A stretch of 64,000 nucleotides of DNA, from NCBI RefSeq assembly GCF_015482585.1, contig NZ_CP049742.1:2449001-2513000 (forward strand), in the 5' to 3' direction. The DNA is from Mangrovibacillus cuniculi (GTDB lineage Bacteria > Bacillota > Bacilli > Bacillales > R1DC41). The notes under the pieces were generated by a model, which saw only the letters and a list, made by a program, of their open reading frames with translations, did no database searches and was not told the DNA's origin. Shown here in pieces: positions 1 through 64,000 of this stretch (position 1 is the first letter of the stretch; each line of letters begins with the position of its first letter). The translations under genes and the position numbers were made by a program.

Positions 1-1064
1 ACGATGACAGAGCGGCCTTCAATTTTCATGTCCGCATTCATGCGACGGAATTCTTCCACATGCATGAAACGATTTTCGAAAACAGTTTCTGTAATCATGC
101 TTGTTCCGTTTGCACATAAAAGCAGTGCCATCATTTGCGCTTGCATATCCGTTGGGAAGCCTGGATGAGGCATTGTCTTAATATCAACTGGTTTAAGCGC
201 TTTTGGACCTTTTACACGTAGTCCATCTTCTTCTGGGGTAATCGAAACGCCCATCTCTTCTAATTTGGAAACTAAAGAAGCCATATGCTCTGCGATTGCT
301 CCACGAACTAAAACATCACCTTCTGTAACTGCTGCAGCAATCATAAATGTTCCTGCTTCAATACGATCAGGGATGATAGTGTGTTCTACACCCACTAGCT
401 TTTCTACCCCTTCGATGCGGATTGTACCTGTTCCAGCACCAGTAATGCGGCCACCCATTTTATTAATAAAGTTAGCTAGGTCTTCGATTTCCGGCTCTTT
501 TGCTACGTTCTCAAGGATAGTTGTTCCTTGTGCTAAAGCAGCAGCCATCATTACGTTTTGTGTAGCTCCTACGCTTGGGAAGTCAAAATAGATTTTTGCA
601 CCTTTTAGAGGACCATCCACTTCTGCTTCAATAAATCCATTACCAACGCGAACTTTCGCACCCATTGCTTCAAAACCTTTCAAGTGAAGGTCGATAGGAC
701 GGGATCCGATCGCACATCCACCTGGTAGTGCAACACGAGCTTTTCCAGTACGCGCTAAAAGTGAACCCATTACAAGAACGGATGCACGCATTTTACGTAC
801 ATATTCAAATGGAGCTTCAATAGCTAATTTCTTTGTAGCATCTACTTCGATTTGATAGCCGTCGTAGTCCACTTCAGCATTTAATGAACGAAGTACTTGA
901 TTGATTGTATATACATCAGAAAGTGTTGGTGCGTTTTTAATAACACTTTTCCCTTCACTTGCTAATAATGTAGCAGCGATGACAGGTAGAACGGCATTCT
1001 TTGCTCCTTCTACGTTAACCGTTCCCTTTAACTGTTTACCGCCGCGGACGATGATTTTATCCAA
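1..1064 (-). CDS. murAA: UDP-N-acetylglucosamine 1-carboxyvinyltransferase MurAA, 5' part
   Basis: MurA transfers enolpyruvate from PEP to UDP-GlcNAc, the first committed step of peptidoglycan synthesis in the cytoplasm. The visible part is about 354 residues; the C-terminus lies beyond base 1. The protein begins [16 protein letters not shown], the usual MurA opening, and contains the catalytic-cysteine motif [13 protein letters not shown] encoded near 690-730. The start is TTG at 1062-1064, chosen because GGAGGGG lies seven bases upstream and the reading begins exactly at the family N-terminus. A second paralogue, murAB, is at 39669-40955; low-GC Gram-positives commonly carry both. The gene follows ywmB, as in B. 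subtilis. Confidence 0.96.
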
Positions 1065-1095
1065 CGTATTCCCCTCCGCGTCCAATATCTCTATA

Positions 1096-1830
1096 TTAGT
1101 ATTCTGTCGTAATTATGGGTGTGCCGATTATGATGTTTGTCTTACCGCCCATTTCATCATGGCGTACGCCTATTTGCACATTCATATGTTTATGTGCAAG
1201 ACGAACTTTCTGTGATAGACGCGGACTCTCTGCAGACACGGAAGTAAAGTGACTTTCTGTTGTCATCTCTCGCTTCGTCGCATCTAATTGGGACAACAGC
1301 CCATTTATTTGTTCTTCTATTGTTCGATTATCCTCGAACGTTCCTTTGACTGTATAAAACGTAGGTTGATCTGGTGTGAACCAGTTTTGTTTTTGGGTTT
1401 CATAAAAAGATTGTGCTTGCTCAAGATCTTGCTTGGTGCTTGTATTAGGTGCAAGCTCATAGTATAAGTACGAAATACGTTGCCCGTTTGTGTCCGTTGT
1501 TTGCCAAACTAATTTTTCTTGTCCAAATTTACCTAGACGTGTCCCGACAAGTTGCTGCTCTTCTGTTGTTGTGTTCATCGTCCAGAAGAAATCCGAATGA
1601 TTGGCTTTTAACTGTTCACTTTTTTGCTCAAACAATTCTTGGGTAACCCCATCAACCAATGTGCACGTAACCGCTGACCATTCGTTGATAAGTCCCTCCT
1701 CTTGCTCTACTGCTTCCATAAGCAGACGTAAATCGTTCCCTGTTTGTGCTTTTACCCATGTTTGTTGATAAAGAAACGCACCTACTAACAAAACTAGTGA
1801 AATAATAGTTGCCAATTTAAACAATTTCAT
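1096..1830 (-). CDS. ywmB: YwmB family protein, probably exported
   Basis: This 244-residue protein matches the YwmB family by size, position (between ywzB and murAA) and composition; the molecular function is not established. The start is ATG at 1828-1830, preceded by GGGGGAG; a longer frame to 1917 has no comparable ribosome site. Residues 1-25 ([20 protein letters not shown] and following) form a signal peptide or membrane anchor, so the rest probably faces outside. The body is soluble and rich in Gln, Thr and Glu. It may be co-transcribed with murAA, since the gap is only 31 bases. Confidence 0.85.
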
Positions 1831-1985
1831 CCGAATCTCCCCCTTACTCACATGATGTCCTTTTGGAGAAAGAACATACGTGGGAAAAGTCGTCATAATC
1901 AGACACATTGTTTGCACTATTTTTCACAAGCTATATCATAGCTATTTTTCGCGCAAGATACTAGATGTAAGAGGTCCTATTTTCT

Positions 1986-2013
1986 ACAAATTCGTGACAA
2001 TTTGTGGTTTTTT
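1986..2013. other. Hairpin with T tract on the plus strand
   Basis: ACAAATT/AATTTGT arms (1986-2005) are followed on the plus strand by TTTTTT. The T run overlaps the ywzB stop codon, and the minus strand has no T tract after the hairpin. It could stop plus-strand antisense transcription, but there is no plus-strand gene here, so its role is unclear. Confidence 0.4.
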
Positions 2014-2245
2014 AATTGAATAAGTACGGCAATTGCTTCGACCACAGGAAATAGTCTAAAAAGAACCGACTAACTGCAGATCCAATAGCAATGGTAAGCA
2101 GTATATAAAGAAGTCGAGCCTGCACTACTTTATTTCCGCGCAAGAACTTGTCAAAGTGGAGTGCCTGCAATGACCAAAAGGTGACAGCAAAAAAAGCCAG
2201 ATGTACCATCATACTTATTAACGCTTGAGAACCGAAATCAGCCAT
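2012..2245 (-). CDS. ywzB: DUF1146 family small membrane protein YwzB
   Basis: A 77-residue protein with two hydrophobic segments (about residues 10-28 and 44-66) and a short cytoplasm-like basic loop between them. Sequence and location between atpC and ywmB match B. subtilis YwzB (DUF1146), whose function is unknown. The ATG at 2243-2245 follows AGGAGGAAC. It is separated from the ATP synthase operon by the atp terminator and a 42-bp repeat array, so it is probably transcribed on its own or with ywmB. Confidence 0.88.
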   Translation of the reverse strand: MADFGSQALISMMVHLAFFAVTFWSLQALHFDKFLRGNKVVQARLLYILLTIAIGSAVSRFFLDYFLWSKQLPYLFN

Positions 2246-2486
2246 TTTTGTTCCTCCTACTTTGTATACACTAATTCTTGAAATTATCAGAAAAATTTTG
2301 TCGAAATCTGTTAGTTAAAAAGACCACAATGCTCATTTTATCATACGTGTAAAGGTTTTTACATATGGTATTATTCGACAATGGGGGATTTTTTTGAATA
2401 GTGGCGTGGACAGATATTTTGTTTGGGAGGTAGTGGTCTTTCTTTAATGTGATTACCCTCTGTATCGTCTGGTACTACTTCTATTT
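2246..2486. other. Non-coding gap upstream of ywzB
   Basis: AT-rich leader region with no convincing gene. Candidate promoter elements for ywzB exist on the minus strand (for example TATGATAAAAT near 2336-2346), but no matching -35 element at good spacing was found. Confidence 0.3.
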
Positions 2487-2880
2487 ATAGCGACTTACCT
2501 CGTTTGTCGCCTCGTGCTTCTTCTCCTCATGGCGACTTACCTCGTTTGTCGCCTCGTGCTCCTTCTTCTCATGGCGACTTACCTCGTTTGTCGCCTCGTG
2601 CTCCTTCTTCTCATGGCGACTTACCTCGTTTGTCGCCTCGTGCTCCTTCTTCTCATGGCGACTTACCTCGTTTGTCGCCTCGTGCTCCTTCTCCTCATGG
2701 CGACTTAACTCGTTTGTCGCCTCGTGTTTCTTCTCCTCATGGCGACTTACCTCGTTTGTCGCCCCATGCTTCTTCTCCTCATGGCGACTTAACTCGTTTG
2801 TCGCCTTGTGCTCCTTCTCCTCATGGCGACTTAACTCGTTTGTCGCCTTACTCTCTTTCTTTTCAAGTCAACTAAGCACG
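2487..2880. repeat. Tandem array A1: about nine 42-bp units with GGCGAC/GTCGCC hairpin arms
   Basis: Each unit has GGCGAC, an 11-base loop (TTACCTCGTTT or TTAACTCGTTT), GTCGCC, then a 19-base linker (of the type TCGTGCTCCTTCTTCTCAT), 42 bases in all. The two hexamers are exact reverse complements, so every unit can form a hairpin or offer a palindromic protein site. Drift is concentrated in the linker; arms are almost invariant except at the two ends. The array starts about 30 bases past the atpC terminator. Because 42 is divisible by three, several frames stay open through it, but the resulting repeats (for example LSPRAPSSHGDLPR) resemble no protein and lack a proper start site. Confidence 0.92.
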
Positions 2881-2903
2881 TTTGTCACCCACCCAAGCAA
2901 CAG

Positions 2904-2936
2904 AAAAAGGTTGGAACCAATGGTCCCAACCTTTTT
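2904..2936 (-). terminator. Intrinsic terminator of the atp operon
   Basis: GGTTGGGACC and GGTTCCAACC form a strong hairpin around a three-base loop (2909-2931), with TTTTT following on the minus strand and an A tract on the other side, so it could act in both directions. It lies just past the atpC stop. Confidence 0.9.
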
Positions 2937-2951
2937 CTTCGCCTCGCTATA

Positions 2952-3377
<426 letters not shown>

Positions 3378-3382
3378 CTAAA

Positions 3383-4813
<1,431 letters not shown>

Positions 4814-4816
4814 TTA

Positions 4817-4928
4817 AAAGCTGAAGCGCCTCGGTAAGCATCAATCGTAAACTGGGAAGGCTGACAGTCGAGCCTGCTCGACATAGGACTTTCCAGTTTA
4901 TCGCGTGATGCTAGGCGCTGAAGCTAGA
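4817..4928. repeat. Dispersed long-palindrome element (GTCTAGCT type) inside the atp operon
   Basis: The ends AAGCTGAAGCGCC and GGCGCTGAAGCTAG, and inner arms AGCATCAATCG/CGCGTGATGCT and AAACTGGGAAG/CTTTCCAGTTT, make one long imperfect hairpin with a GTCGAGcctGCTCGAC tip. A partial second end (AAAAGCTGAAGCGCCTCGGT) follows at 4935-4961. A related element lies at 41121-41244. It will be transcribed within the atpG-atpD mRNA. Confidence 0.85.
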
Positions 4929-4934
4929 GATTAT

Positions 4935-4961
4935 TAAAAGCTGAAGCGCCTCGGTCGACGC
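4935..4961. repeat. Partial copy of the GTCTAGCT-type element end
   Basis: Twenty bases, AAAAGCTGAAGCGCCTCGGT, repeat the start of the adjacent element, then the sequence diverges. This looks like a solo end left by deletion, or a duplicated terminus. Confidence 0.7.
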
Positions 4962-4978
4962 CATTCGCTCAAAAGTTT

Positions 4979-5860
<882 letters not shown>

Positions 5861-5891
5861 TTAGATTAAGGCTCTGATAGACAGCACAGTT

Positions 5892-6032
5892 GATTTTTGT
5901 CTCATTTAGTCAGTTTTCTAACAAGTCTTTAGGGAAAGCTAGCTTTCCCGGCGACTTGTTAGAAAACTGACTACCTTTCAGCTCTGCTGAAAGGCGTATG
6001 AAGCATAGCTTCATACGAATGAGCCAAAAATC
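5892..6032. repeat. Four-way-junction dispersed element, copy 1
   Basis: An outer stem (GATTTTTG.CTCATT with AATGAG.CAAAAATC) encloses three hairpins: CGTATGAAG/CTTCATACG, CCTTTCAGC/GCTGAAAGG, and a long arm TCAGTTTTCTAACAAGTC with its exact complement, tipped by GGGAAAGC/GCTTTCCC. Copy 2 at 48414-48559 keeps the constant parts but has different arm sequences that still pair. It lies between atpA and atpG. Confidence 0.9.
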
Positions 6033-6104
6033 GTGCAGAATCCGAACAGAGTCTAGTTTAAAAGCAGAAGCGCTAACGAAAGCGCCCCTACCCACGTTTA
6101 CGAA

Positions 6105-7625
<1,521 letters not shown>

Positions 7626-7639
7626 TTAAAATGAGAGTT

Positions 7640-8179
7640 TTAGTTAATTACTAGTTTCTTTGTTAAACGATCCATTTTACCTTGTAAAGTGGCATCGAAA
7701 ATTCTGTTACCAATACGAACTTTTAAGCCTCCAAGAATACTTGGATCAACAATGTTCGTAATATGTAGAGAAGACTTCCCTACTTTCGGTGCATATGCTG
7801 CAGAGATTTGTACTTGCTCTTCCTGCGTTAACGCGCGGACAGAGTAAACAGTAGCATTTGCTCTACCTTTTGCTTCATTTACTAGATTGCTGTATGCGTC
7901 AATAACAGATGTTACTTCACTCATACGATGACGATCTACTAAAAGGAATAATGTATTTCGAACGAAATCGGAAGCGCTAGCGAATGCTTGGCCAACCATT
8001 TCTTTCTTTTTCGCTAAGGATAGTTTCGGAGCTCCTAAAACCGTTAAGATTTCAGGGTTGTTCACCACAACTTGCTTCACAACCGATAGCTCTGACTCAA
8101 TTAGATCGACTTGTTGGTTCTTTACTGCTACTTCATAAAGAGCTTGTGCATAGCGTTTTGCTACCGTTGATTGTTTCAT
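7640..8179 (-). CDS. atpH: F1 ATP synthase delta subunit
   Basis: A 179-residue delta subunit, which joins the b-subunit peripheral stalk to the top of F1. The N-terminal helical domain (TVAKRYAQALYEVA) and the C-terminal end (LGGLKVRIGNRIFDATLQGK) are family signatures. Its ATG overlaps the atpF stop by four bases, indicating translational coupling. Confidence 0.98.
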   Translation of the reverse strand: MKQSTVAKRYAQALYEVAVKNQQVDLIESELSVVKQVVVNNPEILTVLGAPKLSLAKKKEMVGQAFASASDFVRNTLFLLVDRHRMSEVTSVIDAYSNLVNEAKGRANATVYSVRALTQEEQVQISAAYAPKVGKSSLHITNIVDPSILGGLKVRIGNRIFDATLQGKMDRLTKKLVIN

Positions 8180-8694
8180 CGGATGTCGCCTGCCTCTTTA
8201 ATTGTATCTTGGATTAACTTGTCTTGATCTGCAGATGTAAGTTCTTTAGAAATAACTTTAGACGCTACTAGAACAGATAATGAAGCCACTTGTTCACGAA
8301 GTGCCGCTACTGCAGCATCACGTTCTTGTGCGATTTCACGGCGAGCAGCTTCTTTCATACGCTCTGCTTCTACTTTCGCAGCTTCTGTTAATTCAACACG
8401 CATTTGCTCTGATTGCTTTTTCGCATTTGCAATAAGCTCGCTAGCTTCTGTACGCGCTTCGTTCAGTTGTTGACGCTGCTCTTCTAGAAGTTTTTGCGCT
8501 TCTGCACGGTCTGCTTCTGCTTCTTCGATTTCATTATTTACATAATCTTCACGTTGTTTCATGACGCCTACTAGAGGGCCCCACGCGAATTTCTTAAGTA
8601 GGAACATTAGTAATGCGAAGACTAACAATTGGTAGATTGCGTCTGCCCCTGTAAAAGGACCGCCTGCACCTAATGCTAAGTAATCTAGTACCAC
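8176..8694 (-). CDS. atpF: F0 ATP synthase b subunit
   Basis: The b subunit forms the peripheral stalk: one N-terminal membrane helix (about residues 15-35, YQLLVFALLMFLLKKFAWGP) followed by a long charged coiled coil rich in Glu, Ala, Lys and Arg. The frame is open up to TTG at 8715, but that codon is itself part of the GGAGGGAG ribosome site. The GTG at 8692-8694 gives 172 residues, the usual length, although the spacing of 12 bases from the site is long; GTG at 8706 is the alternative. It overlaps atpH by four bases. Confidence 0.9.
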   Translation of the reverse strand: MVLDYLALGAGGPFTGADAIYQLLVFALLMFLLKKFAWGPLVGVMKQREDYVNNEIEEAEADRAEAQKLLEEQRQQLNEARTEASELIANAKKQSEQMRVELTEAAKVEAERMKEAARREIAQERDAAVAALREQVASLSVLVASKVISKELTSADQDKLIQDTIKEAGDIR

Positions 8695-8775
8695 GATACG
8701 TTTCACTCCCTCCAACTATTTTCAAAAGGTATATCTATCTTTGTTAAGAATGTCAGGGTTCATAGGATATTACCT

Positions 8776-8827
8776 AGTTGTTACGTCACGTAACAAAAGG
8801 CGAAGGATCATCAAAATGCTCTCCGCC
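8776..8827 (-). terminator. Possible attenuator between atpE and atpF
   Basis: On the minus strand GGCGGAG and a C-CTTCGCC arm pair around an A/T-rich loop and are followed by TTTTG; directly after comes a second perfect hairpin TTGTTACG-TGA-CGTAACAA. A weak internal terminator here would favour c-subunit mRNA over downstream genes. This is structural inference only. Confidence 0.5.
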
Positions 8828-8857
8828 TCTTTATGTCCTAAATGTTACCGGTGTTTA

Positions 8858-10237
<1,380 letters not shown>

Positions 10238-10257
10238 TTGTAGACTCTCCTGTTACC

Positions 10258-10467
10258 TTAAAGCTTATTGATCGTTTTGATGACAGCAAGGATCCCTGCT
10301 GCAAATCCCAACAATAGCCCCGTCACCATACACCATGGTGATGTCAGTAGTTGTTGATCCATCCACTTCCCGATCAACATTCCGATAACGGGACAGCCTG
10401 CAAGCTGCGAAACAATGGTTGAATATAAAGCAAATGATTTAATAGGGTGTCGACTGTCGGATTTCAT
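10258..10467 (-). CDS. atpZ: AtpZ/AtpI family protein
   Basis: A 69-residue protein with two membrane helices (residues 12-34 and 45-64) and the family pattern GMLIGKWMDQQL. AtpZ forms a complex with AtpI that is proposed to supply Mg2+ or Ca2+ to the synthase in alkaliphilic and other Bacillus. It is the first gene of the atp operon; the ATG follows GAGGGATTGAG. Presence of a separate atpZ gene distinguishes this operon from that of B. subtilis. Confidence 0.88.
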   Translation of the reverse strand: MKSDSRHPIKSFALYSTIVSQLAGCPVIGMLIGKWMDQQLLTSPWCMVTGLLLGFAAGILAVIKTINKL

Positions 10468-10521
10468 CTCAATCCCTCACACTCGAAATAATGAGGTAAA
10501 ACGTGGTTCTATGAGGTTTCA

Positions 10522-10536
10522 TGTAAAGCGTTTACA
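10522..10536. promoter_or_regulatory. cre-like site in the atp leader
   Basis: TGTAAAGCGTTTACA is a near-perfect palindrome resembling the CcpA cre consensus (12 of 14 positions for TGWAARCGYTWNCW). It lies about 40-55 bases downstream of the expected atp transcript start, where a bound repressor would block elongation. Functional status is unproven. Confidence 0.45.
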
Positions 10537-10582
10537 AACTTTACATTTGTAGGGTTTTCCTATGTTACCTTTACCCTTTGTA

Positions 10583-10611
10583 AGCATACAATAGCCCCCC
10601 TATCATGTCAA
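10583..10611 (-). promoter_or_regulatory. Sigma-A promoter of the atp operon
   Basis: TTGACA (10606-10611) and TATGCT (10583-10588) on the minus strand are separated by exactly 17 bases. The transcript would carry a leader of about 110 bases before atpZ. Confidence 0.8.
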
Positions 10612-10704
10612 CGGACTTTCTAGGAAAAGTTCAGACGTATCAAGGCCTCTATAACAAAGTTCACATTTTAGACATAAAGGACATTTTTGTTATATAAAGG
10701 GAAA

Positions 10705-10734
10705 AAGCCAGAAAAGTCCATGACTTTTCTAGCT
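10705..10734 (-). terminator. Terminator of the subtilase gene
   Basis: AGCTAGAAAAGTC and GACTTTTCTGGCT pair around ATG, followed by TTTTT on the minus strand, directly after the protease stop codon. Confidence 0.88.
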
Positions 10735-12891
10735 CTATAGAAGCACCCCTGCAAATTCTGTTTTCCCCGACTTTTCTACACACAAAACGAATAAATAACT
10801 CCCGTATTCTGTACTCTGTGTCGGAAAAATTATATCCTTCTCTCGAAGTCCTGGTTTCACATTTTTCTCCCAGTCGACAAACTTTTCAAACGTTAGTGTT
10901 CCTGGATCATACAAAGCAATAGAAAATGAATCTGCTCCACCCGGTAAGTACACTTCATACCCTAACTTTCCAGCGTTTAATTCAGCCACAAACCCTTGAA
11001 TCCTAGGATAGTCCGGCTCTTGATGAATCACTAAGAACGGAATACTTCGATCATCTATCCCCTCTCTAATCGAGATAAACCCTTCTGTCATCATTCTATT
11101 GTCTACATCATTATTTTTTAGAGAGACAACTAAGTCCCCTTCCTCCCCTGGCTCTAGTGTTAAGATCGGAGAGGCTGCAAAGATATGTGACCATTCTTTT
11201 GCATCTACAAAATAAGTTTGCTGCTTCTCACTATTATTTGTGATGTGAATGGTTTTATTTTCCTTCTCATAGAACGTAAGGCTCGTTGGCTCATAAACAC
11301 TAGTTGCTTCCAATGCTTTTTCTACAAAGATACGTCCAGCTCCCTGTTCATACACTCTGTAACGATTTTTTTCTATATCCACTAGTTGTTCCGCCGTTGT
11401 CATAAGCGCTGACTTTATTTCTACCGGCCCCCATTCTGGATGAGCTTCTTTTAATAAAGCTGCTACACCAGCCACATAAGGCGCAGACATACTCGTTCCT
11501 TCCAAAGGAAGATACCCACCTGGAACGGTACTTTTGATTTGAACTCCAGGAGCCAAAACATCAGGTTTAATGGTGTAGGAACGAGTAACAGGTCCTCTTG
11601 AACTAAAACTTGCTAATTGATCTACTGTCTCTACTTCACCAGAACGAACAAGTAGCTGTCCTCCATTGTCTTGGATTGCTTTTATTAATCTGTCTCCGTT
11701 TTCTTTTGAAAGTGCACCAGATGCTATTGGAACAGGGATTTCTAAACCCGCGTGTAATTCCCCTGGTTCTGAGTTATAAAAAAGAATCCCAATAGCTCCT
11801 TGCTCCATAGATACTCTCGTTTTGTCTAGGAATGACACGCCGCCCCGCTTTACGACAGCTACTTTTCCAGTTAGGTCTGTTTGTTGGATATCCGTAATTG
11901 TTTGACCTGCATCCACAAGAGTAAATGATCTCCCTATTTCAAATGTCTTAGCTTGTTGCACTGGTAAGAGGTGCAGCTGCTCATCACCCCACTGTAACGT
12001 TGGGGTTTTCAATTTAGGTGTCGAAGCCCCTACCGTGATCGCTTTGCTAGACGTTCCCGGTGTGCCAACCGTCCATACGCCAGGACCGGTGTTTCCGCTT
12101 GATACAATAGCTGTTATACCTTTTTCTACTATTTTATCTAGAGCTTTCGTAATTGGAAGATCAGGCGCGTTAACAGAACTTCCGAGAGAGAGATTCACTA
12201 CATCAACTTTATCGATATACGCTTGTTCTAAAGCAGCGAGCACTTGGTCAGAGGTACCCGCTCCACCAGGACCAAGTGCTCTGTATATATAGAGCGAGGC
12301 GTTAGGTGCAACTCCTTGCATCGAACCGTTTGCGGCAATTATTCCTGCCACATGTGTGCCGTGGTATGTAGGGCCATAGTTCCGAGCTGTCGCTTCCAGT
12401 GGATCGCGGTCTAAATCAACGAAGTCTACCCCTTTTTTATAGTTGCGCGAAAGGTCACGATGATCATAGTCTAAACCTGTATCAATCACTCCTACTTTAA
12501 TGCCTTTTCCTGTGAGGCGCTGGCCAAATTTGTTACCAAAGTGACGAGCTTGCTCTACTCCAATTAAATCCATGTTGGCGTGTTCTTCTACTTTGTAAGT
12601 TAGGACTGGAGAGGTTTGTGTGATGGTTGGTTGAGTTTCTGCCCAGCGGTTCAGATAGTTTGTTGGACCTACAATAGAATACCCTTTAAAAAGATGTTGG
12701 AAAGTGAAGCGAATTTTCGCCTGAGACGGAAGTGTTTCTTTGAATTTAGCAACAGGTTCATCCGTTTCAACTAGTATAGTGGTTGTCTGTAATTGGTCTT
12801 TTGGTGGATTTGTCATTGGTATGGATGGAGATGCTGCACTAATTGAGATGTTTAGAAAAAAGATACAACTGATTAAGATCATTGCGCGCAC
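10735..12891 (-). CDS. Secreted subtilisin-like serine protease (S8 family, Vpr type)
   Basis: A 718-residue pre-pro-protease. Residues 1-20 form a signal peptide, about 36-103 an I9-type propeptide. The catalytic triad is Asp137 (VIDTG), His177 (YHGTHVAG) and Ser467 (LEGTSMSAPYVAG), with the oxyanion Asn267 (SSGNTGP). A protease-associated (PA) domain is inserted at about 330-420 (LTGKVAVVKRGGVSF). The C-terminal 200 residues are beta-rich and not assigned. The architecture resembles B. subtilis Vpr but is shorter, and Vpr lies elsewhere in that genome; here the gene sits between mnaA and the atp operon. It has its own terminator, and the product probably acts outside the cell. Confidence 0.93.
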   Translation of the reverse strand: MRAMILISCIFFLNISISAASPSIPMTNPPKDQLQTTTILVETDEPVAKFKETLPSQAKIRFTFQHLFKGYSIVGPTNYLNRWAETQPTITQTSPVLTYKVEEHANMDLIGVEQARHFGNKFGQRLTGKGIKVGVIDTGLDYDHRDLSRNYKKGVDFVDLDRDPLEATARNYGPTYHGTHVAGIIAANGSMQGVAPNASLYIYRALGPGGAGTSDQVLAALEQAYIDKVDVVNLSLGSSVNAPDLPITKALDKIVEKGITAIVSSGNTGPGVWTVGTPGTSSKAITVGASTPKLKTPTLQWGDEQLHLLPVQQAKTFEIGRSFTLVDAGQTITDIQQTDLTGKVAVVKRGGVSFLDKTRVSMEQGAIGILFYNSEPGELHAGLEIPVPIASGALSKENGDRLIKAIQDNGGQLLVRSGEVETVDQLASFSSRGPVTRSYTIKPDVLAPGVQIKSTVPGGYLPLEGTSMSAPYVAGVAALLKEAHPEWGPVEIKSALMTTAEQLVDIEKNRYRVYEQGAGRIFVEKALEATSVYEPTSLTFYEKENKTIHITNNSEKQQTYFVDAKEWSHIFAASPILTLEPGEEGDLVVSLKNNDVDNRMMTEGFISIREGIDDRSIPFLVIHQEPDYPRIQGFVAELNAGKLGYEVYLPGGADSFSIALYDPGTLTFEKFVDWEKNVKPGLREKDIIFPTQSTEYGSYLFVLCVEKSGKTEFAGVLL

Positions 12892-12954
12892 AATATCTCC
12901 CCCTTTTTCCTTTACCGTGTGATAAAGCGGTGGAGAATATACTGGATAATAAAG

Positions 12955-12986
12955 ACAGCCATGGCGAGTTAAAGCGCCATGGCTGT
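12955..12986 (-). terminator. Terminator after mnaA
   Basis: Twelve-base arms ACAGCCATGGCG/CGCCATGGCTGT around an eight-base loop, followed by CTTTATT on the minus strand. Confidence 0.85.
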
Positions 12987-12991
12987 TCTAA

Positions 12992-14137
12992 TTAAATGTT
13001 AAAGTCATGTGGTCGTTCTGATAGTTGATGGAAGTGGTAACGAATTGCTTGGCCGATACGGTAGGATGCTTGTCCATCTCCATATGGATTAGAAGCTTGC
13101 GCCATTTTTTTATACGCTTCATCGTTTGTTAACAATTCTGTCGCCATATCATAAATTGGTTGTTCTTCTATTCCTGCAAGCTTTAGCGTCCCAGCAGCAA
13201 TTCCTTCTGGTCGCTCTGTTGTATCACGAAGAACTAATACCGGTACTCCTAAAGAAGGAGCCTCTTCTTGTACGCCACCGGAATCTGTCAGAATTAAATG
13301 CGCACGAGATGCAAAGTTATGGAAATCAATAACATCAAGCGGCTCAATTAGGTGGATTCGCTCATGTCCTCCAAGAAGTTCATCTGCTAGTTCACGCACA
13401 GCAGGGTTTAAGTGAACTGGATAAACAACCGTTATGTCAGGTTGCTCGTCTACTACTCGACGGATTGCACGGAACATGTTACGCATTGGTTGACCTAGAT
13501 TTTCACGACGATGCGCTGTCATAAGCACAAGACGTTTGTCACCTAGGTTGTCTAATACTTCATGCGTGTAGTCTTCTTTAACCGTTGTTGTTAAAGCATC
13601 TATCGCCGTATTACCAGTTACAAAGATTCCGTCTGCTTTCTTATTTTCTTCCAGCAAGTTATCTTTCGACTGACTTGTAGGGGCAAAATGAAGGTCCGCC
13701 ATAATTCCTGTAAGCTGGCGATTCATTTCTTCTGGGAACGGAGAATACTTGTTCCACGTACGAAGACCCGCTTCCACGTGTCCAACTGGAATTTGGTTAT
13801 AAAATGCTGCCAAACCTGCAACGAACGTGGTTGTCGTGTCACCGTGAACAAGCACGATATCTGGCTTTGCTTCTTTCATTACTTCATCAAGACCTTCTAA
13901 TGCACGAGTTGTAATCGTCGTAAGCGTTTGGCGGTCTTTCATGATGTTTAGGTCGTAATCCGGAGTGATGTCAAAAATAGACATCACTTGATCTAGCATT
14001 TGACGGTGCTGCGCTGTAACAGCCACAATCGGTTCGAAATGATCTGGGTATTTCTTTAACTCTAGAACAAGCGGTGCCATTTTAATTGCTTCCGGTCTTG
14101 TACCAAAGATCGTCATTACCTTAATTGGTCGGTTCAT
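12992..14137 (-). CDS. mnaA: UDP-N-acetylglucosamine 2-epimerase (non-hydrolysing)
   Basis: A 381-residue enzyme that interconverts UDP-GlcNAc and UDP-ManNAc, supplying the linkage sugar of wall teichoic acid. Family motifs include MTIFGTRPEAIKMAPLV at the N-terminus, VHGDTTTTF, GHVEAGLRTWNKYSPFPEE and LTDSGGVQEEAPSLG. The start ATG at 14135-14137 follows AAGGAGGTTATCCTA; a longer frame to 14182 would overlap upp. It lies 13 bases after upp and probably shares its transcript. Confidence 0.96.
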   Translation of the reverse strand: MNRPIKVMTIFGTRPEAIKMAPLVLELKKYPDHFEPIVAVTAQHRQMLDQVMSIFDITPDYDLNIMKDRQTLTTITTRALEGLDEVMKEAKPDIVLVHGDTTTTFVAGLAAFYNQIPVGHVEAGLRTWNKYSPFPEEMNRQLTGIMADLHFAPTSQSKDNLLEENKKADGIFVTGNTAIDALTTTVKEDYTHEVLDNLGDKRLVLMTAHRRENLGQPMRNMFRAIRRVVDEQPDITVVYPVHLNPAVRELADELLGGHERIHLIEPLDVIDFHNFASRAHLILTDSGGVQEEAPSLGVPVLVLRDTTERPEGIAAGTLKLAGIEEQPIYDMATELLTNDEAYKKMAQASNPYGDGQASYRIGQAIRYHFHQLSERPHDFNI

Positions 14138-14150
14138 TAGGATAACCTCC

Positions 14151-14780
14151 TTATTTCGTTCCGAATAAACGGTCACCAGCATCCCCTAGTCCCGGAACGA
14201 TGTAACCATGGTCATTTAACTTTTCATCAAGTGCAGCGATGTAAATGTCTACATCCGGATGCGCTTCTTTAATTGCTTCTACGCCTTCTGGGCAAGCAAC
14301 TAAGCACATAAATTTGATGCTTACGGCACCGCGTTTTTTTAATGAATGGATTGCCTCCACTGCTGATCCACCAGTAGCAAGCATCGGATCTACAACAATG
14401 AAGTCACGCTCTTCCACGTCAGATGGAAGCTTTACATAATATTCTACTGGTTGGAGCGTTTCTGGATCGCGGTAAAGTCCCACGTGTCCTACTTTTGCAG
14501 CCGGAATTAATTTTAAAATACCGTCTACCATACCAAGACCTGCACGAAGAATTGGCACGATACCTAATTTTTTACCAGCTAACACTTTCGCACTTGCTTC
14601 GCTTACTGGCGTTTGCACCGTTACATCTTCTAGAGGCAAATCGCGAGTAATTTCAAATGCCATTAACGTTGAAATTTCGTCTGTAAGTTCACGAAACTCC
14701 TTCGTTCCTGTATTTACATCACGAACCATTGTTAGTTTATGTTGAATTAATGGATGATCAAACACGTATACTTTTCCCAT
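14151..14780 (-). CDS. upp: Uracil phosphoribosyltransferase
   Basis: A 209-residue enzyme making UMP from uracil and PRPP (pyrimidine salvage). The PRPP-binding motif is [17 protein letters not shown] and the uracil-binding C-terminus is [17 protein letters not shown]. The ATG at 14778-14780 ([16 protein letters not shown]) follows GAGGAGTGTGCGGA and gives the usual length; codons further upstream are not needed. It is followed closely by mnaA. Confidence 0.97.
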
Positions 14781-14824
14781 TCCGCACACTCCTCTTCCTA
14801 GTTCTCTTCTACACACTTCGATTT

Positions 14825-14853
14825 ATTGTACAAAAAACCGACAAGGGTTTCAA
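14825..14853 (-). promoter_or_regulatory. Sigma-A promoter of upp
   Basis: TTGAAA (14848-14853) and TACAAT (14825-14830) on the minus strand with a 17-base spacer, about 45 bases upstream of the start codon. Confidence 0.72.
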
Positions 14854-14971
14854 CGTGTGAAGGAGGAAAAGGGAAAATTAGTCTGGTTGGCGGAGGGAAG
14901 ATGGGCTATAGAAGGGGAATTATTGGTTGGTGGTGTGTTTGGTGGTATAGCTTACTGACAATTTCGGTCTT

Positions 14972-15710
14972 CTGGTTTACTTGAACTTCCGTTTTAGTTT
15001 TCTGGTGTACCGCGAGACGTTCTCCTGGTATACCTGAACCTCCTTTTCGGCTTTCAGGTGTACCGCGAGACGTTCTCCTGGTACACCTGGAACTCCTTTT
15101 TGGCTTTCTGGTGTACCGCGAGACGTTCTCCCGGTATACCTGGAACTCCTTTTTGGCTTTCTGGTGTACCGCGAGACGTTCTCCTGGTACACCTGAACCT
15201 CCTTTTGGCTTTCTGGTGTACCGCGAGACGCTCCCCCGGTATACCTGATGCTCGGTTTGCCTCTTCTGCTATACCGCAAGACGCTCCCCTGGTATACCTG
15301 AACCTCGATTTTGCCCTTCTGCTATACCGCTGGACGCTCCTCTGGGATACCTGAAACTCGGTTTTGCCCTTCTGCTATACCGCTGGACACTCCCCCGGTA
15401 TACCTGAAACTCGGTCTTGCCCTTTTGCTATACCGTTGGACGCTCCTCCGGTATACCTGAACCTCGGTTTTGCCCTTCTGCTATACCGCAGCACGCTCCC
15501 CCGGTATACCTGAACCTCGGTTTTGCCCTTCTGCTATACCGCAGCACGCTCCCCCGGTATACCTGAGCCTCGGTTTTGCCCTTTTGCTATACCGCTGGAC
15601 GCTCCCCCGGTATACCTGAAACTCGGTTTTGCCCTTCTGCTATACCGCAGCTCGCCCCCCTGGTATATCTGAAACTCGGTTTTACCCTTCTGCTATATCG
15701 CGGTATTTAA
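14972..15710. repeat. Tandem array B1: about thirteen 53-bp units with TATACC/GGTATA arms
   Basis: Each unit contains TATACC (or TGTACC), a 15-base loop of the type GCGAGACGTTCTCCT, then GGTATA (or GGTACA) and CC, followed by a variable pyrimidine-rich linker. Units 2 and 4 pair GTGTACC with GGTACAC, while most later units pair TATACC with GGTATA, a covarying change. Unit length is 53 bases, so reading frame rotates and coding is excluded. The array occupies the gap between the glyA terminator and the upp promoter. The same unit recurs in array B2 (44638-45421). Confidence 0.92.
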
Positions 15711-15784
15711 ATTCATTATTTTTTTCGGACCAAACTAAACTACTAAAAAAATAATCCACCTTTCTCCAATGGTTTTATAAAACT

Positions 15785-15827
15785 AGTAAAATGCAAACAC
15801 CCCCAGACCACACTTGGCCCCGGGGTG
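15785..15827 (-). terminator. Terminator of glyA
   Basis: CACCCC and GGGGTG arms with additional GCCA/TGGT pairing (15798-15827), followed by TTTGCATTTT on the minus strand. Confidence 0.7.
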
Positions 15828-15838
15828 CATTCACTGAT

Positions 15839-17080
15839 TTATCTCGTAGGATAAAGCGCGAACTTAGATGTTAGTTTTTCTACTCTGTTTGCTGCTGTTT
15901 TCAGTACTTCAGCATCTTCGTGGTTTTTCAGTGTTAGCGCGATGATGTCTGCAATTTCGTCCATATCCGCCTCGACCATTCCGCGGGATGTCACAGCAGC
16001 TGTTCCGATACGGATTCCGCTTGTTACGAATGGAGATTGTGGGTCAAATGGAATAGTGTTTTTGTTGACCGTAATTCCGATTTCATCTAACACGTGCTCC
16101 GCCACTTTACCTGTTAACTCTAAGTTACGAAGGTCAATTAGTACTAAGTGGTTATCTGTGCCGCCAGATACTAATTGAACGCCGTTTTCCTCTAGTCGCT
16201 CCGCTAAGCGATTAGCATTAGACTTGATTTGTTTTGCATAAGCTTGGAAGTCACCGTCTAAGATTTCTCCGAATGCTACCGCTTTAGCCGCAATTACGTG
16301 CATTAGCGGGCCACCTTGGATACCAGGGAAGATAGCTTTGTCGATTTGCTTTGCGTACTGTTCTTTACAAAGAATCATTCCTCCACGAGGTCCGCGAAGT
16401 GTTTTATGCGTTGTTGTCGTTACGAAGTCCGCGTACGGCACTGGGTTTGGATGTTCGCCTACTGCTACTAATCCAGCGATATGCGCCATATCGACCATTA
16501 GGTAAGCTCCTACTTCGTCCGCGATTTCACGGAACTTGGCAAAGTCGATTTCGCGCGGGTATGCACTTGCTCCTGCAACGATTAGTTTCGGTTTATGTTC
16601 TAGTGCTTTTGCTCGCACGTCTTCATAATTAATCATTTGTGTATCTTGATCTACTCCGTACTCTACAAATTTGTATTGTACGCCTGAGAAGTTTACTGGG
16701 CTACCGTGTGTTAGGTGTCCTCCGTGACTTAAGTTCATTCCTAGTACTGTATCACCATAATCAAGAATCGTGAAATAAACTGCCATGTTAGCTTGTGCGC
16801 CGGAATGCGGTTGAACGTTTGCGTGATCTGCACCAAAAATTTCTTTTGCGCGGTCACGAGCGATATTTTCAACGATATCTACATGCTCACAGCCACCGTA
16901 GTAACGCTTGCCAGGATAGCCTTCCGCATATTTGTTTGTTAAAACGGAACCTTGTGCTTCCATTACTGCTTCACTTACAAAGTTTTCCGATGCAATTAAC
17001 TCAATTTTGGAACGTTGGCGTGATAGTTCTAATTTAATTGCTTCGAACACAGCTTGATCTTGTTTTTGAATTGTACTCAT
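15839..17080 (-). CDS. glyA: Serine hydroxymethyltransferase
   Basis: A 413-residue PLP enzyme converting serine and tetrahydrofolate to glycine and 5,10-methylene-THF. The PLP lysine lies in [17 protein letters not shown] (about residue 226); [10 protein letters not shown] and the YGGCEHVD motif are also present. Length is normal for the family. The ATG follows AGAGGGGGCATACCGA. The gene stands between ywlG and upp, bounded by terminators on both sides. Confidence 0.98.
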
Positions 17081-17132
17081 TCGGTATGCCCCCTCTACCT
17101 ATTTCCACACTAATTACGTTGTTATTTTAACA

Positions 17133-17184
17133 TAAAAAAAAGAAGCCAGCCCTCTTCAATTTACTAAATAGAGGTCTGACTTCT
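17133..17184 (-). terminator. Terminator of ywlG operon
   Basis: AGAAG.CAG.CCTCT pairs with AGAGG.CTG.CTTCT (17141-17184) and is followed by eight T residues on the minus strand. Confidence 0.9.
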
Positions 17185-17189
17185 ACAAT

Positions 17190-17723
17190 TTAATATTTTG
17201 CTCTTCCGCCACCAATTAATTTTGGTCTCGTTCTAGCCCATGTCACGTGCGCTGCTCCAATTTCTTTCACGGAAGTTCGCACTGGAACTGCTACAGCTTT
17301 TAGATGCATGCCGATAAACGTGTCTCCGATATCCACTCCGCCATGAGCCTGAATGTTCTCCACTACAATCGCGTTATTCATGTGTTCATGCGCGGTTGTT
17401 GCCATGGCTCCACCCGCTTCACGACAAGGGATGACAGATACTTCCCCTAATCCTAATTTCTCCGCTACTTTTCGTTCCACTACTAGTGCGCGGTTTAAGT
17501 GTTCACAACATTGGAAAGCCAGATGGACGCCCGTCTGCTCTTGGAAGTCATCTAACACTTCCCACAGTGTTTGTGCAACATCTTCTGCACCAGCCGTGCC
17601 AATATGCTCGCCAGCGATTTCTGATGTTGAGCAACCAATGACAAACAATTGGCCTACACGAAGTTTTGCTGTTGTTTGATACTCAATTAGCCCATCTCTA
17701 AACGTTTTTGCGATTCCATTCAT
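17190..17723 (-). CDS. ywlG: TIGR01440/UPF0340 family protein YwlG
   Basis: A 177-residue protein of the UPF0340 (DUF436) family, which is conserved next to rpiB and glyA in Bacillus; its biochemical role is unknown. Recognisable stretches include VIGCSTSEIAGEHIG, FQCCEHLNRALVVER and GVDIGDTFIGMHLKAV. The ATG overlaps the rpiB stop (ATGA), so translation is coupled. It ends in front of a strong terminator, making it the last gene of that operon. Confidence 0.88.
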   Translation of the reverse strand: MNGIAKTFRDGLIEYQTTAKLRVGQLFVIGCSTSEIAGEHIGTAGAEDVAQTLWEVLDDFQEQTGVHLAFQCCEHLNRALVVERKVAEKLGLGEVSVIPCREAGGAMATTAHEHMNNAIVVENIQAHGGVDIGDTFIGMHLKAVAVPVRTSVKEIGAAHVTWARTRPKLIGGGRAKY

Positions 17724-18169
17724 GCTCGGTACTTCTCTTCTATTTCTGCAATTTTAGCCAAACGATTTGCATGACGGCCACCTTCGTACTCTGTTTCTAA
17801 CCAAACTTTTACGATTTCACGTGCTAGTCCAGGACCGATGACACGCTCTCCCATTGCTAATACGTTTGTATCATTGTGTTGACGAGTGGCTTTCGCGCTA
17901 AACATATCATGCACTAATGCACAGCGAATGCCTTTCACTTTGTTCGCTGCGATAGACATGCCGATTCCTGTCCCACAAATAAGGATTGCTCGGTCAAATT
18001 CACCTGAGGCTACGCGTTCTGCTGCTGGCAAAGCATAATCTGGATAGTCTACGGATGTCTCACATTCACAACCGATATCCTCATACGGAATACCAAGGTC
18101 ATTCAATACGTCTAACACTTCTTTTCTGATGTTGATTCCACCATGATCTGATGCTACGATTACTTTCAT
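17720..18169 (-). CDS. rpiB: Ribose-5-phosphate isomerase B
   Basis: A 149-residue RpiB/LacAB-type sugar-phosphate isomerase of the pentose phosphate pathway. Hallmarks are VIVASDHGG at the N-terminus, the CGTGIGMSIAANKVKGIRCA loop with the catalytic cysteine, and the HNDTNVLAMGERVIG motif. The ATG follows GAGGAGGCGTAATGA. It overlaps ywlG by four bases. Confidence 0.96.
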   Translation of the reverse strand: MKVIVASDHGGINIRKEVLDVLNDLGIPYEDIGCECETSVDYPDYALPAAERVASGEFDRAILICGTGIGMSIAANKVKGIRCALVHDMFSAKATRQHNDTNVLAMGERVIGPGLAREIVKVWLETEYEGGRHANRLAKIAEIEEKYRA

Positions 18170-18214
18170 TCATTACGCCTCCTCATTTAAGAGCGTCTTA
18201 CTATCTTTTCTATT

Positions 18215-19501
18215 TTATACAGTAAATCGTTCGATAGTCTTTTTCAAGGCGTTTGCTTGTTCTTTTACAGATAATGCAATCGTTTCAATCTCATCTAGTA
18301 AAGTCGACTGGTTTTCAGCTGAAGCAGATACTTCCAGTGCTCCTGCAGAAGTTTGTTGTGCAATAGCTGCTACTTCTTGCGATTGCTGCGCAGTATGTTG
18401 CACCGTTTCCAACTGTTTATCTACCAGTTGCGCAATATCTTTTACAGAAGCAGCCACTTCTTTAATCGTATCCGCCATCGAGTCTATCGCTTTATTTGTT
18501 TTATACCCATTCGCCACTTCTCTTTTAGCACTCTCCACTTGATCGTTCATGTTGATGGCAACAGAACCTACCCCTTGTTGAATCTGCTCGATTAAAGCGG
18601 TAATGCCTTGGACCGCTTTTCCACTTTCATCCGCTAACTTACGAACTTCTTCTGCAACAACAGCAAACCCTTTACCGTGTTCTCCTGCTCTAGCTGCTTC
18701 GATGGATGCGTTAAGCGCAAGTAAATTCGTTTGTTCAGCAATTGAGCCTACTAATTGGATAATTTGTCCAACTTTAGCTGCATCTTTTTCTAGTTGTTTA
18801 ACAGACTCAAGTCCTTTTTCGTTCTCATCTGAAAGTGTTTGGATTCCCGTCACAAGTGTATGTACCGTTTCATTAGATGCTTGAAGTTCTTCTAGCATTT
18901 CCACAGAGACTTTTTCAGAGTTCTGTGCTTTCATTTGCACTTGTTTCGCAATTGTCACCACTTCATTCACAGAGTTCGCCGTCTCTTGCGTACTTTGGGC
19001 CGATATTTCTGCACCAGACGAAATTTCTGCGATGGTGTGAGAGATGGCTTCCCCTTGTTTCGATGCATTTAACGTTGCATTATTTAATGACTCTACTTGT
19101 CCATTTGTATTTTGAAAGTTTTCCTCAATTTGGATGACCATTTCACGGATATTCGAGAGCATGGAGTTAAACGCCACACCGACACTACGAATTTCATCGT
19201 CTGATTTGCTTAGTTCCAGATCTTGATTAATGTGGCCTTGGCTAGCAAGATATGCTGCTTGCTCCAACTTTCTAAGAGGCTTAGTGATGAACCCACCTGC
19301 TAAGAAGGCTAATATTCCAGTCCACAGAATCCCAAGACCTAGCGTTAAAGTGGTAAATGCCGCTTCCCCAATAAAGTTCTGTACCACTGGATAAAGAGCA
19401 TATATAAATGCTGCGCTAACTCCGTAAGTTACTAAAGCTAGCAATGTTGCAAATAGAACCAATTTCTTTCGTAGTCCAAAGCGATACGTTCGTTTCTCCA
19501 T
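18215..19501 (-). CDS. Methyl-accepting chemotaxis protein without an external sensor domain
   Basis: A 428-residue chemoreceptor. Two membrane helices lie at about residues 13-35 and 42-65 with almost no extracytoplasmic loop, so the usual sensor domain is missing. A HAMP domain follows (about 66-120), then the signalling domain with the highly conserved hairpin tip [20 protein letters not shown]-type sequence near 255-275 and EVRKLADES. The start ATG at 19499-19501 follows GGAGGGAATAGG; a longer frame would overlap ywlE. It sits between ywlE and rpiB, where B. subtilis has no receptor. The signal sensed is unknown, perhaps membrane or cytoplasmic. Confidence 0.93.
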
Positions 19502-19515
19502 CCTATTCCCTCCGA

Positions 19516-19953
19516 TTATCGTTGTTTCTGCATCCACTTTTCTAGATAATCAGCAATCTCGTTGTATGCTTGTTCGTACACTTCTAGTGAACCACCAAAT
19601 GGATCGACGATGTCGCGGTCCGAGGATTCAGGGTTCACACTTTCTTTCAGTGTAAACATTTTCTCCAATGCTTGCGGGTAAACCGCTGCAATGGCGTGTT
19701 TATGAGATTCGGTCATCGTTAAAATGATGTCTGCCCATTTTATATCGGCAATCGATAACGAGGTTGAAGCATGTTCGGAGTCAATTTGATTTTTTTCTAG
19801 GACTTTTTTCGCGTTGGTGGATGCGGCTGCTCCGTCCATTGCGTAAACCCCTGCAGAGCGAACTTCCCAGTGATTTGGTCCATGATGTTTTAGATAGGCT
19901 GCAGCCATCGGACTACGGCATGTATTACCAGTGCAAACAATTAATACTTTCAT
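19516..19953 (-). CDS. ywlE: Protein-arginine phosphatase YwlE
   Basis: A 145-residue enzyme of the low-molecular-weight phosphotyrosine phosphatase fold. The P-loop is [10 protein letters not shown] with nucleophile Cys7; Thr11 in the loop is the residue associated with specificity for phosphoarginine instead of phosphotyrosine. The general acid is in the DIVDPFGGS loop. In Bacillus YwlE removes arginine phosphorylation made by McsB. A candidate promoter (TATAAT at 19985-19990 on the minus strand) lies just upstream. Confidence 0.95.
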
Positions 19954-19984
19954 TGTAATGCTCCTTTGCTTTTTTCTTACGTTT

Positions 19985-20013
19985 ATTATATAGGAAATGA
20001 GGCGAGTGCTAAA
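19985..20013 (-). promoter_or_regulatory. Candidate promoter for ywlE
   Basis: TATAAT (19985-19990) with a weak TTTAGC -35 element (20008-20013) at 17-base spacing on the minus strand. It lies at the edge of the post-terminator element. Confidence 0.4.
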
Positions 20014-20083
20014 GGAGACTCACCTAAGGACAAGCCACATCATGAAACTAACAATGAGTTGTTGCTGGTCACGCAACAAAAAA
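20013..20083. repeat. Post-terminator hairpin element, copy 1
   Basis: About 70 bases on the minus strand: TTGTTGCG-TGACC-AGCAACAA hairpin, then an ACTCAT...GTGAGT stem enclosing a smaller imperfect hairpin, ending in CTCCTTT. It shares most positions with 27023-27097 and in both places starts directly at the T tract of an upstream gene's terminator, here that of mntP. Confidence 0.8.
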
Positions 20084-20115
20084 AACCACCATTATCCCAA
20101 GGACAATCGTGGTCT
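20078..20115 (-). terminator. Terminator of mntP
   Basis: ACCACGATTGTCC and GATAATGGTGGT pair on the minus strand and are followed by eight T residues. Confidence 0.88.
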
Positions 20116-20120
20116 CTTCT

Positions 20121-20678
20121 TTAAAACAATGCTAACAGTAGCTTTAACCCGAACGCAAAAAGAATCGCTCCACCAAGCGCTTCACTGTAGTTACCAAGCC
20201 ATCCTTGGACGTGTCTTCCTAGCCACAGACCCAGCCACGTCAAAACGGTAGCTACAATCCCAAAACACGCTATAGCCACAAATGTTCGTGCACCAAAAAT
20301 CCCTAGGGATAGACCCACAGAAAAGCTATCTAAACTTACACTTAAAGCAAAAACGAATAAGCCAAAGCCGACAGGCGCAAGAGCAGGTCCGTCATCGTTA
20401 CGGAAGCTTGAAACAAACATTTGAATACCCAGTACCAATAATAAAACTCCGCCTAGTAAACTAGCAAAAGTTCCGAATGTGTCAGATAAAAAACTTCCTG
20501 TCAGCATTCCAACTAACGGCATAACAACATGAAAAACGCCGACTGTAATGCCTATGTAAAACAACTGGCGCAGACGCAGTTTATACATACCCATCCCAAG
20601 ACCAATCGAAAATGCATCCATCCCTAATGCGAATGCCATTAACAATAAGGTGAATAATTCCGCTGCAAGCGTTGACAT
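20121..20678 (-). CDS. mntP: Manganese efflux pump MntP (YwlD)
   Basis: A 185-residue protein with six predicted membrane helices and two repeated halves, each with an acidic membrane motif ([14 protein letters not shown] near residue 20 and [13 protein letters not shown] near 115) typical of MntP. It exports Mn2+ from the cytoplasm. The ATG follows GGGGAGGAAAATCT, but that ribosome site is embedded in a long hairpin between ywlC and mntP, suggesting translational control. No yybP-ykoY riboswitch was seen. Confidence 0.93.
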
Positions 20679-20682
20679 AGAT

Positions 20683-20735
20683 TTTCCTCCCCTTGGACTT
20701 GCCTACAATCAACGTATGCATGTCCCAAGGAGGAT
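20683..20735 (-). promoter_or_regulatory. Hairpin sequestering the mntP ribosome binding site
   Basis: CCTCCTTGG.GAC.TGC pairs with GCA.GTCCAA..GGGAGG around a 15-base loop on the minus strand; the 3' arm holds the GGGGAGG site of mntP. It has no T tract, so it is not a simple terminator of ywlC. Confidence 0.65.
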
Positions 20736-20744
20736 AGAAGTAAT

Positions 20745-21785
20745 TTATTCGGAAAGGATCTGGTGACCAGCCGCTTTTTCTAAACGGTTCATTACTGCGT
20801 ATCCAACGCCGTTCTTTGAATAGCTTTGTGCAAAAATCGTTGTAACGTTTGTTTCATTGAATGAGCGGAGCCCCGAGTAAAGATTCTTGGCAATGGAAAA
20901 AAGATCTCCTTCCGCACCAGTTTCCACACAGATATCTGCAGGCACTACCTTACATGTTTCTTTTGTCCCTAACCAACCGACGATCGCTCCGTTCTCTTTG
21001 GCATCCAACACCATCTTTTGAATCCACTCTATTGATCCATCTAACACCGTAACCGGGGCTTCAGGTGCGTAGTGCGTGTATTTCATACCAGGAGAACGCG
21101 GTGCTTCACTTGTCGCGAGGCCAGCATCTACGCGGATTTCACCGATAACTTGCTCGATTTCTTCCTGCGTTACTCCACCTGGACGAAGCAAGATTGGGGG
21201 ATCTACTGTTGTGTCTAAAACAGTTGATTCCACACCAAAACCTGTCTCGCCACCGTCGACTATCGCTGGAATTCGACCATTTAAGTCTTCTAGTACGTGT
21301 TGAGCGCTTGTCGGACTTGGCTTACCGGATCTATTTGCGCTCGGTGCAGCCAGTGGTTTTCCCGCTGCTTCAATAAGAGAAATAGCAACTGGATGCTCCG
21401 GCATTCGCACAGCAATTGTCGAAAGTCCTGCAGTAACGCGGTCAGAGACCGTTCCTTTTTTCCAATTGCATACTAACGTTAGCGGCCCTGGCCAGAAAAT
21501 ATTGACTAATTTTTGCGCTTTTTCTGACAAGTTATCCACAAATGTGTGTACATCTTCTTGTTTTGCAATATGGACAATTAGCGGATTATCACTTGGACGA
21601 CCTTTCGCCTCGTAGATTCGCTCTACGGCAACGGTTGACGTGGCATCTGCCCCCAGTCCATATACCGTTTCTGTTGGAAATGCAACGACTTCTCCATTGC
21701 GTAAAAGTGCTGCAGATTGTTCTATAATTGGATGCGTGGATAAGTTATTCACATGTTTATCCACAACATAATAATTTGTCTTCAT
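20745..21785 (-). CDS. ywlC: L-threonylcarbamoyladenylate synthase (Sua5/YwlC)
   Basis: A 346-residue enzyme that makes threonylcarbamoyl-AMP from threonine, bicarbonate and ATP for the t6A37 modification of ANN-decoding tRNAs. Residues 15-210 are the YrdC-like catalytic domain (AFPTETVYGLGADAT, EAKGRPSDNPLIVHI, APSANRSGKPSPT); residues 225-345 are the Sua5 C-terminal domain after the linker SPGMKYTHYAP. Its 5' part and upstream region carry several perfect DnaA boxes. It is followed by mntP, 66 bases away. Confidence 0.95.
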   Translation of the reverse strand: MKTNYYVVDKHVNNLSTHPIIEQSAALLRNGEVVAFPTETVYGLGADATSTVAVERIYEAKGRPSDNPLIVHIAKQEDVHTFVDNLSEKAQKLVNIFWPGPLTLVCNWKKGTVSDRVTAGLSTIAVRMPEHPVAISLIEAAGKPLAAPSANRSGKPSPTSAQHVLEDLNGRIPAIVDGGETGFGVESTVLDTTVDPPILLRPGGVTQEEIEQVIGEIRVDAGLATSEAPRSPGMKYTHYAPEAPVTVLDGSIEWIQKMVLDAKENGAIVGWLGTKETCKVVPADICVETGAEGDLFSIAKNLYSGLRSFNETNVTTIFAQSYSKNGVGYAVMNRLEKAAGHQILSE

Positions 21786-21949
21786 TTTCTCAAGCCTTTC
21801 CTAATCTGATCAAGTGTCGAAAGAAATAGAAAAAAAGCGAATGTATCCACTCGCTTTTATATATTATACGTTCTGGGAGGGTAAAAATGCAATACTTGCC
21901 CACAGGTGTGGATAGTTTTAAATAAAACTGTTGATAACTTTGTGGATAG
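21532..21949. promoter_or_regulatory. DnaA-box cluster at the 5' end of ywlC
   Basis: Perfect TTATNCACA boxes lie at 21532-21540, 21745-21753 and 21757-21765, with one-mismatch boxes at 21735-21743, 21907-21915 and 21941-21949. Chance expectation is about one perfect box per 33 kb on both strands. As I recall, ywlC is one of the known DnaA-box clusters of B. subtilis that restrain replication initiation, so the site appears conserved. Confidence 0.75.
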
Positions 21950-21971
21950 TGTTAATAACCGAACGTGTGTT

Positions 21972-22412
21972 TTAGACAGATTTCATCAAAACATACGGAA
22001 TTTCGTGTTGTTGGATGTACTGAACATATGGCTGATGGCGAAACGTGTTCAAAATGTCGGATTGTGTTCGCGAAAATCCTAAAAGTCGAAATAACGGAAG
22101 TGCCTGCTCTCGGTTCGTTAAAACGTACACGATTTCCATTCCCCACGCCTTCATCGTTAAGAAAACATGTTGGAAAAGCGTCAGCATTTCTTCTTCTTCA
22201 ATAGATGGATGAATACAGAATGAACGAAGGATTCCTGCTTCTTCACTAACTGGCTCAACACCGATACAAGCAAGCACCTCTTCTTTTGGCGACTCTATTA
22301 AAAAGAAATGCTCGATTCTCTCTTTCACATCATCTACTTGCAGGCCTGCTTTTTTCAAAAATAGAATTACCTTATGTGCATCAAATGGAGTTGCTGGACG
22401 AATCATGTTCAT
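21972..22412 (-). CDS. ywlB: GNAT family acetyltransferase-like protein YwlB
   Basis: A 146-residue protein that looks like a GNAT N-acyltransferase: N-terminal IRPATPFDAHKVILFLKKAG, central strand and helix around GVEPVSEEAGILRSFCIHP, and a C-terminal PLFRLLGFSRT segment. The canonical Q/RxxGxG/A acetyl-CoA loop is not obvious, so activity is uncertain. The ATG follows GAGGGGGATATTTAT. Position between spoIIR and ywlC matches ywlB. Confidence 0.8.
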   Translation of the reverse strand: MNMIRPATPFDAHKVILFLKKAGLQVDDVKERIEHFFLIESPKEEVLACIGVEPVSEEAGILRSFCIHPSIEEEEMLTLFQHVFLTMKAWGMEIVYVLTNREQALPLFRLLGFSRTQSDILNTFRHQPYVQYIQQHEIPYVLMKSV

Positions 22413-22494
22413 ATAAATATCCCCCTCATGGAATCTAGTGAATTTCTTGATACTCTATCCTATTAGGGGGATTACTAGTTTAGTACTATTTTTA

Positions 22495-23271
22495 CTAGAA
22501 AAACTTTTTGAACATTTCTACTACAAAGAAAGAGACTTGCACTTCTTCTTCTTGTTCCTGGACAACCATTGCCTGCTCCTGCATTGGTTTAGAAGGTAGT
22601 TCTCCTGCTGTTTTTTCTGTAACTGCAGGAGTTTCAGTTACTTCTTTTGTTGGTTTCATAGCTGTGTCCATTTCTGCTACTATTTCTTCTTTTGAAACAA
22701 CTACTTCTCGAGCTGTTTGATCTTCAGCAAAACCAGGACTTACTGCAGCACCATTTGCCATATCCACAAAACATAAAGGAGGATAAAGAACGCACCACCA
22801 GTTTGCACCTTGTCCTTCTCCAAGTGTGATTAATACTGCTTCGTATGTTCCCGCTGGATAAAGTACATTACCATAAAGCTTCGTTGGAAATTCAACTGGA
22901 CCAAATTCAATCGTTACGTCTTGAGATAATTGGTGTTCTTTCATTACTCGTTCCGCAATTTTCTTTAGCTCTGGTAGTCCTTGTTGAAGAACAAGACGAG
23001 ATTCCTCAATGTCCGTTAGATGTTGTACCCACTGCGTAATTTGAAGATTTACCTCATCACGGATGGCTCTCTTCACTTCTTGATCTTTGTCTGCATCACT
23101 GTTTGGTAATATGCGAAGACGAATCGCTTCATCTGGTATCACTACGTTCATTTCTGTCACTTCTTTTTGAAAGGCACTGCCTTCAAATGCAATAGCACCT
23201 ACTGTAAAGATTGTGATATATGTAAGGATTAATGTAATCCATCTTTGTTTAAGTGTGAATGATTGTTTCAT
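22495..23271 (-). CDS. spoIIR: Stage II sporulation protein R
   Basis: A 258-residue secreted signalling protein made in the forespore that triggers SpoIIGA to process pro-sigma-E in the mother cell. It has an N-terminal membrane or signal segment (residues 8-28), the conserved IPDEAIRLRILPNSDADKDQ motif, and the WWCVLYPPLCFVD motif near residue 170. A Glu/Thr/Pro-rich tail of about 55 residues precedes the end VSFFVVEMFKKFF. The ATG at 23269-23271 follows GGGGGAGATAAAC. A sigma-F-like promoter lies 32 bases upstream. Confidence 0.95.
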   Translation of the reverse strand: MKQSFTLKQRWITLILTYITIFTVGAIAFEGSAFQKEVTEMNVVIPDEAIRLRILPNSDADKDQEVKRAIRDEVNLQITQWVQHLTDIEESRLVLQQGLPELKKIAERVMKEHQLSQDVTIEFGPVEFPTKLYGNVLYPAGTYEAVLITLGEGQGANWWCVLYPPLCFVDMANGAAVSPGFAEDQTAREVVVSKEEIVAEMDTAMKPTKEVTETPAVTEKTAGELPSKPMQEQAMVVQEQEEEVQVSFFVVEMFKKFF

Positions 23272-23302
23272 GTTTATCTCCCCCTCTAGGAGACAGTGTA
23301 GA

Positions 23303-23333
23303 CAATCTTTCCACAACTTAAACACGTAAATTC
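23303..23333 (-). promoter_or_regulatory. Candidate sigma-F promoter of spoIIR
   Basis: On the minus strand GGAAAGATTG (23303-23312) fits the sigma-F -10 pattern GGNNANANTR; GAATT (23329-23333) 16 bases upstream is a partial match to GYATA. SpoIIR is a known sigma-F gene. Confidence 0.45.
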
Positions 23334-23443
23334 AAAAAATAGTAGTCTAGTAAACTTAATTTTGTGACATTTTTCCTAGTTGTGAACAGGCCATACCAAA
23401 ATATTGGGGATAACATTGTGGAGAGTGTGGATTACTTTGTGGG

Positions 23444-23476
23444 TAAAAGCCAGTTATCCACAAGTGATAACTGGCT
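23444..23476 (-). terminator. Terminator after prmC, containing a DnaA box
   Basis: AGCCAGTTATC/GATAACTGGCT arms around seven bases, followed by TTTTAC on the minus strand. The loop side contains a perfect DnaA box TTATCCACA at 23454-23462. Confidence 0.75.
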
Positions 23477-23905
23477 AAATGCTTATTTTATCAACTTTGC
23501 AATGACGATACGTTCTTTCTTGTTGATATCCTCCACTATTTCAACATTTGTGTGTGGATAATGTTGATAAATCATTTCGGCGATCCTTCGTGCTTGTCCG
23601 ACTCCCACTTCAAAAGCTAGAAGGAGTTCTTTTTCGAAAACTTGATGTGCGTTTTCAATCATTTTTCTGTAGAGGACAAGCCCTTCTTCTTCTGCAAATA
23701 ATGCAGAGTGTGGTTCATGTTCTAGGACTATTGGTGACATCCAGAACTGGTCTGTGAAAGGGATGTAAGGGGGATTGGAGACTAGCACGTCTACTTTTAT
23801 CCCTTTGTTTATAAGTGGTTGCAGCAGGTCTCCTTCTAAGAAGTCAATATTTACTCCGATTGCCTCTGCGTTGTGTTTAGCAATTGTTAATGCTTTTGTG
23901 GATAA
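23454..23905. promoter_or_regulatory. Second group of DnaA boxes in and after prmC
   Basis: Perfect boxes at 23454-23462, 23554-23562 and 23897-23905, the latter two inside the prmC coding sequence, with a weaker one near 23426. Together with the ywlC group there are six perfect boxes in 2.4 kb. Confidence 0.6.
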
Positions 23906-24337
23906 ATCCGTTGCAAAAACGTGGAGGTCAGGGCGCTCCATTTTTAACGTTACCGCAATCGCTCCACTACCCGTACCGATATCGACTAGCGTTCCGTCTT
24001 TTAAAGCGGACGTTCTAGAAATAACCGCTTCTACTAATTCTTCCGTTTCTGGCCTCGGTATTAACACATCTGGTGTAACACGAAAATCTCGTCCATAAAA
24101 CGTTTCTTTTCCTATTATATATTGCACCGGTTGACTGTTTACATGTGCTTCTACATAGTTTTGAAAGAGTGACCATTGTACTTCCGTTAGTTCCGTTCGT
24201 TGTTCGGCTAATAGCGTAGAGCGGCTCCATCCTAGAATGTGTAACAAAAGCAGTTCTCCCGCGTTTTGATCTCTCTCTTTTTCCTGTAAATAAGAAGAAG
24301 CCCATTTCAGGGCCTCAAAAATAGTCGGATTAGACAT
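23483..24337 (-). CDS. prmC: Peptide chain release factor N5-glutamine methyltransferase
   Basis: A 284-residue S-adenosylmethionine-dependent enzyme that methylates the GGQ glutamine of RF1 and RF2. It has the SAM-binding VDIGTGSGAIAVTL motif (about residue 115) and the catalytic SNPPYIP motif (about 187). The start ATG shares its A with the prfA stop codon (TAATG), giving tight coupling with the gene of its substrate. Confidence 0.97.
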   Translation of the reverse strand: MSNPTIFEALKWASSYLQEKERDQNAGELLLLHILGWSRSTLLAEQRTELTEVQWSLFQNYVEAHVNSQPVQYIIGKETFYGRDFRVTPDVLIPRPETEELVEAVISRTSALKDGTLVDIGTGSGAIAVTLKMERPDLHVFATDLSTKALTIAKHNAEAIGVNIDFLEGDLLQPLINKGIKVDVLVSNPPYIPFTDQFWMSPIVLEHEPHSALFAEEEGLVLYRKMIENAHQVFEKELLLAFEVGVGQARRIAEMIYQHYPHTNVEIVEDINKKERIVIAKLIK

Positions 24338-25407
24338 TAATCCGCTAACGCTTCTAGACGAGAAGATTGGTCTTCCATAATTAATGCGTTAATTACTTCG
24401 TCAATCTTACCTTCTAGGATTTGATCTAATTTTTGAATCGTTAAGCCGATACGGTGATCTGTCACGCGGTTTTGCGGGAAGTTATACGTACGGATACGCT
24501 CAGAACGGTCACCAGTACCTACTGCAGATTTACGGTTCGCATCGTATTCCGCTTGCTTTTCTTGCTGGAATTTATCATAGACACGCGCACGAAGAACTTT
24601 CATCGCTTTTTCTTTATTCTTGATCTGAGATTTTTCATCCTGACACGATACCACCGTACCAGTTGGAATGTGTGTCAAACGTACAGCAGACATCGTTGTA
24701 TTTACGGACTGTCCACCTGGTCCACTAGATGCAAATGTATCAACACGAATATCTTTTTCATGAATTTCCACTTCTACTTCTTCTGCTTCCGGTAGACAAG
24801 CTACTGTCGCTGTAGATGTGTGGATACGGCCACCTGATTCTGTCTCCGGTACACGTTGTACACGGTGAGCTCCATTTTCGAACTTTAGTTTGGAATAGGC
24901 ACCTTTACCAGTGATCATAAAGATAATCTCTTTGTACCCACCAACACCAGCTACGTTTGCTTCCATCACTTCTGTCTTCCAGCCTTGAGACTCTGCATAA
25001 CGGCTGTACATACGATAAAGGTCACCAGCAAATAAAGCTGCTTCGTCTCCACCAGCTGCTCCACGAATCTCAAAGATAACGTTCTTGTCATCGTTAGGGT
25101 CTTTTGGAATAAGAAGAATTTTTAGACGCTCTTCTAGTTGTTTAATTTCTGTGTCTAGTTCAGAAATCTCTTCCTTTACCATCTCACGCATTTCAGCATC
25201 AAGTTTATCTTCAAGCATTGCTTTCGCATCTTGATGTTGTTCTGTCACTTCTTTATAACGACGATATACTTCTACCGTCTCTTGAATATCTGACTGCTCC
25301 TTGGAGTAATCACGAAGTTTATTTGTATCATTAACAATCTCCGGATCACTTAGCAATTCATTTAACTTATCGTAACGGTCTTCTACCGCTTGTAATCGAT
25401 CAAACAT
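24337..25407 (-). CDS. prfA: Peptide chain release factor 1
   Basis: A 356-residue release factor recognising UAA and UAG. The peptidyl-hydrolysis motif [12 protein letters not shown] carries GGQ at about residue 232, and the codon-recognition PxT region is present before it. The ATG at 25405-25407 ([15 protein letters not shown]) follows GAGGTGAGCAAG; an upstream GTG is inside that ribosome site. prmC follows with one-base overlap. Confidence 0.98.
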
Positions 25408-25440
25408 CTTGCTCACCTCTACTTTTCATACATACTCTTT

Positions 25441-25470
25441 ATTATAGTATACCGGTGTAGGAGGGAGCAA
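25441..25470 (-). promoter_or_regulatory. Sigma-A promoter of prfA-prmC
   Basis: TTGCTC (25465-25470) and TATAAT (25441-25446) with an 18-base spacer on the minus strand, 34 bases upstream of the prfA start. Confidence 0.6.
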
Positions 25471-25507
25471 TATTTTGAGGGAAAAGGGATGAATGGATGG
25501 ATGTTGC

Positions 25508-25549
25508 GGGACACTTGAGCACAGGTAATGCTCTTCTCGTAGTGCCCGA
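25508..25549. repeat. Single nested hairpin between lipoprotein gene and prfA
   Basis: CGGGCACT pairs with AGTGTCCCG (one bulge), enclosing a second stem GAGCA/TGCTC. It resembles one unit of a hairpin family but occurs once here. Confidence 0.6.
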
Positions 25550-25564
25550 GTTTTGTTACACAGC

Positions 25565-25592
25565 AAAATCCGGAAGCTCTAAGCTACCGGAT
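25565..25592 (-). terminator. Terminator of the YhcN/YlaJ lipoprotein gene
   Basis: ATCCGG.AGCT and AGCT.CCGGAT arms around TAG, followed by TTTTG on the minus strand, just after the stop codon. Confidence 0.85.
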
Positions 25593-25600
25593 ATCTCGTA

Positions 25601-26038
25601 TTATCTTTCTTTCACGCTTACTTCCACGTAGTACTGCGGCACTGCTTTAACTATTGCTTTATGCAGTTCGCCTTCTTTTTTAATTCGTTTTGCATCTGGT
25701 ACTTCTTCATTTGTGTATGCTGTAACCCACAGATGATTTCCATTCGCCCAGATTTGTCCTGGTTTCATCCCTTGGGCTTTAATGACATCTTCAATCGCAG
25801 CAACTTCTGCATTTTCCGTTGGTTGTGTGCGGTCTAAATCGGTAAAGTTTTTACCATTGTTAACAGCGGTACGGTCATCCGTATATTGCGTATCTTTTTG
25901 CGTGGAATTCAGTTCGTTTCGCACGAATTCTGTGCCGTTAAATTGACGCTCGTCGTTTAACGCTGAGTCATTGGTTTGTCCACAAGCTGCAAGAGCTATG
26001 ACGGATAAGAAAAGGGAAAAAATCATGGATTTCTTCAT
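25601..26038 (-). CDS. YhcN/YlaJ family sporulation lipoprotein
   Basis: A 145-residue lipoprotein. The signal peptide ends in the lipobox LAAC (Cys19), so the mature protein is attached to the outer face of a membrane. The C-terminal region, AEVAAIEDVIKAQGMKPGQIW and following, matches the YhcN/YlaJ domain found in proteins of the forespore and spore cortex; the exact role is unknown. The ATG follows AAGGAGGCGATAACA. The region immediately upstream is the 42-bp array A2, leaving little room for a promoter. Confidence 0.87.
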   Translation of the reverse strand: MKKSMIFSLFLSVIALAACGQTNDSALNDERQFNGTEFVRNELNSTQKDTQYTDDRTAVNNGKNFTDLDRTQPTENAEVAAIEDVIKAQGMKPGQIWANGNHLWVTAYTNEEVPDAKRIKKEGELHKAIVKAVPQYYVEVSVKER

Positions 26039-26154
26039 TGTTATCGCCTCCTTATCGTTAGCGTTTGCGTAACATGCGGCGAATATTTGTGGGAGATATT
26101 AGGTTTTTGGAGGTTTCTTTGACTTGTACAAGGGATTTCCTTCGCTGGACTGGC

Positions 26155-26748
26155 GGCTTTACTGCTTTGTCGCCGGCTTCTTTTTTGCGGCATGGCGACT
26201 TTCTCCCTTTGTCGCCTGCTTTCTTCTTGCGGCATGGCGACTTTCTCCCTTTGTCGCCTGCTTTCTTCTTGCGGCATGGCGACTTTCCCGTTTTGTCGCC
26301 GGCTTTCCTCTTGCGGCATGGCGACTTTCTCCCTTTGTCGCCTGCTTTCCTCTTGCGGCACGGCGACTTTCTCCCTTTGTCGCCGGCTTTCCTCTTGCGG
26401 CATGGCGGCTTTCATGCTTTGTCGCCTACTTTCTTCTTGAGGCATGGCGACTTTCCTGCTTTGTCGCCTGCTTTCTTCTTGCGGCATGGCGACTTTCCTG
26501 CTTTGTCGCCTGCTTTCTTCTTGCGGCATGGCGACTTTCCTGCTTTGTCGCCTGCTTTCCTCTTGCGGCATGGCGGCTTTCTCCCTTTGTCGCCTGCTTT
26601 CTTCTTGCGGCATGGCGGCTTTCTCCCTTTGTCGTCTGCTTTCTCCTTGAGACATGGCGGCTTTCTCGCTTTGTCGCCTGTTTTCTTCTTGAGGCATGGC
26701 GGCTTTCTCGCTTTGTCGCCTGTTTTCCTCTTGCGGCATGGCGGCTTT
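26155..26748. repeat. Tandem array A2: about fourteen 42-bp units with GGCGAC/GTCGCC arms
   Basis: Units have the same architecture as array A1 (6-base arm, 11-base loop, 6-base arm, 19-base linker; total 42) but a different loop (TTTCTCCCTTT or similar) and linker (TGCTTTCTTCTTGCGGCAT). Later units change one arm to GGCGGC, which still pairs with GTCGCC through a G-U. Frames stay open on both strands because 42 is a multiple of three. One minus-strand frame ends three bases before the lipoprotein start, but its product would be a 14-residue Arg/Gln/Glu repeat with no known counterpart. Confidence 0.92.
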
Positions 26749-26749
26749 C

Positions 26750-27017
26750 TCCGACTTGTAACAGGGTCCCCTCTCTTTTCACCGCGGCTTCTCCCACTTG
26801 TACCAGGTTTTCCTCTCCTTACACCGCGGCTTCTCCCACTTGTACAAGGATTCCCTCTCTTTTCACCGCAGCTTCTCTCACTTGTACCGGATTTTCCTCT
26901 CCTTAAACCGCGGCTTCTCCCACTTGTACCAGAATTTCCTCTCCTTACACCGCGGCTTCTCCGACTTGTACCAGGGTCCCCTCCCTTTTCACCGCGGCTT
27001 CTCCGACTTGTACCGGG
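26750..27017. repeat. Tandem array D: six to seven 42-bp units with CACTTGTACC and CCGCGG
   Basis: The unit is of the form CTTCTCCCACTTGTACC, a T/C-rich stretch, then CACCGCGG. Two subtypes partly alternate (CTTTTCACC and CCTTACACC). It abuts array A2 directly and has the same 42-base period but unrelated sequence, and ends at the post-terminator element downstream of tdk. Confidence 0.88.
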
Positions 27018-27022
27018 TTAAT

Positions 27023-27097
27023 AAGGAGACTCATCTAAGTACAGGCCACATCACGTGGCTAACGATGAGTTGTTACCGGTCACAAGTAACAAAAAAA
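27023..27097. repeat. Post-terminator hairpin element, copy 2
   Basis: On the minus strand TTGTTAC/GTAACAA forms a hairpin, followed by a longer stem ACTCATC/GATGAGT that encloses GCCAC/GTGGC, ending in CTCCTTATT. It is the counterpart of 20013-20083 and again begins at the T tract of a terminator, here that of tdk. Confidence 0.82.
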
Positions 27098-27125
27098 CCT
27101 ACCCAAAGCATAAACAATGGGTAGG
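27091..27125 (-). terminator. Terminator of tdk
   Basis: CCTACCCA and TGGGTAGG arms (27098-27125) with seven T residues following on the minus strand. Confidence 0.9.
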
Positions 27126-27138
27126 CTAAGTATAAGTA

Positions 27139-27759
27139 TTATGATTGCTTAGAAGCGTTAACTGCATCAAGTGATACGGATAGTCCTTTTGGTACTTGAT
27201 GGTGATGGCGACAGCGCGGTTCGTAGGCTTCGGAAGCACCAACTAGAATAATTGGGTCATCGTATCCTGCTGGTTCGCCGTTGATTAGTCTTTGTGTTCT
27301 GCTTGCTGGAGCACCGCATGAGGCACAAACTGCTTGGAGCTTTGTGATGTGTTCAGCAATCGCCAACAAGGTAGGCATTGGGCCGAATGGTTCTCCGCGG
27401 AAGTCTTGGTCTAGTCCGGCTAGGATCACAACATGGCCTGCATCAGCAAGTTGCTGCGAAACGGCAATTAGTTCGTCATCAAAGAATTGCGCTTCATCAA
27501 TTGCTACTACGTCATCGTTTGCAGTAACGTGCTCTAAAATATCTGATGCACTTTGGACTGCTTTTGCCATGACGGAAGTACCGTTATGAGACACGACTTC
27601 TTGTTCGCTATAACGGTTATCCAACGCTGGCTTAAATACCGCCACGGTTTTTTTTGCAAACTGAGCGCGACGAACTCGTTTGATTAGTTCTTCTGATTTG
27701 CCGGAGAACATACTCCCGCATACTACCTCTATCCAACCTTGTTGCATCGTACTGTACAT
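27139..27759 (-). CDS. tdk: Thymidine kinase
   Basis: A 206-residue type II thymidine kinase (salvage of thymidine to dTMP). The P-loop is [14 protein letters not shown], the DEAQFF segment is the Walker B region, and CASCG plus PRCRHHH form the zinc-binding lasso. The start ATG at 27757-27759 (MYSTMQQGW) has GAGAGGAG eight bases upstream; another ATG two codons earlier is too close to that site. A longer open frame would overlap rpmE and is rejected. Confidence 0.95.
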
Positions 27760-27856
27760 CCCCATGGCTCCTCTCAAATTTGGTTCTATCTCTTCGCACA
27801 CCCATCCTGAAAAGGAAGGGCGTTTGGTTTCCCTCTGCGCCCTTCCAGTCTTTTGC

Positions 27857-28057
27857 TTATTTAAGGTTGTAACGTTTGTTGAAACGATCAACACGTCCGC
27901 CAGCATCGGCAAACTTTTGACGGCCTGTGTAGAATGGGTGGCAGTTAGAGCAAACCTCTACCTTAAGTTCCTTTACAACAGAACCTGTTGTAAATTCGTT
28001 ACCACATGCACAAGTAACCGTTAATTTGTTGTACGTTGGATGAATACCTGATTGCAT
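27857..28057 (-). CDS. rpmE: 50S ribosomal protein L31 (zinc-binding form)
   Basis: A 66-residue L31. The four cysteines, CAC near residue 16 and CSNC near 37, mark the zinc-binding C+ form, used under zinc sufficiency, as distinct from the zinc-free paralogue. The [20 protein letters not shown] segment is diagnostic. A good sigma-A promoter (28135-28163) gives a leader of about 70 bases; an inverted repeat AGTGAA/TTTCACT in it may be part of an autoregulatory structure, but this is not shown. Confidence 0.97.
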
Positions 28058-28134
28058 TCCTATTCATCTCCTTCCGCCCTGAGTCATCTGAAACAGAGTA
28101 AGTTTAGTGAAATGTGGTTCACTTCACTCGGAAC

Positions 28135-28163
28135 ATTATAGCAATCGAGTAGCTTGTTTGCAA
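28135..28163 (-). promoter_or_regulatory. Sigma-A promoter of rpmE
   Basis: TTGCAA (28158-28163) and TATAAT (28135-28140) with a 17-base spacer on the minus strand. Confidence 0.78.
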
Positions 28164-28178
28164 GAGTGCTGAGTGCAA

Positions 28179-29474
28179 CTATTCCGAACGATTATTACGT
28201 GAAAGCCCGCTACGACGCGCTTTTACCTCTTCATCTAAAACTGCAAAGAAATCTTCGTTCGTCTTAGATTGACGAAGTTTTTTCATGAAGCGATCGATAA
28301 AGTCTGGTTGATCGGATAGAGATTTACGGATTGTCCATAAGTGCTCTAGCTTATCTTTTGGTAGAAGAAGCTCTTCTTTACGCGTACCGGAACGACGGAT
28401 ATCGATAGCAGGGAAAATACGACGTTCTGCAAGACCACGATCTAAGTGAAGTTCTAGGTTACCAGTACCTTTAAACTCTTCATAAATCACATCATCCATA
28501 CGAGAACCTGTATCTACTAGAGCAGTGGCAAGGATTGTTAAGCTACCCCCATCTTCAATGTTACGCGCTGCACCGAAGAAACGCTTAGGACGATGGAATG
28601 CTGCTGGATCGATACCACCTGATAAAGTACGTCCGCTTGGAGGAATAACAAGGTTATAAGCACGAGCAAGACGAGTAATACTATCCATTAAGATAATAAC
28701 ATCACGCTTATGTTCCACTAAACGCATTGCACGCTCTAACACTAGTTCAGCCACTTTGATATGATTTTCTGGCACTTCATCAAAAGTGGAACTAACTACA
28801 TCACCTTTAACAGAACGTTCAATGTCGGTTACTTCCTCTGGACGCTCGTCAATTAGAAGCACGATCAGTTCTGATTCAGGATAGTTTGTGGAGATGGCAT
28901 TTGCAATTTCCTTCAACAACTCTGTTTTACCTGCTTTTGGCGGAGCAACGATCAATCCACGTTGACCAAAACCAACAGGTGCAATCATGTCCATAATTCG
29001 AGTAGACATCTTGTTTGGAAGTGTTTCTAACACCATTTGCTTATCTGGGTATAGAGGTGTTAAGGCAGGGAAATGCACACGTTCTTTTGCCGAGTCTGGA
29101 TCTTCTCCATTAACTGCTTCTACATATAGAAGTCCGAAATAACGCTCGTTCTCTTTAGGAGGACGAACTTTTCCTGACACTCTGTCTCCGTTACGTAAGT
29201 CAAAACGGCGGATTTGAGACGCAGAAATATAGATATCTTCTGAACTCGCAGAATAGTTAATAGGACGTAGGAATCCAAAGCCTTCTGACTGAATGATTTC
29301 TAAAACACCTTCCATGAAAAAGAAACCTTCTTGTTCTGCACGACTTTTTAAAATAGCAAAGATTAATTCTTTTTTGGTTAATTTACTGTAATAAGAGATT
29401 TTTAAGCCTTTTGCAAGCTCATAAAGCTCTTTTAATTTCATGTTTTCTAAGTTGGAGATGGTTAATTCCGCCAT
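28179..29474 (-). CDS. rho: Transcription termination factor Rho
   Basis: A 431-residue RNA-dependent ATPase and helicase that ends transcription. The N-terminal helical domain ([18 protein letters not shown]) is followed by the cold-shock-like RNA-binding domain ([19 protein letters not shown]) and the RecA-like motor with Walker [13 protein letters not shown]. The second of two adjacent ATG codons is preferred, since it matches the B. subtilis N-terminus in length and is better spaced from GGTG. The leader of about 140 bases may allow autoregulation. Confidence 0.98.
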
Positions 29475-29621
29475 CATGACACCACGCTTTTCAAATATTT
29501 ACTCCATACGATAGGTAATTGGAATAGGTTTGTTTGGATTTCTATTAGATATATAAGGAAGGTAAAAACGAGTAGAAGCTAGGAAGATGTTGTCCAAAGA
29601 AGACGTATTCGTAGCTCTTAT

Positions 29622-29651
29622 ATTGTACATCTATGGTGTGGGAAGAATCAA
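29622..29651 (-). promoter_or_regulatory. Candidate sigma-A promoter of rho
   Basis: TTGATT (29646-29651) and TACAAT (29622-29627) with an 18-base spacer on the minus strand. Confidence 0.5.
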
Positions 29652-29694
29652 TAGGAAGGAAGCCTTTAACAAAATGTAAACGCTCCCTTCCTAT
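29651..29694 (-). terminator. Hairpin after glpX overlapping a cre-like sequence
   Basis: ATAGGAAGG.AGC pairs with GCT.CCTTCCTAT around an 18-base loop; there is no T tract, so termination may be weak. The plus strand TGTAAACGCTCCCT at 29675-29688 matches the cre consensus at 13 of 14 positions. Confidence 0.5.
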
Positions 29695-29724
29695 ATGTAA
29701 TTCGATTTACTTTTTAAAATCCCT

Positions 29725-30687
29725 TTATTTAATCACGAGATTTGGTTTCTTTTTCAGAGAATGACGACCGTCAATGAAGCGTACCGTACCAGATTTTGCT
29801 CGCATGACTAGTGAATGAGTCTCTCCATAGGTACCTTTAAACTGTACACCGCGAAGGAGTTCTCCGTCTGTTACTCCAGTCGCTGCAAAAATGGCGTCGT
29901 CCCCTCTGACTAAATCACTCATTCTCAAAACTCTATCAGGATCAATTCCCATTCTGACACAACGAGATAGTTCCTCCTCATGTTGCGGAAGAAGACGTCC
30001 TTGGATTTCACCACCTAGGCATTTTAGAGCGACCGCGGCAATGACTCCTTCTGGGGCACCTCCTGATCCAAATAAAATATCGACGCCAGTATGGTCAAAT
30101 GCCGTGTTAATAGCACCTGCAACGTCACCATCTTGAATTAATTTGATACGAACACCTAACCTTCGTAATTCTGCGATTGTTTCCGCATGACGGTCTCTTT
30201 GTAAAATCGTCGCAACGATATCCTCTAAATCTTTTCCTTTTGCTCTAGCTACCGCTTTCACGTTATCTTCAATAGAAGCGTCAATGTCAATCAGCCCAAC
30301 TGCTTCAGGGCCAACTGCTATTTTGTCCATGTACATATCGGGTGCATGTAAAAGGTTACCGTGGTCCGCTATTGCTAGAACTGCCAGCGCATTCCAGCCA
30401 CCAGAAGCAACAATATTGGTTCCTTCTAGCGGATCGACTGCAACGTCCACTCGAGGCCCGTAACCAGTTCCAAGTTTCTCCCCAATGTATAGCATTGGTG
30501 CCTCATCCATTTCTCCTTCCCCAATTACAACCGTTCCTTTCATTGGAACTGTATCAAACACATCGCGCATGGCGGAAGTTGCGGCTTCATCTGCCTCATT
30601 TTTGCAGCCGCGCCCCATCCAACGCCCACTTGCAAGTGCTGCCGCTTCTGTTACTCGTACTAATTCCATCGAAAGACTTCGTTCCAT
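29725..30687 (-). CDS. glpX: Fructose-1,6-bisphosphatase class II (GlpX)
   Basis: A 320-residue metal-dependent phosphatase of gluconeogenesis. Motifs include [15 protein letters not shown], the metal site VDPLEGTNI near residue 87, and [13 protein letters not shown]. The ATG follows AAGGGGCGATACACA. In B. subtilis it lies between murAB and rho; here the Pel locus has been inserted between murAB and glpX. Confidence 0.96.
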
Positions 30688-30765
30688 TGTGTATCGCCCC
30701 TTAAATTAGTATGTCATATTTATAAATATTGTAACACATTAATAGCGTTATGGAGTAGGTAAAAT

Positions 30766-30800
30766 AAAAAATAGGTAGAGACTTTTCCTTGTCTCTACCT
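30766..30800 (-). terminator. Terminator of the GH114 hydrolase gene
   Basis: Ten-base arms AGGTAGAGAC/GTCTCTACCT (30773-30800), then ATTTTTTATTTT on the minus strand. Confidence 0.92.
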
Positions 30801-30806
30801 ACTTTA

Positions 30807-31646
30807 TTAAAATTCATCGTATGATTTCTTCTCGTGATAGTGGGCAAACCCAAACTTCTTAGCATATTTTGTACTCTTTTTCTCTGTTTCAAAAGAAACC
30901 GTTAATATTCTTGTTTCTGTTTCTTCTTGCAATCTTGTTAAACGACTAATTTGATTTTGTGCCCACTCATCTTTTTTCACTACGTTGTAATTAAACCCTT
31001 CCCACATAAATCCGTCCATGTACTGGTGTGTATGCATAATCGTTTCCATACCCCAGTTCTGAATATATAAAAGCTCTTGATAAGTTGTAGTCAACTCTTC
31101 CAAGAAAGTTAATAATCCGTTTAATTGAACATAGTACTGTGGTTTATCTGTCCAAAAATGTTCGTTATCTATATTTCCCACCGTATCCAGGAAAGCTCCG
31201 TCAAATCCTTTCGCAACGATCTGCTCTTGTACTTCATCTAGCAGAACTTGTTGGAAGTGAGGTTTCGTAATGTCCATGTAGTAGGAATCCCATTGTGGGT
31301 AATGGATACGCTGTCCGTTTTTATGGTAATAATCTGTTGGTTCTAGTAATTTTACACGACGTTGGTTCCACATCGGTGTTTCCATTACTCCGATGTATCC
31401 CATCACAATCGTTCCACTAGATTGAATATAGTCAATCTGCTCTTTTGTGTATAACTGTGGTTCAATAATGACTAGATCATAGGTACGTAGTTTTTCTATT
31501 ATTTTACTATTAGGTGTATTATAAAAGATTTTATAACTTTCTACTCCTGCCAATACATTCACTGCTTTCCCTTCGTAAGCATGTCCAGTAAAGCTGCTCA
31601 CAAGAAATAAAACAATCAACATCAATAAAGAAGCTAACTTCTTCAT
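30807..31646 (-). CDS. Secreted GH114-type (endo alpha-1,4-polygalactosaminidase-like) hydrolase
   Basis: A 279-residue protein with a signal peptide (residues 1-20, MKKLASLLMLIVLFLVSSFT) and one catalytic domain with a TIM-barrel-like pattern: DLVIIEPQLYTKEQID, MGYIGVMETPMW, the acidic motif GFDGAFLDTVG near residue 150, and YIQNWGME with DGFMWEGF later. This fits GH114, the family related to the hydrolase part of PelA that cleaves GalNAc-rich Pel. The start ATG at 31644-31646 follows GGAGGGATTTTTG; the longer frame runs through the riboswitch and is rejected. It has its own promoter, riboswitch and terminator. It probably trims or releases the polymer outside the cell. Confidence 0.87.
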   Translation of the reverse strand: MKKLASLLMLIVLFLVSSFTGHAYEGKAVNVLAGVESYKIFYNTPNSKIIEKLRTYDLVIIEPQLYTKEQIDYIQSSGTIVMGYIGVMETPMWNQRRVKLLEPTDYYHKNGQRIHYPQWDSYYMDITKPHFQQVLLDEVQEQIVAKGFDGAFLDTVGNIDNEHFWTDKPQYYVQLNGLLTFLEELTTTYQELLYIQNWGMETIMHTHQYMDGFMWEGFNYNVVKKDEWAQNQISRLTRLQEETETRILTVSFETEKKSTKYAKKFGFAHYHEKKSYDEF

Positions 31647-31649
31647 CAA

Positions 31650-31677
31650 AAATCCCTCCAATTTACCGAGGGATGGG
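31650..31677 (-). promoter_or_regulatory. Expression platform: hairpin hiding the GH114 ribosome site
   Basis: ATCCCTC and GAGGGAT form a perfect seven-base-pair stem around a nine-base loop; the 3' arm is the ribosome site. ATC of the 5' arm also belongs to P1 of the riboswitch, so the two structures compete. A short TTTT follows. Confidence 0.75.
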
Positions 31678-31762
31678 TGGTTTCGCAGACTGGCGATCTT
31701 TATTCTAATAGAATCGAAGACCCATGTCTTTGCGTCCTTGGCTTTCACCAAGTTTGCCCATC
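31672..31762 (-). ncRNA. Cyclic-di-GMP-I (GEMM-I) riboswitch
   Basis: On the minus strand P1 is GATGGG/CCCATC, joined to the conserved GGGCAAAC; then comes the stem CTTGGT-GAAA-GCCAAG with its GAAA tetraloop, the invariant GGACGCAAAG, and a third stem GGTCT...AGATCGCC leading into CTGCG before P1 closes. These are the conserved blocks of the GEMM-I class in the right order. P1 shares bases with the hairpin that hides the ribosome site, so ligand binding should favour translation of the hydrolase; that direction is inference. Confidence 0.95.
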
Positions 31763-31777
31763 ACCAACTAGTATTTA

Positions 31778-31783
31778 ATTATA
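31778..31783 (-). promoter_or_regulatory. -10 element upstream of the riboswitch
   Basis: TATAAT on the minus strand about 15 bases before the riboswitch P1. The -35 region (TAGAAT near 31801-31806) is weak. It indicates that the hydrolase can be transcribed independently of pelG. Confidence 0.5.
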
Positions 31784-31844
31784 ATGTACTATATGTCTTA
31801 TTCTATCCTTTTGTGCAGGATATTGACTAGTATTTTTTGAAAAA

Positions 31845-33248
31845 TTACGAAACTTCTTTTCTCATAAAGATATAATAATCTGCATCTTTCACATAGTATT
31901 GTAAACGAAGTGCACCAAATAAGAAGGAAAGCGTGGCACCAATGGCAAAACCAACTCCGTACCAATCAATTCCAAAAGGTAATAAGAATGCTGTCACACT
32001 AGCAATCCCAACTAAAAATAAGAGATTCGTGTATGCTGCTCCCTTTCGATCGTCAAAATAGAGTAGCAATAGAGAAAACGATAAGACTAAACTAGTAGAA
32101 AAAACGCCTATAATGGTCATCGGTAAAATATCATAGTATTTACCACTAAGCTCAAAAATACTTACCATTGTAGGAAGTAACAAGAGTAGTAGAAAAGAAA
32201 AGAGACCCTGTGTTCTCACCAGTCGAATGACTTCCTCTCTTAGCACCCGTAACATGGAAGATTTACTTTCTTTAATTTGCTCCAGGCTTCCTCCTTCGTT
32301 TATATACCCGTAAAACGACCAGTATCTTTCATAAAATCTTGTTTCAATAGAAATCACAAACATCATCATGGTAGGAATAATGGATAAAAAAGACCAAAAC
32401 ACTGCTGTATCATAAGACGGATGATAACGAAATGTTCCTTCTAATAGGATTGCCCCTTCCCCAAACCAGATAATGCCGTTATGAACCCATAAGCCAATCC
32501 CATACGAAACTCCAGTAATTACTAAAGCAGGATACTTCTTTGCATAAGCTAACGCTGCAAACGGACGCTTAGAATTTCGATCTGGAAAACTTCTTAACAT
32601 GTTGTATAAAAGCATACAAAAAGTGGTCAACATCCCGCATAAGAAAACCACAAGCATGATTGCAGCTCCTTGTAGCGGAGTCATATAGGATAACCACCGA
32701 TCAAATGGTAGTAAGATATAGCTTAGGACAATGATTCCAGCTCCTACTGCAAAAGCTCGAATGACATATTGATACGTCTTCATAGCATTACTATATAGAA
32801 ACAGCACCCAAATTAAGTTCATTGTTAAGAAAAGTAAAAGTAACAACCAATCATACCAGAAGGGAATAGGAGTCAATAAGGCAAAAGGTAGCCACAATAA
32901 CAAGGCTGCTACTACCGTTACCTTCATTAATCCAATACTGGATGAAAAGACATCATTCATTTTTTTCTCATAAAATAGGTCTGCCACATATCTCGTAACA
33001 AAAAGTTGTAAGGACATAAAGATAACTTGAGAGAAAACAAAGGTGTAGGACACACTCACAACAAATAGCTCTTTTGTCAGTAAATTCGCTCCATCCCTTA
33101 GCATCCCCCACTGTAAGAATGCCAAGGTTAGTATTGTCACCAACCAAGGTCCAGAAGTGATGAGAATAGTAAACGCATACGCTCGTGCTCTAGTAGAGAA
33201 GTAGTCTTCTCGAAACATTTTTTTCAATTGAAATCCAATGCCGGCCAT
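31845..33248 (-). CDS. pelG: Pel exopolysaccharide transporter PelG
   Basis: A 467-residue polytopic protein with about twelve membrane helices, of the MOP/Wzx-like flippase superfamily. The N-terminus MAGIGFQLKKMFREDY is typical of PelG. It is expected to carry the nascent Pel polymer across the membrane together with PelD, PelE and PelF. It starts one base after the pelF stop, and the ATG follows GGAGGGAAGTAG within pelF. It is the last gene of the main pel transcript. Confidence 0.9.
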   Translation of the reverse strand: MAGIGFQLKKMFREDYFSTRARAYAFTILITSGPWLVTILTLAFLQWGMLRDGANLLTKELFVVSVSYTFVFSQVIFMSLQLFVTRYVADLFYEKKMNDVFSSSIGLMKVTVVAALLLWLPFALLTPIPFWYDWLLLLLFLTMNLIWVLFLYSNAMKTYQYVIRAFAVGAGIIVLSYILLPFDRWLSYMTPLQGAAIMLVVFLCGMLTTFCMLLYNMLRSFPDRNSKRPFAALAYAKKYPALVITGVSYGIGLWVHNGIIWFGEGAILLEGTFRYHPSYDTAVFWSFLSIIPTMMMFVISIETRFYERYWSFYGYINEGGSLEQIKESKSSMLRVLREEVIRLVRTQGLFSFLLLLLLPTMVSIFELSGKYYDILPMTIIGVFSTSLVLSFSLLLLYFDDRKGAAYTNLLFLVGIASVTAFLLPFGIDWYGVGFAIGATLSFLFGALRLQYYVKDADYYIFMRKEVS

Positions 33249-33249
33249 T

Positions 33250-34599
33250 CTACTTCCCTCCTAATTGTTTATACAAGTTTGCATATTGATGGATTATATC
33301 TTCTAATAAGTGCTTTGCTTTCACTCTCTTAAAGCCATTCATCCCATGCTCTACCAACATCTGAGGATTATTTGCATACTGTGTTATCTTTTCTGCAAGT
33401 TGACCTGCGTTTACAGGTGGTACAATCTCCCCAGCCTTTCCGTAAGAATCATCTCCCTCTCCTTCCACAAGCCCTCTACAATTCCCAACGTTTGTAGCTA
33501 CAAATGGTTTACCATAAGAAAAGCCTTCTAAGATCGCCATTGGTTGACCTTCTGAAATACTAGTAAGTAAGAAAAGGTCCATTTTAGGAATCCAATCCGC
33601 TACATTAATTTTGCCCGTAAAGGTTACATGTTCTGTAAGGTTCAACTCTCTACAACTCACTTGGCATTCTTCCGCATAAGAGGGATCTTCATCTACTGGC
33701 CCAAAGATATAGAGGTGAAAATTAACTCTTTTCTCCTTTAAGAGATGTGCTGCCTGTAGCATCGTTAAAATATCTTTAATTGGAACAATACGTACGATTG
33801 CACCTATGTGTAATTTTTCTCCTACTTTTTTGACCTCAAATTTCGGTGTTGAAGCGATGTTTACTCCATTCCCTATCACCATAATCTTTTCTTTTGAAGC
33901 TCCTACTCTTTCTTGAATGGTTGCATTTCGATCAAATAAAGAAATGATTTTTGACGCCTGACTGTAAGCAATATTGCTTAAATAATGGAAATAATTTATC
34001 CACCTAGATTTGTATACTGCCGGCACCCATGTAGATTGTAAAATTTCCTCTTCTCGCTCTCTAGAGTAAATTCCGTGTTCTGTAACTAAATACGGTATAT
34101 CTTGTTGATAGGAGAGAAATGCTCCTAAAACCCCTGCGTATCCCGTAGAAGCAGAATGCACTAAATTAAATTTGTCCTTAATGGGTGATTGAATTAAAGA
34201 TATGATAGGTTCGTATTTATTTCGAATCATCCAAAAATAATCAATAAAAGAACTGTGTAGCCCTTCCTTTTCGTAGCAGTTTTGGACAATCTCCCAAAAT
34301 ACTCTACTATTAAAAAATCCACTAGGAGAACCCATCACTTTTTTGTTAGAAAGGATAGGAAAGATTTGGTCCATACTAGCTCTAGATAAAAAGAACTTCT
34401 CAAGTAGTTCGAATTGTTCTTGGTTCATCACCGGTTCTACCAACTTTTCCTCAGGAGATCCTAAAAATAACGTTTGCACTTCTTTGACATTGTTAGGAAG
34501 GGCATACTTAAATGCTTTATCTTTTTCTGAGGCAGATGCTGGGAGGATAGCAATGACCGTAAAGGTAATAGAAGGGTTTTCTTTGATAAGACTATGCAT
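33250..34599 (-). CDS. pelF: Pel glycosyltransferase PelF, main part (5' end frameshifted)
   Basis: A GT4-family GT-B glycosyltransferase that polymerises UDP-GalNAc/GlcNAc into Pel. The visible frame of 449 residues has the acceptor-side TEHGIYSREREEEIL motif and the donor-side EX7E motif in SEGQPMAILEGFSYGKPF. It starts internally at MHSLIKENPS. The true N-terminus is in another frame at 34611-34661; one additional G in the six-G tract at 34611-34616 (minus strand) joins them as SYPYVSGGVSTWMHSLIKEN, the usual PelF opening, giving 470 residues. As written, the gene is interrupted. Confidence 0.9.
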   Translation of the reverse strand: MHSLIKENPSITFTVIAILPASASEKDKAFKYALPNNVKEVQTLFLGSPEEKLVEPVMNQEQFELLEKFFLSRASMDQIFPILSNKKVMGSPSGFFNSRVFWEIVQNCYEKEGLHSSFIDYFWMIRNKYEPIISLIQSPIKDKFNLVHSASTGYAGVLGAFLSYQQDIPYLVTEHGIYSREREEEILQSTWVPAVYKSRWINYFHYLSNIAYSQASKIISLFDRNATIQERVGASKEKIMVIGNGVNIASTPKFEVKKVGEKLHIGAIVRIVPIKDILTMLQAAHLLKEKRVNFHLYIFGPVDEDPSYAEECQVSCRELNLTEHVTFTGKINVADWIPKMDLFLLTSISEGQPMAILEGFSYGKPFVATNVGNCRGLVEGEGDDSYGKAGEIVPPVNAGQLAEKITQYANNPQMLVEHGMNGFKRVKAKHLLEDIIHQYANLYKQLGGK

Positions 34600-34610
34600 C
34601 CACGTTGATA

Positions 34611-34661
34611 CCCCCCACTAACATAGGGATAACTCCCTTCTGCAATTAGAGCTATTTTCAT
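34611..34661 (-). pseudogene. pelF: PelF N-terminal fragment, out of frame
   Basis: The ATG at 34659-34661 overlaps the pelA stop (ATGA) and encodes MKIALIAEGSYPYVSGG, the conserved PelF N-terminus with its glycine loop. The frame leaves the family sequence exactly at six consecutive G residues. This fragment belongs to the gene continuing at 34599. Confidence 0.85.
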
Positions 34662-34990
34662 CTTCCCCGCTCCCTTGTAATGGGTATTTCCGATACAGAC
34701 TCTGACAGTTTAATAGAGTAGATATCGGATACTCCTGGTACTTTAACGACTTCATAACTGTTAAATTTTCCGCTTTCTATAGACGTACCGTCATTTAGTC
34801 TGACACTTATGATTAAAGGTAAGTTTAACTCCTCACCACTAATAACTAATCGATTGTCTTCAAAAGATAAATCTACTTTCATTTTTTCATAAGCTAATAA
34901 ATGTTCCCGCGCCTCTTTCGCTGTCATCCCCTGAAGAAATGGATACGCACGATAAATTTCTTGTAAGTTACGCTTCATTTTTTGGTGCAA
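34658..34990 (-). pseudogene. pelA: PelA C-terminal fragment, out of frame
   Basis: A 110-residue frame whose first residues overlap the end of the main pelA frame. The sequence (HQKMKRNLQEIYRAYPFLQG) continues naturally if one G is added to the six-G tract at 35002-35007 (minus strand): NKGGDWANLHQKMKRNLQEI. The C-terminal part looks like a beta-rich domain (NLPLIISVRLNDG). It therefore most likely is the last fifth of PelA, not an independent gene. Confidence 0.82.
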
Positions 34991-36498
34991 GTTTGCCCAA
35001 TCCCCCCTTTATTTCTATTTGGATCAAGTAGATCATCAGGGTGAATAAAATGAGAAAACATACCTGCGTTAGCTAACAAATCTATATAGCCCCTTTTTTC
35101 TGTTTCGTTGGGGTCAAATCCACTTGAAGAACGTGGTAAATGGAATAGGCTCGGATCTACTTGATCTTGTCCAAACTCTTGTATATAAGTACCGAGCTCT
35201 GCATTACCTAGGTAAAGGGAAGATATAATTTGGATAGGAGGATGAGCTGACTTAATAGCTCGAATTCCTGTATCATTAATGACATTAGAAGGAGGAACAT
35301 ATGTGATCACCTGGTAATCAGGAAAGAAGTAATCAAACATGTCCATTACATCTTTCGTAGCTGCTTCCATAGCCTTCTGAGACTTCCATGGAGTGTAACC
35401 TAGTTCGGGATCTATTGGTTCATCTTTCGTCACTAATGATTGATGGTTGTAGCCGTGCAGGGATAATTCATCTCCTAATGCAAGACTATCACGACCAAAG
35501 AACAAGAAATTTCTCTCGTTTAATTCTATCAGCTCCTCAGCATCAATAGAGTGGGTATCTTGATAAGTCCCAATAAATGCATGAGTGTACTTTAAACCAA
35601 ATTCAGAACGCAAACCTTTCATTTCTTCCCACCATATATTTCTAAAAAAAGAAGTTGTGCTTTCCTTATACTCCTTTTCTATCTCATCGTAATCACTTGT
35701 TGTGATAGGAGAAGGGAAATCATCTATAAAGAAGACACTAGCTCCAACTTGAGTTGATACGAACTTATCAGGTAATAATGAGATGGATTGAAGAAACAAG
35801 CCTCTGGACTCCTTTGCATGAAGCATGGTACCGTTCCAATAACCAATCTTGCCTTCTCCGTACTTATACGTCCAAAATATCGGAACATCTTCCGCTGTAA
35901 TATAAACTTCTGCTTCTTCTTTTAGTGTTACATCTAAAGAACTGTTTGGTACTGTTATATCCTCTCCCAACAGATCTTCGTAAAGAGGAACAAAGTCTTT
36001 CCTAAACGTAATACCGTTTAAACTTTCTTCAAAATAGCCATTTGATGATTCTATTCCATACAGATCTTGGGTTGCTGCATCAATATAACGTTGCCCAACT
36101 AGTACATTTCCACCTTTTGCAACATACGTTCGAATATTATCCCTTTCTACTTCAGCAATATCTTTTTCTAATAGGACAACCACTTGGTAACTGTTTGGTT
36201 TCAAACCTTCTAGCGAATCTAGAAATTGATATGATTTTTTTGCCAATTTCATTGATTCTTTGAATTGCTGAAATGCAGAATCATTTTCCAATTTACCTTC
36301 TTTCCCTAATAAAAGAATACTTTCTTCAGATTCTATAGAAGGATGGTCAATAGATGTGTAAATTTCTTCTTCGGCAGGTGGAATAGTCGTTGGTATTACT
36401 TGGTGAAATCCCTTCACTTTTACATATTGAATTACCGAAATACATATTACGGTAATGAAGACAACTGTAAAAAGATTAAGAGATGTTTTCTTCCACAT
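34975..36498 (-). CDS. pelA: PelA-type polysaccharide deacetylase, DUF2194-like (3' end frameshifted)
   Basis: A 507-residue frame with an N-terminal membrane anchor (residues 9-26) and an extracytoplasmic part. Residues 100-245 resemble a glutamine-amidotransferase-like fold (GGNVLVGQRY); from about 253 a polysaccharide-deacetylase domain begins, with FFIDDFPSPI (Asp259/Asp260) and the metal motif LHGYNH (His348, His352). Such enzymes remove acetyl groups from Pel. Unlike Pseudomonas PelA it lacks the hydrolase domain, which is a separate gene here. The frame ends in GGIGQTCTKK after a six-G tract; restoring one G adds about 106 residues (613 in all). It overlaps pelE by 23 bases. Confidence 0.87.
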   Translation of the reverse strand: MWKKTSLNLFTVVFITVICISVIQYVKVKGFHQVIPTTIPPAEEEIYTSIDHPSIESEESILLLGKEGKLENDSAFQQFKESMKLAKKSYQFLDSLEGLKPNSYQVVVLLEKDIAEVERDNIRTYVAKGGNVLVGQRYIDAATQDLYGIESSNGYFEESLNGITFRKDFVPLYEDLLGEDITVPNSSLDVTLKEEAEVYITAEDVPIFWTYKYGEGKIGYWNGTMLHAKESRGLFLQSISLLPDKFVSTQVGASVFFIDDFPSPITTSDYDEIEKEYKESTTSFFRNIWWEEMKGLRSEFGLKYTHAFIGTYQDTHSIDAEELIELNERNFLFFGRDSLALGDELSLHGYNHQSLVTKDEPIDPELGYTPWKSQKAMEAATKDVMDMFDYFFPDYQVITYVPPSNVINDTGIRAIKSAHPPIQIISSLYLGNAELGTYIQEFGQDQVDPSLFHLPRSSSGFDPNETEKRGYIDLLANAGMFSHFIHPDDLLDPNRNKGGIGQTCTKK

Positions 36499-37381
36499 AT
36501 AAATTACCTCTCTTTATTGCGAGTAGCATGTTTAACTCGTTTGTGCGTTTCTGAGGACTAAACTTCTCTTCCACTTCTAGTAAAAGTTTATGCAACTCTT
36601 TTATATTTCCATTTTTATAATAGAGAACTGCTACCTCTGAATAGCATTCTACTTGATCAGGGAAACGTTTTAATCCATTTTCCCAATAACTAAAGGCATC
36701 CTCTACATTTGTCTCTAGCATCCAATTTCCTTTTGCACGGAAAAACGTATAATTGTTTGGATATTTTTCTAGCGCTTGCTTCAACCAAACTTCATACATT
36801 CCTTTTTTCTTTTGATGTATTTCCTTTGTTAATACATCGCTATTTAGATACTCTCGGTAAACACTTAATAGTAAATCATATTCTTTTTCCGTACCATGTT
36901 CCTCTACCAATTGAGTAAGTTCTCTAATAGCTGCCTCATATTTCCTACCTAACAGCTGAAACCCTGTCGCTGCATAGTGAACTGTCTCTGAATTAGAAAC
37001 ATTTACTGCTTCTTTCATATAGTGACCTTGTTTATCAATATCACTTTCTAGTAGACGATAGACAAGCTCCTTCCCTGTCTCTTCGTCGTTACTTTGAATC
37101 CCTGAAAGAAATGGTAATGATTCTCTCTCTTTCATGGATACTACTTGAATGATTTGATAGTTATTTACAGCAAATCGTTCATACGGGATATACCCTTCTT
37201 GGTTCGGATGTCGTTTCTGTAAATATTCTAGTAGTAGAAAAATTACTTCTCCGATAATAGGGAAAAAGAAGCTTATCACCCCTACCCAATCACGTACTCC
37301 ATTTTCTTTTTTGTATCGTTTCATCCAAAAGTATAAAAATATGGTGTGGAAGACATAAAAAACGATGATTATATTAGTCAT
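36476..37381 (-). CDS. pelE: PelE-like membrane protein with TPR repeats
   Basis: A 301-residue protein: two membrane helices (about residues 3-18 and 33-50), a cytoplasmic linker, then helical repeats of TPR type from about 120 to 295 (LEKYPNNYTFFRAKGNWMLE; GLKRFPDQVECYSEVAVLYY). This is the organisation of PelE, which bridges PelD and PelF in the Pel synthase. It overlaps pelD by eight bases and pelA by 23. Confidence 0.83.
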   Translation of the reverse strand: MTNIIIVFYVFHTIFLYFWMKRYKKENGVRDWVGVISFFFPIIGEVIFLLLEYLQKRHPNQEGYIPYERFAVNNYQIIQVVSMKERESLPFLSGIQSNDEETGKELVYRLLESDIDKQGHYMKEAVNVSNSETVHYAATGFQLLGRKYEAAIRELTQLVEEHGTEKEYDLLLSVYREYLNSDVLTKEIHQKKKGMYEVWLKQALEKYPNNYTFFRAKGNWMLETNVEDAFSYWENGLKRFPDQVECYSEVAVLYYKNGNIKELHKLLLEVEEKFSPQKRTNELNMLLAIKRGNLYVEENIS

Positions 37382-38603
37382 GGACTACCATCAACTCCCC
37401 AACTACATGTTGAATACGAGTTTGAATGATGTTTATATGTTCTTTAGACGTCGCAGGTAAAAGCACGACAATCCATTCCCGTTGAGGAAAATATCCGAGT
37501 ATATCTACTTCCCTTAAATAAGGACGTAGAGCTTGATCTAAATCACTTAAGATCAATTCATCTATTTTTTTCGCCTCTAGTCTAAAGTAGCTGTATGCTA
37601 TCCCGAACTTCTCCCATCTCTCTTTTTCAATTTCCACACGTTTTTTAAAATACGCAGGCTTACAAATTGACGTGTTATGGTAAAAGTGCTGTTCTCTTTC
37701 TTGCTCTTCTTTTCTAGTAATCTTTCTTAAATAATCTTCCATAATTGATTGAACGTGTTGGAGAATGAGAACTCCTTCTCTACTTAGGGAACTGATATCC
37801 ATGTCATTTATGATAATTACCTGCTTTAAGGAATAGTCATAACGAAGAGGAATAGCTAGTAGTGGTGCATTTTTTTCTTCTTCTGAGATATTTCTCATTG
37901 TGATATTACCCGTAGAGGACATTCGTTGATAAAAAGATGGCGACTGATCTGTAAAAATAGTAGTTGGAAGTTGCGTTAATTCCCCATTTTTTAGCTTTAA
38001 TCGAAGTACACGCTCATTTTGATCAACATGGTAAATTCCATAATTCTTAGCTCCGTAATAGTTTTCTAAGATTTCCGCAACATTATTTGTAAAACTTTCT
38101 ACATTTTCTTGATCCAGAGATCGAAGCATTCTATATACGCTATTAATGGTCGTTTCTGTCGTCAAAACTTTCTTCTCTAAGATAGAATTTGTCTCATGTA
38201 CAGTTTGCAAAGTAGCAACAGCTTGTTGAAGTTGTATTGCTACCTCTCGCCTTTCTGCTTCTTTATCCTCGTAACGTTCTTTGTAGCGAGTAGCGTATAA
38301 CCCCCCTACGTAGGCAATGACAAAGTAAAATATAACAGTGACCCAAAAAGGACCAAACGTTACAAATAGAAAGACATCGTTGCCAGCTTTCACTTGAGTC
38401 AAAAATAGTTGGATAACACTCCAAGTTGCAGCAGAAATGCCTAGTAAAATCCCATATCTAATAGCAATTAATAAAATAAATGTGGAGAAAATAGATACAT
38501 TTACTATTTCATCTAATGAAATCATATACGTAAAAAGGGTTAATACAAACGCAATCGTAACTAGCTCTATCCATTTAATCCAGTGTTTATTTTGCTTAAA
38601 CAT
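37374..38603 (-). CDS. pelD: PelD-like c-di-GMP receptor (membrane, GAF, degenerate GGDEF)
   Basis: A 409-residue protein with four membrane helices (residues 10-100), a coiled segment (110-160), a GAF-like domain (165-290) and a degenerate GGDEF domain (310-405). The catalytic GGDEF position reads PQREW (373-377), so it cannot make c-di-GMP. The RxxD inhibitory-site motif is kept as Arg364-Glu-Val-Asp367, exactly five residues before it. This is the pattern of PelD, which activates Pel synthesis on binding c-di-GMP. It overlaps the epimerase gene by eight bases. Confidence 0.88.
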   Translation of the reverse strand: MFKQNKHWIKWIELVTIAFVLTLFTYMISLDEIVNVSIFSTFILLIAIRYGILLGISAATWSVIQLFLTQVKAGNDVFLFVTFGPFWVTVIFYFVIAYVGGLYATRYKERYEDKEAERREVAIQLQQAVATLQTVHETNSILEKKVLTTETTINSVYRMLRSLDQENVESFTNNVAEILENYYGAKNYGIYHVDQNERVLRLKLKNGELTQLPTTIFTDQSPSFYQRMSSTGNITMRNISEEEKNAPLLAIPLRYDYSLKQVIIINDMDISSLSREGVLILQHVQSIMEDYLRKITRKEEQEREQHFYHNTSICKPAYFKKRVEIEKERWEKFGIAYSYFRLEAKKIDELILSDLDQALRPYLREVDILGYFPQREWIVVLLPATSKEHINIIQTRIQHVVGELMVVHD

Positions 38604-39525
38604 CTTTCCACCCCCAATAATGTCTCATCTTTTCAAGCCCTTTACTAATAGTCGTATTTGGACGCCAATTGTAGGCATTGACTATCTTTGAAATGTCGAC
38701 CTTACTATGACGAATATCTCCTTCTCGTTCTGGTTCATAGTTAATTGTAAAAGAGACTCGAAAAACAGTAGACATACTCATAATTAACTCTTCTATAGTA
38801 ATGGATTGCCCCATACCAACTTGATATAACGAAAAGGGGTGTCGTTCTTCTAGAGCTAATACATTAGCTCTTGCTACATCTTCCACATAGACAAAGTCTC
38901 TTGTTTGTTTTCCATCTCCATAGACAGTGATAGCCTGATTCGATTTCATTGCCTCTAAAAACTTCGTCACAACGCCTGCTTCCCCAGTGCTTTTTTGTTT
39001 AGGACCATACACATTGGAATAGCGTAAAATAGTAATAGACATACTTGGATCTAAACGATGATACATTTTACAGTACTCTTCTCCTGTAAGTTTAGATAAA
39101 CCGTATGGGGAGATTGGATTCGGCACTGTATCTTCGTTTACAAGCGGTTTAACCGGAGATCCATATACGGCGGCGGTACTTGCATAGATAAATTTTTTCA
39201 CTTTATATCTAACAGATAAATCTAGCATTCTTACTGTTCCATTTACGTTACATGCCATGTCTTCTAGTGGATTTTTCATAGAGTAGGAAACAGAAACTTG
39301 AGCGGCTTGATGGATAACAGCATCAAAACGTTGCTCTCTAAATATGTCCTCTACCTGTTCGGAGAGAATATCCATCTCATAAAGACGATTGTCATCCATG
39401 TTTACATTATTTCTATCACCTGAACGTACATCATCCATGACAAAAACTTCATGACCTTCCCTTTCTAATAACTCTACAATGGAAGATCCTATAAAACCTA
39501 AACCTCCTGTTACTAACACTTTCAT
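38596..39525 (-). CDS. NAD-dependent UDP-sugar 4-epimerase (GalE/PelX type)
   Basis: A 309-residue extended short-chain dehydrogenase. The Rossmann motif is TGGLGFIGS and the catalytic motif SPYGLSK (Tyr-x3-Lys) with an upstream ASTAAVYG serine. Placement as first gene of the pel operon suggests that it makes UDP-GalNAc from UDP-GlcNAc for the polymer, the role given to PelX in other Pel loci; activity on UDP-glucose is equally possible. The ATG follows GAGGGAACGCAG. Confidence 0.87.
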   Translation of the reverse strand: MKVLVTGGLGFIGSSIVELLEREGHEVFVMDDVRSGDRNNVNMDDNRLYEMDILSEQVEDIFREQRFDAVIHQAAQVSVSYSMKNPLEDMACNVNGTVRMLDLSVRYKVKKFIYASTAAVYGSPVKPLVNEDTVPNPISPYGLSKLTGEEYCKMYHRLDPSMSITILRYSNVYGPKQKSTGEAGVVTKFLEAMKSNQAITVYGDGKQTRDFVYVEDVARANVLALEERHPFSLYQVGMGQSITIEELIMSMSTVFRVSFTINYEPEREGDIRHSKVDISKIVNAYNWRPNTTISKGLEKMRHYWGWKDV

Positions 39526-39570
39526 CTGCGTTCCCTCACATCAAACTAAAATAGTTACTATTATCATTCT

Positions 39571-39576
39571 ATTATA
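39571..39576 (-). promoter_or_regulatory. -10 element of the pel operon
   Basis: TATAAT on the minus strand, 46 bases before the epimerase start. The best -35 (TTACTA, spacer 18) is poor, so an activator or another sigma factor may be needed. Confidence 0.4.
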
Positions 39577-39623
39577 ACAACGATACAAAAGTACTAGTAA
39601 TTCTAGTAAAAAAAAATTTAGTA

Positions 39624-39662
39624 AAAAAAAACCTTACTCATAGCCATCCTACGAGTAAGGTT
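39624..39662 (-). terminator. Terminator of murAB
   Basis: CCTTACTCgTAGGATGGCTAtGAGTAAGG hairpin (arms CCTTACTC/GAGTAAGG) followed by nine T residues on the minus strand, separating murAB from the pel operon. Confidence 0.92.
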
Positions 39663-39668
39663 GATAAT

Positions 39669-40955
39669 TTATGAACTCTTAATTTGTTCTTGCTCATCCT
39701 CTGTCATCGCTTCACGCCAAATCGTTGCTCCTAAACCTGTAAGTTTTTCCACAAGATTAGCGTAACCACGGTCAATGTGCTCAAGGCCTGTCACTTCTGT
39801 TACACCATCCGCCATCAGACCTGCGATGACAAGAGCAGCTCCAGCGCGCAGGTCACTTGCCTTGACCTTTGCACCTTGTAACGGTGAAGGGCCATTGATA
39901 ATGGCAGAACGACCTTCCACCTTAATGGTAGCATTCATGCGGCGTAGCTCATCAATATGTTTAAATCGCGCCGAGTAAATAGTATCTGTCACGACAGATG
40001 ACCCTTCTGCCCGTGTTAACAGTGTTGTCATTGGTTGCTGCAGATCGGTCGGGAATCCAGGATATACTAGCGTTTTAATATCAACCGCCTTAAGGCATTC
40101 AGAACGACCGATATAGACTTGTTCATCGCCAATCTCCACTGGTACGCCCATTTCACGAAGTTTCGCAATGACAGACTCTAAGTGTAACGGAATAACATTG
40201 TCCACGACTACTCCGTTTCCACATGCTGCAGCCATAATCATAAACGTTCCAGCTTCAATGCGGTCTGGGATGATTGTATGTTGGCATCCATGAAGATGGT
40301 CTACACCTTCAATACGAATAACATCTGTACCCGCACCCTTAATCTTCGCTCCCATGTTAGTAAGAAGCGTTGCAACATCAATGATTTCTGGTTCTTTTGC
40401 TGCATTTTCAATAATCGTTTTTCCTTTAGCACGAACAGCAGCTAACATGATATTGATGGTTGCACCTACAGAAACTACATCTAAGTAGATTCGTGCACCA
40501 CGAAGTTCATCTGCACGAAGATAGATAGCGCCTTGTTCATTTGTCACTTTTGCACCAAGTGCTTCAAAACCTTTAATATGTTGATCAATCGGACGGGGGC
40601 CTAAATGACAACCACCTGGAAGTCCGATTACTGCTTTTTTAAATCGACCTAGCATCGCACCCATTAAATAGTAAGACGCACGTAATTTTTTCACACGTCC
40701 GTTTGGTAGCGGCATAGAAATCATCGTGGACGGGTCCACTGTCATATTACTTCCATCGAAAGAGACAGATCCTCCGATTTCTTCTAAAAGTCCTTTAAGC
40801 ATTTCCACATCTGAAATATCCGGTAAGCCTTCAATCGTAACAGGTGATTCCGCTAAGATGGTAGCTGGTATTAAAGCGACAGCGCTGTTTTTTGCACCAC
40901 TCACTTTAATTGTACCTTCTAGCTTATCTCCACCAGCAATCATTAATTTATCCAT
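39669..40955 (-). CDS. murAB: UDP-N-acetylglucosamine 1-carboxyvinyltransferase MurAB (MurZ)
   Basis: A 428-residue second MurA. The PEP-reactive cysteine is Cys116 in [16 protein letters not shown]. Motifs [16 protein letters not shown] and [15 protein letters not shown] are typical. Position before glpX/rho and after tal matches B. subtilis murAB, while murAA lies at the left edge of the window. The start ATG follows AAGGGAGCCGATT. It ends at a strong terminator, beyond which the pel operon begins. Confidence 0.96.
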
Positions 40956-41120
40956 AATCGGCTCCCTTCCGTTCTGGTTGTCTTGCTCCCAGCTAATTTA
41001 CACACATTCTCTCGCTATCCGAGTAAAATGTTGGTAGTTTGATGTTATTTTAAACGATTTTGGCAAAAACATGTATGGTTTTGCACAAATTTATGAATGA
41101 AGTGTTTCGTAAGTTTCGAC

Positions 41121-41244
41121 AAAGAAAAGCGAAAGGCGCGCGTTAAGCCACGGCAGCAAACTTGGGAAGACCGAGTAGGCAGCTCTTCAGCCAACGGAGG
41201 GCTTTCCGAGTTTGCCGAGCGGCTGCGCACCTGCAGCTAGACAC
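41121..41244. repeat. Dispersed long-palindrome element (GTCTAGCT type), tal-murAB gap
   Basis: On the minus strand it runs from GTGTCTAGCTGCAG to GCGCCTTTCGCTTTTCTTT. Internal arms AAACT.GGGAAG and CTTTCCGAGTTTGC pair, with a second tip around GGCTGAAGAGC. It shares end and arm sequences with the element in atpG-atpD (4817-4928). Similar sequences are, from memory, abundant between genes in Bacillaceae. Confidence 0.82.
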
Positions 41245-41252
41245 CACAAGTC

Positions 41253-41897
41253 TTATCCCTTTGCATTATTCCAATCCTTCAAAAACGCATCCAATCCTTT
41301 ATCTGTTAAAGGATGCTGTACACATTGTAGCAACACTTTCGATGGAATGGTAGCAATATGTGCTCCAGCCAATGATGCTTCTAGTACATGTTGTGGATGT
41401 CGAATCGATGCTGCGATAATTTCTGTTTTTACTTTATGCAAGTCAAAAATGTGACGAATATCACGAACTAAGTCCATTCCGTTTTGTCCAATGTCATCTA
41501 GACGGCCTACAAATGGAGATACATACGTTGCTCCCGCACGTGCAGCTAACAGTGCTTGGTTCGCACTAAAAATAAGGGTTACATTCGTTTTGATACCCAT
41601 TTCCGTAAATACCTTAACGGCTTTTAAACCATCTACCGTCATCGGAACTTTTACTGTAATTTGAGGTGCAATCTTCGTTAACGCTACACCTTCTTGAATC
41701 ATTCCTTCCACGTCTGTCGCAATGACTTCCCCTGACACTGACCCCGGAACAATCTCTGTTATTTCTTTTAATCTAGAGTGAAAGTCTACCCCTTCTTTTA
41801 CAACAAGACTTGGATTGGTGGTTACCCCTGCAACTACCCCAAGTTCAACTAGTTCTTTTATTTCTTGAATGTTAGCAGTGTCTACAAAAAATTTCAT
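41253..41897 (-). CDS. tal: Transaldolase / fructose-6-phosphate aldolase family
   Basis: A 214-residue short transaldolase (YwjH of B. subtilis). The N-terminus [16 protein letters not shown], the Schiff-base lysine in [15 protein letters not shown] (about residue 84) and [16 protein letters not shown] are diagnostic. It acts in the non-oxidative pentose phosphate pathway, or as a fructose-6-phosphate aldolase; the short length does not decide between them. The ATG follows AAGGGGAGAATTTTATC. Confidence 0.94.
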
Positions 41898-42014
41898 GAT
41901 AAAATTCTCCCCTTTTTATGTTCATAAAGTTTAAAAATTAAGACGTACTACTACTTTGGGTTGGTTTTTATTGGACTAGCGTCATATTTCAAACATACGA
42001 TTTAGAGCTACATC

Positions 42015-42155
42015 ATTGCGATTGGAGCGGAAGGGGGCGACTCCTACGGGAAAGGTGGGCAGCTGAGACCTCACAGGAACACGTACTGTAGCGGCGTGAA
42101 GGCTCAAGCTGCTCGCTCCGTGGAAAGCATCCCCCTGCAGCGGAAATCCCATTGC
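42015..42155. repeat. GGAGCGG-type dispersed element
   Basis: About 140 bases in the fbaA-tal gap: GATTGGAGCGGAAGGGGGCG, ACTCC, inner GC-rich arms, then GGGGGATGC on the complementary strand and AGCGGAAATCCCATTGCA. It has direct repeats AGCGGAA at both ends (42026-42032 and 42139-42145). A shortened form occurs at 63704-63729. The type is, from memory, very common in Bacillus. Confidence 0.8.
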
Positions 42156-42180
42156 ACTCTCTACTTCTAAAGAATAACAC

Positions 42181-42211
42181 AAAAAGCCACCTAACAAATA
42201 TGTAGGTGGCT
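42181..42211 (-). terminator. Terminator of fbaA
   Basis: AGCCACCTA/TAGGTGGCT arms (42185-42211), followed by TTTTTGTG on the minus strand. Confidence 0.9.
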
Positions 42212-42228
42212 TCTCTTTGTGATGATTA

Positions 42229-43086
42229 TTAAGCTTGGTTAGAAGAACCGAATTCGCGCATTTTACCTTGAACAGTCGTTTTGATTGCATCACGAGCTGG
42301 TCCAAGATATTTACGTGGATCGTACTCTTCTGTTTTCGCAGCAAGTGTTTCACGAACTGCTTTTGCAGAAGCGATTTGGTTCTCTGTGTTTACGTTGATT
42401 TTCGCAGTACCGAAAGAAATCGCTTTTTGGATATCTTTCGTTGGGATACCAGTTCCACCGTGAAGAACTAGAGGTACACCAGTAGCTGCTCCGATTTCTT
42501 CCATCTCTTTGAAACCTAGGTTTGGTTCACCCTTGTAAGGACCGTGAACAGAACCTAAAGCAGGAGCTAGGCAGTCGATACCAGTTTCTTTTACAAGCGT
42601 TTTACACTCTTCTGGATCTGCATAGATAACGCCTTCTGCTACTACATCGTCTTCTTGTCCGCCAACTACTCCTAGTTCAGCTTCTACAGAAACACCTTTA
42701 GAGTGAGCATATTCTACTACTTTTTTCGTTGTTTCGATATTTACATCAAATGGGTCATGAGAAGCGTCGATCATTACAGATGTGAAACCTGCATCGATTG
42801 CTTCTTTACATTTGTCATAGCTTGAACCGTGGTCAAGGTGGATAGCTACAGGAACAGTGATGTTAAGGTCATGCATAAGACCTTTTACCATGCTAACAAC
42901 TGTAGTGAAACCACTCATGTAACGAGCAGCACCTTCAGATACACCTAGGATTACAGGAGATTTTTCTTCTTCTGCAGCCATAAGGATCGCTTGAGTGAAC
43001 TCAAGGTTGTTTAAGTTAAATTGTCCAACAGCATAACCGCCGTCTTTTGCTTTGTTAAGCATTTCTGTCATAGAAACTAAAGGCAT
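42229..43086 (-). CDS. fbaA: Fructose-bisphosphate aldolase class II
   Basis: A 285-residue zinc-dependent aldolase of glycolysis and gluconeogenesis. Metal and substrate motifs are [13 protein letters not shown] (His82-type), [37 protein letters not shown] and KINVNTE. The start ATG at 43084-43086 ([10 protein letters not shown]) follows AGGAGGACATCTC; a longer frame to 43194 crosses the promoter leader and is rejected. It has its own promoter containing a 12-base palindrome. Confidence 0.97.
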
Positions 43087-43198
43087 GAGATGTCCTCCTA
43101 AATTGGGTTTTTCTGTGCCAAAAGCACGAATATCGTTGCACGTCATTTCTCTATATAGACGTGCGTTACTCTCTATAGGTTGGTTGAATGTCATTCGT

Positions 43199-43228
43199 AT
43201 GATACCAAATTTCGTGCACGAATACCAA
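43199..43228 (-). promoter_or_regulatory. fbaA promoter with operator-like palindrome in the spacer
   Basis: TTGGTA (43223-43228) and TATCAT (43199-43204) with an 18-base spacer on the minus strand. The perfect palindrome TTCGTGCACGAA (43211-43222) fills most of the spacer. The leader also holds GCACGTC/GACGTGC, a seven-base-pair hairpin. Confidence 0.6.
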
Positions 43229-43328
43229 CTTTCGACTAAATTTTTTTCACAAAGTTTAGTTTTTACTATTATGTTGGGGTTTATTAATAAAGTCCTTCTC
43301 TTACATTGATTCCGTTTTACTGCTCACG

Positions 43329-43352
43329 AAAAAAACTGCCGATACCGACAGT
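43329..43352 (-). terminator. Terminator of spo0F
   Basis: ACTG.CG/CG.CAGT arms around GTAT (43335-43352), followed by seven T residues on the minus strand. Confidence 0.85.
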
Positions 43353-43371
43353 TATTTTAGATATGTATAAA

Positions 43372-43749
43372 TTAAGATTCCGATGGTACTGTAACAATGT
43401 ACTCTTTTACTGCTTTACGTATATCGTCGATGTCAAATGGTTTTGCAAAATGTGTTAAAGCGCCTAAGTCTTTAGCTTCTTGAATCATATCAAGTTCCCC
43501 ATAAGCTGTCATGATAATCACACGAATTGCTGGATCGATGACTTTCATACGTTTTAAGATTTCAATACCATCCATTCCTGGAATTTTCATGTCTAGGAGA
43601 ACTAAATGTGGTGCGTGTTTTTGGACAATATCTAGCGCTTGAAAACCGTTTGCAGCTTGAAACGTTTCGTAGCCTTCCTTTGAAAGCACTTCATTTAACA
43701 AGATACGGATCCCAAACTGATCGTCCACAATCAGAATTTTTTCTTTCAT
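43372..43749 (-). CDS. spo0F: Sporulation initiation phosphotransferase Spo0F
   Basis: A 125-residue single-domain response regulator that takes phosphate from sporulation kinases and passes it to Spo0B. Acidic residues Asp9 and Asp10 ([15 protein letters not shown]), phospho-acceptor Asp53 ([11 protein letters not shown]), Thr in [10 protein letters not shown] and Lys in [10 protein letters not shown] are all present. No output domain follows. The ATG follows AAGGAGGAGATACAAC. Confidence 0.98.
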
Positions 43750-43770
43750 GTTGTATCTCCTCCTTTTTCC

Positions 43771-43799
43771 ATTGTACTACTTCCATTCGACTATGGAAA
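43771..43799 (-). promoter_or_regulatory. Candidate promoter of spo0F
   Basis: TTTCCA (43794-43799) and TACAAT (43771-43776), 17-base spacer, minus strand. The spacer contains AGTCGAA, one base off a Spo0A box core. Confidence 0.4.
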
Positions 43800-43952
43800 T
43801 AGTAGGTTTATTGGGAAAACAATATCTGGAATGAACTTTTAGGCACCACACTCATATTTATAGGTGCAGTTTTGAAATTATTAACAAAAAATGGGTGTAT
43901 TTGTACTTAGTTCTCTCTACACTCCTAGATTCCTGCTTATTTTTCAATATAT

Positions 43953-43982
43953 TTTACATAAACAGATGCAGTTCGCTATAAT
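43953..43982 (+). promoter_or_regulatory. Sigma-A promoter of ywjG
   Basis: TTTACA (43953-43958) and TATAAT (43977-43982) with an 18-base spacer, 31 bases before the start codon. Confidence 0.7.
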
Positions 43983-44013
43983 GTGGGACATTAGGATTAA
44001 AGGACGTGACATA

Positions 44014-44556
44014 ATGTTGAAAATGTTTACCACTCAGTTAACTGGATTATTCTCCAGAAACTCCAGTAAAAATGAGTTCGAATATGAAGTCGCTGCAAGA
44101 CTTCTGGCGCAGGTATTAGTTGGGGATGGCTCCGTATATGTTAAAGGTTTTGGTGAAATGGCTGCTGTTGAATTAGAGGCTACTGTTGGTGCGGAACCTT
44201 GGCCAAACGCCAAGGTTCTAGATGATGTCGATGCATTGACCTCTGTCGATCGAGTGCTAGTTGTCTCTCGCTTTGCGCATAATCCAGCCGCAATGATTTT
44301 GGCCAAAAAACTAGTTGCTGCCAATATCCCGTTCGTTGCAATTGCAGAAGTAGAGCGCGACCGAAAGGATGAAGAAGGTCTTCATACTTTGGCAGACTCT
44401 TTCTTATATACTGGAGTCGGAAAGCCAATGTTACCGAAAGAAGATGGTACTAGAATGGGATTCCCGAGTGCCTTAGCCGCCTTGTATAGCTACCATCAGT
44501 TGTTTTTTGTATATATGGAATTTGCGGAAGAGTTGTTTGAAGAAGAAGAAGATTAA
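44014..44556 (+). CDS. ywjG: DUF2529 family protein YwjG
   Basis: A 180-residue cytoplasmic protein of the DUF2529 family, located between spo0F and pyrG as in B. subtilis. It resembles a sugar-isomerase (SIS-like) fold in the run DRVLVVSRFAHNPAAMILAK but lacks a recognised active site; function unknown. The ATG at 44014 follows AAAGGACGTGACATA; a longer frame to 43891 crosses its promoter. It is the only plus-strand gene between 1 and 59 kb. Confidence 0.85.
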   Translation: MLKMFTTQLTGLFSRNSSKNEFEYEVAARLLAQVLVGDGSVYVKGFGEMAAVELEATVGAEPWPNAKVLDDVDALTSVDRVLVVSRFAHNPAAMILAKKLVAANIPFVAIAEVERDRKDEEGLHTLADSFLYTGVGKPMLPKEDGTRMGFPSALAALYSYHQLFFVYMEFAEELFEEEED

Positions 44557-44637
44557 GATTGGTTATGGACAGGCGCTGGGAGGCGTCTGTTTTTTGTTTA
44601 TACAGTGAGTGATAGGAGAATCGATGTTGAGTGAGAC

Positions 44638-45421
44638 TGCGGTATAGCTGAACAAGCTTTTCTTCCTTCTGTTATACCGCGGGATGTGCCTCTTGTATAC
44701 GTGAACTCGTTTTTCTCCCTTCTTCTATACCGCGGGACGTTCCTCTGGTATACCTGAACTGGTTTTTCTCCCTTCTTCTATACCGCTGGACTCTCCTCTG
44801 GTATACCTAAAATCTTTTTTCGCCCTTCTTCTATACCGCTGGATGCTCCTCTGGTATACCTGAGCTCTATTTTCGACCTTCTGCTATACCGCGGGACTCT
44901 CCTCTAGTATACCTGTGCTCTATTTTCTCCCTTCTCCTATACCGCGGGACTCTCCTCTGGTATACCTGAACTCCCTTTTCTCCCTTCTGCTATAACGCGG
45001 GACTCTCCTCTGGTATACCTGAACTCGTTTTTCTCCCTTCTCCTATACCGCGGGACTCTCCTCTGGTATACCTGTGCTCTATTTTCTCCCTTCTTCTATA
45101 CCACGGGACGCTCCTCTGGAATACCTGAACTCTTTTTTCGCCCTTCTTCTATACCGCTGGATGCTCCTCTGGTATACCTGAATTCTATTTTCACCCTTCT
45201 TCTATACCGCGGGACGTTCCTCTGGTATACCTGAACTCGTTTTTCTCCTTTCTCCTATACCAGGGGACTCTCCTCTGGTATACATGAGCTCTATTTTCTC
45301 CCTTCTCCTATACCTCTGGACTCTCCTCTGGTATACCTGTGCTCTTTTTTCTCCCTTCTCCTATACCGCGGGACTCTCCTCTGGTATATCTAATCGCACT
45401 TTTCCTATGCTTCTATACCAC
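44638..45421. repeat. Tandem array B2: about fourteen 53-bp units with TATACC/GGTATA arms
   Basis: Units consist of TATACC, GCGGGACTCTCCTCT-type loop, GGTATACC, then a T/C-rich linker ending in CTTCT or CTCC, 53 bases in total. Arms are almost invariant, linkers drift. It fills the convergent gap between ywjG and the pyrG terminator and belongs to the same family as B1. Unit length not divisible by three excludes coding. Confidence 0.92.
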
Positions 45422-45423
45422 AA

Positions 45424-45454
45424 GAAAAAGCCACCCTCATCAAAAGGGTGACTT
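45424..45454 (-). terminator. Terminator of pyrG
   Basis: AGTCACCCT and AGGGTGGCT arms around TTTGATG, followed by TTTTTC on the minus strand. Confidence 0.85.
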
Positions 45455-45461
45455 CCGTTCA

Positions 45462-47090
<1,629 letters not shown>

Positions 47091-47167
47091 TCAGTCTCTG
47101 CTTTTCGAGTATGTCTCGGGTCGCTTTTTATATACATGTAGATACGATTTTTCTCATATAAACAGAA

Positions 47168-47223
47168 AAGCGCCCCCTTAAAATATTAAGGGAGCGCTTG
47201 AAGTTTCCGTTCAATGAGAGCCC
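47168..47223 (-). promoter_or_regulatory. pyrG leader attenuator (reiterative transcription type)
   Basis: The predicted transcript starts GGGCTC (47218-47223, minus strand), followed by a terminator hairpin AAGCGC.CCCTT/AAGGG.GCGCTT then TTCTG (47168-47199). In B. subtilis, low CTP stalls after GGG and adds extra G residues, which pair with the C/U-rich arm CGCTCCC and prevent termination. All these parts are visible here. Confidence 0.85.
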
Positions 47224-47230
47224 AAACACC

Positions 47231-47259
47231 ATATTACTCGCCTGTACGGCGGAAGTCAA
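47231..47259 (-). promoter_or_regulatory. Sigma-A promoter of pyrG
   Basis: TTGACT (47254-47259) and TAATAT (47231-47236), 17-base spacer, minus strand; GGGCTC begins eight bases after the -10. Confidence 0.82.
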
Positions 47260-47288
47260 TATGAAAAGATATTTCTAACTATTCAAGC

Positions 47289-47840
47289 TTACAGCTCTTC
47301 ATCCTCATCTAGATCATCTTCTAAATCTTCTTCGTCTTCCTCTTCATCATCAGAAAGAATGTCTAAATCTTCGTCGATTACTTCTAGATCGTCATCATCT
47401 TCCTCATCGTCGTCTTCATCGATATCATCAAAGTCTTCCTCATCTGTTAGATCTTCGTCTTCAAAGTCATCTAACTCTTCAAGGTCAAGATCTTCTTCGA
47501 TATCGTCGAAGCCATCTTCTTCATCTTCCGCTTTTGCTTTTTTCTTACGCACTTTAATAGTTGGAGCTTGCTCTTCTTCTACTTGGTCAAGTGGATACCA
47601 AGCACGAAGTCCCCAGCGACCTTCCGCTACGGCTAAGAAACGACCATCTACGTTTAAATCTGTATAGAATGGAATCATTCTTCTTTTTGTTTCTTCCTCA
47701 GATAAAGATAGAATAGAGGAAATTTCATCCACCATCTCTTGGAACGTCATTGGTTGTTTTGATTCTGTTAATAGTGCAGTCGCTACTTCAATGAAAGACA
47801 TTTCTTGCAGCTGATCTTGTGGTAATTCTCTTACACTCAT
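47289..47840 (-). CDS. rpoE: DNA-directed RNA polymerase delta subunit
   Basis: A 183-residue RNAP delta factor. Residues 1-90 form the HARE-HTH fold that binds the polymerase (SFIEVATALLTESKQPMTFQ); from about 95 the chain is almost only Asp and Glu, the disordered tail that displaces nucleic acids and speeds recycling. The ATG at 47838-47840 follows AAGGAAGTGCCAAG; a longer frame upstream lacks a ribosome site. Confidence 0.96.
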   Translation of the reverse strand: MSVRELPQDQLQEMSFIEVATALLTESKQPMTFQEMVDEISSILSLSEEETKRRMIPFYTDLNVDGRFLAVAEGRWGLRAWYPLDQVEEEQAPTIKVRKKKAKAEDEEDGFDDIEEDLDLEELDDFEDEDLTDEEDFDDIDEDDDEEDDDDLEVIDEDLDILSDDEEEDEEDLEDDLDEDEEL

Positions 47841-47883
47841 CTTGGCACTTCCTTTCTCTACGAAAAAGAGGTTCATAGCCTCT

Positions 47884-47912
47884 TGTATATAGACAAGCCT
47901 GTTTTAGGACAA
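47884..47912 (-). promoter_or_regulatory. Sigma-A promoter of rpoE
   Basis: TTGTCC (47907-47912) and TATACA (47884-47889), 17-base spacer, minus strand. Confidence 0.6.
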
Positions 47913-48024
47913 ATAGTCATGGAAAATAGACATACGTGTCCCTACGGCATAAATGCATACTTCCCATTATAAACAACGCACATGAATTTATGCTAGATAT
48001 AGTGGTAGATTTCCTTAAATTTTT

Positions 48025-48207
48025 TCAAGAATGTTTTTTCGGTCCCGTTTTTACTGTGGTCCGGTTAGTCTTCCATTCTTGATATGCACGATAATAAAAG
48101 TATAAAGCGGCTAGTAAAAAAGGAACGGCGCCGAGTTGACGGATGTATAAAAAGTGCGTGACCATCAGTAGCAGCCCAATTAGGATATAGACAAGAAATT
48201 TCTTCAT
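48025..48207 (-). CDS. Small membrane protein of unknown function
   Basis: A 60-residue protein with two hydrophobic segments (about residues 3-18 and 24-41) and a basic C-terminus (TNRTTVKTGPKKHS). I do not recognise the family. The ATG at 48205-48207 follows GGGGCGTGTGCAA; an upstream TATAAT on the minus strand (48257-48262) may be its promoter. It lies alone between icmF and rpoE. Confidence 0.65.
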   Translation of the reverse strand: MKKFLVYILIGLLLMVTHFLYIRQLGAVPFLLAALYFYYRAYQEWKTNRTTVKTGPKKHS

Positions 48208-48413
48208 TTGCACACGCCCCAACCATTTCTTTGGTTCTATGATATCATCTCCTCCTATTATATCCTAAATAAAAGGTATCTTTTGTAAAGAAATCGTTAA
48301 TGGTAGGGCTTTTGTGATGATGGTGAGGTTATGTATCTTGCTTTTTTACTGGAACTAGTTTTGTTCCTTTCGTTTATCTTGAAAGTAATTGTTGGCTGCA
48401 AATTCTTTGGATT

Positions 48414-48559
48414 GGTTTTTGGGCTCATTTAGGTAGAACAACAAGAAGTCTTTAGAGAAAGCAAGCTTTCTCGGCGACTTCTTGTTGTTCTACCTACCTT
48501 TCAGTTATGCTGAAAGGCGCGCGAAACTATGTTTCACGAAATTGAGCCCCAAAAATACC
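48414..48559. repeat. Four-way-junction dispersed element, copy 2
   Basis: Outer stem GGGCTCATTT/AAATTGAGCCC flanked by TTTTT/AAAAA; hairpins GTGAAAC/GTTTCGC, CCTTTCAG/CTGAAAGG, and a long arm GTAGAACAACAAGAAGTC with its exact complement, tipped by GAGAAAGC/GCTTTCTC. Constant modules are shared with copy 1 (5892-6032); the long arm and the first hairpin differ but still pair. It lies about 20 bases past the icmF stop. The rest of the 48208-48577 gap shows no gene. Confidence 0.9.
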
Positions 48560-48577
48560 ATTCCTTCTATTTATACT

Positions 48578-51500
48578 CTACATGTTGCGACGATATTGTC
48601 CACCGACTTGGTATAGTGCGTTCGTAATTTGCCCAAGACTTGCTACGTTCACTGTCTCCATTAGGGCTTCAAAGATATTTCCACCTGATGTGGCTGATTG
48701 TTGTAGTTTTTTAAGTGCAATTTGTGCTGCTTCCTCGTGCTTTTGTTGGAAGGCACGTAGGGAATTGATTTGTTGTTGTTTTTCTTCTGTTGTTGCTCTT
48801 GCAAGTTCCATGGAGTCAATAGATTCTTCCGATGGAGGGTTTGGATTTTGGTATGTGTTTACTCCAATGATCGGGAGTTCACCACTGTGCTTTAGGTGTT
48901 CATAATGCATGGATTCTTCTTGAATTTTTCCACGTTGGTATTGTAACTCCATTGCTCCAAGGACTCCTCCACGTTCGCTAATGCGATCAAATTCCGCCAA
49001 GACCGCTTCCTCGACTAAATCTGTTAGTTCTTCCACGATAAAGGAGCCTTGAACTGGATTTTCGTTCTTAGACCAGCCATGTTCTTTTGTAATAATCATT
49101 TGAATCGCCATTGCACGTCGAACAGATTCTTCTGTCGGGGTTGTAATGGCTTCATCATACGCATTTGTATGAAGGGAATTACAGTTATCTTGCAACGCCA
49201 ATAATGCTTGAAGCGTCGTGCGAATATCGTTAAAGTCGATTTCCTGCGCATGCAACGAACGACCTGAAGTTTGAATGTGGTACTTCAGCTTTTGGGAACG
49301 TTCATTAGCACCGTACTTTTCCTTCATGACAATACTCCAAATTCGACGAGCCACTCTGCCTATTACTGTGTATTCTGGATCTAATCCATTGGAGAAGAAG
49401 AAAGATAAATTCGGTGCGAATTCATCAATATTCATCCCTCGACTTAAGTAGTATTCGACATAGGTAAAGCCATTAGCTAATGTAAATGCTAATTGAGAAA
49501 TAGGATTTGCTCCTGCTTCCGCAATATGGTAACCAGAAATAGATACAGAATAGTAGTTACGCACTTGATGGTCGATAAAATATTGCTGAATGTCACCCAT
49601 CATGCGTAAAGCAAACTCCGTTGAGAAGATACAGGTGTTTTGTCCTTGATCTTCCTTTAAAATATCCGCCTGTACTGTACCACGAACCGTTTTCAGCGTC
49701 CAAGCTTTCACTTCTTCTTTTTCCTCTAACGTCAAAGGTCGACCAAGCTCTTTCTCCTGTTTCTCCCATTGTTGCTCAATTGCCGTGTTCATGTACATGG
49801 CAAGAATAATTGGTGCTGGACCATTAATTGTCATGGAAACAGACGTCATTTGGTGACAAAGATCAAATCCTGCATACAACTTTTTCATATCCTCTACCGT
49901 ACATATGCTAACGCCGCTCTCTCCGACTTTCCCGTAAATATCAGGACGTTCGTTCGGATCTTCCCCATAAAGTGTAACGGAATCAAACGCTGTACTAAGT
50001 CGTTTTGCCGTATCATCCTTTGATAAATAGTGGAAGCGTCGATTTGTTCTTTCCGGTGTACCTTCTCCAGCGAATTGACGTTTAGGATCTTCTCCTTCCC
50101 GTTTAAACGGAAACACTCCCGCTGTAAAAGGAAACACACCTGGTACATTTTCTTTTTTCAGCCAACGGTACACACTTCCTGCGTCCGTTGTCTTTGGTAG
50201 GGCCACTTTAGGAATACGTAATCCTGCTAAACTAGTCGTATATAGTTTTGTACGAATTTCTTTGTCTCGTACTTTCGTTACAAGCTCATCTTGCTGATAG
50301 CTCTGCTTCAATGTTTCCCAGTTAGAAAGAGTCAAGAGCGTATCATTACGCAGTTTCATCGTGACATCATCTAATAGGCCTTGAATAGCACTTTGAACGG
50401 CATCAGGTTGGTTAGCCACTAACGTTGAAGTGATTTTAAGAGCCTGATAATCTGCTAATTTTACCACTTCTTGCTCTACTTCTTGATGATACATCCGCAC
50501 TGTTTTCGCTATTTCACGCAAATACTGATTTCGATCGTTTGGAATAATACGATTTTGCTTTTCCACTTTGACGTTTTTCTCAAATGGCACAGGCCATGTT
50601 TGATTTGAAGCCGCATTTACCTTCTCTATAATGGCTGAGAAAAGTGCATTCGTCCCAGCGTCATTAAACTGGCTAGCTATTGTTCCATACACCGGCATCT
50701 CCGTTAATTCTTGTTCGAACAGCATTCGATTTCGTTGTACTTGCTTTTGAACTTGACGAAGAGCATCCTCCGAGCCACTACGCTCAAATTTATTGATAAC
50801 AATAAGATCAGCGTAATCAAGCATATCTATTTTTTCTAATTGAGAAGGTGCTCCAAACTCTGCAGTCATCACATACATCGAGATATCTGCAACGTCTGTA
50901 ATATCCGCATCACCTTGGCCAATTCCACTAGTTTCCACGATAATGAGATCATATCCCGCCATCTTTGTAGCAGTTATCGCATCTTGAATGGACGCGCTCA
51001 GTTCGGAACGAGATCCCCTTGTAGCCAAACTTCTCATGTAAACGCGAGGGTTAAAAATTGCGTTCATTCTAATTCGATCACCTAACAAAGCTCCACCAGT
51101 ACGTTGCTTTGTTGGATCGACAGAAAGAATTGCCACTTTTTTATCGGGAATATTCATCAAGAATCGGCGAATCAACTCATCTGTTAAAGAACTTTTCCCA
51201 GCTCCACCTGTCCCGGTGATACCTAAAACCGGTTGCTTTCTCTCTACAGCTTTCGCTTCATCCCAAAGCACTTCGGTTGTTACAGCTGTTTCTACTGGGG
51301 CTTCCCCTTTATTTTCTACCCATGTAATCAATCGAGCTAGTGCGCCGGTTTCCGCTTTCGCTACTTTCTCCAATTCTTCTTCCATATTCCATGTGTCAGT
51401 GGTGGAAAAATCACATTCTTCCATCATGAGATTAATCATTCCTTGTAGCCCTAGCTTCCGACCGTCTTCTGGAGAAAAGATGCGCGCTACCCCATACTCG

Positions 51501-51838
51501 TGCAGCTCTTTGATTTCGCGTGGAATGATCACTCCACCTCCACCACCGTAGACGCGAATATGCCCAGCTCCTCGTTCTCTTAGAAGGTCAACCATGTATT
51601 TAAAGTAATCTATGTGACCACCTTGATAAGAAGAAATCGCAATTCCTTGCGCATCCTCTTGAATTGCCGCATTCACCACTTCTTCTACGGAGCGATTGTG
51701 GCCCAAGTGTATAACTTCTGCTCCTGTAGATTGAAGAATTCTTCGCATAATATTAATGGAGGCATCATGACCGTCAAACAAACTGGATGCAGTAATAAAA
51801 CGAACGTGATGTCTCGGACGATAAACCGTAGTAATCAT
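48578..51838 (-). CDS. icmF: Fused isobutyryl-CoA mutase IcmF
   Basis: A 1086-residue adenosylcobalamin enzyme interconverting isobutyryl-CoA and n-butyryl-CoA. Residues 10-140 are the B12-binding domain with the DGHDAS histidine (His24); about 200-420 is the MeaI-like G-protein chaperone with P-loop [12 protein letters not shown] (206-217); about 560-1085 is the mutase barrel. The ATG at 51836-51838 overlaps the TetR stop by four bases and follows GGGGGAAGTACG. Downstream of acyl-CoA dehydrogenases it probably links valine-derived branched acyl-CoA to straight-chain beta-oxidation. Confidence 0.96.
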
Positions 51839-52476
51839 CGTACTTCCCCCTTTTTTGATTCTAATAATATAGCAATTAACCATTCTGTTTGGTGTTTCGT
51901 ATAATCGGTAAGCGTGTACGTACTTCGAAGTGCCCAACGCCTAAACGCCCACATTTGTCCTTGGACAAACATGTTATGTGCTAGGAGATGCACACCATCT
52001 TCTGTTAAGGGCAGTTTATGTGTAGAAACAAAGCGTTGAATCATTTTCTGCAGCATATCAACCATGTTTTTTTCTTTTTGCAAAACATATGGAAGAGCGT
52101 CACGCGTCAGTGATTTGACCTCTTGATACATGACCAATACCTCATCTTGCAGCTCATCCATAATGAGAAAATAGTGCGCTATGGCAGATTGAAGACCTTC
52201 CACTGTTCGCACATCTAAATTAATATGATCAAGTCTTGCTCGAACGGTATCATAGATATGGTCGCAAACGAGATACAACACATCTTCCTTCGTTCGAATA
52301 TATTCATATAAAGTCCCTATACTAAAGCCGGCAGCTTTTGCAATTTCTCTTGTCGTGGTGCGATGGAATCCTTTTTCTTTAAAGAGACGGACAGCCCCGG
52401 CAATCATTTGTTCCCTTCGTTGTAAGACTAGACGTTCATCTTTCACCGAGGCTTGCACTTCTCGTCGACCTGTCAT
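51835..52476 (-). CDS. TetR/AcrR family transcriptional regulator
   Basis: A 213-residue regulator with the N-terminal helix-turn-helix (about residues 25-65; [20 protein letters not shown]) and a C-terminal ligand-binding domain of the acyl-CoA-responsive kind. It is co-transcribed with acyl-CoA genes and coupled to icmF. A likely target is the palindrome GAGCGAACGCTC in front of the thiolase gene (57284-57295). It differs in sequence from B. subtilis FadR. The ATG follows GGAGGACAGCCC. Confidence 0.9.
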
Positions 52477-52495
52477 GGGCTGTCCTCCATTTCGT

Positions 52496-53635
52496 TTATT
52501 TTGTCAGCATTCTAGAGATTACTAGACGTTGAATTTCTTGTGTTCCTTCGTAAATCTGGGTAATTTTCGCATCGCGCATGTAACGTTCTACTGGGTACTC
52601 TTTTGTGTATCCGTAACCACCAAAGATTTGCACAGCTTCCGTCGTTACGTTCATCGCGGTGTCACCGGCCATTAATTTTGACATGGCAGATTCTTTTCCA
52701 TAAGGAAGCCCTTCTGACTCTAACCATGCAGCTTGGTACGTTAATAGTCTGGATGCTTCAATGGTTGTAGCCATATCTGCAAGTTTGAATGCAATACCTT
52801 GATTCGCACTAATTGGCTTTCCAAACTGTTCACGCTCTTTTGCGTACGCGATAGAAGCATCTAGTGCACCTTGTGCAATCCCAACTGCTTGAGCAGCAAT
52901 CCCGTTTCGACCACCATCAAGTGTCATCATAGCAATTTTAAAACCTTGCCCTTCTTCTCCTAAGCGGTTTTCCTCAGGAATAAAGCAATCTTCAAATACA
53001 ATTTCTGTCGTTGGCGAAGAACGAATCCCAAGCTTTTTCTCTTTCTTTCCAACAGAGAATCCTTTTGTGTCACTCTCTACGATAAATGCAGTAGTCCCGC
53101 GCTGGCGTAATTCTGGATCAGTGACGGCGAATACGATATAAATGCCAGCAATCCCTCCGTTTGTGATGAAGATTTTAGATCCATTTAAAATGTAGCCACC
53201 TTCTACTTTTCTAGCATTGGTTTTCATGCCACCAGCATCAGAGCCGGAGCCAGGTTCCGTTAAACCATAGGCACCAATAACTTTTCCTTCTGCCATTGGT
53301 CGCAGGAATTTTTGTTTCTGCTCTTCTGTCCCAAACTTATATAGAGGCCACCCCGCTAAGGAAGTGTGTGCGGATAACGTTACACCAGTGGATGCACAAA
53401 CTCGTGATAATTCTTCCACCGCAATACAATAAGCTACGTAGTCAAAGCCAATTCCGCCGTATTTCTCATCCCACGGAATCCCTGTTAAACCGAGCTCTGC
53501 CATCTTTTCAAAAATCTCCATATCAAAACGCTCTTCTTCATCTCGCTCTGCTGCTGTTGGAGCCACTTCGTTTAAAGCAAACTCACGGATTGTTTTTCGT
53601 AACATTTCGTGTTCTTCTGATAATTTAAATTGCAT
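52496..53635 (-). CDS. Acyl-CoA dehydrogenase (second copy)
   Basis: A 379-residue FAD enzyme. Motifs are [23 protein letters not shown], and the C-terminal base region [16 protein letters not shown] with the catalytic glutamate. The ATG at 53633-53635 ([12 protein letters not shown]) is preferred because the ribosome site AAGGGG is too close to an ATG three codons earlier. Shorter branched-chain or butyryl substrates are likely given its neighbours. It lies 24 bases after the other dehydrogenase. Confidence 0.94.
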
Positions 53636-53659
53636 ATTCCCCATCCCCTTTTATGTATG

Positions 53660-54796
53660 TTAATGAAGCAATTGACGCGAGATAACGATGCGCTGAATCT
53701 CACTTGTTCCTTCATATATTTGCGTAATTTTTGCATCTCTAAAATATCTCTCTACTGGGTATTCCTCCGTATATCCATATCCACCAAATACTTGGATCGC
53801 TTCCGTCGCTACGTGCATAGCTGTTTCGGACGCATAAAGCTTCGCCATGGAAGCTTCTTTTCCACATGGAAGGTTGTTCGAACGTAACATAGCAGCACGA
53901 TACACAAGTAGTTTTGCCGCTTCAACTCGTGTCGACATATCTGCAATCTTGAATCCGATTCCTTGTTGTTGAGAGATTGGTTTGCCAAATTGTACTCTTT
54001 GTTTGGCATACTCAATTGCAGCATCCGTGGCTCCTTCAGCGATCCCTAGCGCTTGCGCCGAAATACCGATCCTGCCGGAATCTAAATTAGCCATAGCAAC
54101 CTTGAACCCGTCACCTTCTTTGCCAAGTAATTGACTTTCAGATATTTTCACATTTTCCAATATAATTTCTGTCGTTCTAGATCCGTGTAACCCCATTTTC
54201 TTTTCGTCTTTTCCAATAATGAAGCCAGGTGTCTCTTTTTCTACGATGAAAGCAGAAATGCCTTTCGTACCTAGCTTCGGATTGGTCGTCGCAAATACAA
54301 TATACGTATCCGCTTCTCCTCCGTTAGTAATAAAGATCTTGGAACCGTTTAAGATGTAGGCACCGTCTTTTTTCTCTGCTCTCGTTCGAAGTGAACCAGC
54401 ATCTGAGCCTGCACCAGGTTCAGTTAAAGCGAAGGCCCCTAACCATTCGCCAGAAGCTAATTTCGGTACATAGTATTGCTTTTGTTCTTCCGTACCAAAG
54501 TAAAGAATTGGGTTTGTTCCAACAGAAGTATGAACGGATAGAATCACTCCTAAAGTAGGACTAATTTTCGATAGTTCATGAATTGCTAGAATATAGCTGG
54601 TAAAGTCCATTTCACTTCCGCCGTATTTCTCTGGAATGGTCATCCCCATTAAACCCAGTTCCGCCATTTCTTTTAGTAAAGGCCTTGGAAATTCTCCTGC
54701 TTCCATTCGAGGAATCCATGGTTCGACGCGTTCTTTTGCAAAGTCTCTAACCATCTTGGCAACCATTATTTGTTCATCCGTTAAAAAATGTGTCAT
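53660..54796 (-). CDS. acdA: Acyl-CoA dehydrogenase AcdA
   Basis: A 378-residue FAD-dependent dehydrogenase, about half identical in visible motifs to its downstream neighbour (FALTEPGAGSDAGSLRT; QIYEGTSEIQRIVISR). It corresponds in position to acdA of the B. subtilis fadF-acdA-rpoE unit; which of the two copies is the orthologue cannot be decided here. The ATG follows GGAGGGTGAGGGAAAAAC. Electrons would pass to ETF and possibly FadF. Confidence 0.93.
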   Translation of the reverse strand: MTHFLTDEQIMVAKMVRDFAKERVEPWIPRMEAGEFPRPLLKEMAELGLMGMTIPEKYGGSEMDFTSYILAIHELSKISPTLGVILSVHTSVGTNPILYFGTEEQKQYYVPKLASGEWLGAFALTEPGAGSDAGSLRTRAEKKDGAYILNGSKIFITNGGEADTYIVFATTNPKLGTKGISAFIVEKETPGFIIGKDEKKMGLHGSRTTEIILENVKISESQLLGKEGDGFKVAMANLDSGRIGISAQALGIAEGATDAAIEYAKQRVQFGKPISQQQGIGFKIADMSTRVEAAKLLVYRAAMLRSNNLPCGKEASMAKLYASETAMHVATEAIQVFGGYGYTEEYPVERYFRDAKITQIYEGTSEIQRIVISRQLLH

Positions 54797-54825
54797 GTTT
54801 TTCCCTCACCCTCCTGTTCATAAAT

Positions 54826-55671
54826 CTAGTTGTACTCGTAAAAACCTCTTCCTGTCTTCTTCCCTAACCACCCTGCCATCACATATTGCTTAAGAAGTGG
54901 ACACGGTCGGTACTTATCATCACCGAACCCTTCATGCAACGTTTCCATAATGTACAGACAAGTATCTAAGCCGATAAAATCAGCAAGTGTCAGTGGTCCC
55001 ATTGGGTGATTCATTCCAAGTTTCATGACCTCATCAATTGCTTCCTTCGTTGCAACACCCTCATATAAGGTGAAAATTGCTTCATTAATCATTGGCATCA
55101 AAATACGATTGGAGACAAATCCAGGGAAGTCATTTACTTCTACTGGAACTTTATTTAATTGAAGCGTTAACTGATGAATCGTATCGTATGTTTCTTGTGT
55201 TGTGGCCAGACCACGAATGATTTCCACTAATTTCATAACAGGTACCGGATTCATGAAATGCATGCCGATCACTTTTTCAGGTCGTTTCGTCACGGCAGCA
55301 ATATCCGTTATCGGTAACGAAGATGTGTTAGTTGCTAAAATGGTTTCAGGAGGAGTAATCTCGTCTAGTTGCTGGAAGATTGATTTCTTTATCTCCACTC
55401 TTTCCGTTGCAGCTTCAATAACAAGATGGACTGACTTCGCCATCTGAAGATCCGCAGTTGGTCTTATTCTTTGAAGTATCTCTTGAGAATCCGCTTCAGT
55501 CATACGTCCTTTTTCTACGTTTCTAGCTAAAAGTTTTGCAATCCCTGCCACGCCACGCTGCGCACTCTCCTCCGAGATATCGTGGAGCCAAACTGGAATT
55601 CCAGCTTGGGCTACCACTTGTGCAATACCGGAGCCCATTTGGCCAGCTCCGACTACCATAATTTCTTTCAT
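54826..55671 (-). CDS. 3-hydroxybutyryl-CoA (3-hydroxyacyl-CoA) dehydrogenase
   Basis: A 281-residue NAD-dependent dehydrogenase of the Hbd/MmgB type. The Rossmann motif [13 protein letters not shown] is at the N-terminus and the catalytic His-Glu region is [14 protein letters not shown]. The start ATG at 55669-55671 follows AAGGAGGATACCAAC. The open frame continues upstream to 56061 only because array C has no stops in that frame; that extension is rejected. Confidence 0.94.
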
Positions 55672-55689
55672 GTTGGTATCCTCCTTATT

Positions 55690-56050
55690 TTGGTTGCTTT
55701 TACTGATGTTTGGTCGCTTTACACCGAAGATTGGTCGCTTTCGCCGGAGTTCGGCCGCTTTCCACCGAAGTTTGGTCGCTTTCACCGGAGTTCGGTCGCT
55801 TTTCACCGAAGTTCGGTCGCTTCCGCCGAAGTTTGGTCGCTTTCGCCGGAGTTCGGTCGCTTCCGCTGAAGTTCGGTCGCTTTCGCCGGAGTTTGGTCGC
55901 TTTCCGCCGAAGTTCGGTCGCTTCCGCTGAAGTTTGGTCGCTTTCACCGAAGTTCGGTCGCTTCCGCTGAAGTTCGGTCGCTTCCGCTGAAATTTGGTCG
56001 CTTTCACCATAATTCGGTCGCTTCTCTCCGAAGTTCGGTCACATCCCCAC
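55690..56050. repeat. Tandem array C: about seventeen 20-21-bp units
   Basis: The unit is GTTCGGTCGCTTTCRCCGRA with small variations, 20 or 21 bases; ACCGAACTTCGGT palindromes recur at many unit junctions. It separates the thiolase and 3-hydroxyacyl-CoA dehydrogenase genes and would be transcribed with them. The repeat lies in a gap of about 390 bases containing nothing else. Confidence 0.9.
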
Positions 56051-56057
56051 CAAACCT

Positions 56058-57239
56058 TCACTTCACTTCAATCAACACGGCATCTCCCTGACCAGAACCT
56101 GAACAGATAGCAGCGATTCCTTTTCCTCCACCACGGCGCTTTAGTTCGTGTGCTAAAGTCAAAATAATACGTGCACCACTTGCACCGATTGGGTGTCCTA
56201 GTGCGACTGCACCACCGTTTACATTGATTTTTTCTTCTGAAACGCCAGCAATTTTCGCACTTGCTAATGCTACTGCTGCGAATGCTTCATTGATTTCAAA
56301 TAAATCGATATCCTCAACCGTTAATGCTGCTTTTTTCAACAATTCTTCGATAACTAATCCTGGTGTTTCCGGGAATCGCTCCGCCTCAACTGCAATACTT
56401 GTATGAGAAAGAATCGTCGCTAATGGCTCTAATCCTTTGTCAGCAGCTGTCTCTTCACTCATTAACACCATTGCACATGCTCCGTCATTTATTCCTGGTG
56501 CATTTCCTGCTGTAATTGTTCCATCCTGTTGGAAAACAGGCTTCAACGAACTTAACTTCTCTAAAGTAGAATCTTTTCTCGGTGACTCATCTTGATCCAC
56601 TACTAAACTTGGACCTTTACGCTGAGGAATCTCCACTGCCACGATTTCTTCCGCAAGAACACCATCTTCTATTGCTCTTGATGCATTTTGGTGACTGCGA
56701 AGCGCCCACACGTCCTGCTGTTCTCTAGATAATTCAAACTTTTCAGCTGTTCCGTTTCCGTACGTCCCCATATGAACACCAGTAAATGTACAAGTCAGTC
56801 CATCAGAAACCATTAAATCTTTCACTTGAGAGTCGCCCATACGGAAACCCCAGCGAGCTTTAGGCAATGCATAAGGAGTATTAGACATGGATTCCATACC
56901 ACCTGCTACCACAACGTTTTCTTCACCTAAACGGAGTAACCCGTCTGCAAGCGTCACACTACGCATACCAGAAGCACACACTTTATTAATGGTTTCGGAA
57001 CGTACATTCCAAGGAATCCCTGCATTTCTAGCAGCCTGACGAGATGGAATTTGACCTTGACCGGCTTGTAAAACGGTTCCCATAATCACGTTGGTAACGT
57101 CACTTGGCGCAACACCTGCTCGTTGTAATGCAGCCTCGATGGCTTTTCCCCCAAGTTCTGGTGCCGTTAAAGTTTGTAGAGATCCTCCAAGTTTTCCAAT
57201 AGGTGTACGTGCTCCTGCTACGATTACTGTTTTCCCCAT
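56058..57239 (-). CDS. Acetyl-CoA C-acetyltransferase (thiolase)
   Basis: A 393-residue thiolase II. Catalytic residues are the nucleophile in [12 protein letters not shown] (about Cys88), the histidine in [16 protein letters not shown] and the C-terminal cysteine in CSGSGQGDA. It acts reversibly on acetoacetyl-CoA and completes the set with the downstream dehydrogenases. The ATG follows GAGGGGAATTCAAA. An operator-like palindrome lies 45 bases upstream. Confidence 0.94.
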
Positions 57240-57283
57240 TTTGAATTCCCCTCTCTATAATTGATAACGCTTCCATTTTTTCC

Positions 57284-57295
57284 GAGCGAACGCTC
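57284..57295. promoter_or_regulatory. Operator-like palindrome upstream of the thiolase gene
   Basis: GAGCGAACGCTC is a perfect 12-base palindrome of a kind recognised by TetR family regulators; the operon encodes such a regulator. Confidence 0.5.
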
Positions 57296-57306
57296 AGCTT
57301 CTAGAC

Positions 57307-57345
57307 AAAACGGAAAGAGAAGGTGGTACACACACTTCTCTCTCC
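57307..57345 (-). terminator. Weak terminator-like hairpin after fadF
   Basis: GGAGAGAGAAG and CTTCTCTTTCC pair imperfectly around a 12-base loop and are followed by GTTTTG. It may attenuate read-through into the thiolase gene. Confidence 0.4.
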
Positions 57346-57369
57346 TATTCTATGAATCTAGTATCTAGT

Positions 57370-59490
57370 TTATGATGCTTCTGTTATTGGTTGATAAGGA
57401 CCACAGACGGATTGTTCCAATAGCTCTGCAACGTCTAAAGTCTGTACATCTTCTTCTACTTCTTTTGCTTTCGTTCCATCTGATAACATCGTTAAGCAGT
57501 ATGGACATCCCGAGGAGATGACACTGGATTGTGTTTCAAGCGCTTGCTCTGTTCTTGCCACGTTGACACGGTGGCCTGCATCTTCTTCCATCCACATCAG
57601 TCCGCCACCAGCTCCACAGCACATTCCCGTGTCGCGATTGCGTTCCATTTCCACAACAGTTACGCCTGGAATAGCTTTTAGGATGTCACGAGGCGGTTCA
57701 TACACCTCATTGTATCTTCCTAAGTAACAAGAATCGTGGAAAGTAATGGTCTCTTTTACTTCGTGCTGTGGTGTAAGTTTTCCTTCTTTTAATAGCTGAG
57801 CCAACACTTCTGTGTGGTGATACACTTCACCAGTAAATCCGAAGTCTGGATACTCATTTTTGAAAATGTTGTAAGCATGCGGATCAATCGTAACAATCTT
57901 CGTTACTCCCGCTTTTTCAAACTCTGCAATGTTTTGACCAGCTAACTCTTGGAATAAGAACTCATTTCCAAGTCGACGTGGCGTGTCTCCAGAGTTCTTT
58001 TCTTTATTACCAAGAATCGCAAATTTCACGCCAGCCTCGTTTAATAATTTCGCAAAACTTAAAGCGATTTTTTGACTTCGGTTATCAAAAGATCCCATAG
58101 ATCCAACCCAGAATAAATACTCAAATTCCTCCTCTGCTTTTTTCATCTCTTTTACAGTAGGAACGATTACATCTGGTCTTAGCTCACGCCAGTTCTCTTT
58201 TTCTTTACGATTTAATCCCCAAGGATTTCCTTGGCGTTCAATGTTCGTCATCGCACGCTGCGCATCAGGATCCATCTTACCTTCTGTTAAAACAAGGTAA
58301 CGACGTAAATCAATGATCTTATCCACGTGCTCATTCATAACCGGACATTGATCTTCACAATTTCGGCAAGTAGTACAAGCCCAGATTTCTTCTTCCGTAA
58401 TAACATCGCCAATTAAAGAAGGACTGTACATACTAGTTGCCGCTGCTTCTTCCGCTCCAGCACTCGCAGCTGCAAGTGCAATTTGATTCCCTTTTGTTCC
58501 GCCAAATGCAAATGTTGGCACCCATGGTTGTTTAGATGTTACCGCCGCTCCATGAAGTGTTAAGTGATCACGTAGTTTTACGATAAGATCCATCGGTGAC
58601 AGCATTTTACCCGTCCCTGTTGCAGGACACATATTAGTACAACGACCACACTCTACACATGAGTAGAAGTCAATCATCTGTAATTGTGTAAAATCTTCAA
58701 TTTTCCCTACTCCGAATGATTCTTGGGACTCATCTTCAAAGTTAATCGGTTTTAACTTCCCAACTTGCTCTGTTCGGTTAAAGTAGACGTTCGCTGGTCC
58801 TGCAATTAAGTGTGCGTGTTTGGACTGTGGCACATAGACTAAAAATGCAAGAAGGAACAATAAATGAATCCACCAAGCTACATAGAATAGTGTGATGACA
58901 AAAGCTTCTGGAGCTCCCGCAAAAATCGTTGCGAATAGACTTGCTACTGGTTCTGTCCAAGTAGCCTCATGTCCGTGCCAAATCATTGACATCCCATTCC
59001 CCAAAAGAACGGATAGCATTAGTCCTCCAATGAACAGAAGCACTAAACCTGACTTAAATCCTCTTTTTAAACGAACTAATTTCTCCACATATCTGCGGTG
59101 AAACGCCCATACTACCGCTACTAAAATCATTGCTGTAACGATTTCTTGGAAGAACGTAAATCCTGGATATAACGACCCTAGCGGTAAGTGCGCACCTGGC
59201 ACCAAACCTTTGATGATAAAATCAATCGCTCCAGCCTGTACCAGGATAAAACCATAGAAAAACATGACGTGTATAATACCACTTTTCTTATCTTTCAAAA
59301 GTTTCTTTTGACCAAAAACGTTGACCCAAACTTTTCCTAAACGTTCTTTGACATTTTGATCGAATTCTACTTTTTTACCTAGCTTAATAAAAGCAATACG
59401 TGTTCTTATTAAGTAAACAAACAGCGTTAGTGCGTAAGCGGTTACAATAAGGAATGCAATCCAGTTGACCCAAAGTAATACTCCCATCAT
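57370..59490 (-). CDS. fadF: FadF, membrane-bound iron-sulfur oxidoreductase (heterodisulfide reductase-related)
   Basis: A 706-residue protein: membrane helices over residues 1-220 (nitrate-reductase gamma-like), two 4Fe-4S ferredoxin motifs (CVECGRCTNMCP at 278-289, CTTCRNCEDQCP at 372-383), then two cysteine-rich CCG domains, the last with MCCGAGGG. It is YwjF/FadF of B. subtilis, thought to pass electrons from acyl-CoA oxidation (via ETF) to the quinone pool. The promoter contains a FadR-like box, and the ATG follows AAGGGGTAATA. Confidence 0.95.
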   Translation of the reverse strand: MMGVLLWVNWIAFLIVTAYALTLFVYLIRTRIAFIKLGKKVEFDQNVKERLGKVWVNVFGQKKLLKDKKSGIIHVMFFYGFILVQAGAIDFIIKGLVPGAHLPLGSLYPGFTFFQEIVTAMILVAVVWAFHRRYVEKLVRLKRGFKSGLVLLFIGGLMLSVLLGNGMSMIWHGHEATWTEPVASLFATIFAGAPEAFVITLFYVAWWIHLLFLLAFLVYVPQSKHAHLIAGPANVYFNRTEQVGKLKPINFEDESQESFGVGKIEDFTQLQMIDFYSCVECGRCTNMCPATGTGKMLSPMDLIVKLRDHLTLHGAAVTSKQPWVPTFAFGGTKGNQIALAAASAGAEEAAATSMYSPSLIGDVITEEEIWACTTCRNCEDQCPVMNEHVDKIIDLRRYLVLTEGKMDPDAQRAMTNIERQGNPWGLNRKEKENWRELRPDVIVPTVKEMKKAEEEFEYLFWVGSMGSFDNRSQKIALSFAKLLNEAGVKFAILGNKEKNSGDTPRRLGNEFLFQELAGQNIAEFEKAGVTKIVTIDPHAYNIFKNEYPDFGFTGEVYHHTEVLAQLLKEGKLTPQHEVKETITFHDSCYLGRYNEVYEPPRDILKAIPGVTVVEMERNRDTGMCCGAGGGLMWMEEDAGHRVNVARTEQALETQSSVISSGCPYCLTMLSDGTKAKEVEEDVQTLDVAELLEQSVCGPYQPITEAS

Positions 59491-59564
59491 TATTACCCCT
59501 TCCCTACTTCTCTCAAAATGTTCCCCTCATTGTGAGATAGAATTATCTAAATTATCTTATCTTT

Positions 59565-59594
59565 ATATTACATAATGAATGAGCATTCAGTCAA
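59565..59594 (-). promoter_or_regulatory. fadF: fadF promoter overlapping a FadR-like operator
   Basis: TTGACT (59589-59594) and TAATAT (59565-59570), 18-base spacer, minus strand. TGAATGAGCATTCAGTCA (59576-59593) lies across the -35 and spacer and resembles the B. subtilis FadR consensus TGAATGAMTAKTCATTCA. Confidence 0.75.
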
Positions 59595-59680
59595 TAACTT
59601 ATTCTTTTCTTTTCAAGAGTCTTTTTTTCTTTTTAGGGAAAGATAGCCTCATACTAGCACGCAAAAAGGAGCGAGCATTT

Positions 59681-60877
59681 ATGTGGTTATTAATCGTATT
59701 AGCTATAATAGCTCTGTTCATTTTTTTGGCATGGCTAGATTTTCACATGGGATATAAAGCTGACCAACGAAATTCTAAAAAAAGAGAGTATCCAGTCCGA
59801 CATGGCACAATCGATTTTTTTGATGATGGACAAACTTTTTTTACTTCCTATTTTAAAGAACTACGTAAAGCTCAATCATTTATTCATGTTTCTTTTTACA
59901 TCACAAAGCAGGATGATTTCAGTAAAGAGTTTTTTTCTATTCTAATGGATCGTGCGAGAGAAGGTATTACTGTTAGATTGTTAATAGATTGGCTAGGCGG
60001 ACACTCCCTTACCCAATCCCTAAGAGATGATTTAAAAGAAGCTGGAGTCCAATTACATGCTAGTCACCGTCCTACCTTCCCATATACTTTTTATTCTATC
60101 CAACGTCGTAACCACAGAAAGATTACTATTGTGGATGGAAAAATTGGTTTTTTAGGTGGCTTTAATATAGGAAAAGAATATATCAGCCAACAACCAAAAC
60201 TTTCTCCTTGGCGAGATTATCACTTACGATTAAGCGGAGAAGGAATACAAGATTTATACGATGAATTCGCCGTAGACTGGAAGAGAGCTGTGAAAGAAGA
60301 TCTCTCTGCCTCCTTTACAAAAACAGAAGCTGGTTTTACTCCTTATCAACTCTTTCCATCAGAAGCAGGGCAGTTAGAAGAAAAGTTTATTGACGTATTA
60401 TCCAATGCCAAAACCTCTATTAAAATTGGCAGTCCTTACTTTATCCCTTCCCCTGCCGTGTTTGAAATACTAGAAGCTCAAGCTAAAAAAGGAATAACTA
60501 TCCAAATATTAGTACCAGATATAGCCGATCACAAACTCGTGAAAGAAGCCGCATATCGTTACTTCAGAAAATTATATGCTGCAGGACAAAATGTAGAAGT
60601 CTATCAATACCAAAACGGCTTCTACCATGCGAAAGCATTAATTATCGATAATACTTTTTGTGATGTAGGGACAGCAAACTTTGATCGACGAAGCTTTAGG
60701 ATAAACCACGAATTGAATTGTTTTATTTATGATCAGAGTGTTGTTAATGAAGTGTTAGAAACATATAACATAGATCTTTCTCAATCGAGTAACTTAACAA
60801 GAGAAAAACTTCAGCATATGCCCTTGCTTACTCGTTTAAAAGAATGGATAGCACGTTCTGTAGAAAGTTTATTATGA
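59681..60877 (+). CDS. clsB: Phospholipase D-type cardiolipin synthase (ClsB/YwjE)
   Basis: A 398-residue protein with an N-terminal membrane helix (residues 1-20) and two phospholipase D HKD motifs: HRKITIVDGKIGFLGG (about residue 145) and HAKALIIDNTFCDVGTAN (about 317). It would condense two phosphatidylglycerols into cardiolipin. The ATG at 59681 follows AAAAAGGAGCGAGCATTT. It is divergent from fadF and 12 bases before uvsE. Confidence 0.93.
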   Translation: MWLLIVLAIIALFIFLAWLDFHMGYKADQRNSKKREYPVRHGTIDFFDDGQTFFTSYFKELRKAQSFIHVSFYITKQDDFSKEFFSILMDRAREGITVRLLIDWLGGHSLTQSLRDDLKEAGVQLHASHRPTFPYTFYSIQRRNHRKITIVDGKIGFLGGFNIGKEYISQQPKLSPWRDYHLRLSGEGIQDLYDEFAVDWKRAVKEDLSASFTKTEAGFTPYQLFPSEAGQLEEKFIDVLSNAKTSIKIGSPYFIPSPAVFEILEAQAKKGITIQILVPDIADHKLVKEAAYRYFRKLYAAGQNVEVYQYQNGFYHAKALIIDNTFCDVGTANFDRRSFRINHELNCFIYDQSVVNEVLETYNIDLSQSSNLTREKLQHMPLLTRLKEWIARSVESLL

Positions 60878-60889
60878 GGGGGACACAGG

Positions 60890-61858
60890 ATGATCATTCG
60901 CCTTGGTTTTGTTTCGCATGCACTTTCCTTATATGAGGGTACTCCAGCAAAAGCTTTAACATTTGCTAATTACTCCAAAAAACCACTTACAGAAGCGAAA
61001 GAAAAATTAGTAGAAGTAACGAGAAAAAACTTAGATACTACTAAGAGAATCATTCACTATTGCATTGCTCAACAGATTTCGGTATACCGCATGTCTAGTT
61101 CCATTGTTCCTCTTGCTACTCACCCAGAGGCGAAGTGGGATTATGTTACCCCTTTTAAAAAAGAATGGCAAGAAATAGGCCAGTTGGTGAGAGATCATTC
61201 TTTACGGGTAAGCTTTCATCCAAATCAATTCACTTTATTTACTAGCCCTGAAGAACATGTTACCCAGAACGCCCTAGCAGATTTTGACTATCATTCCACT
61301 ATGCTAGATGCCATGGGAGTAGAAGGTGTTATTAATATTCATATTGGTGGTACTTACGGGGATAAACAAGCCACTTTAAAGCGATTTTACCAACAAGTTA
61401 CGTTACTTCCATCAAAGCAATATAAACGAATGACGTTAGAAAACGACGATAAGACATACACTATGAAGGAAACACTCGAAACTTGTCAGAAGTTGAAAAT
61501 ACCAATGGTTTTTGATTACCACCACCATGTTTGTAATCCAGGTGATGAAGTAGACAAGTGGCAAAGCTTATTACCTCAAGTGTTTGAAACATGGAATCAC
61601 ACCAATTTGCGACCAAAAATACATTTATCCTCGCCTCAGTTTGCATTGAACGAAAAAGGAAACAGTCGAAAACATGCAGATCATGTAGATCCAGCATTTG
61701 CAACTCCCATTCTTTCTGCATTGCGAGAAGTAGGACAAGATATTGACATCATGTTGGAATCGAAAAAGAAAGATCTTTCCCTTCTTATTCTAATGGAAGA
61801 GTGGTCAAAAATTAGGGGTGTTAAGCGGATAGACGGAGGAACATTATTCTTTCCATAA
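60890..61858 (+). CDS. uvsE: UV damage endonuclease UvdE
   Basis: A 322-residue TIM-barrel endonuclease that nicks 5' of UV photoproducts; YwjD of B. subtilis. Metal-binding residues appear in VSFHPNQF, NIHIGGTYGDK, MTLENDDKTYT, FDYHHHVCNPGDE and the C-terminal MLESKKKDLS. It forms a two-gene unit with clsB, and the ATG follows GAGGGGGACACAGG. Confidence 0.94.
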   Translation: MIIRLGFVSHALSLYEGTPAKALTFANYSKKPLTEAKEKLVEVTRKNLDTTKRIIHYCIAQQISVYRMSSSIVPLATHPEAKWDYVTPFKKEWQEIGQLVRDHSLRVSFHPNQFTLFTSPEEHVTQNALADFDYHSTMLDAMGVEGVINIHIGGTYGDKQATLKRFYQQVTLLPSKQYKRMTLENDDKTYTMKETLETCQKLKIPMVFDYHHHVCNPGDEVDKWQSLLPQVFETWNHTNLRPKIHLSSPQFALNEKGNSRKHADHVDPAFATPILSALREVGQDIDIMLESKKKDLSLLILMEEWSKIRGVKRIDGGTLFFP

Positions 61859-62080
61859 AATAATCCACCACCTTTTTTCGTTTTCCTATGAAATTCAACT
61901 GTCTACCCATTACTATTTCAAGATAATTACATTTTTAGCTTCATCGTTAAAATAAACTCTGTCTTGACAGAAAACAGAGTGATTAAGTCAGATTTACCAA
62001 CAGTTTCGTACTCGTAATTTTCGATACCCTAAATTTCCGAACAGTAAACTTTGAAAGTTCAGTAAATTGAAAATAATTTA
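61859..62080. other. Non-coding leader with ACTCTGT/ACAGAGT inverted repeat
   Basis: Seven-base arms with an 11-base centre (about 61948-61972) and otherwise AT-rich sequence; no T tract, so more operator-like than terminator-like. No other feature was seen. Confidence 0.35.
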
Positions 62081-62109
62081 TTGACTTTTCATAAATGTTT
62101 TCTGATAAT
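62081..62109 (+). promoter_or_regulatory. Sigma-A promoter of the AGCS symporter
   Basis: TTGACT (62081-62086) and GATAAT (62104-62109) with a 17-base spacer, 46 bases before the start codon. Confidence 0.75.
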
Positions 62110-62154
62110 TAAGACAGATAAAGAAAATACAGTTTCCGGGGAGGTCAATGGAGT

Positions 62155-63582
62155 ATGGAGTTTATTGAAAAGTTCGTCGCTGCAGCAAACGGATATCTTT
62201 GGGGGTACATTTTAATTGCCTTGTTACTAGGTTTAGGACTGTACTTTACGTTTGGTTCCAGGTTTGTTCAAATCACTCGTATTGGGGAAATGTTTAGGTT
62301 ATTGTCTGATAAAGATGTTCAATCCGCTGAAGGACAACGAGGCATTTCTTCCTTACAAGCCTTCTTTATCGGAGCAGGTACTCGAATTGGTACAGGTAAC
62401 TTAGCAGGTGTAGCAATTGCCTTAGCACTTGGAGGACCTGGTGCGGTATTTTGGATGTGGGTTGTCGCAATCTTAGGTGGAGCGAGCGCTTTCGTCGAAA
62501 GTACACTAGCTCAGATTTACAAAGTAAAAAGTAAAGACGGATTCGTAGGTGGTCCTGCTTATTACATTAAAAAACAATTAGGAAAGCCTTGGATGAGTGC
62601 AGCGTTTGCCGTTACAATCATCATGTCTTTTGGTTTAACATTTAACGCGGTTCAAGCAAATACCATTGCTACTGCTTTTGAAAATTCATTTAATGTAAAC
62701 CCTTGGGTTATGGCTGGGATATTAGTTGCACTTACTGCTCTTATCATCTTTGGTGGAGTAAAACGTATCGCAACATTCTCTTCAATCATCGTTCCTTTCA
62801 TGGCTGGATTCTATGTCTTATTAGCCCTAATAGTCGTTGCGTTAAATATTACAGAGATCCCTGGTGTCATCGCACTTATTTTTAAGAGCGCATTTGGACT
62901 TGAGCAAGTAGTTGGTGGTGGTATTGGTGCTGCTATCATGAATGGTGTAAAACGTGGACTATTCTCAAATGAAGCTGGTATGGGATCTGCACCAAACGCA
63001 GCAGCTACAGCGAACGTTTCTCACCCAGTTAAACAAGGATTAATTCAAGCACTTGGTGTATTCTTTGATACATTAATCGTGTGTTCCGCTACTGCTTTTA
63101 TCATTCTTACTGCAGATGCGTACACAACTTCTGGTCTTATCGGAATCGAATTAGCACAAGCAGCAATGGCTGAGCATTTTAGTTCATGGGCAGGTATTTT
63201 CTTAGCAATCGCTATCTTCTCCTTCGCATTTAGTTCAATCGTTGGAAGTTACTACTACGGAGAAGCAAATTTACCTTTCATCAACAAGAGTGCAACAGGG
63301 CTTGTTGTGTATCGTATCTTAGCGCTTGGAATGGTTGCATTCGGATCTGTTGCATCTCTACAAATCGTATGGGACTTAGCAGACTTCTCGATGGCACTAA
63401 TGGCAATCATCAACCTAGTGGCAATTGGTATCCTGGCACCAATTGCATTCAAAGCTCTAAATAATTATATGGATCAACGAAGCCAAGGCTTAGATCCAAA
63501 ATTCTACGCTAATGATATTGATGGACTTAAAGGCGTTGAGGCTTGGCCTACTCGCGAGAAGGAAAAGCGTACGACTGCGTGA
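62155..63582 (+). CDS. Alanine/glycine:cation symporter (AGCS family)
   Basis: A 475-residue membrane protein with about ten to eleven helices that imports alanine or glycine with Na+ or H+. The family signature GAGTRIGTGNLAGVAIALAL is near residue 75, and NEAGMGSAPNAAATA is near 270. The ATG follows GGGGAGGTCAATGGAGT. It is monocistronic: its own promoter and a strong terminator flank it. Which amino acid and ion are used cannot be read from sequence. Confidence 0.95.
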   Translation: MEFIEKFVAAANGYLWGYILIALLLGLGLYFTFGSRFVQITRIGEMFRLLSDKDVQSAEGQRGISSLQAFFIGAGTRIGTGNLAGVAIALALGGPGAVFWMWVVAILGGASAFVESTLAQIYKVKSKDGFVGGPAYYIKKQLGKPWMSAAFAVTIIMSFGLTFNAVQANTIATAFENSFNVNPWVMAGILVALTALIIFGGVKRIATFSSIIVPFMAGFYVLLALIVVALNITEIPGVIALIFKSAFGLEQVVGGGIGAAIMNGVKRGLFSNEAGMGSAPNAAATANVSHPVKQGLIQALGVFFDTLIVCSATAFIILTADAYTTSGLIGIELAQAAMAEHFSSWAGIFLAIAIFSFAFSSIVGSYYYGEANLPFINKSATGLVVYRILALGMVAFGSVASLQIVWDLADFSMALMAIINLVAIGILAPIAFKALNNYMDQRSQGLDPKFYANDIDGLKGVEAWPTREKEKRTTA

Positions 63583-63602
63583 TAAAAATTATTTAATAAA
63601 CC

Positions 63603-63642
63603 AAAAAACCGCTGCAGATTTGATTGCAGCGGTTTTTGTTTT
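63603..63642 (+). terminator. Bidirectional terminator between the symporter and argS
   Basis: CCGCTGCA/TGCAGCGG arms around eight bases, flanked by A6 and T5GT4; it can serve the plus-strand symporter and the minus-strand argS. Confidence 0.92.
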
Positions 63643-63703
63643 AAGCAAATTTGAAATTAAATAGTAATTTCCACAGAGCCAACGTAGTAACTAGTTTTCA
63701 GTA

Positions 63704-63729
63704 GGGATTGGAGCGGAAATCACATTGCA
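63704..63729. repeat. Remnant of a GGAGCGG-type element
   Basis: The sequence joins the left end (GATTGGAGCGGAA) and right end (AAATC.CATTGCA) of the full element at 42015-42155 across a single AGCGGAA, as expected from deletion between its two AGCGGAA direct repeats. Confidence 0.65.
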
Positions 63730-63756
63730 GTCGTTAAAGCTCTTTTCACTTTACTA

Positions 63757-64000
63757 TTACATCTGCTCCGGAGCTGAAACTCCAATTAACGTAAGTGCAT
63801 TACGCAACGTTTGCGCAACTGCTTGAATTAACGCTAAGCGTGCTTTCGTACGTTCTGGCGCCTCTGCATCCAATACTTTTTCCGCATTGTAAAAACTATG
63901 GAATGCAGATGCAAGATCATTGATGTAGTTAGAAATACGGTGAGGAATACGCTTTTCTGCCGCTTCCGCTACTACCGCAGGGAAGTCACCGATTTGTTTT
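63757..64000 (-). CDS. argS: Arginyl-tRNA synthetase, C-terminal part
   Basis: The last 80 residues of ArgS; the rest lies beyond base 64000. The anticodon-binding helical domain is visible: [20 protein letters not shown], then [20 protein letters not shown] and the end VSAPEQM. The stop is TAA at 63757-63759. ArgS charges tRNA-Arg. Location next to the ywj block agrees with B. subtilis. Confidence 0.95.

Follow-up and report, generated by a model that had tools for sequence, protein, structure and literature searches.

How does a cell that both makes and cuts a matrix polysaccharide coordinate the two activities? The question is raised by a stretch of 64,000 nucleotides (hereafter the window), in which a pel-type gene cluster is followed, on the minus strand, by a gene for a Pel-type hydrolase. 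In B. cereus, PelD must bind c-di-GMP for Pel to be made, deletion of pelAH leads to more biofilm, and added PelA_H disrupts Pel biofilms (excerpts of PMC7112168). The B. cereus pelDEA_DAFG cluster and its separate pelA_H (BCE_5582), described in the same excerpts, comprise the same genes as the cluster in the window, which is laid out as follows.

39525-38596, minus strand: galE-like epimerase (Pfam Epimerase, 215.5 bits)
38603-37374, minus strand: pelD-like gene, with a membrane part, a GAF-like middle and a degenerate GGDEF-like end carrying RxxD (REVD) (family profile and motif)
37381-36476, minus strand: pelE-like gene, placed by position only and by relatives that occupy this spot in other pel clusters; no Pfam match
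36498-34658, minus strand: pelA_DA (DUF2194), in two overlapping frames, 36498-34975 and 34990-34658 (Pfam and sequence)
34599-33250, minus strand: pelF (Pfam DUF3492 and glycosyltransferase group 1)
33248-31845, minus strand: pelG (Pfam PelG, 428.9 bits)
31646-30807, minus strand: pelA_H-like gene, 279 aa, GH114/GHL15 family (Pfam; signal-peptide-like N-terminus by eye)
30805-30768, minus strand: intrinsic-terminator-like hairpin directly after pelA_H (terminator scan)

The order of Gram-positive pel clusters (pelD, E, A_DA, F, G) is present, with pelE assigned by position alone and pelA_DA split. The first pelA_DA piece scored 315.6 bits against DUF2194 and the second 20.6 bits, below the cut-off of 30.4; the pelA_DA frames of relatives are at least 603 aa long in 59 of 61 cases and 507 aa in two. 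The split lies beside homopolymer G and A runs, and a sequencing error may account for it. As for NCBIfam, the best match of the galE-like protein was galE at 209.7 bits (cut-off 262.3), no family was returned for PelAH, PelG, PelE or either PelA_DA piece, and PelD gave a sub-cut-off transporter match only. Elsewhere in the window we noticed two adjoining 42-bp tandem arrays at 26165-26752 (14.0 copies) and 26741-27014 (6.5 copies), in which both strands carry long open frames, and an L31-Firmicutes ribosomal protein leader (RF03156, 40.1 bits) at 28098-28068 on the minus strand.

The initial annotation of this locus had placed a Pel-type hydrolase behind a c-di-GMP riboswitch, with a c-di-GMP receptor protein PelD nearby, and both assignments were supported. 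Besides the aptamer match given below, the hydrolase matched GHL15 (46.4 bits, cut-off 27) and GH114 (38.3 bits, cut-off 27) in Pfam, and the best solved relatives found with a profile of its family were the PelA structures 9cgy, 5tcb and 5tsy. D154 and E216 are invariant in all 25 PelA_H sequences, as candidate counterparts of the catalytic acidic residue E213 of the B. cereus enzyme. The PelD-like protein of the window had no Pfam family above cut-off, GGDEF included, and GAF_3 was found in five of eight PelD relatives. A profile of the PelD family matched diguanylate cyclase structures over the C-terminal part (6khu, E 8.8e-7). Of 58 aligned PelD rows, 53 retain RxxD, among them that of the window (REVD).

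We then turned to the leader that separates pelG, which ends at 31845, from the ATG of the hydrolase gene (31646-31644). The features that the argument needs are the following.

31778-31783, minus strand: TATAAT, a possible -10 box of an own promoter, by eye; no good -35 box
31768-31681, minus strand: c-di-GMP-I riboswitch aptamer (RF01051), from cmscan; position 1 is 31768
31765-31757, minus strand: strand P, aptamer positions 4-12, GGUGAUGGG, which holds G31758 (G11) and G31757 (G12)
31681-31678, minus strand: ACCA, which could pair with UGGU at 31766-31763 and so supply the 3' side of a short, shifted P1
31677-31668, minus strand: strand T, positions 92-101, CCCAUCCCUC, complementary to P and to H
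31659-31652, minus strand: strand H, GGAGGGAU, which holds the Shine-Dalgarno sequence; its GAGGGAU pairs with AUCCCUC

The proposal of a GEMM-I riboswitch was borne out by a covariance search. In cmscan against Rfam, the leader matched RF01051 at 70.6 bits (E 7.9e-12), over positions 1-87 of the 87 of the model, where the gathering score is 35 bits. The 3' end of the aptamer lies 34 nt from the pelA_H ATG. In the Rfam alignment the equivalents of the ligand contacts are kept, G31758 corresponding to G20 of Vc2, A31731 to A47 and C31685 to C92, and G12 (G31757) and C13 are both paired inside the aptamer; the equation of G11 with Vc2 G20 and the pairing C were taken from Cd1 in excerpts of PMC9262584, and the other contacts from the alignment. 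In aptamer sequence, fold and G/A/C contacts the leader is the same as the known members of the class, Vc2 and the OFF switch Cd1. Judged from the alignment, the aptamer before pelA_H is a variant member of RF01051, and class membership makes it a putative c-di-GMP binder. Neither a second aptamer nor a class II riboswitch was found in the 64-kb window at Rfam gathering scores. The TATAAT is missing from the list of a consensus promoter scan, whose promoter count equalled chance, and the folding energy of the whole leader was unexceptional (z -1.82, with 12 of 200 shuffles equally good).

The genome as a whole gave 14 GGDEF and 8 EAL matches and holds four c-di-GMP-I riboswitches. Of the other three, one precedes a 95-aa frame, one a chemotaxis receptor and one a GGDEF protein; a hairpin enclosing the Shine-Dalgarno sequence is found only at the end of the riboswitch before pelA_H. 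The riboswitch before the GGDEF gene (L004, 1501-1579, plus strand) has a terminator-like hairpin, and could provide feedback on c-di-GMP synthesis.

The genome of the window is the sole member of its genus and family in our collection, and recurrence was sought in relatives. Among 397 sampled genomes of the order, 40, its own included, had a PelAH match at E 1e-8, and 351 had some c-di-GMP-I riboswitch. An Rfam match just upstream of the PelAH gene was found in 11 of 29 relatives, ten being RF01051 and one RF03167 (GGC variant). With an own covariance model built from 13 aptamers and a threshold of E 0.5, 76 named PelAH loci (1.37 Mb) gave 27 matches, 25 of them upstream of PelAH, within about 600 nt and on the same strand, under 12 genus names, and two elsewhere. 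The window and 42 further stretches gave 15 matches, 14 at PelAH (that of the window included) and one elsewhere; the 29-relative, 42-stretch and 76-locus sets overlap and have genomes in common. None of the matches in the 76 named loci, or in the 42 stretches and the window, lay ahead of pelD on its strand. By sequence, then, the association of the aptamer with PelAH is conserved and no one-off.

The presence of the aptamer varied with the place of the gene. It was found in 12 of 31 loci where pelA_H is divergent from pelD, in 4 of 10 where it follows pelG, in 7 of 12 that have pel close by but arranged differently, in 2 of 12 with no pel within 9 kb, and in 0 of 11 where pelA_H stands ahead of pelD in the same direction. 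The last figure is suggestive only, as 7 of these 11 loci are from Exiguobacterium. A quick protein tree grouped the window with two Fictibacillus rows (SH-aLRT 99) and left 21 of 74 inner branches open; five labels placed on the tree required 9 changes, where shuffled labels required 25 on average. The element is thus clustered on the tree, probably old and sometimes lost.

Two observations on individual genomes were made in the course of this survey. Exiguobacterium sp. SL-9 has three PelAH genes (L116, L089, L127), with a riboswitch on the one divergent from pelD and none on the copy before pelD or on the copy without pel nearby. In two genomes of one genus code (one of them Ectobacillus antri), the pelA_H aptamer has an enlarged tip loop on its third stem, with an insert of about 65 nt in L043 (8800-8956; the same locus as L014) and of about 450 nt in L047 (10400-9830, minus strand; the same locus as L101 and L017). 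The two inserts share a repeat motif absent from all other fetched loci. After them come the remaining 3' half of each aptamer and then its ribosome-site hairpin.

How the aptamer could act on the hydrolase gene depends on the three strands. The perfect hairpin burying the start site, ATCCCTC/GAGGGAT in the initial annotation, was found as described, a 7-bp stem of AUCCCUC (31674-31668) and GAGGGAU (31658-31652) which encloses the Shine-Dalgarno sequence GGAGGG; its loop is 9 nt, the stem ends 5 nt ahead of the ATG, and T5 follows it. GATGGG (31762-31757) and CCCATC (31677-31672) had been taken for the closing P1, sharing ATC with the hairpin. Their exact complementarity and the overlap of CCCATC with the hairpin arm in ATC stand; what was not confirmed is the identity as P1, as the helix contains G31758 and G31757. 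The P-T duplex of the window has a predicted energy of -13.2 kcal/mol.

We examined where P1 normally lies in 60 control c-di-GMP-I riboswitches, not selected for PelAH but the top-scoring ones of an order-wide list, and thereby biased to the Rfam consensus. In these, positions 4/86 covary (observed 0.73, expected 0.38, z 5.6) and the adjoining 5/85 are mostly constant. The usual P1 pairs 5-85 and 4-86 can both form in 46 of the 60 controls and in none of 17 pelA_H leaders, of which two can form 5-85 alone and one 4-86 alone. The window has G5/G85 and G4/A86 at these positions and so lacks the usual pairs, in which it differs from the Vc2/Cd1 class. The pelA_H leaders thus belong to the class I aptamers but lack the usual P1. 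The RF01051 model itself contains no P1 pairs, so this absence marks a variant and not a non-member. The same follows from Cd1, which binds c-di-GMP without P1 (excerpts of PMC9262584).

The P-T helix pairs the core residue G11 in all 17 unique leaders and G12 in 14 of them. Since it would engage the aptamer core, and since the usual P1 is absent in the pelA_H leaders, the P-T helix is better read as a candidate anti-aptamer helix than as P1. A change of G20 in Vc2 is reported to lower binding 30,000-fold (excerpts of PMC4744006), and the G11/G20 position has been described as a selectivity factor and no hard filter (excerpts of PMC9262584). The antiterminator of Cd1 likewise costs ligand binding (same excerpts).

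It had also been proposed that P1 and the ribosome-site hairpin exclude each other. When the core was enforced in ViennaRNA, the core in the window was closed by the helix GGUG/CACC (CACC at 31679-31676), not ACCA/UGGU, and the ribosome-site hairpin formed too. A core-compatible P1 thus need not exclude the hairpin, at least in the model. The predicted alternatives concern T, which would pair with either strand, P-T being the anti-aptamer state with the ribosome site free, and T-H the state with the ribosome site closed.

The sign of the switch was addressed with sets of leaders that differ between tests. From 32 aptamer-bearing leaders, 23 entered the tests with a locked core or a cut RNA; L101 (with a large insert), L136, L138, L123, L129, L131, L137, L140 and L142 were set aside, and near copies are still included. 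Removal of the near copies L077, L035, L094, L096, L044 and L045 gave the 17 leaders of the strand-swap and P1-pair tests, the P-T shuffle test used 19 (these 17 together with L136 and L138), and core-enforced folding of the kind described for the window covered 10 leaders. To lock the core, its pairs were enforced with G11 and C84 kept free, and a change was counted if larger than 0.5 kcal/mol.

With the core locked, the energy needed to open the ribosome site rose in 19 of 23 leaders and fell in four (L078, L084, L049 and L043). In the window it rose from 3.2 to 8.4 kcal/mol (+5.2). Ligand binding had been supposed to expose the ribosome site. The folds point the other way, as a locked core closes the site further in most leaders and the competing helix takes up G11 in every one of the 17 leaders and G12 in 14. 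When the RNA was ended just ahead of the Shine-Dalgarno strand, G11 or G12 was paired to the tail with a probability of at least 0.87 in 22 of 23 leaders; in L049 the value was 0.02. An order in which P-T forms first is coherent, because pairing in the cut RNA is highly probable and a locked core raises the opening energy. Shuffled tails already reached a mean tail pairing of 0.79 against 0.95 for the real ones, and against dinucleotide shuffles P-T was better than chance (p<0.05) in only 7 of 19 leaders, a modest result; chance pairing is high because a G-rich ribosome site calls for a C-rich partner in the tail. Even without the core lock, many leaders are dominated by the hairpin at equilibrium, so that a switch needs kinetic control.

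Conservation of the two pairings was examined by exchanging strands between leaders. We used swaps and not a position-wise covariation table because the tail of L008/L011 came out misaligned in MAFFT and the groups do not share one P-T register. Two main sequence groups, GAUGGG/CCCAUC and GAGA..GGC/GCC..UCUC, both keep P-T and T-H with different letters. For P-T, cognate strands gave -11.6 kcal/mol and swaps between groups -7.4 (mean loss 4.2); for T-H the values were -12.2 and -8.8 kcal/mol (mean loss 3.4). Swaps inside one group cost nothing (P-T -11.8, T-H -12.0 kcal/mol), and the evidence for coevolution therefore rests on the two main groups.

Taken together, the most probable reading, to which we assign a probability of about 0.6, is that the c-di-GMP-I riboswitch is a translational OFF switch on PelA_H, the sign being inferred from the folds. 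During transcription without ligand, P would pair with T; the Shine-Dalgarno sequence would then emerge unpaired, and the hydrolase would be made. With c-di-GMP bound, G11 and G12 of P would be held in the aptamer and T would be freed; freed T would pair with H, the Shine-Dalgarno sequence would be closed, and translation would stop. At high c-di-GMP, PelD would turn Pel synthesis on and the riboswitch would turn cutting off, and at low c-di-GMP the reverse would apply.

The opposite sign is possible, though we consider it rather unlikely. In a translational ON switch, the ligand would stabilise the outer part of P-T (GG.GAUG/CAUC.CC) as a P1, which would hold T and free the ribosome site, and the hydrolase would be a trimming or release enzyme produced along with Pel. 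With the core locked, the outer P-T pairs can indeed persist in the cut RNA, and with the usual P1 missing from the pelA_H leaders another helix may serve in its place; the four leaders that open more easily on core lock also fit. Class I ON switches exist in bacilli, Bc2 being one (excerpts of PMC11218506), and in P. aeruginosa the hydrolase activity of PelA makes secreted Pel (excerpts of PMC9894940), so that co-induction would be sensible. Against this, opening the site in the window costs 8.4 kcal/mol with the core locked and 3.2 without, the P-T helix does not lie at the P1 position of the controls, and G11 complementarity is present in all 17 unique leaders, which a pure P1 would not need.

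It appears improbable that the main role of the hairpin in this genome is to terminate transcription. UUUUU does follow its stem, and the other three c-di-GMP-I riboswitches of the genome have hairpins with U runs, as seen by eye. Nevertheless, the Shine-Dalgarno sequence lies inside this hairpin, whose stem is 5 nt away from the ATG, and the same hairpin occurs without a U run in L012, L014 and L015, as do its counterparts in L008 and L011; lacking a U run, it is no terminator in these five. The omission of the window hairpin from the terminator scan is no evidence against a terminator, as the scan is limited to loops of 8 nt and this loop has 9. The least credible reading is that the aptamer is a relic which now controls nothing in this strain, as the split of pelA_DA might hint, since the ligand contacts, tetraloop stem, hairpin and invariant acidic residues of the hydrolase are all intact and the split, near homopolymer runs, may itself be a sequencing error.

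The translational OFF reading applies to leaders with a ribosome-site hairpin, and other platforms occur before PelAH. In two Tumebacillus leaders a terminator replaces the hairpin, and the best duplex between P and the tail enters the 5' arm of the terminator (-13.3 and -13.2), giving the same topology; compared with shuffled tails, with the tail cut at the end of the arm, this pairing was not beyond chance (p 0.21 and 0.58). A further group of PelAH leaders (group C: L123, L129, L131, L137, L140 and L142) has c-di-GMP-I aptamers with a platform different from both types.

The nearest precedents share parts of this arrangement. Cd1 has a terminator where the window has a ribosome-site platform, and the target in the window is a Pel hydrolase. 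Class I riboswitches occur in Bacillaceae as Bc1 and Bc2 of B. thuringiensis, Bc1 upstream of mcpE with a dual terminator and Bc2, an ON switch, upstream of cap (excerpts of PMC11218506). In C. difficile, a class I OFF riboswitch silences the protease ZmpI/PPEP-1, and the adhesins CD630_28310 and CD630_32460, which are ZmpI substrates, are under class II ON riboswitches; the excerpts of PMC6366702 propose that c-di-GMP raises a surface structure and silences its remover, as it would here. C. difficile uses riboswitches on both sides and a protease, whereas the window has the PelD protein on one side, a riboswitch on the other and a polysaccharide hydrolase.

Three elements are thus known already: the aptamer class, the occurrence of class I riboswitches in bacilli, and a pel cluster with a separate hydrolase. 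The target, the platform and the circuit of PelD and riboswitch were not found in the literature searched. Within open-licence PMC literature, the tables of the early GEMM surveys not included, we found no c-di-GMP riboswitch before a Pel hydrolase, and the view of the initial annotation that the two-level circuit is undescribed agrees with this. No account of PelA_H control was found in the literature searched either, and the word riboswitch does not appear in PMC7112168.

A wider statement can be made at roughly even odds. c-di-GMP would run a pair of making and breaking activities, in which PelD turns Pel synthesis on, while translation of the hydrolase is turned off by a variant of the class I riboswitch that lacks the usual P1 and has a recurrent platform of three strands. 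In bacilli the platform would come in two types, the ribosome-site hairpin and the Tumebacillus terminator, besides a third, as if selection keeps the link between signal and cutting. If the switch is OFF, the same signal that makes Pel would stop the cell from cutting Pel. Recurrent RNA control of the cutting enzyme, at 25 named loci under 12 genus names, would be a direct answer to how the making and cutting of a matrix are coordinated, and the pelA_H leaders, as class I riboswitches that naturally lack the usual P1, would form a series in which to study how the sign of a switch is set.
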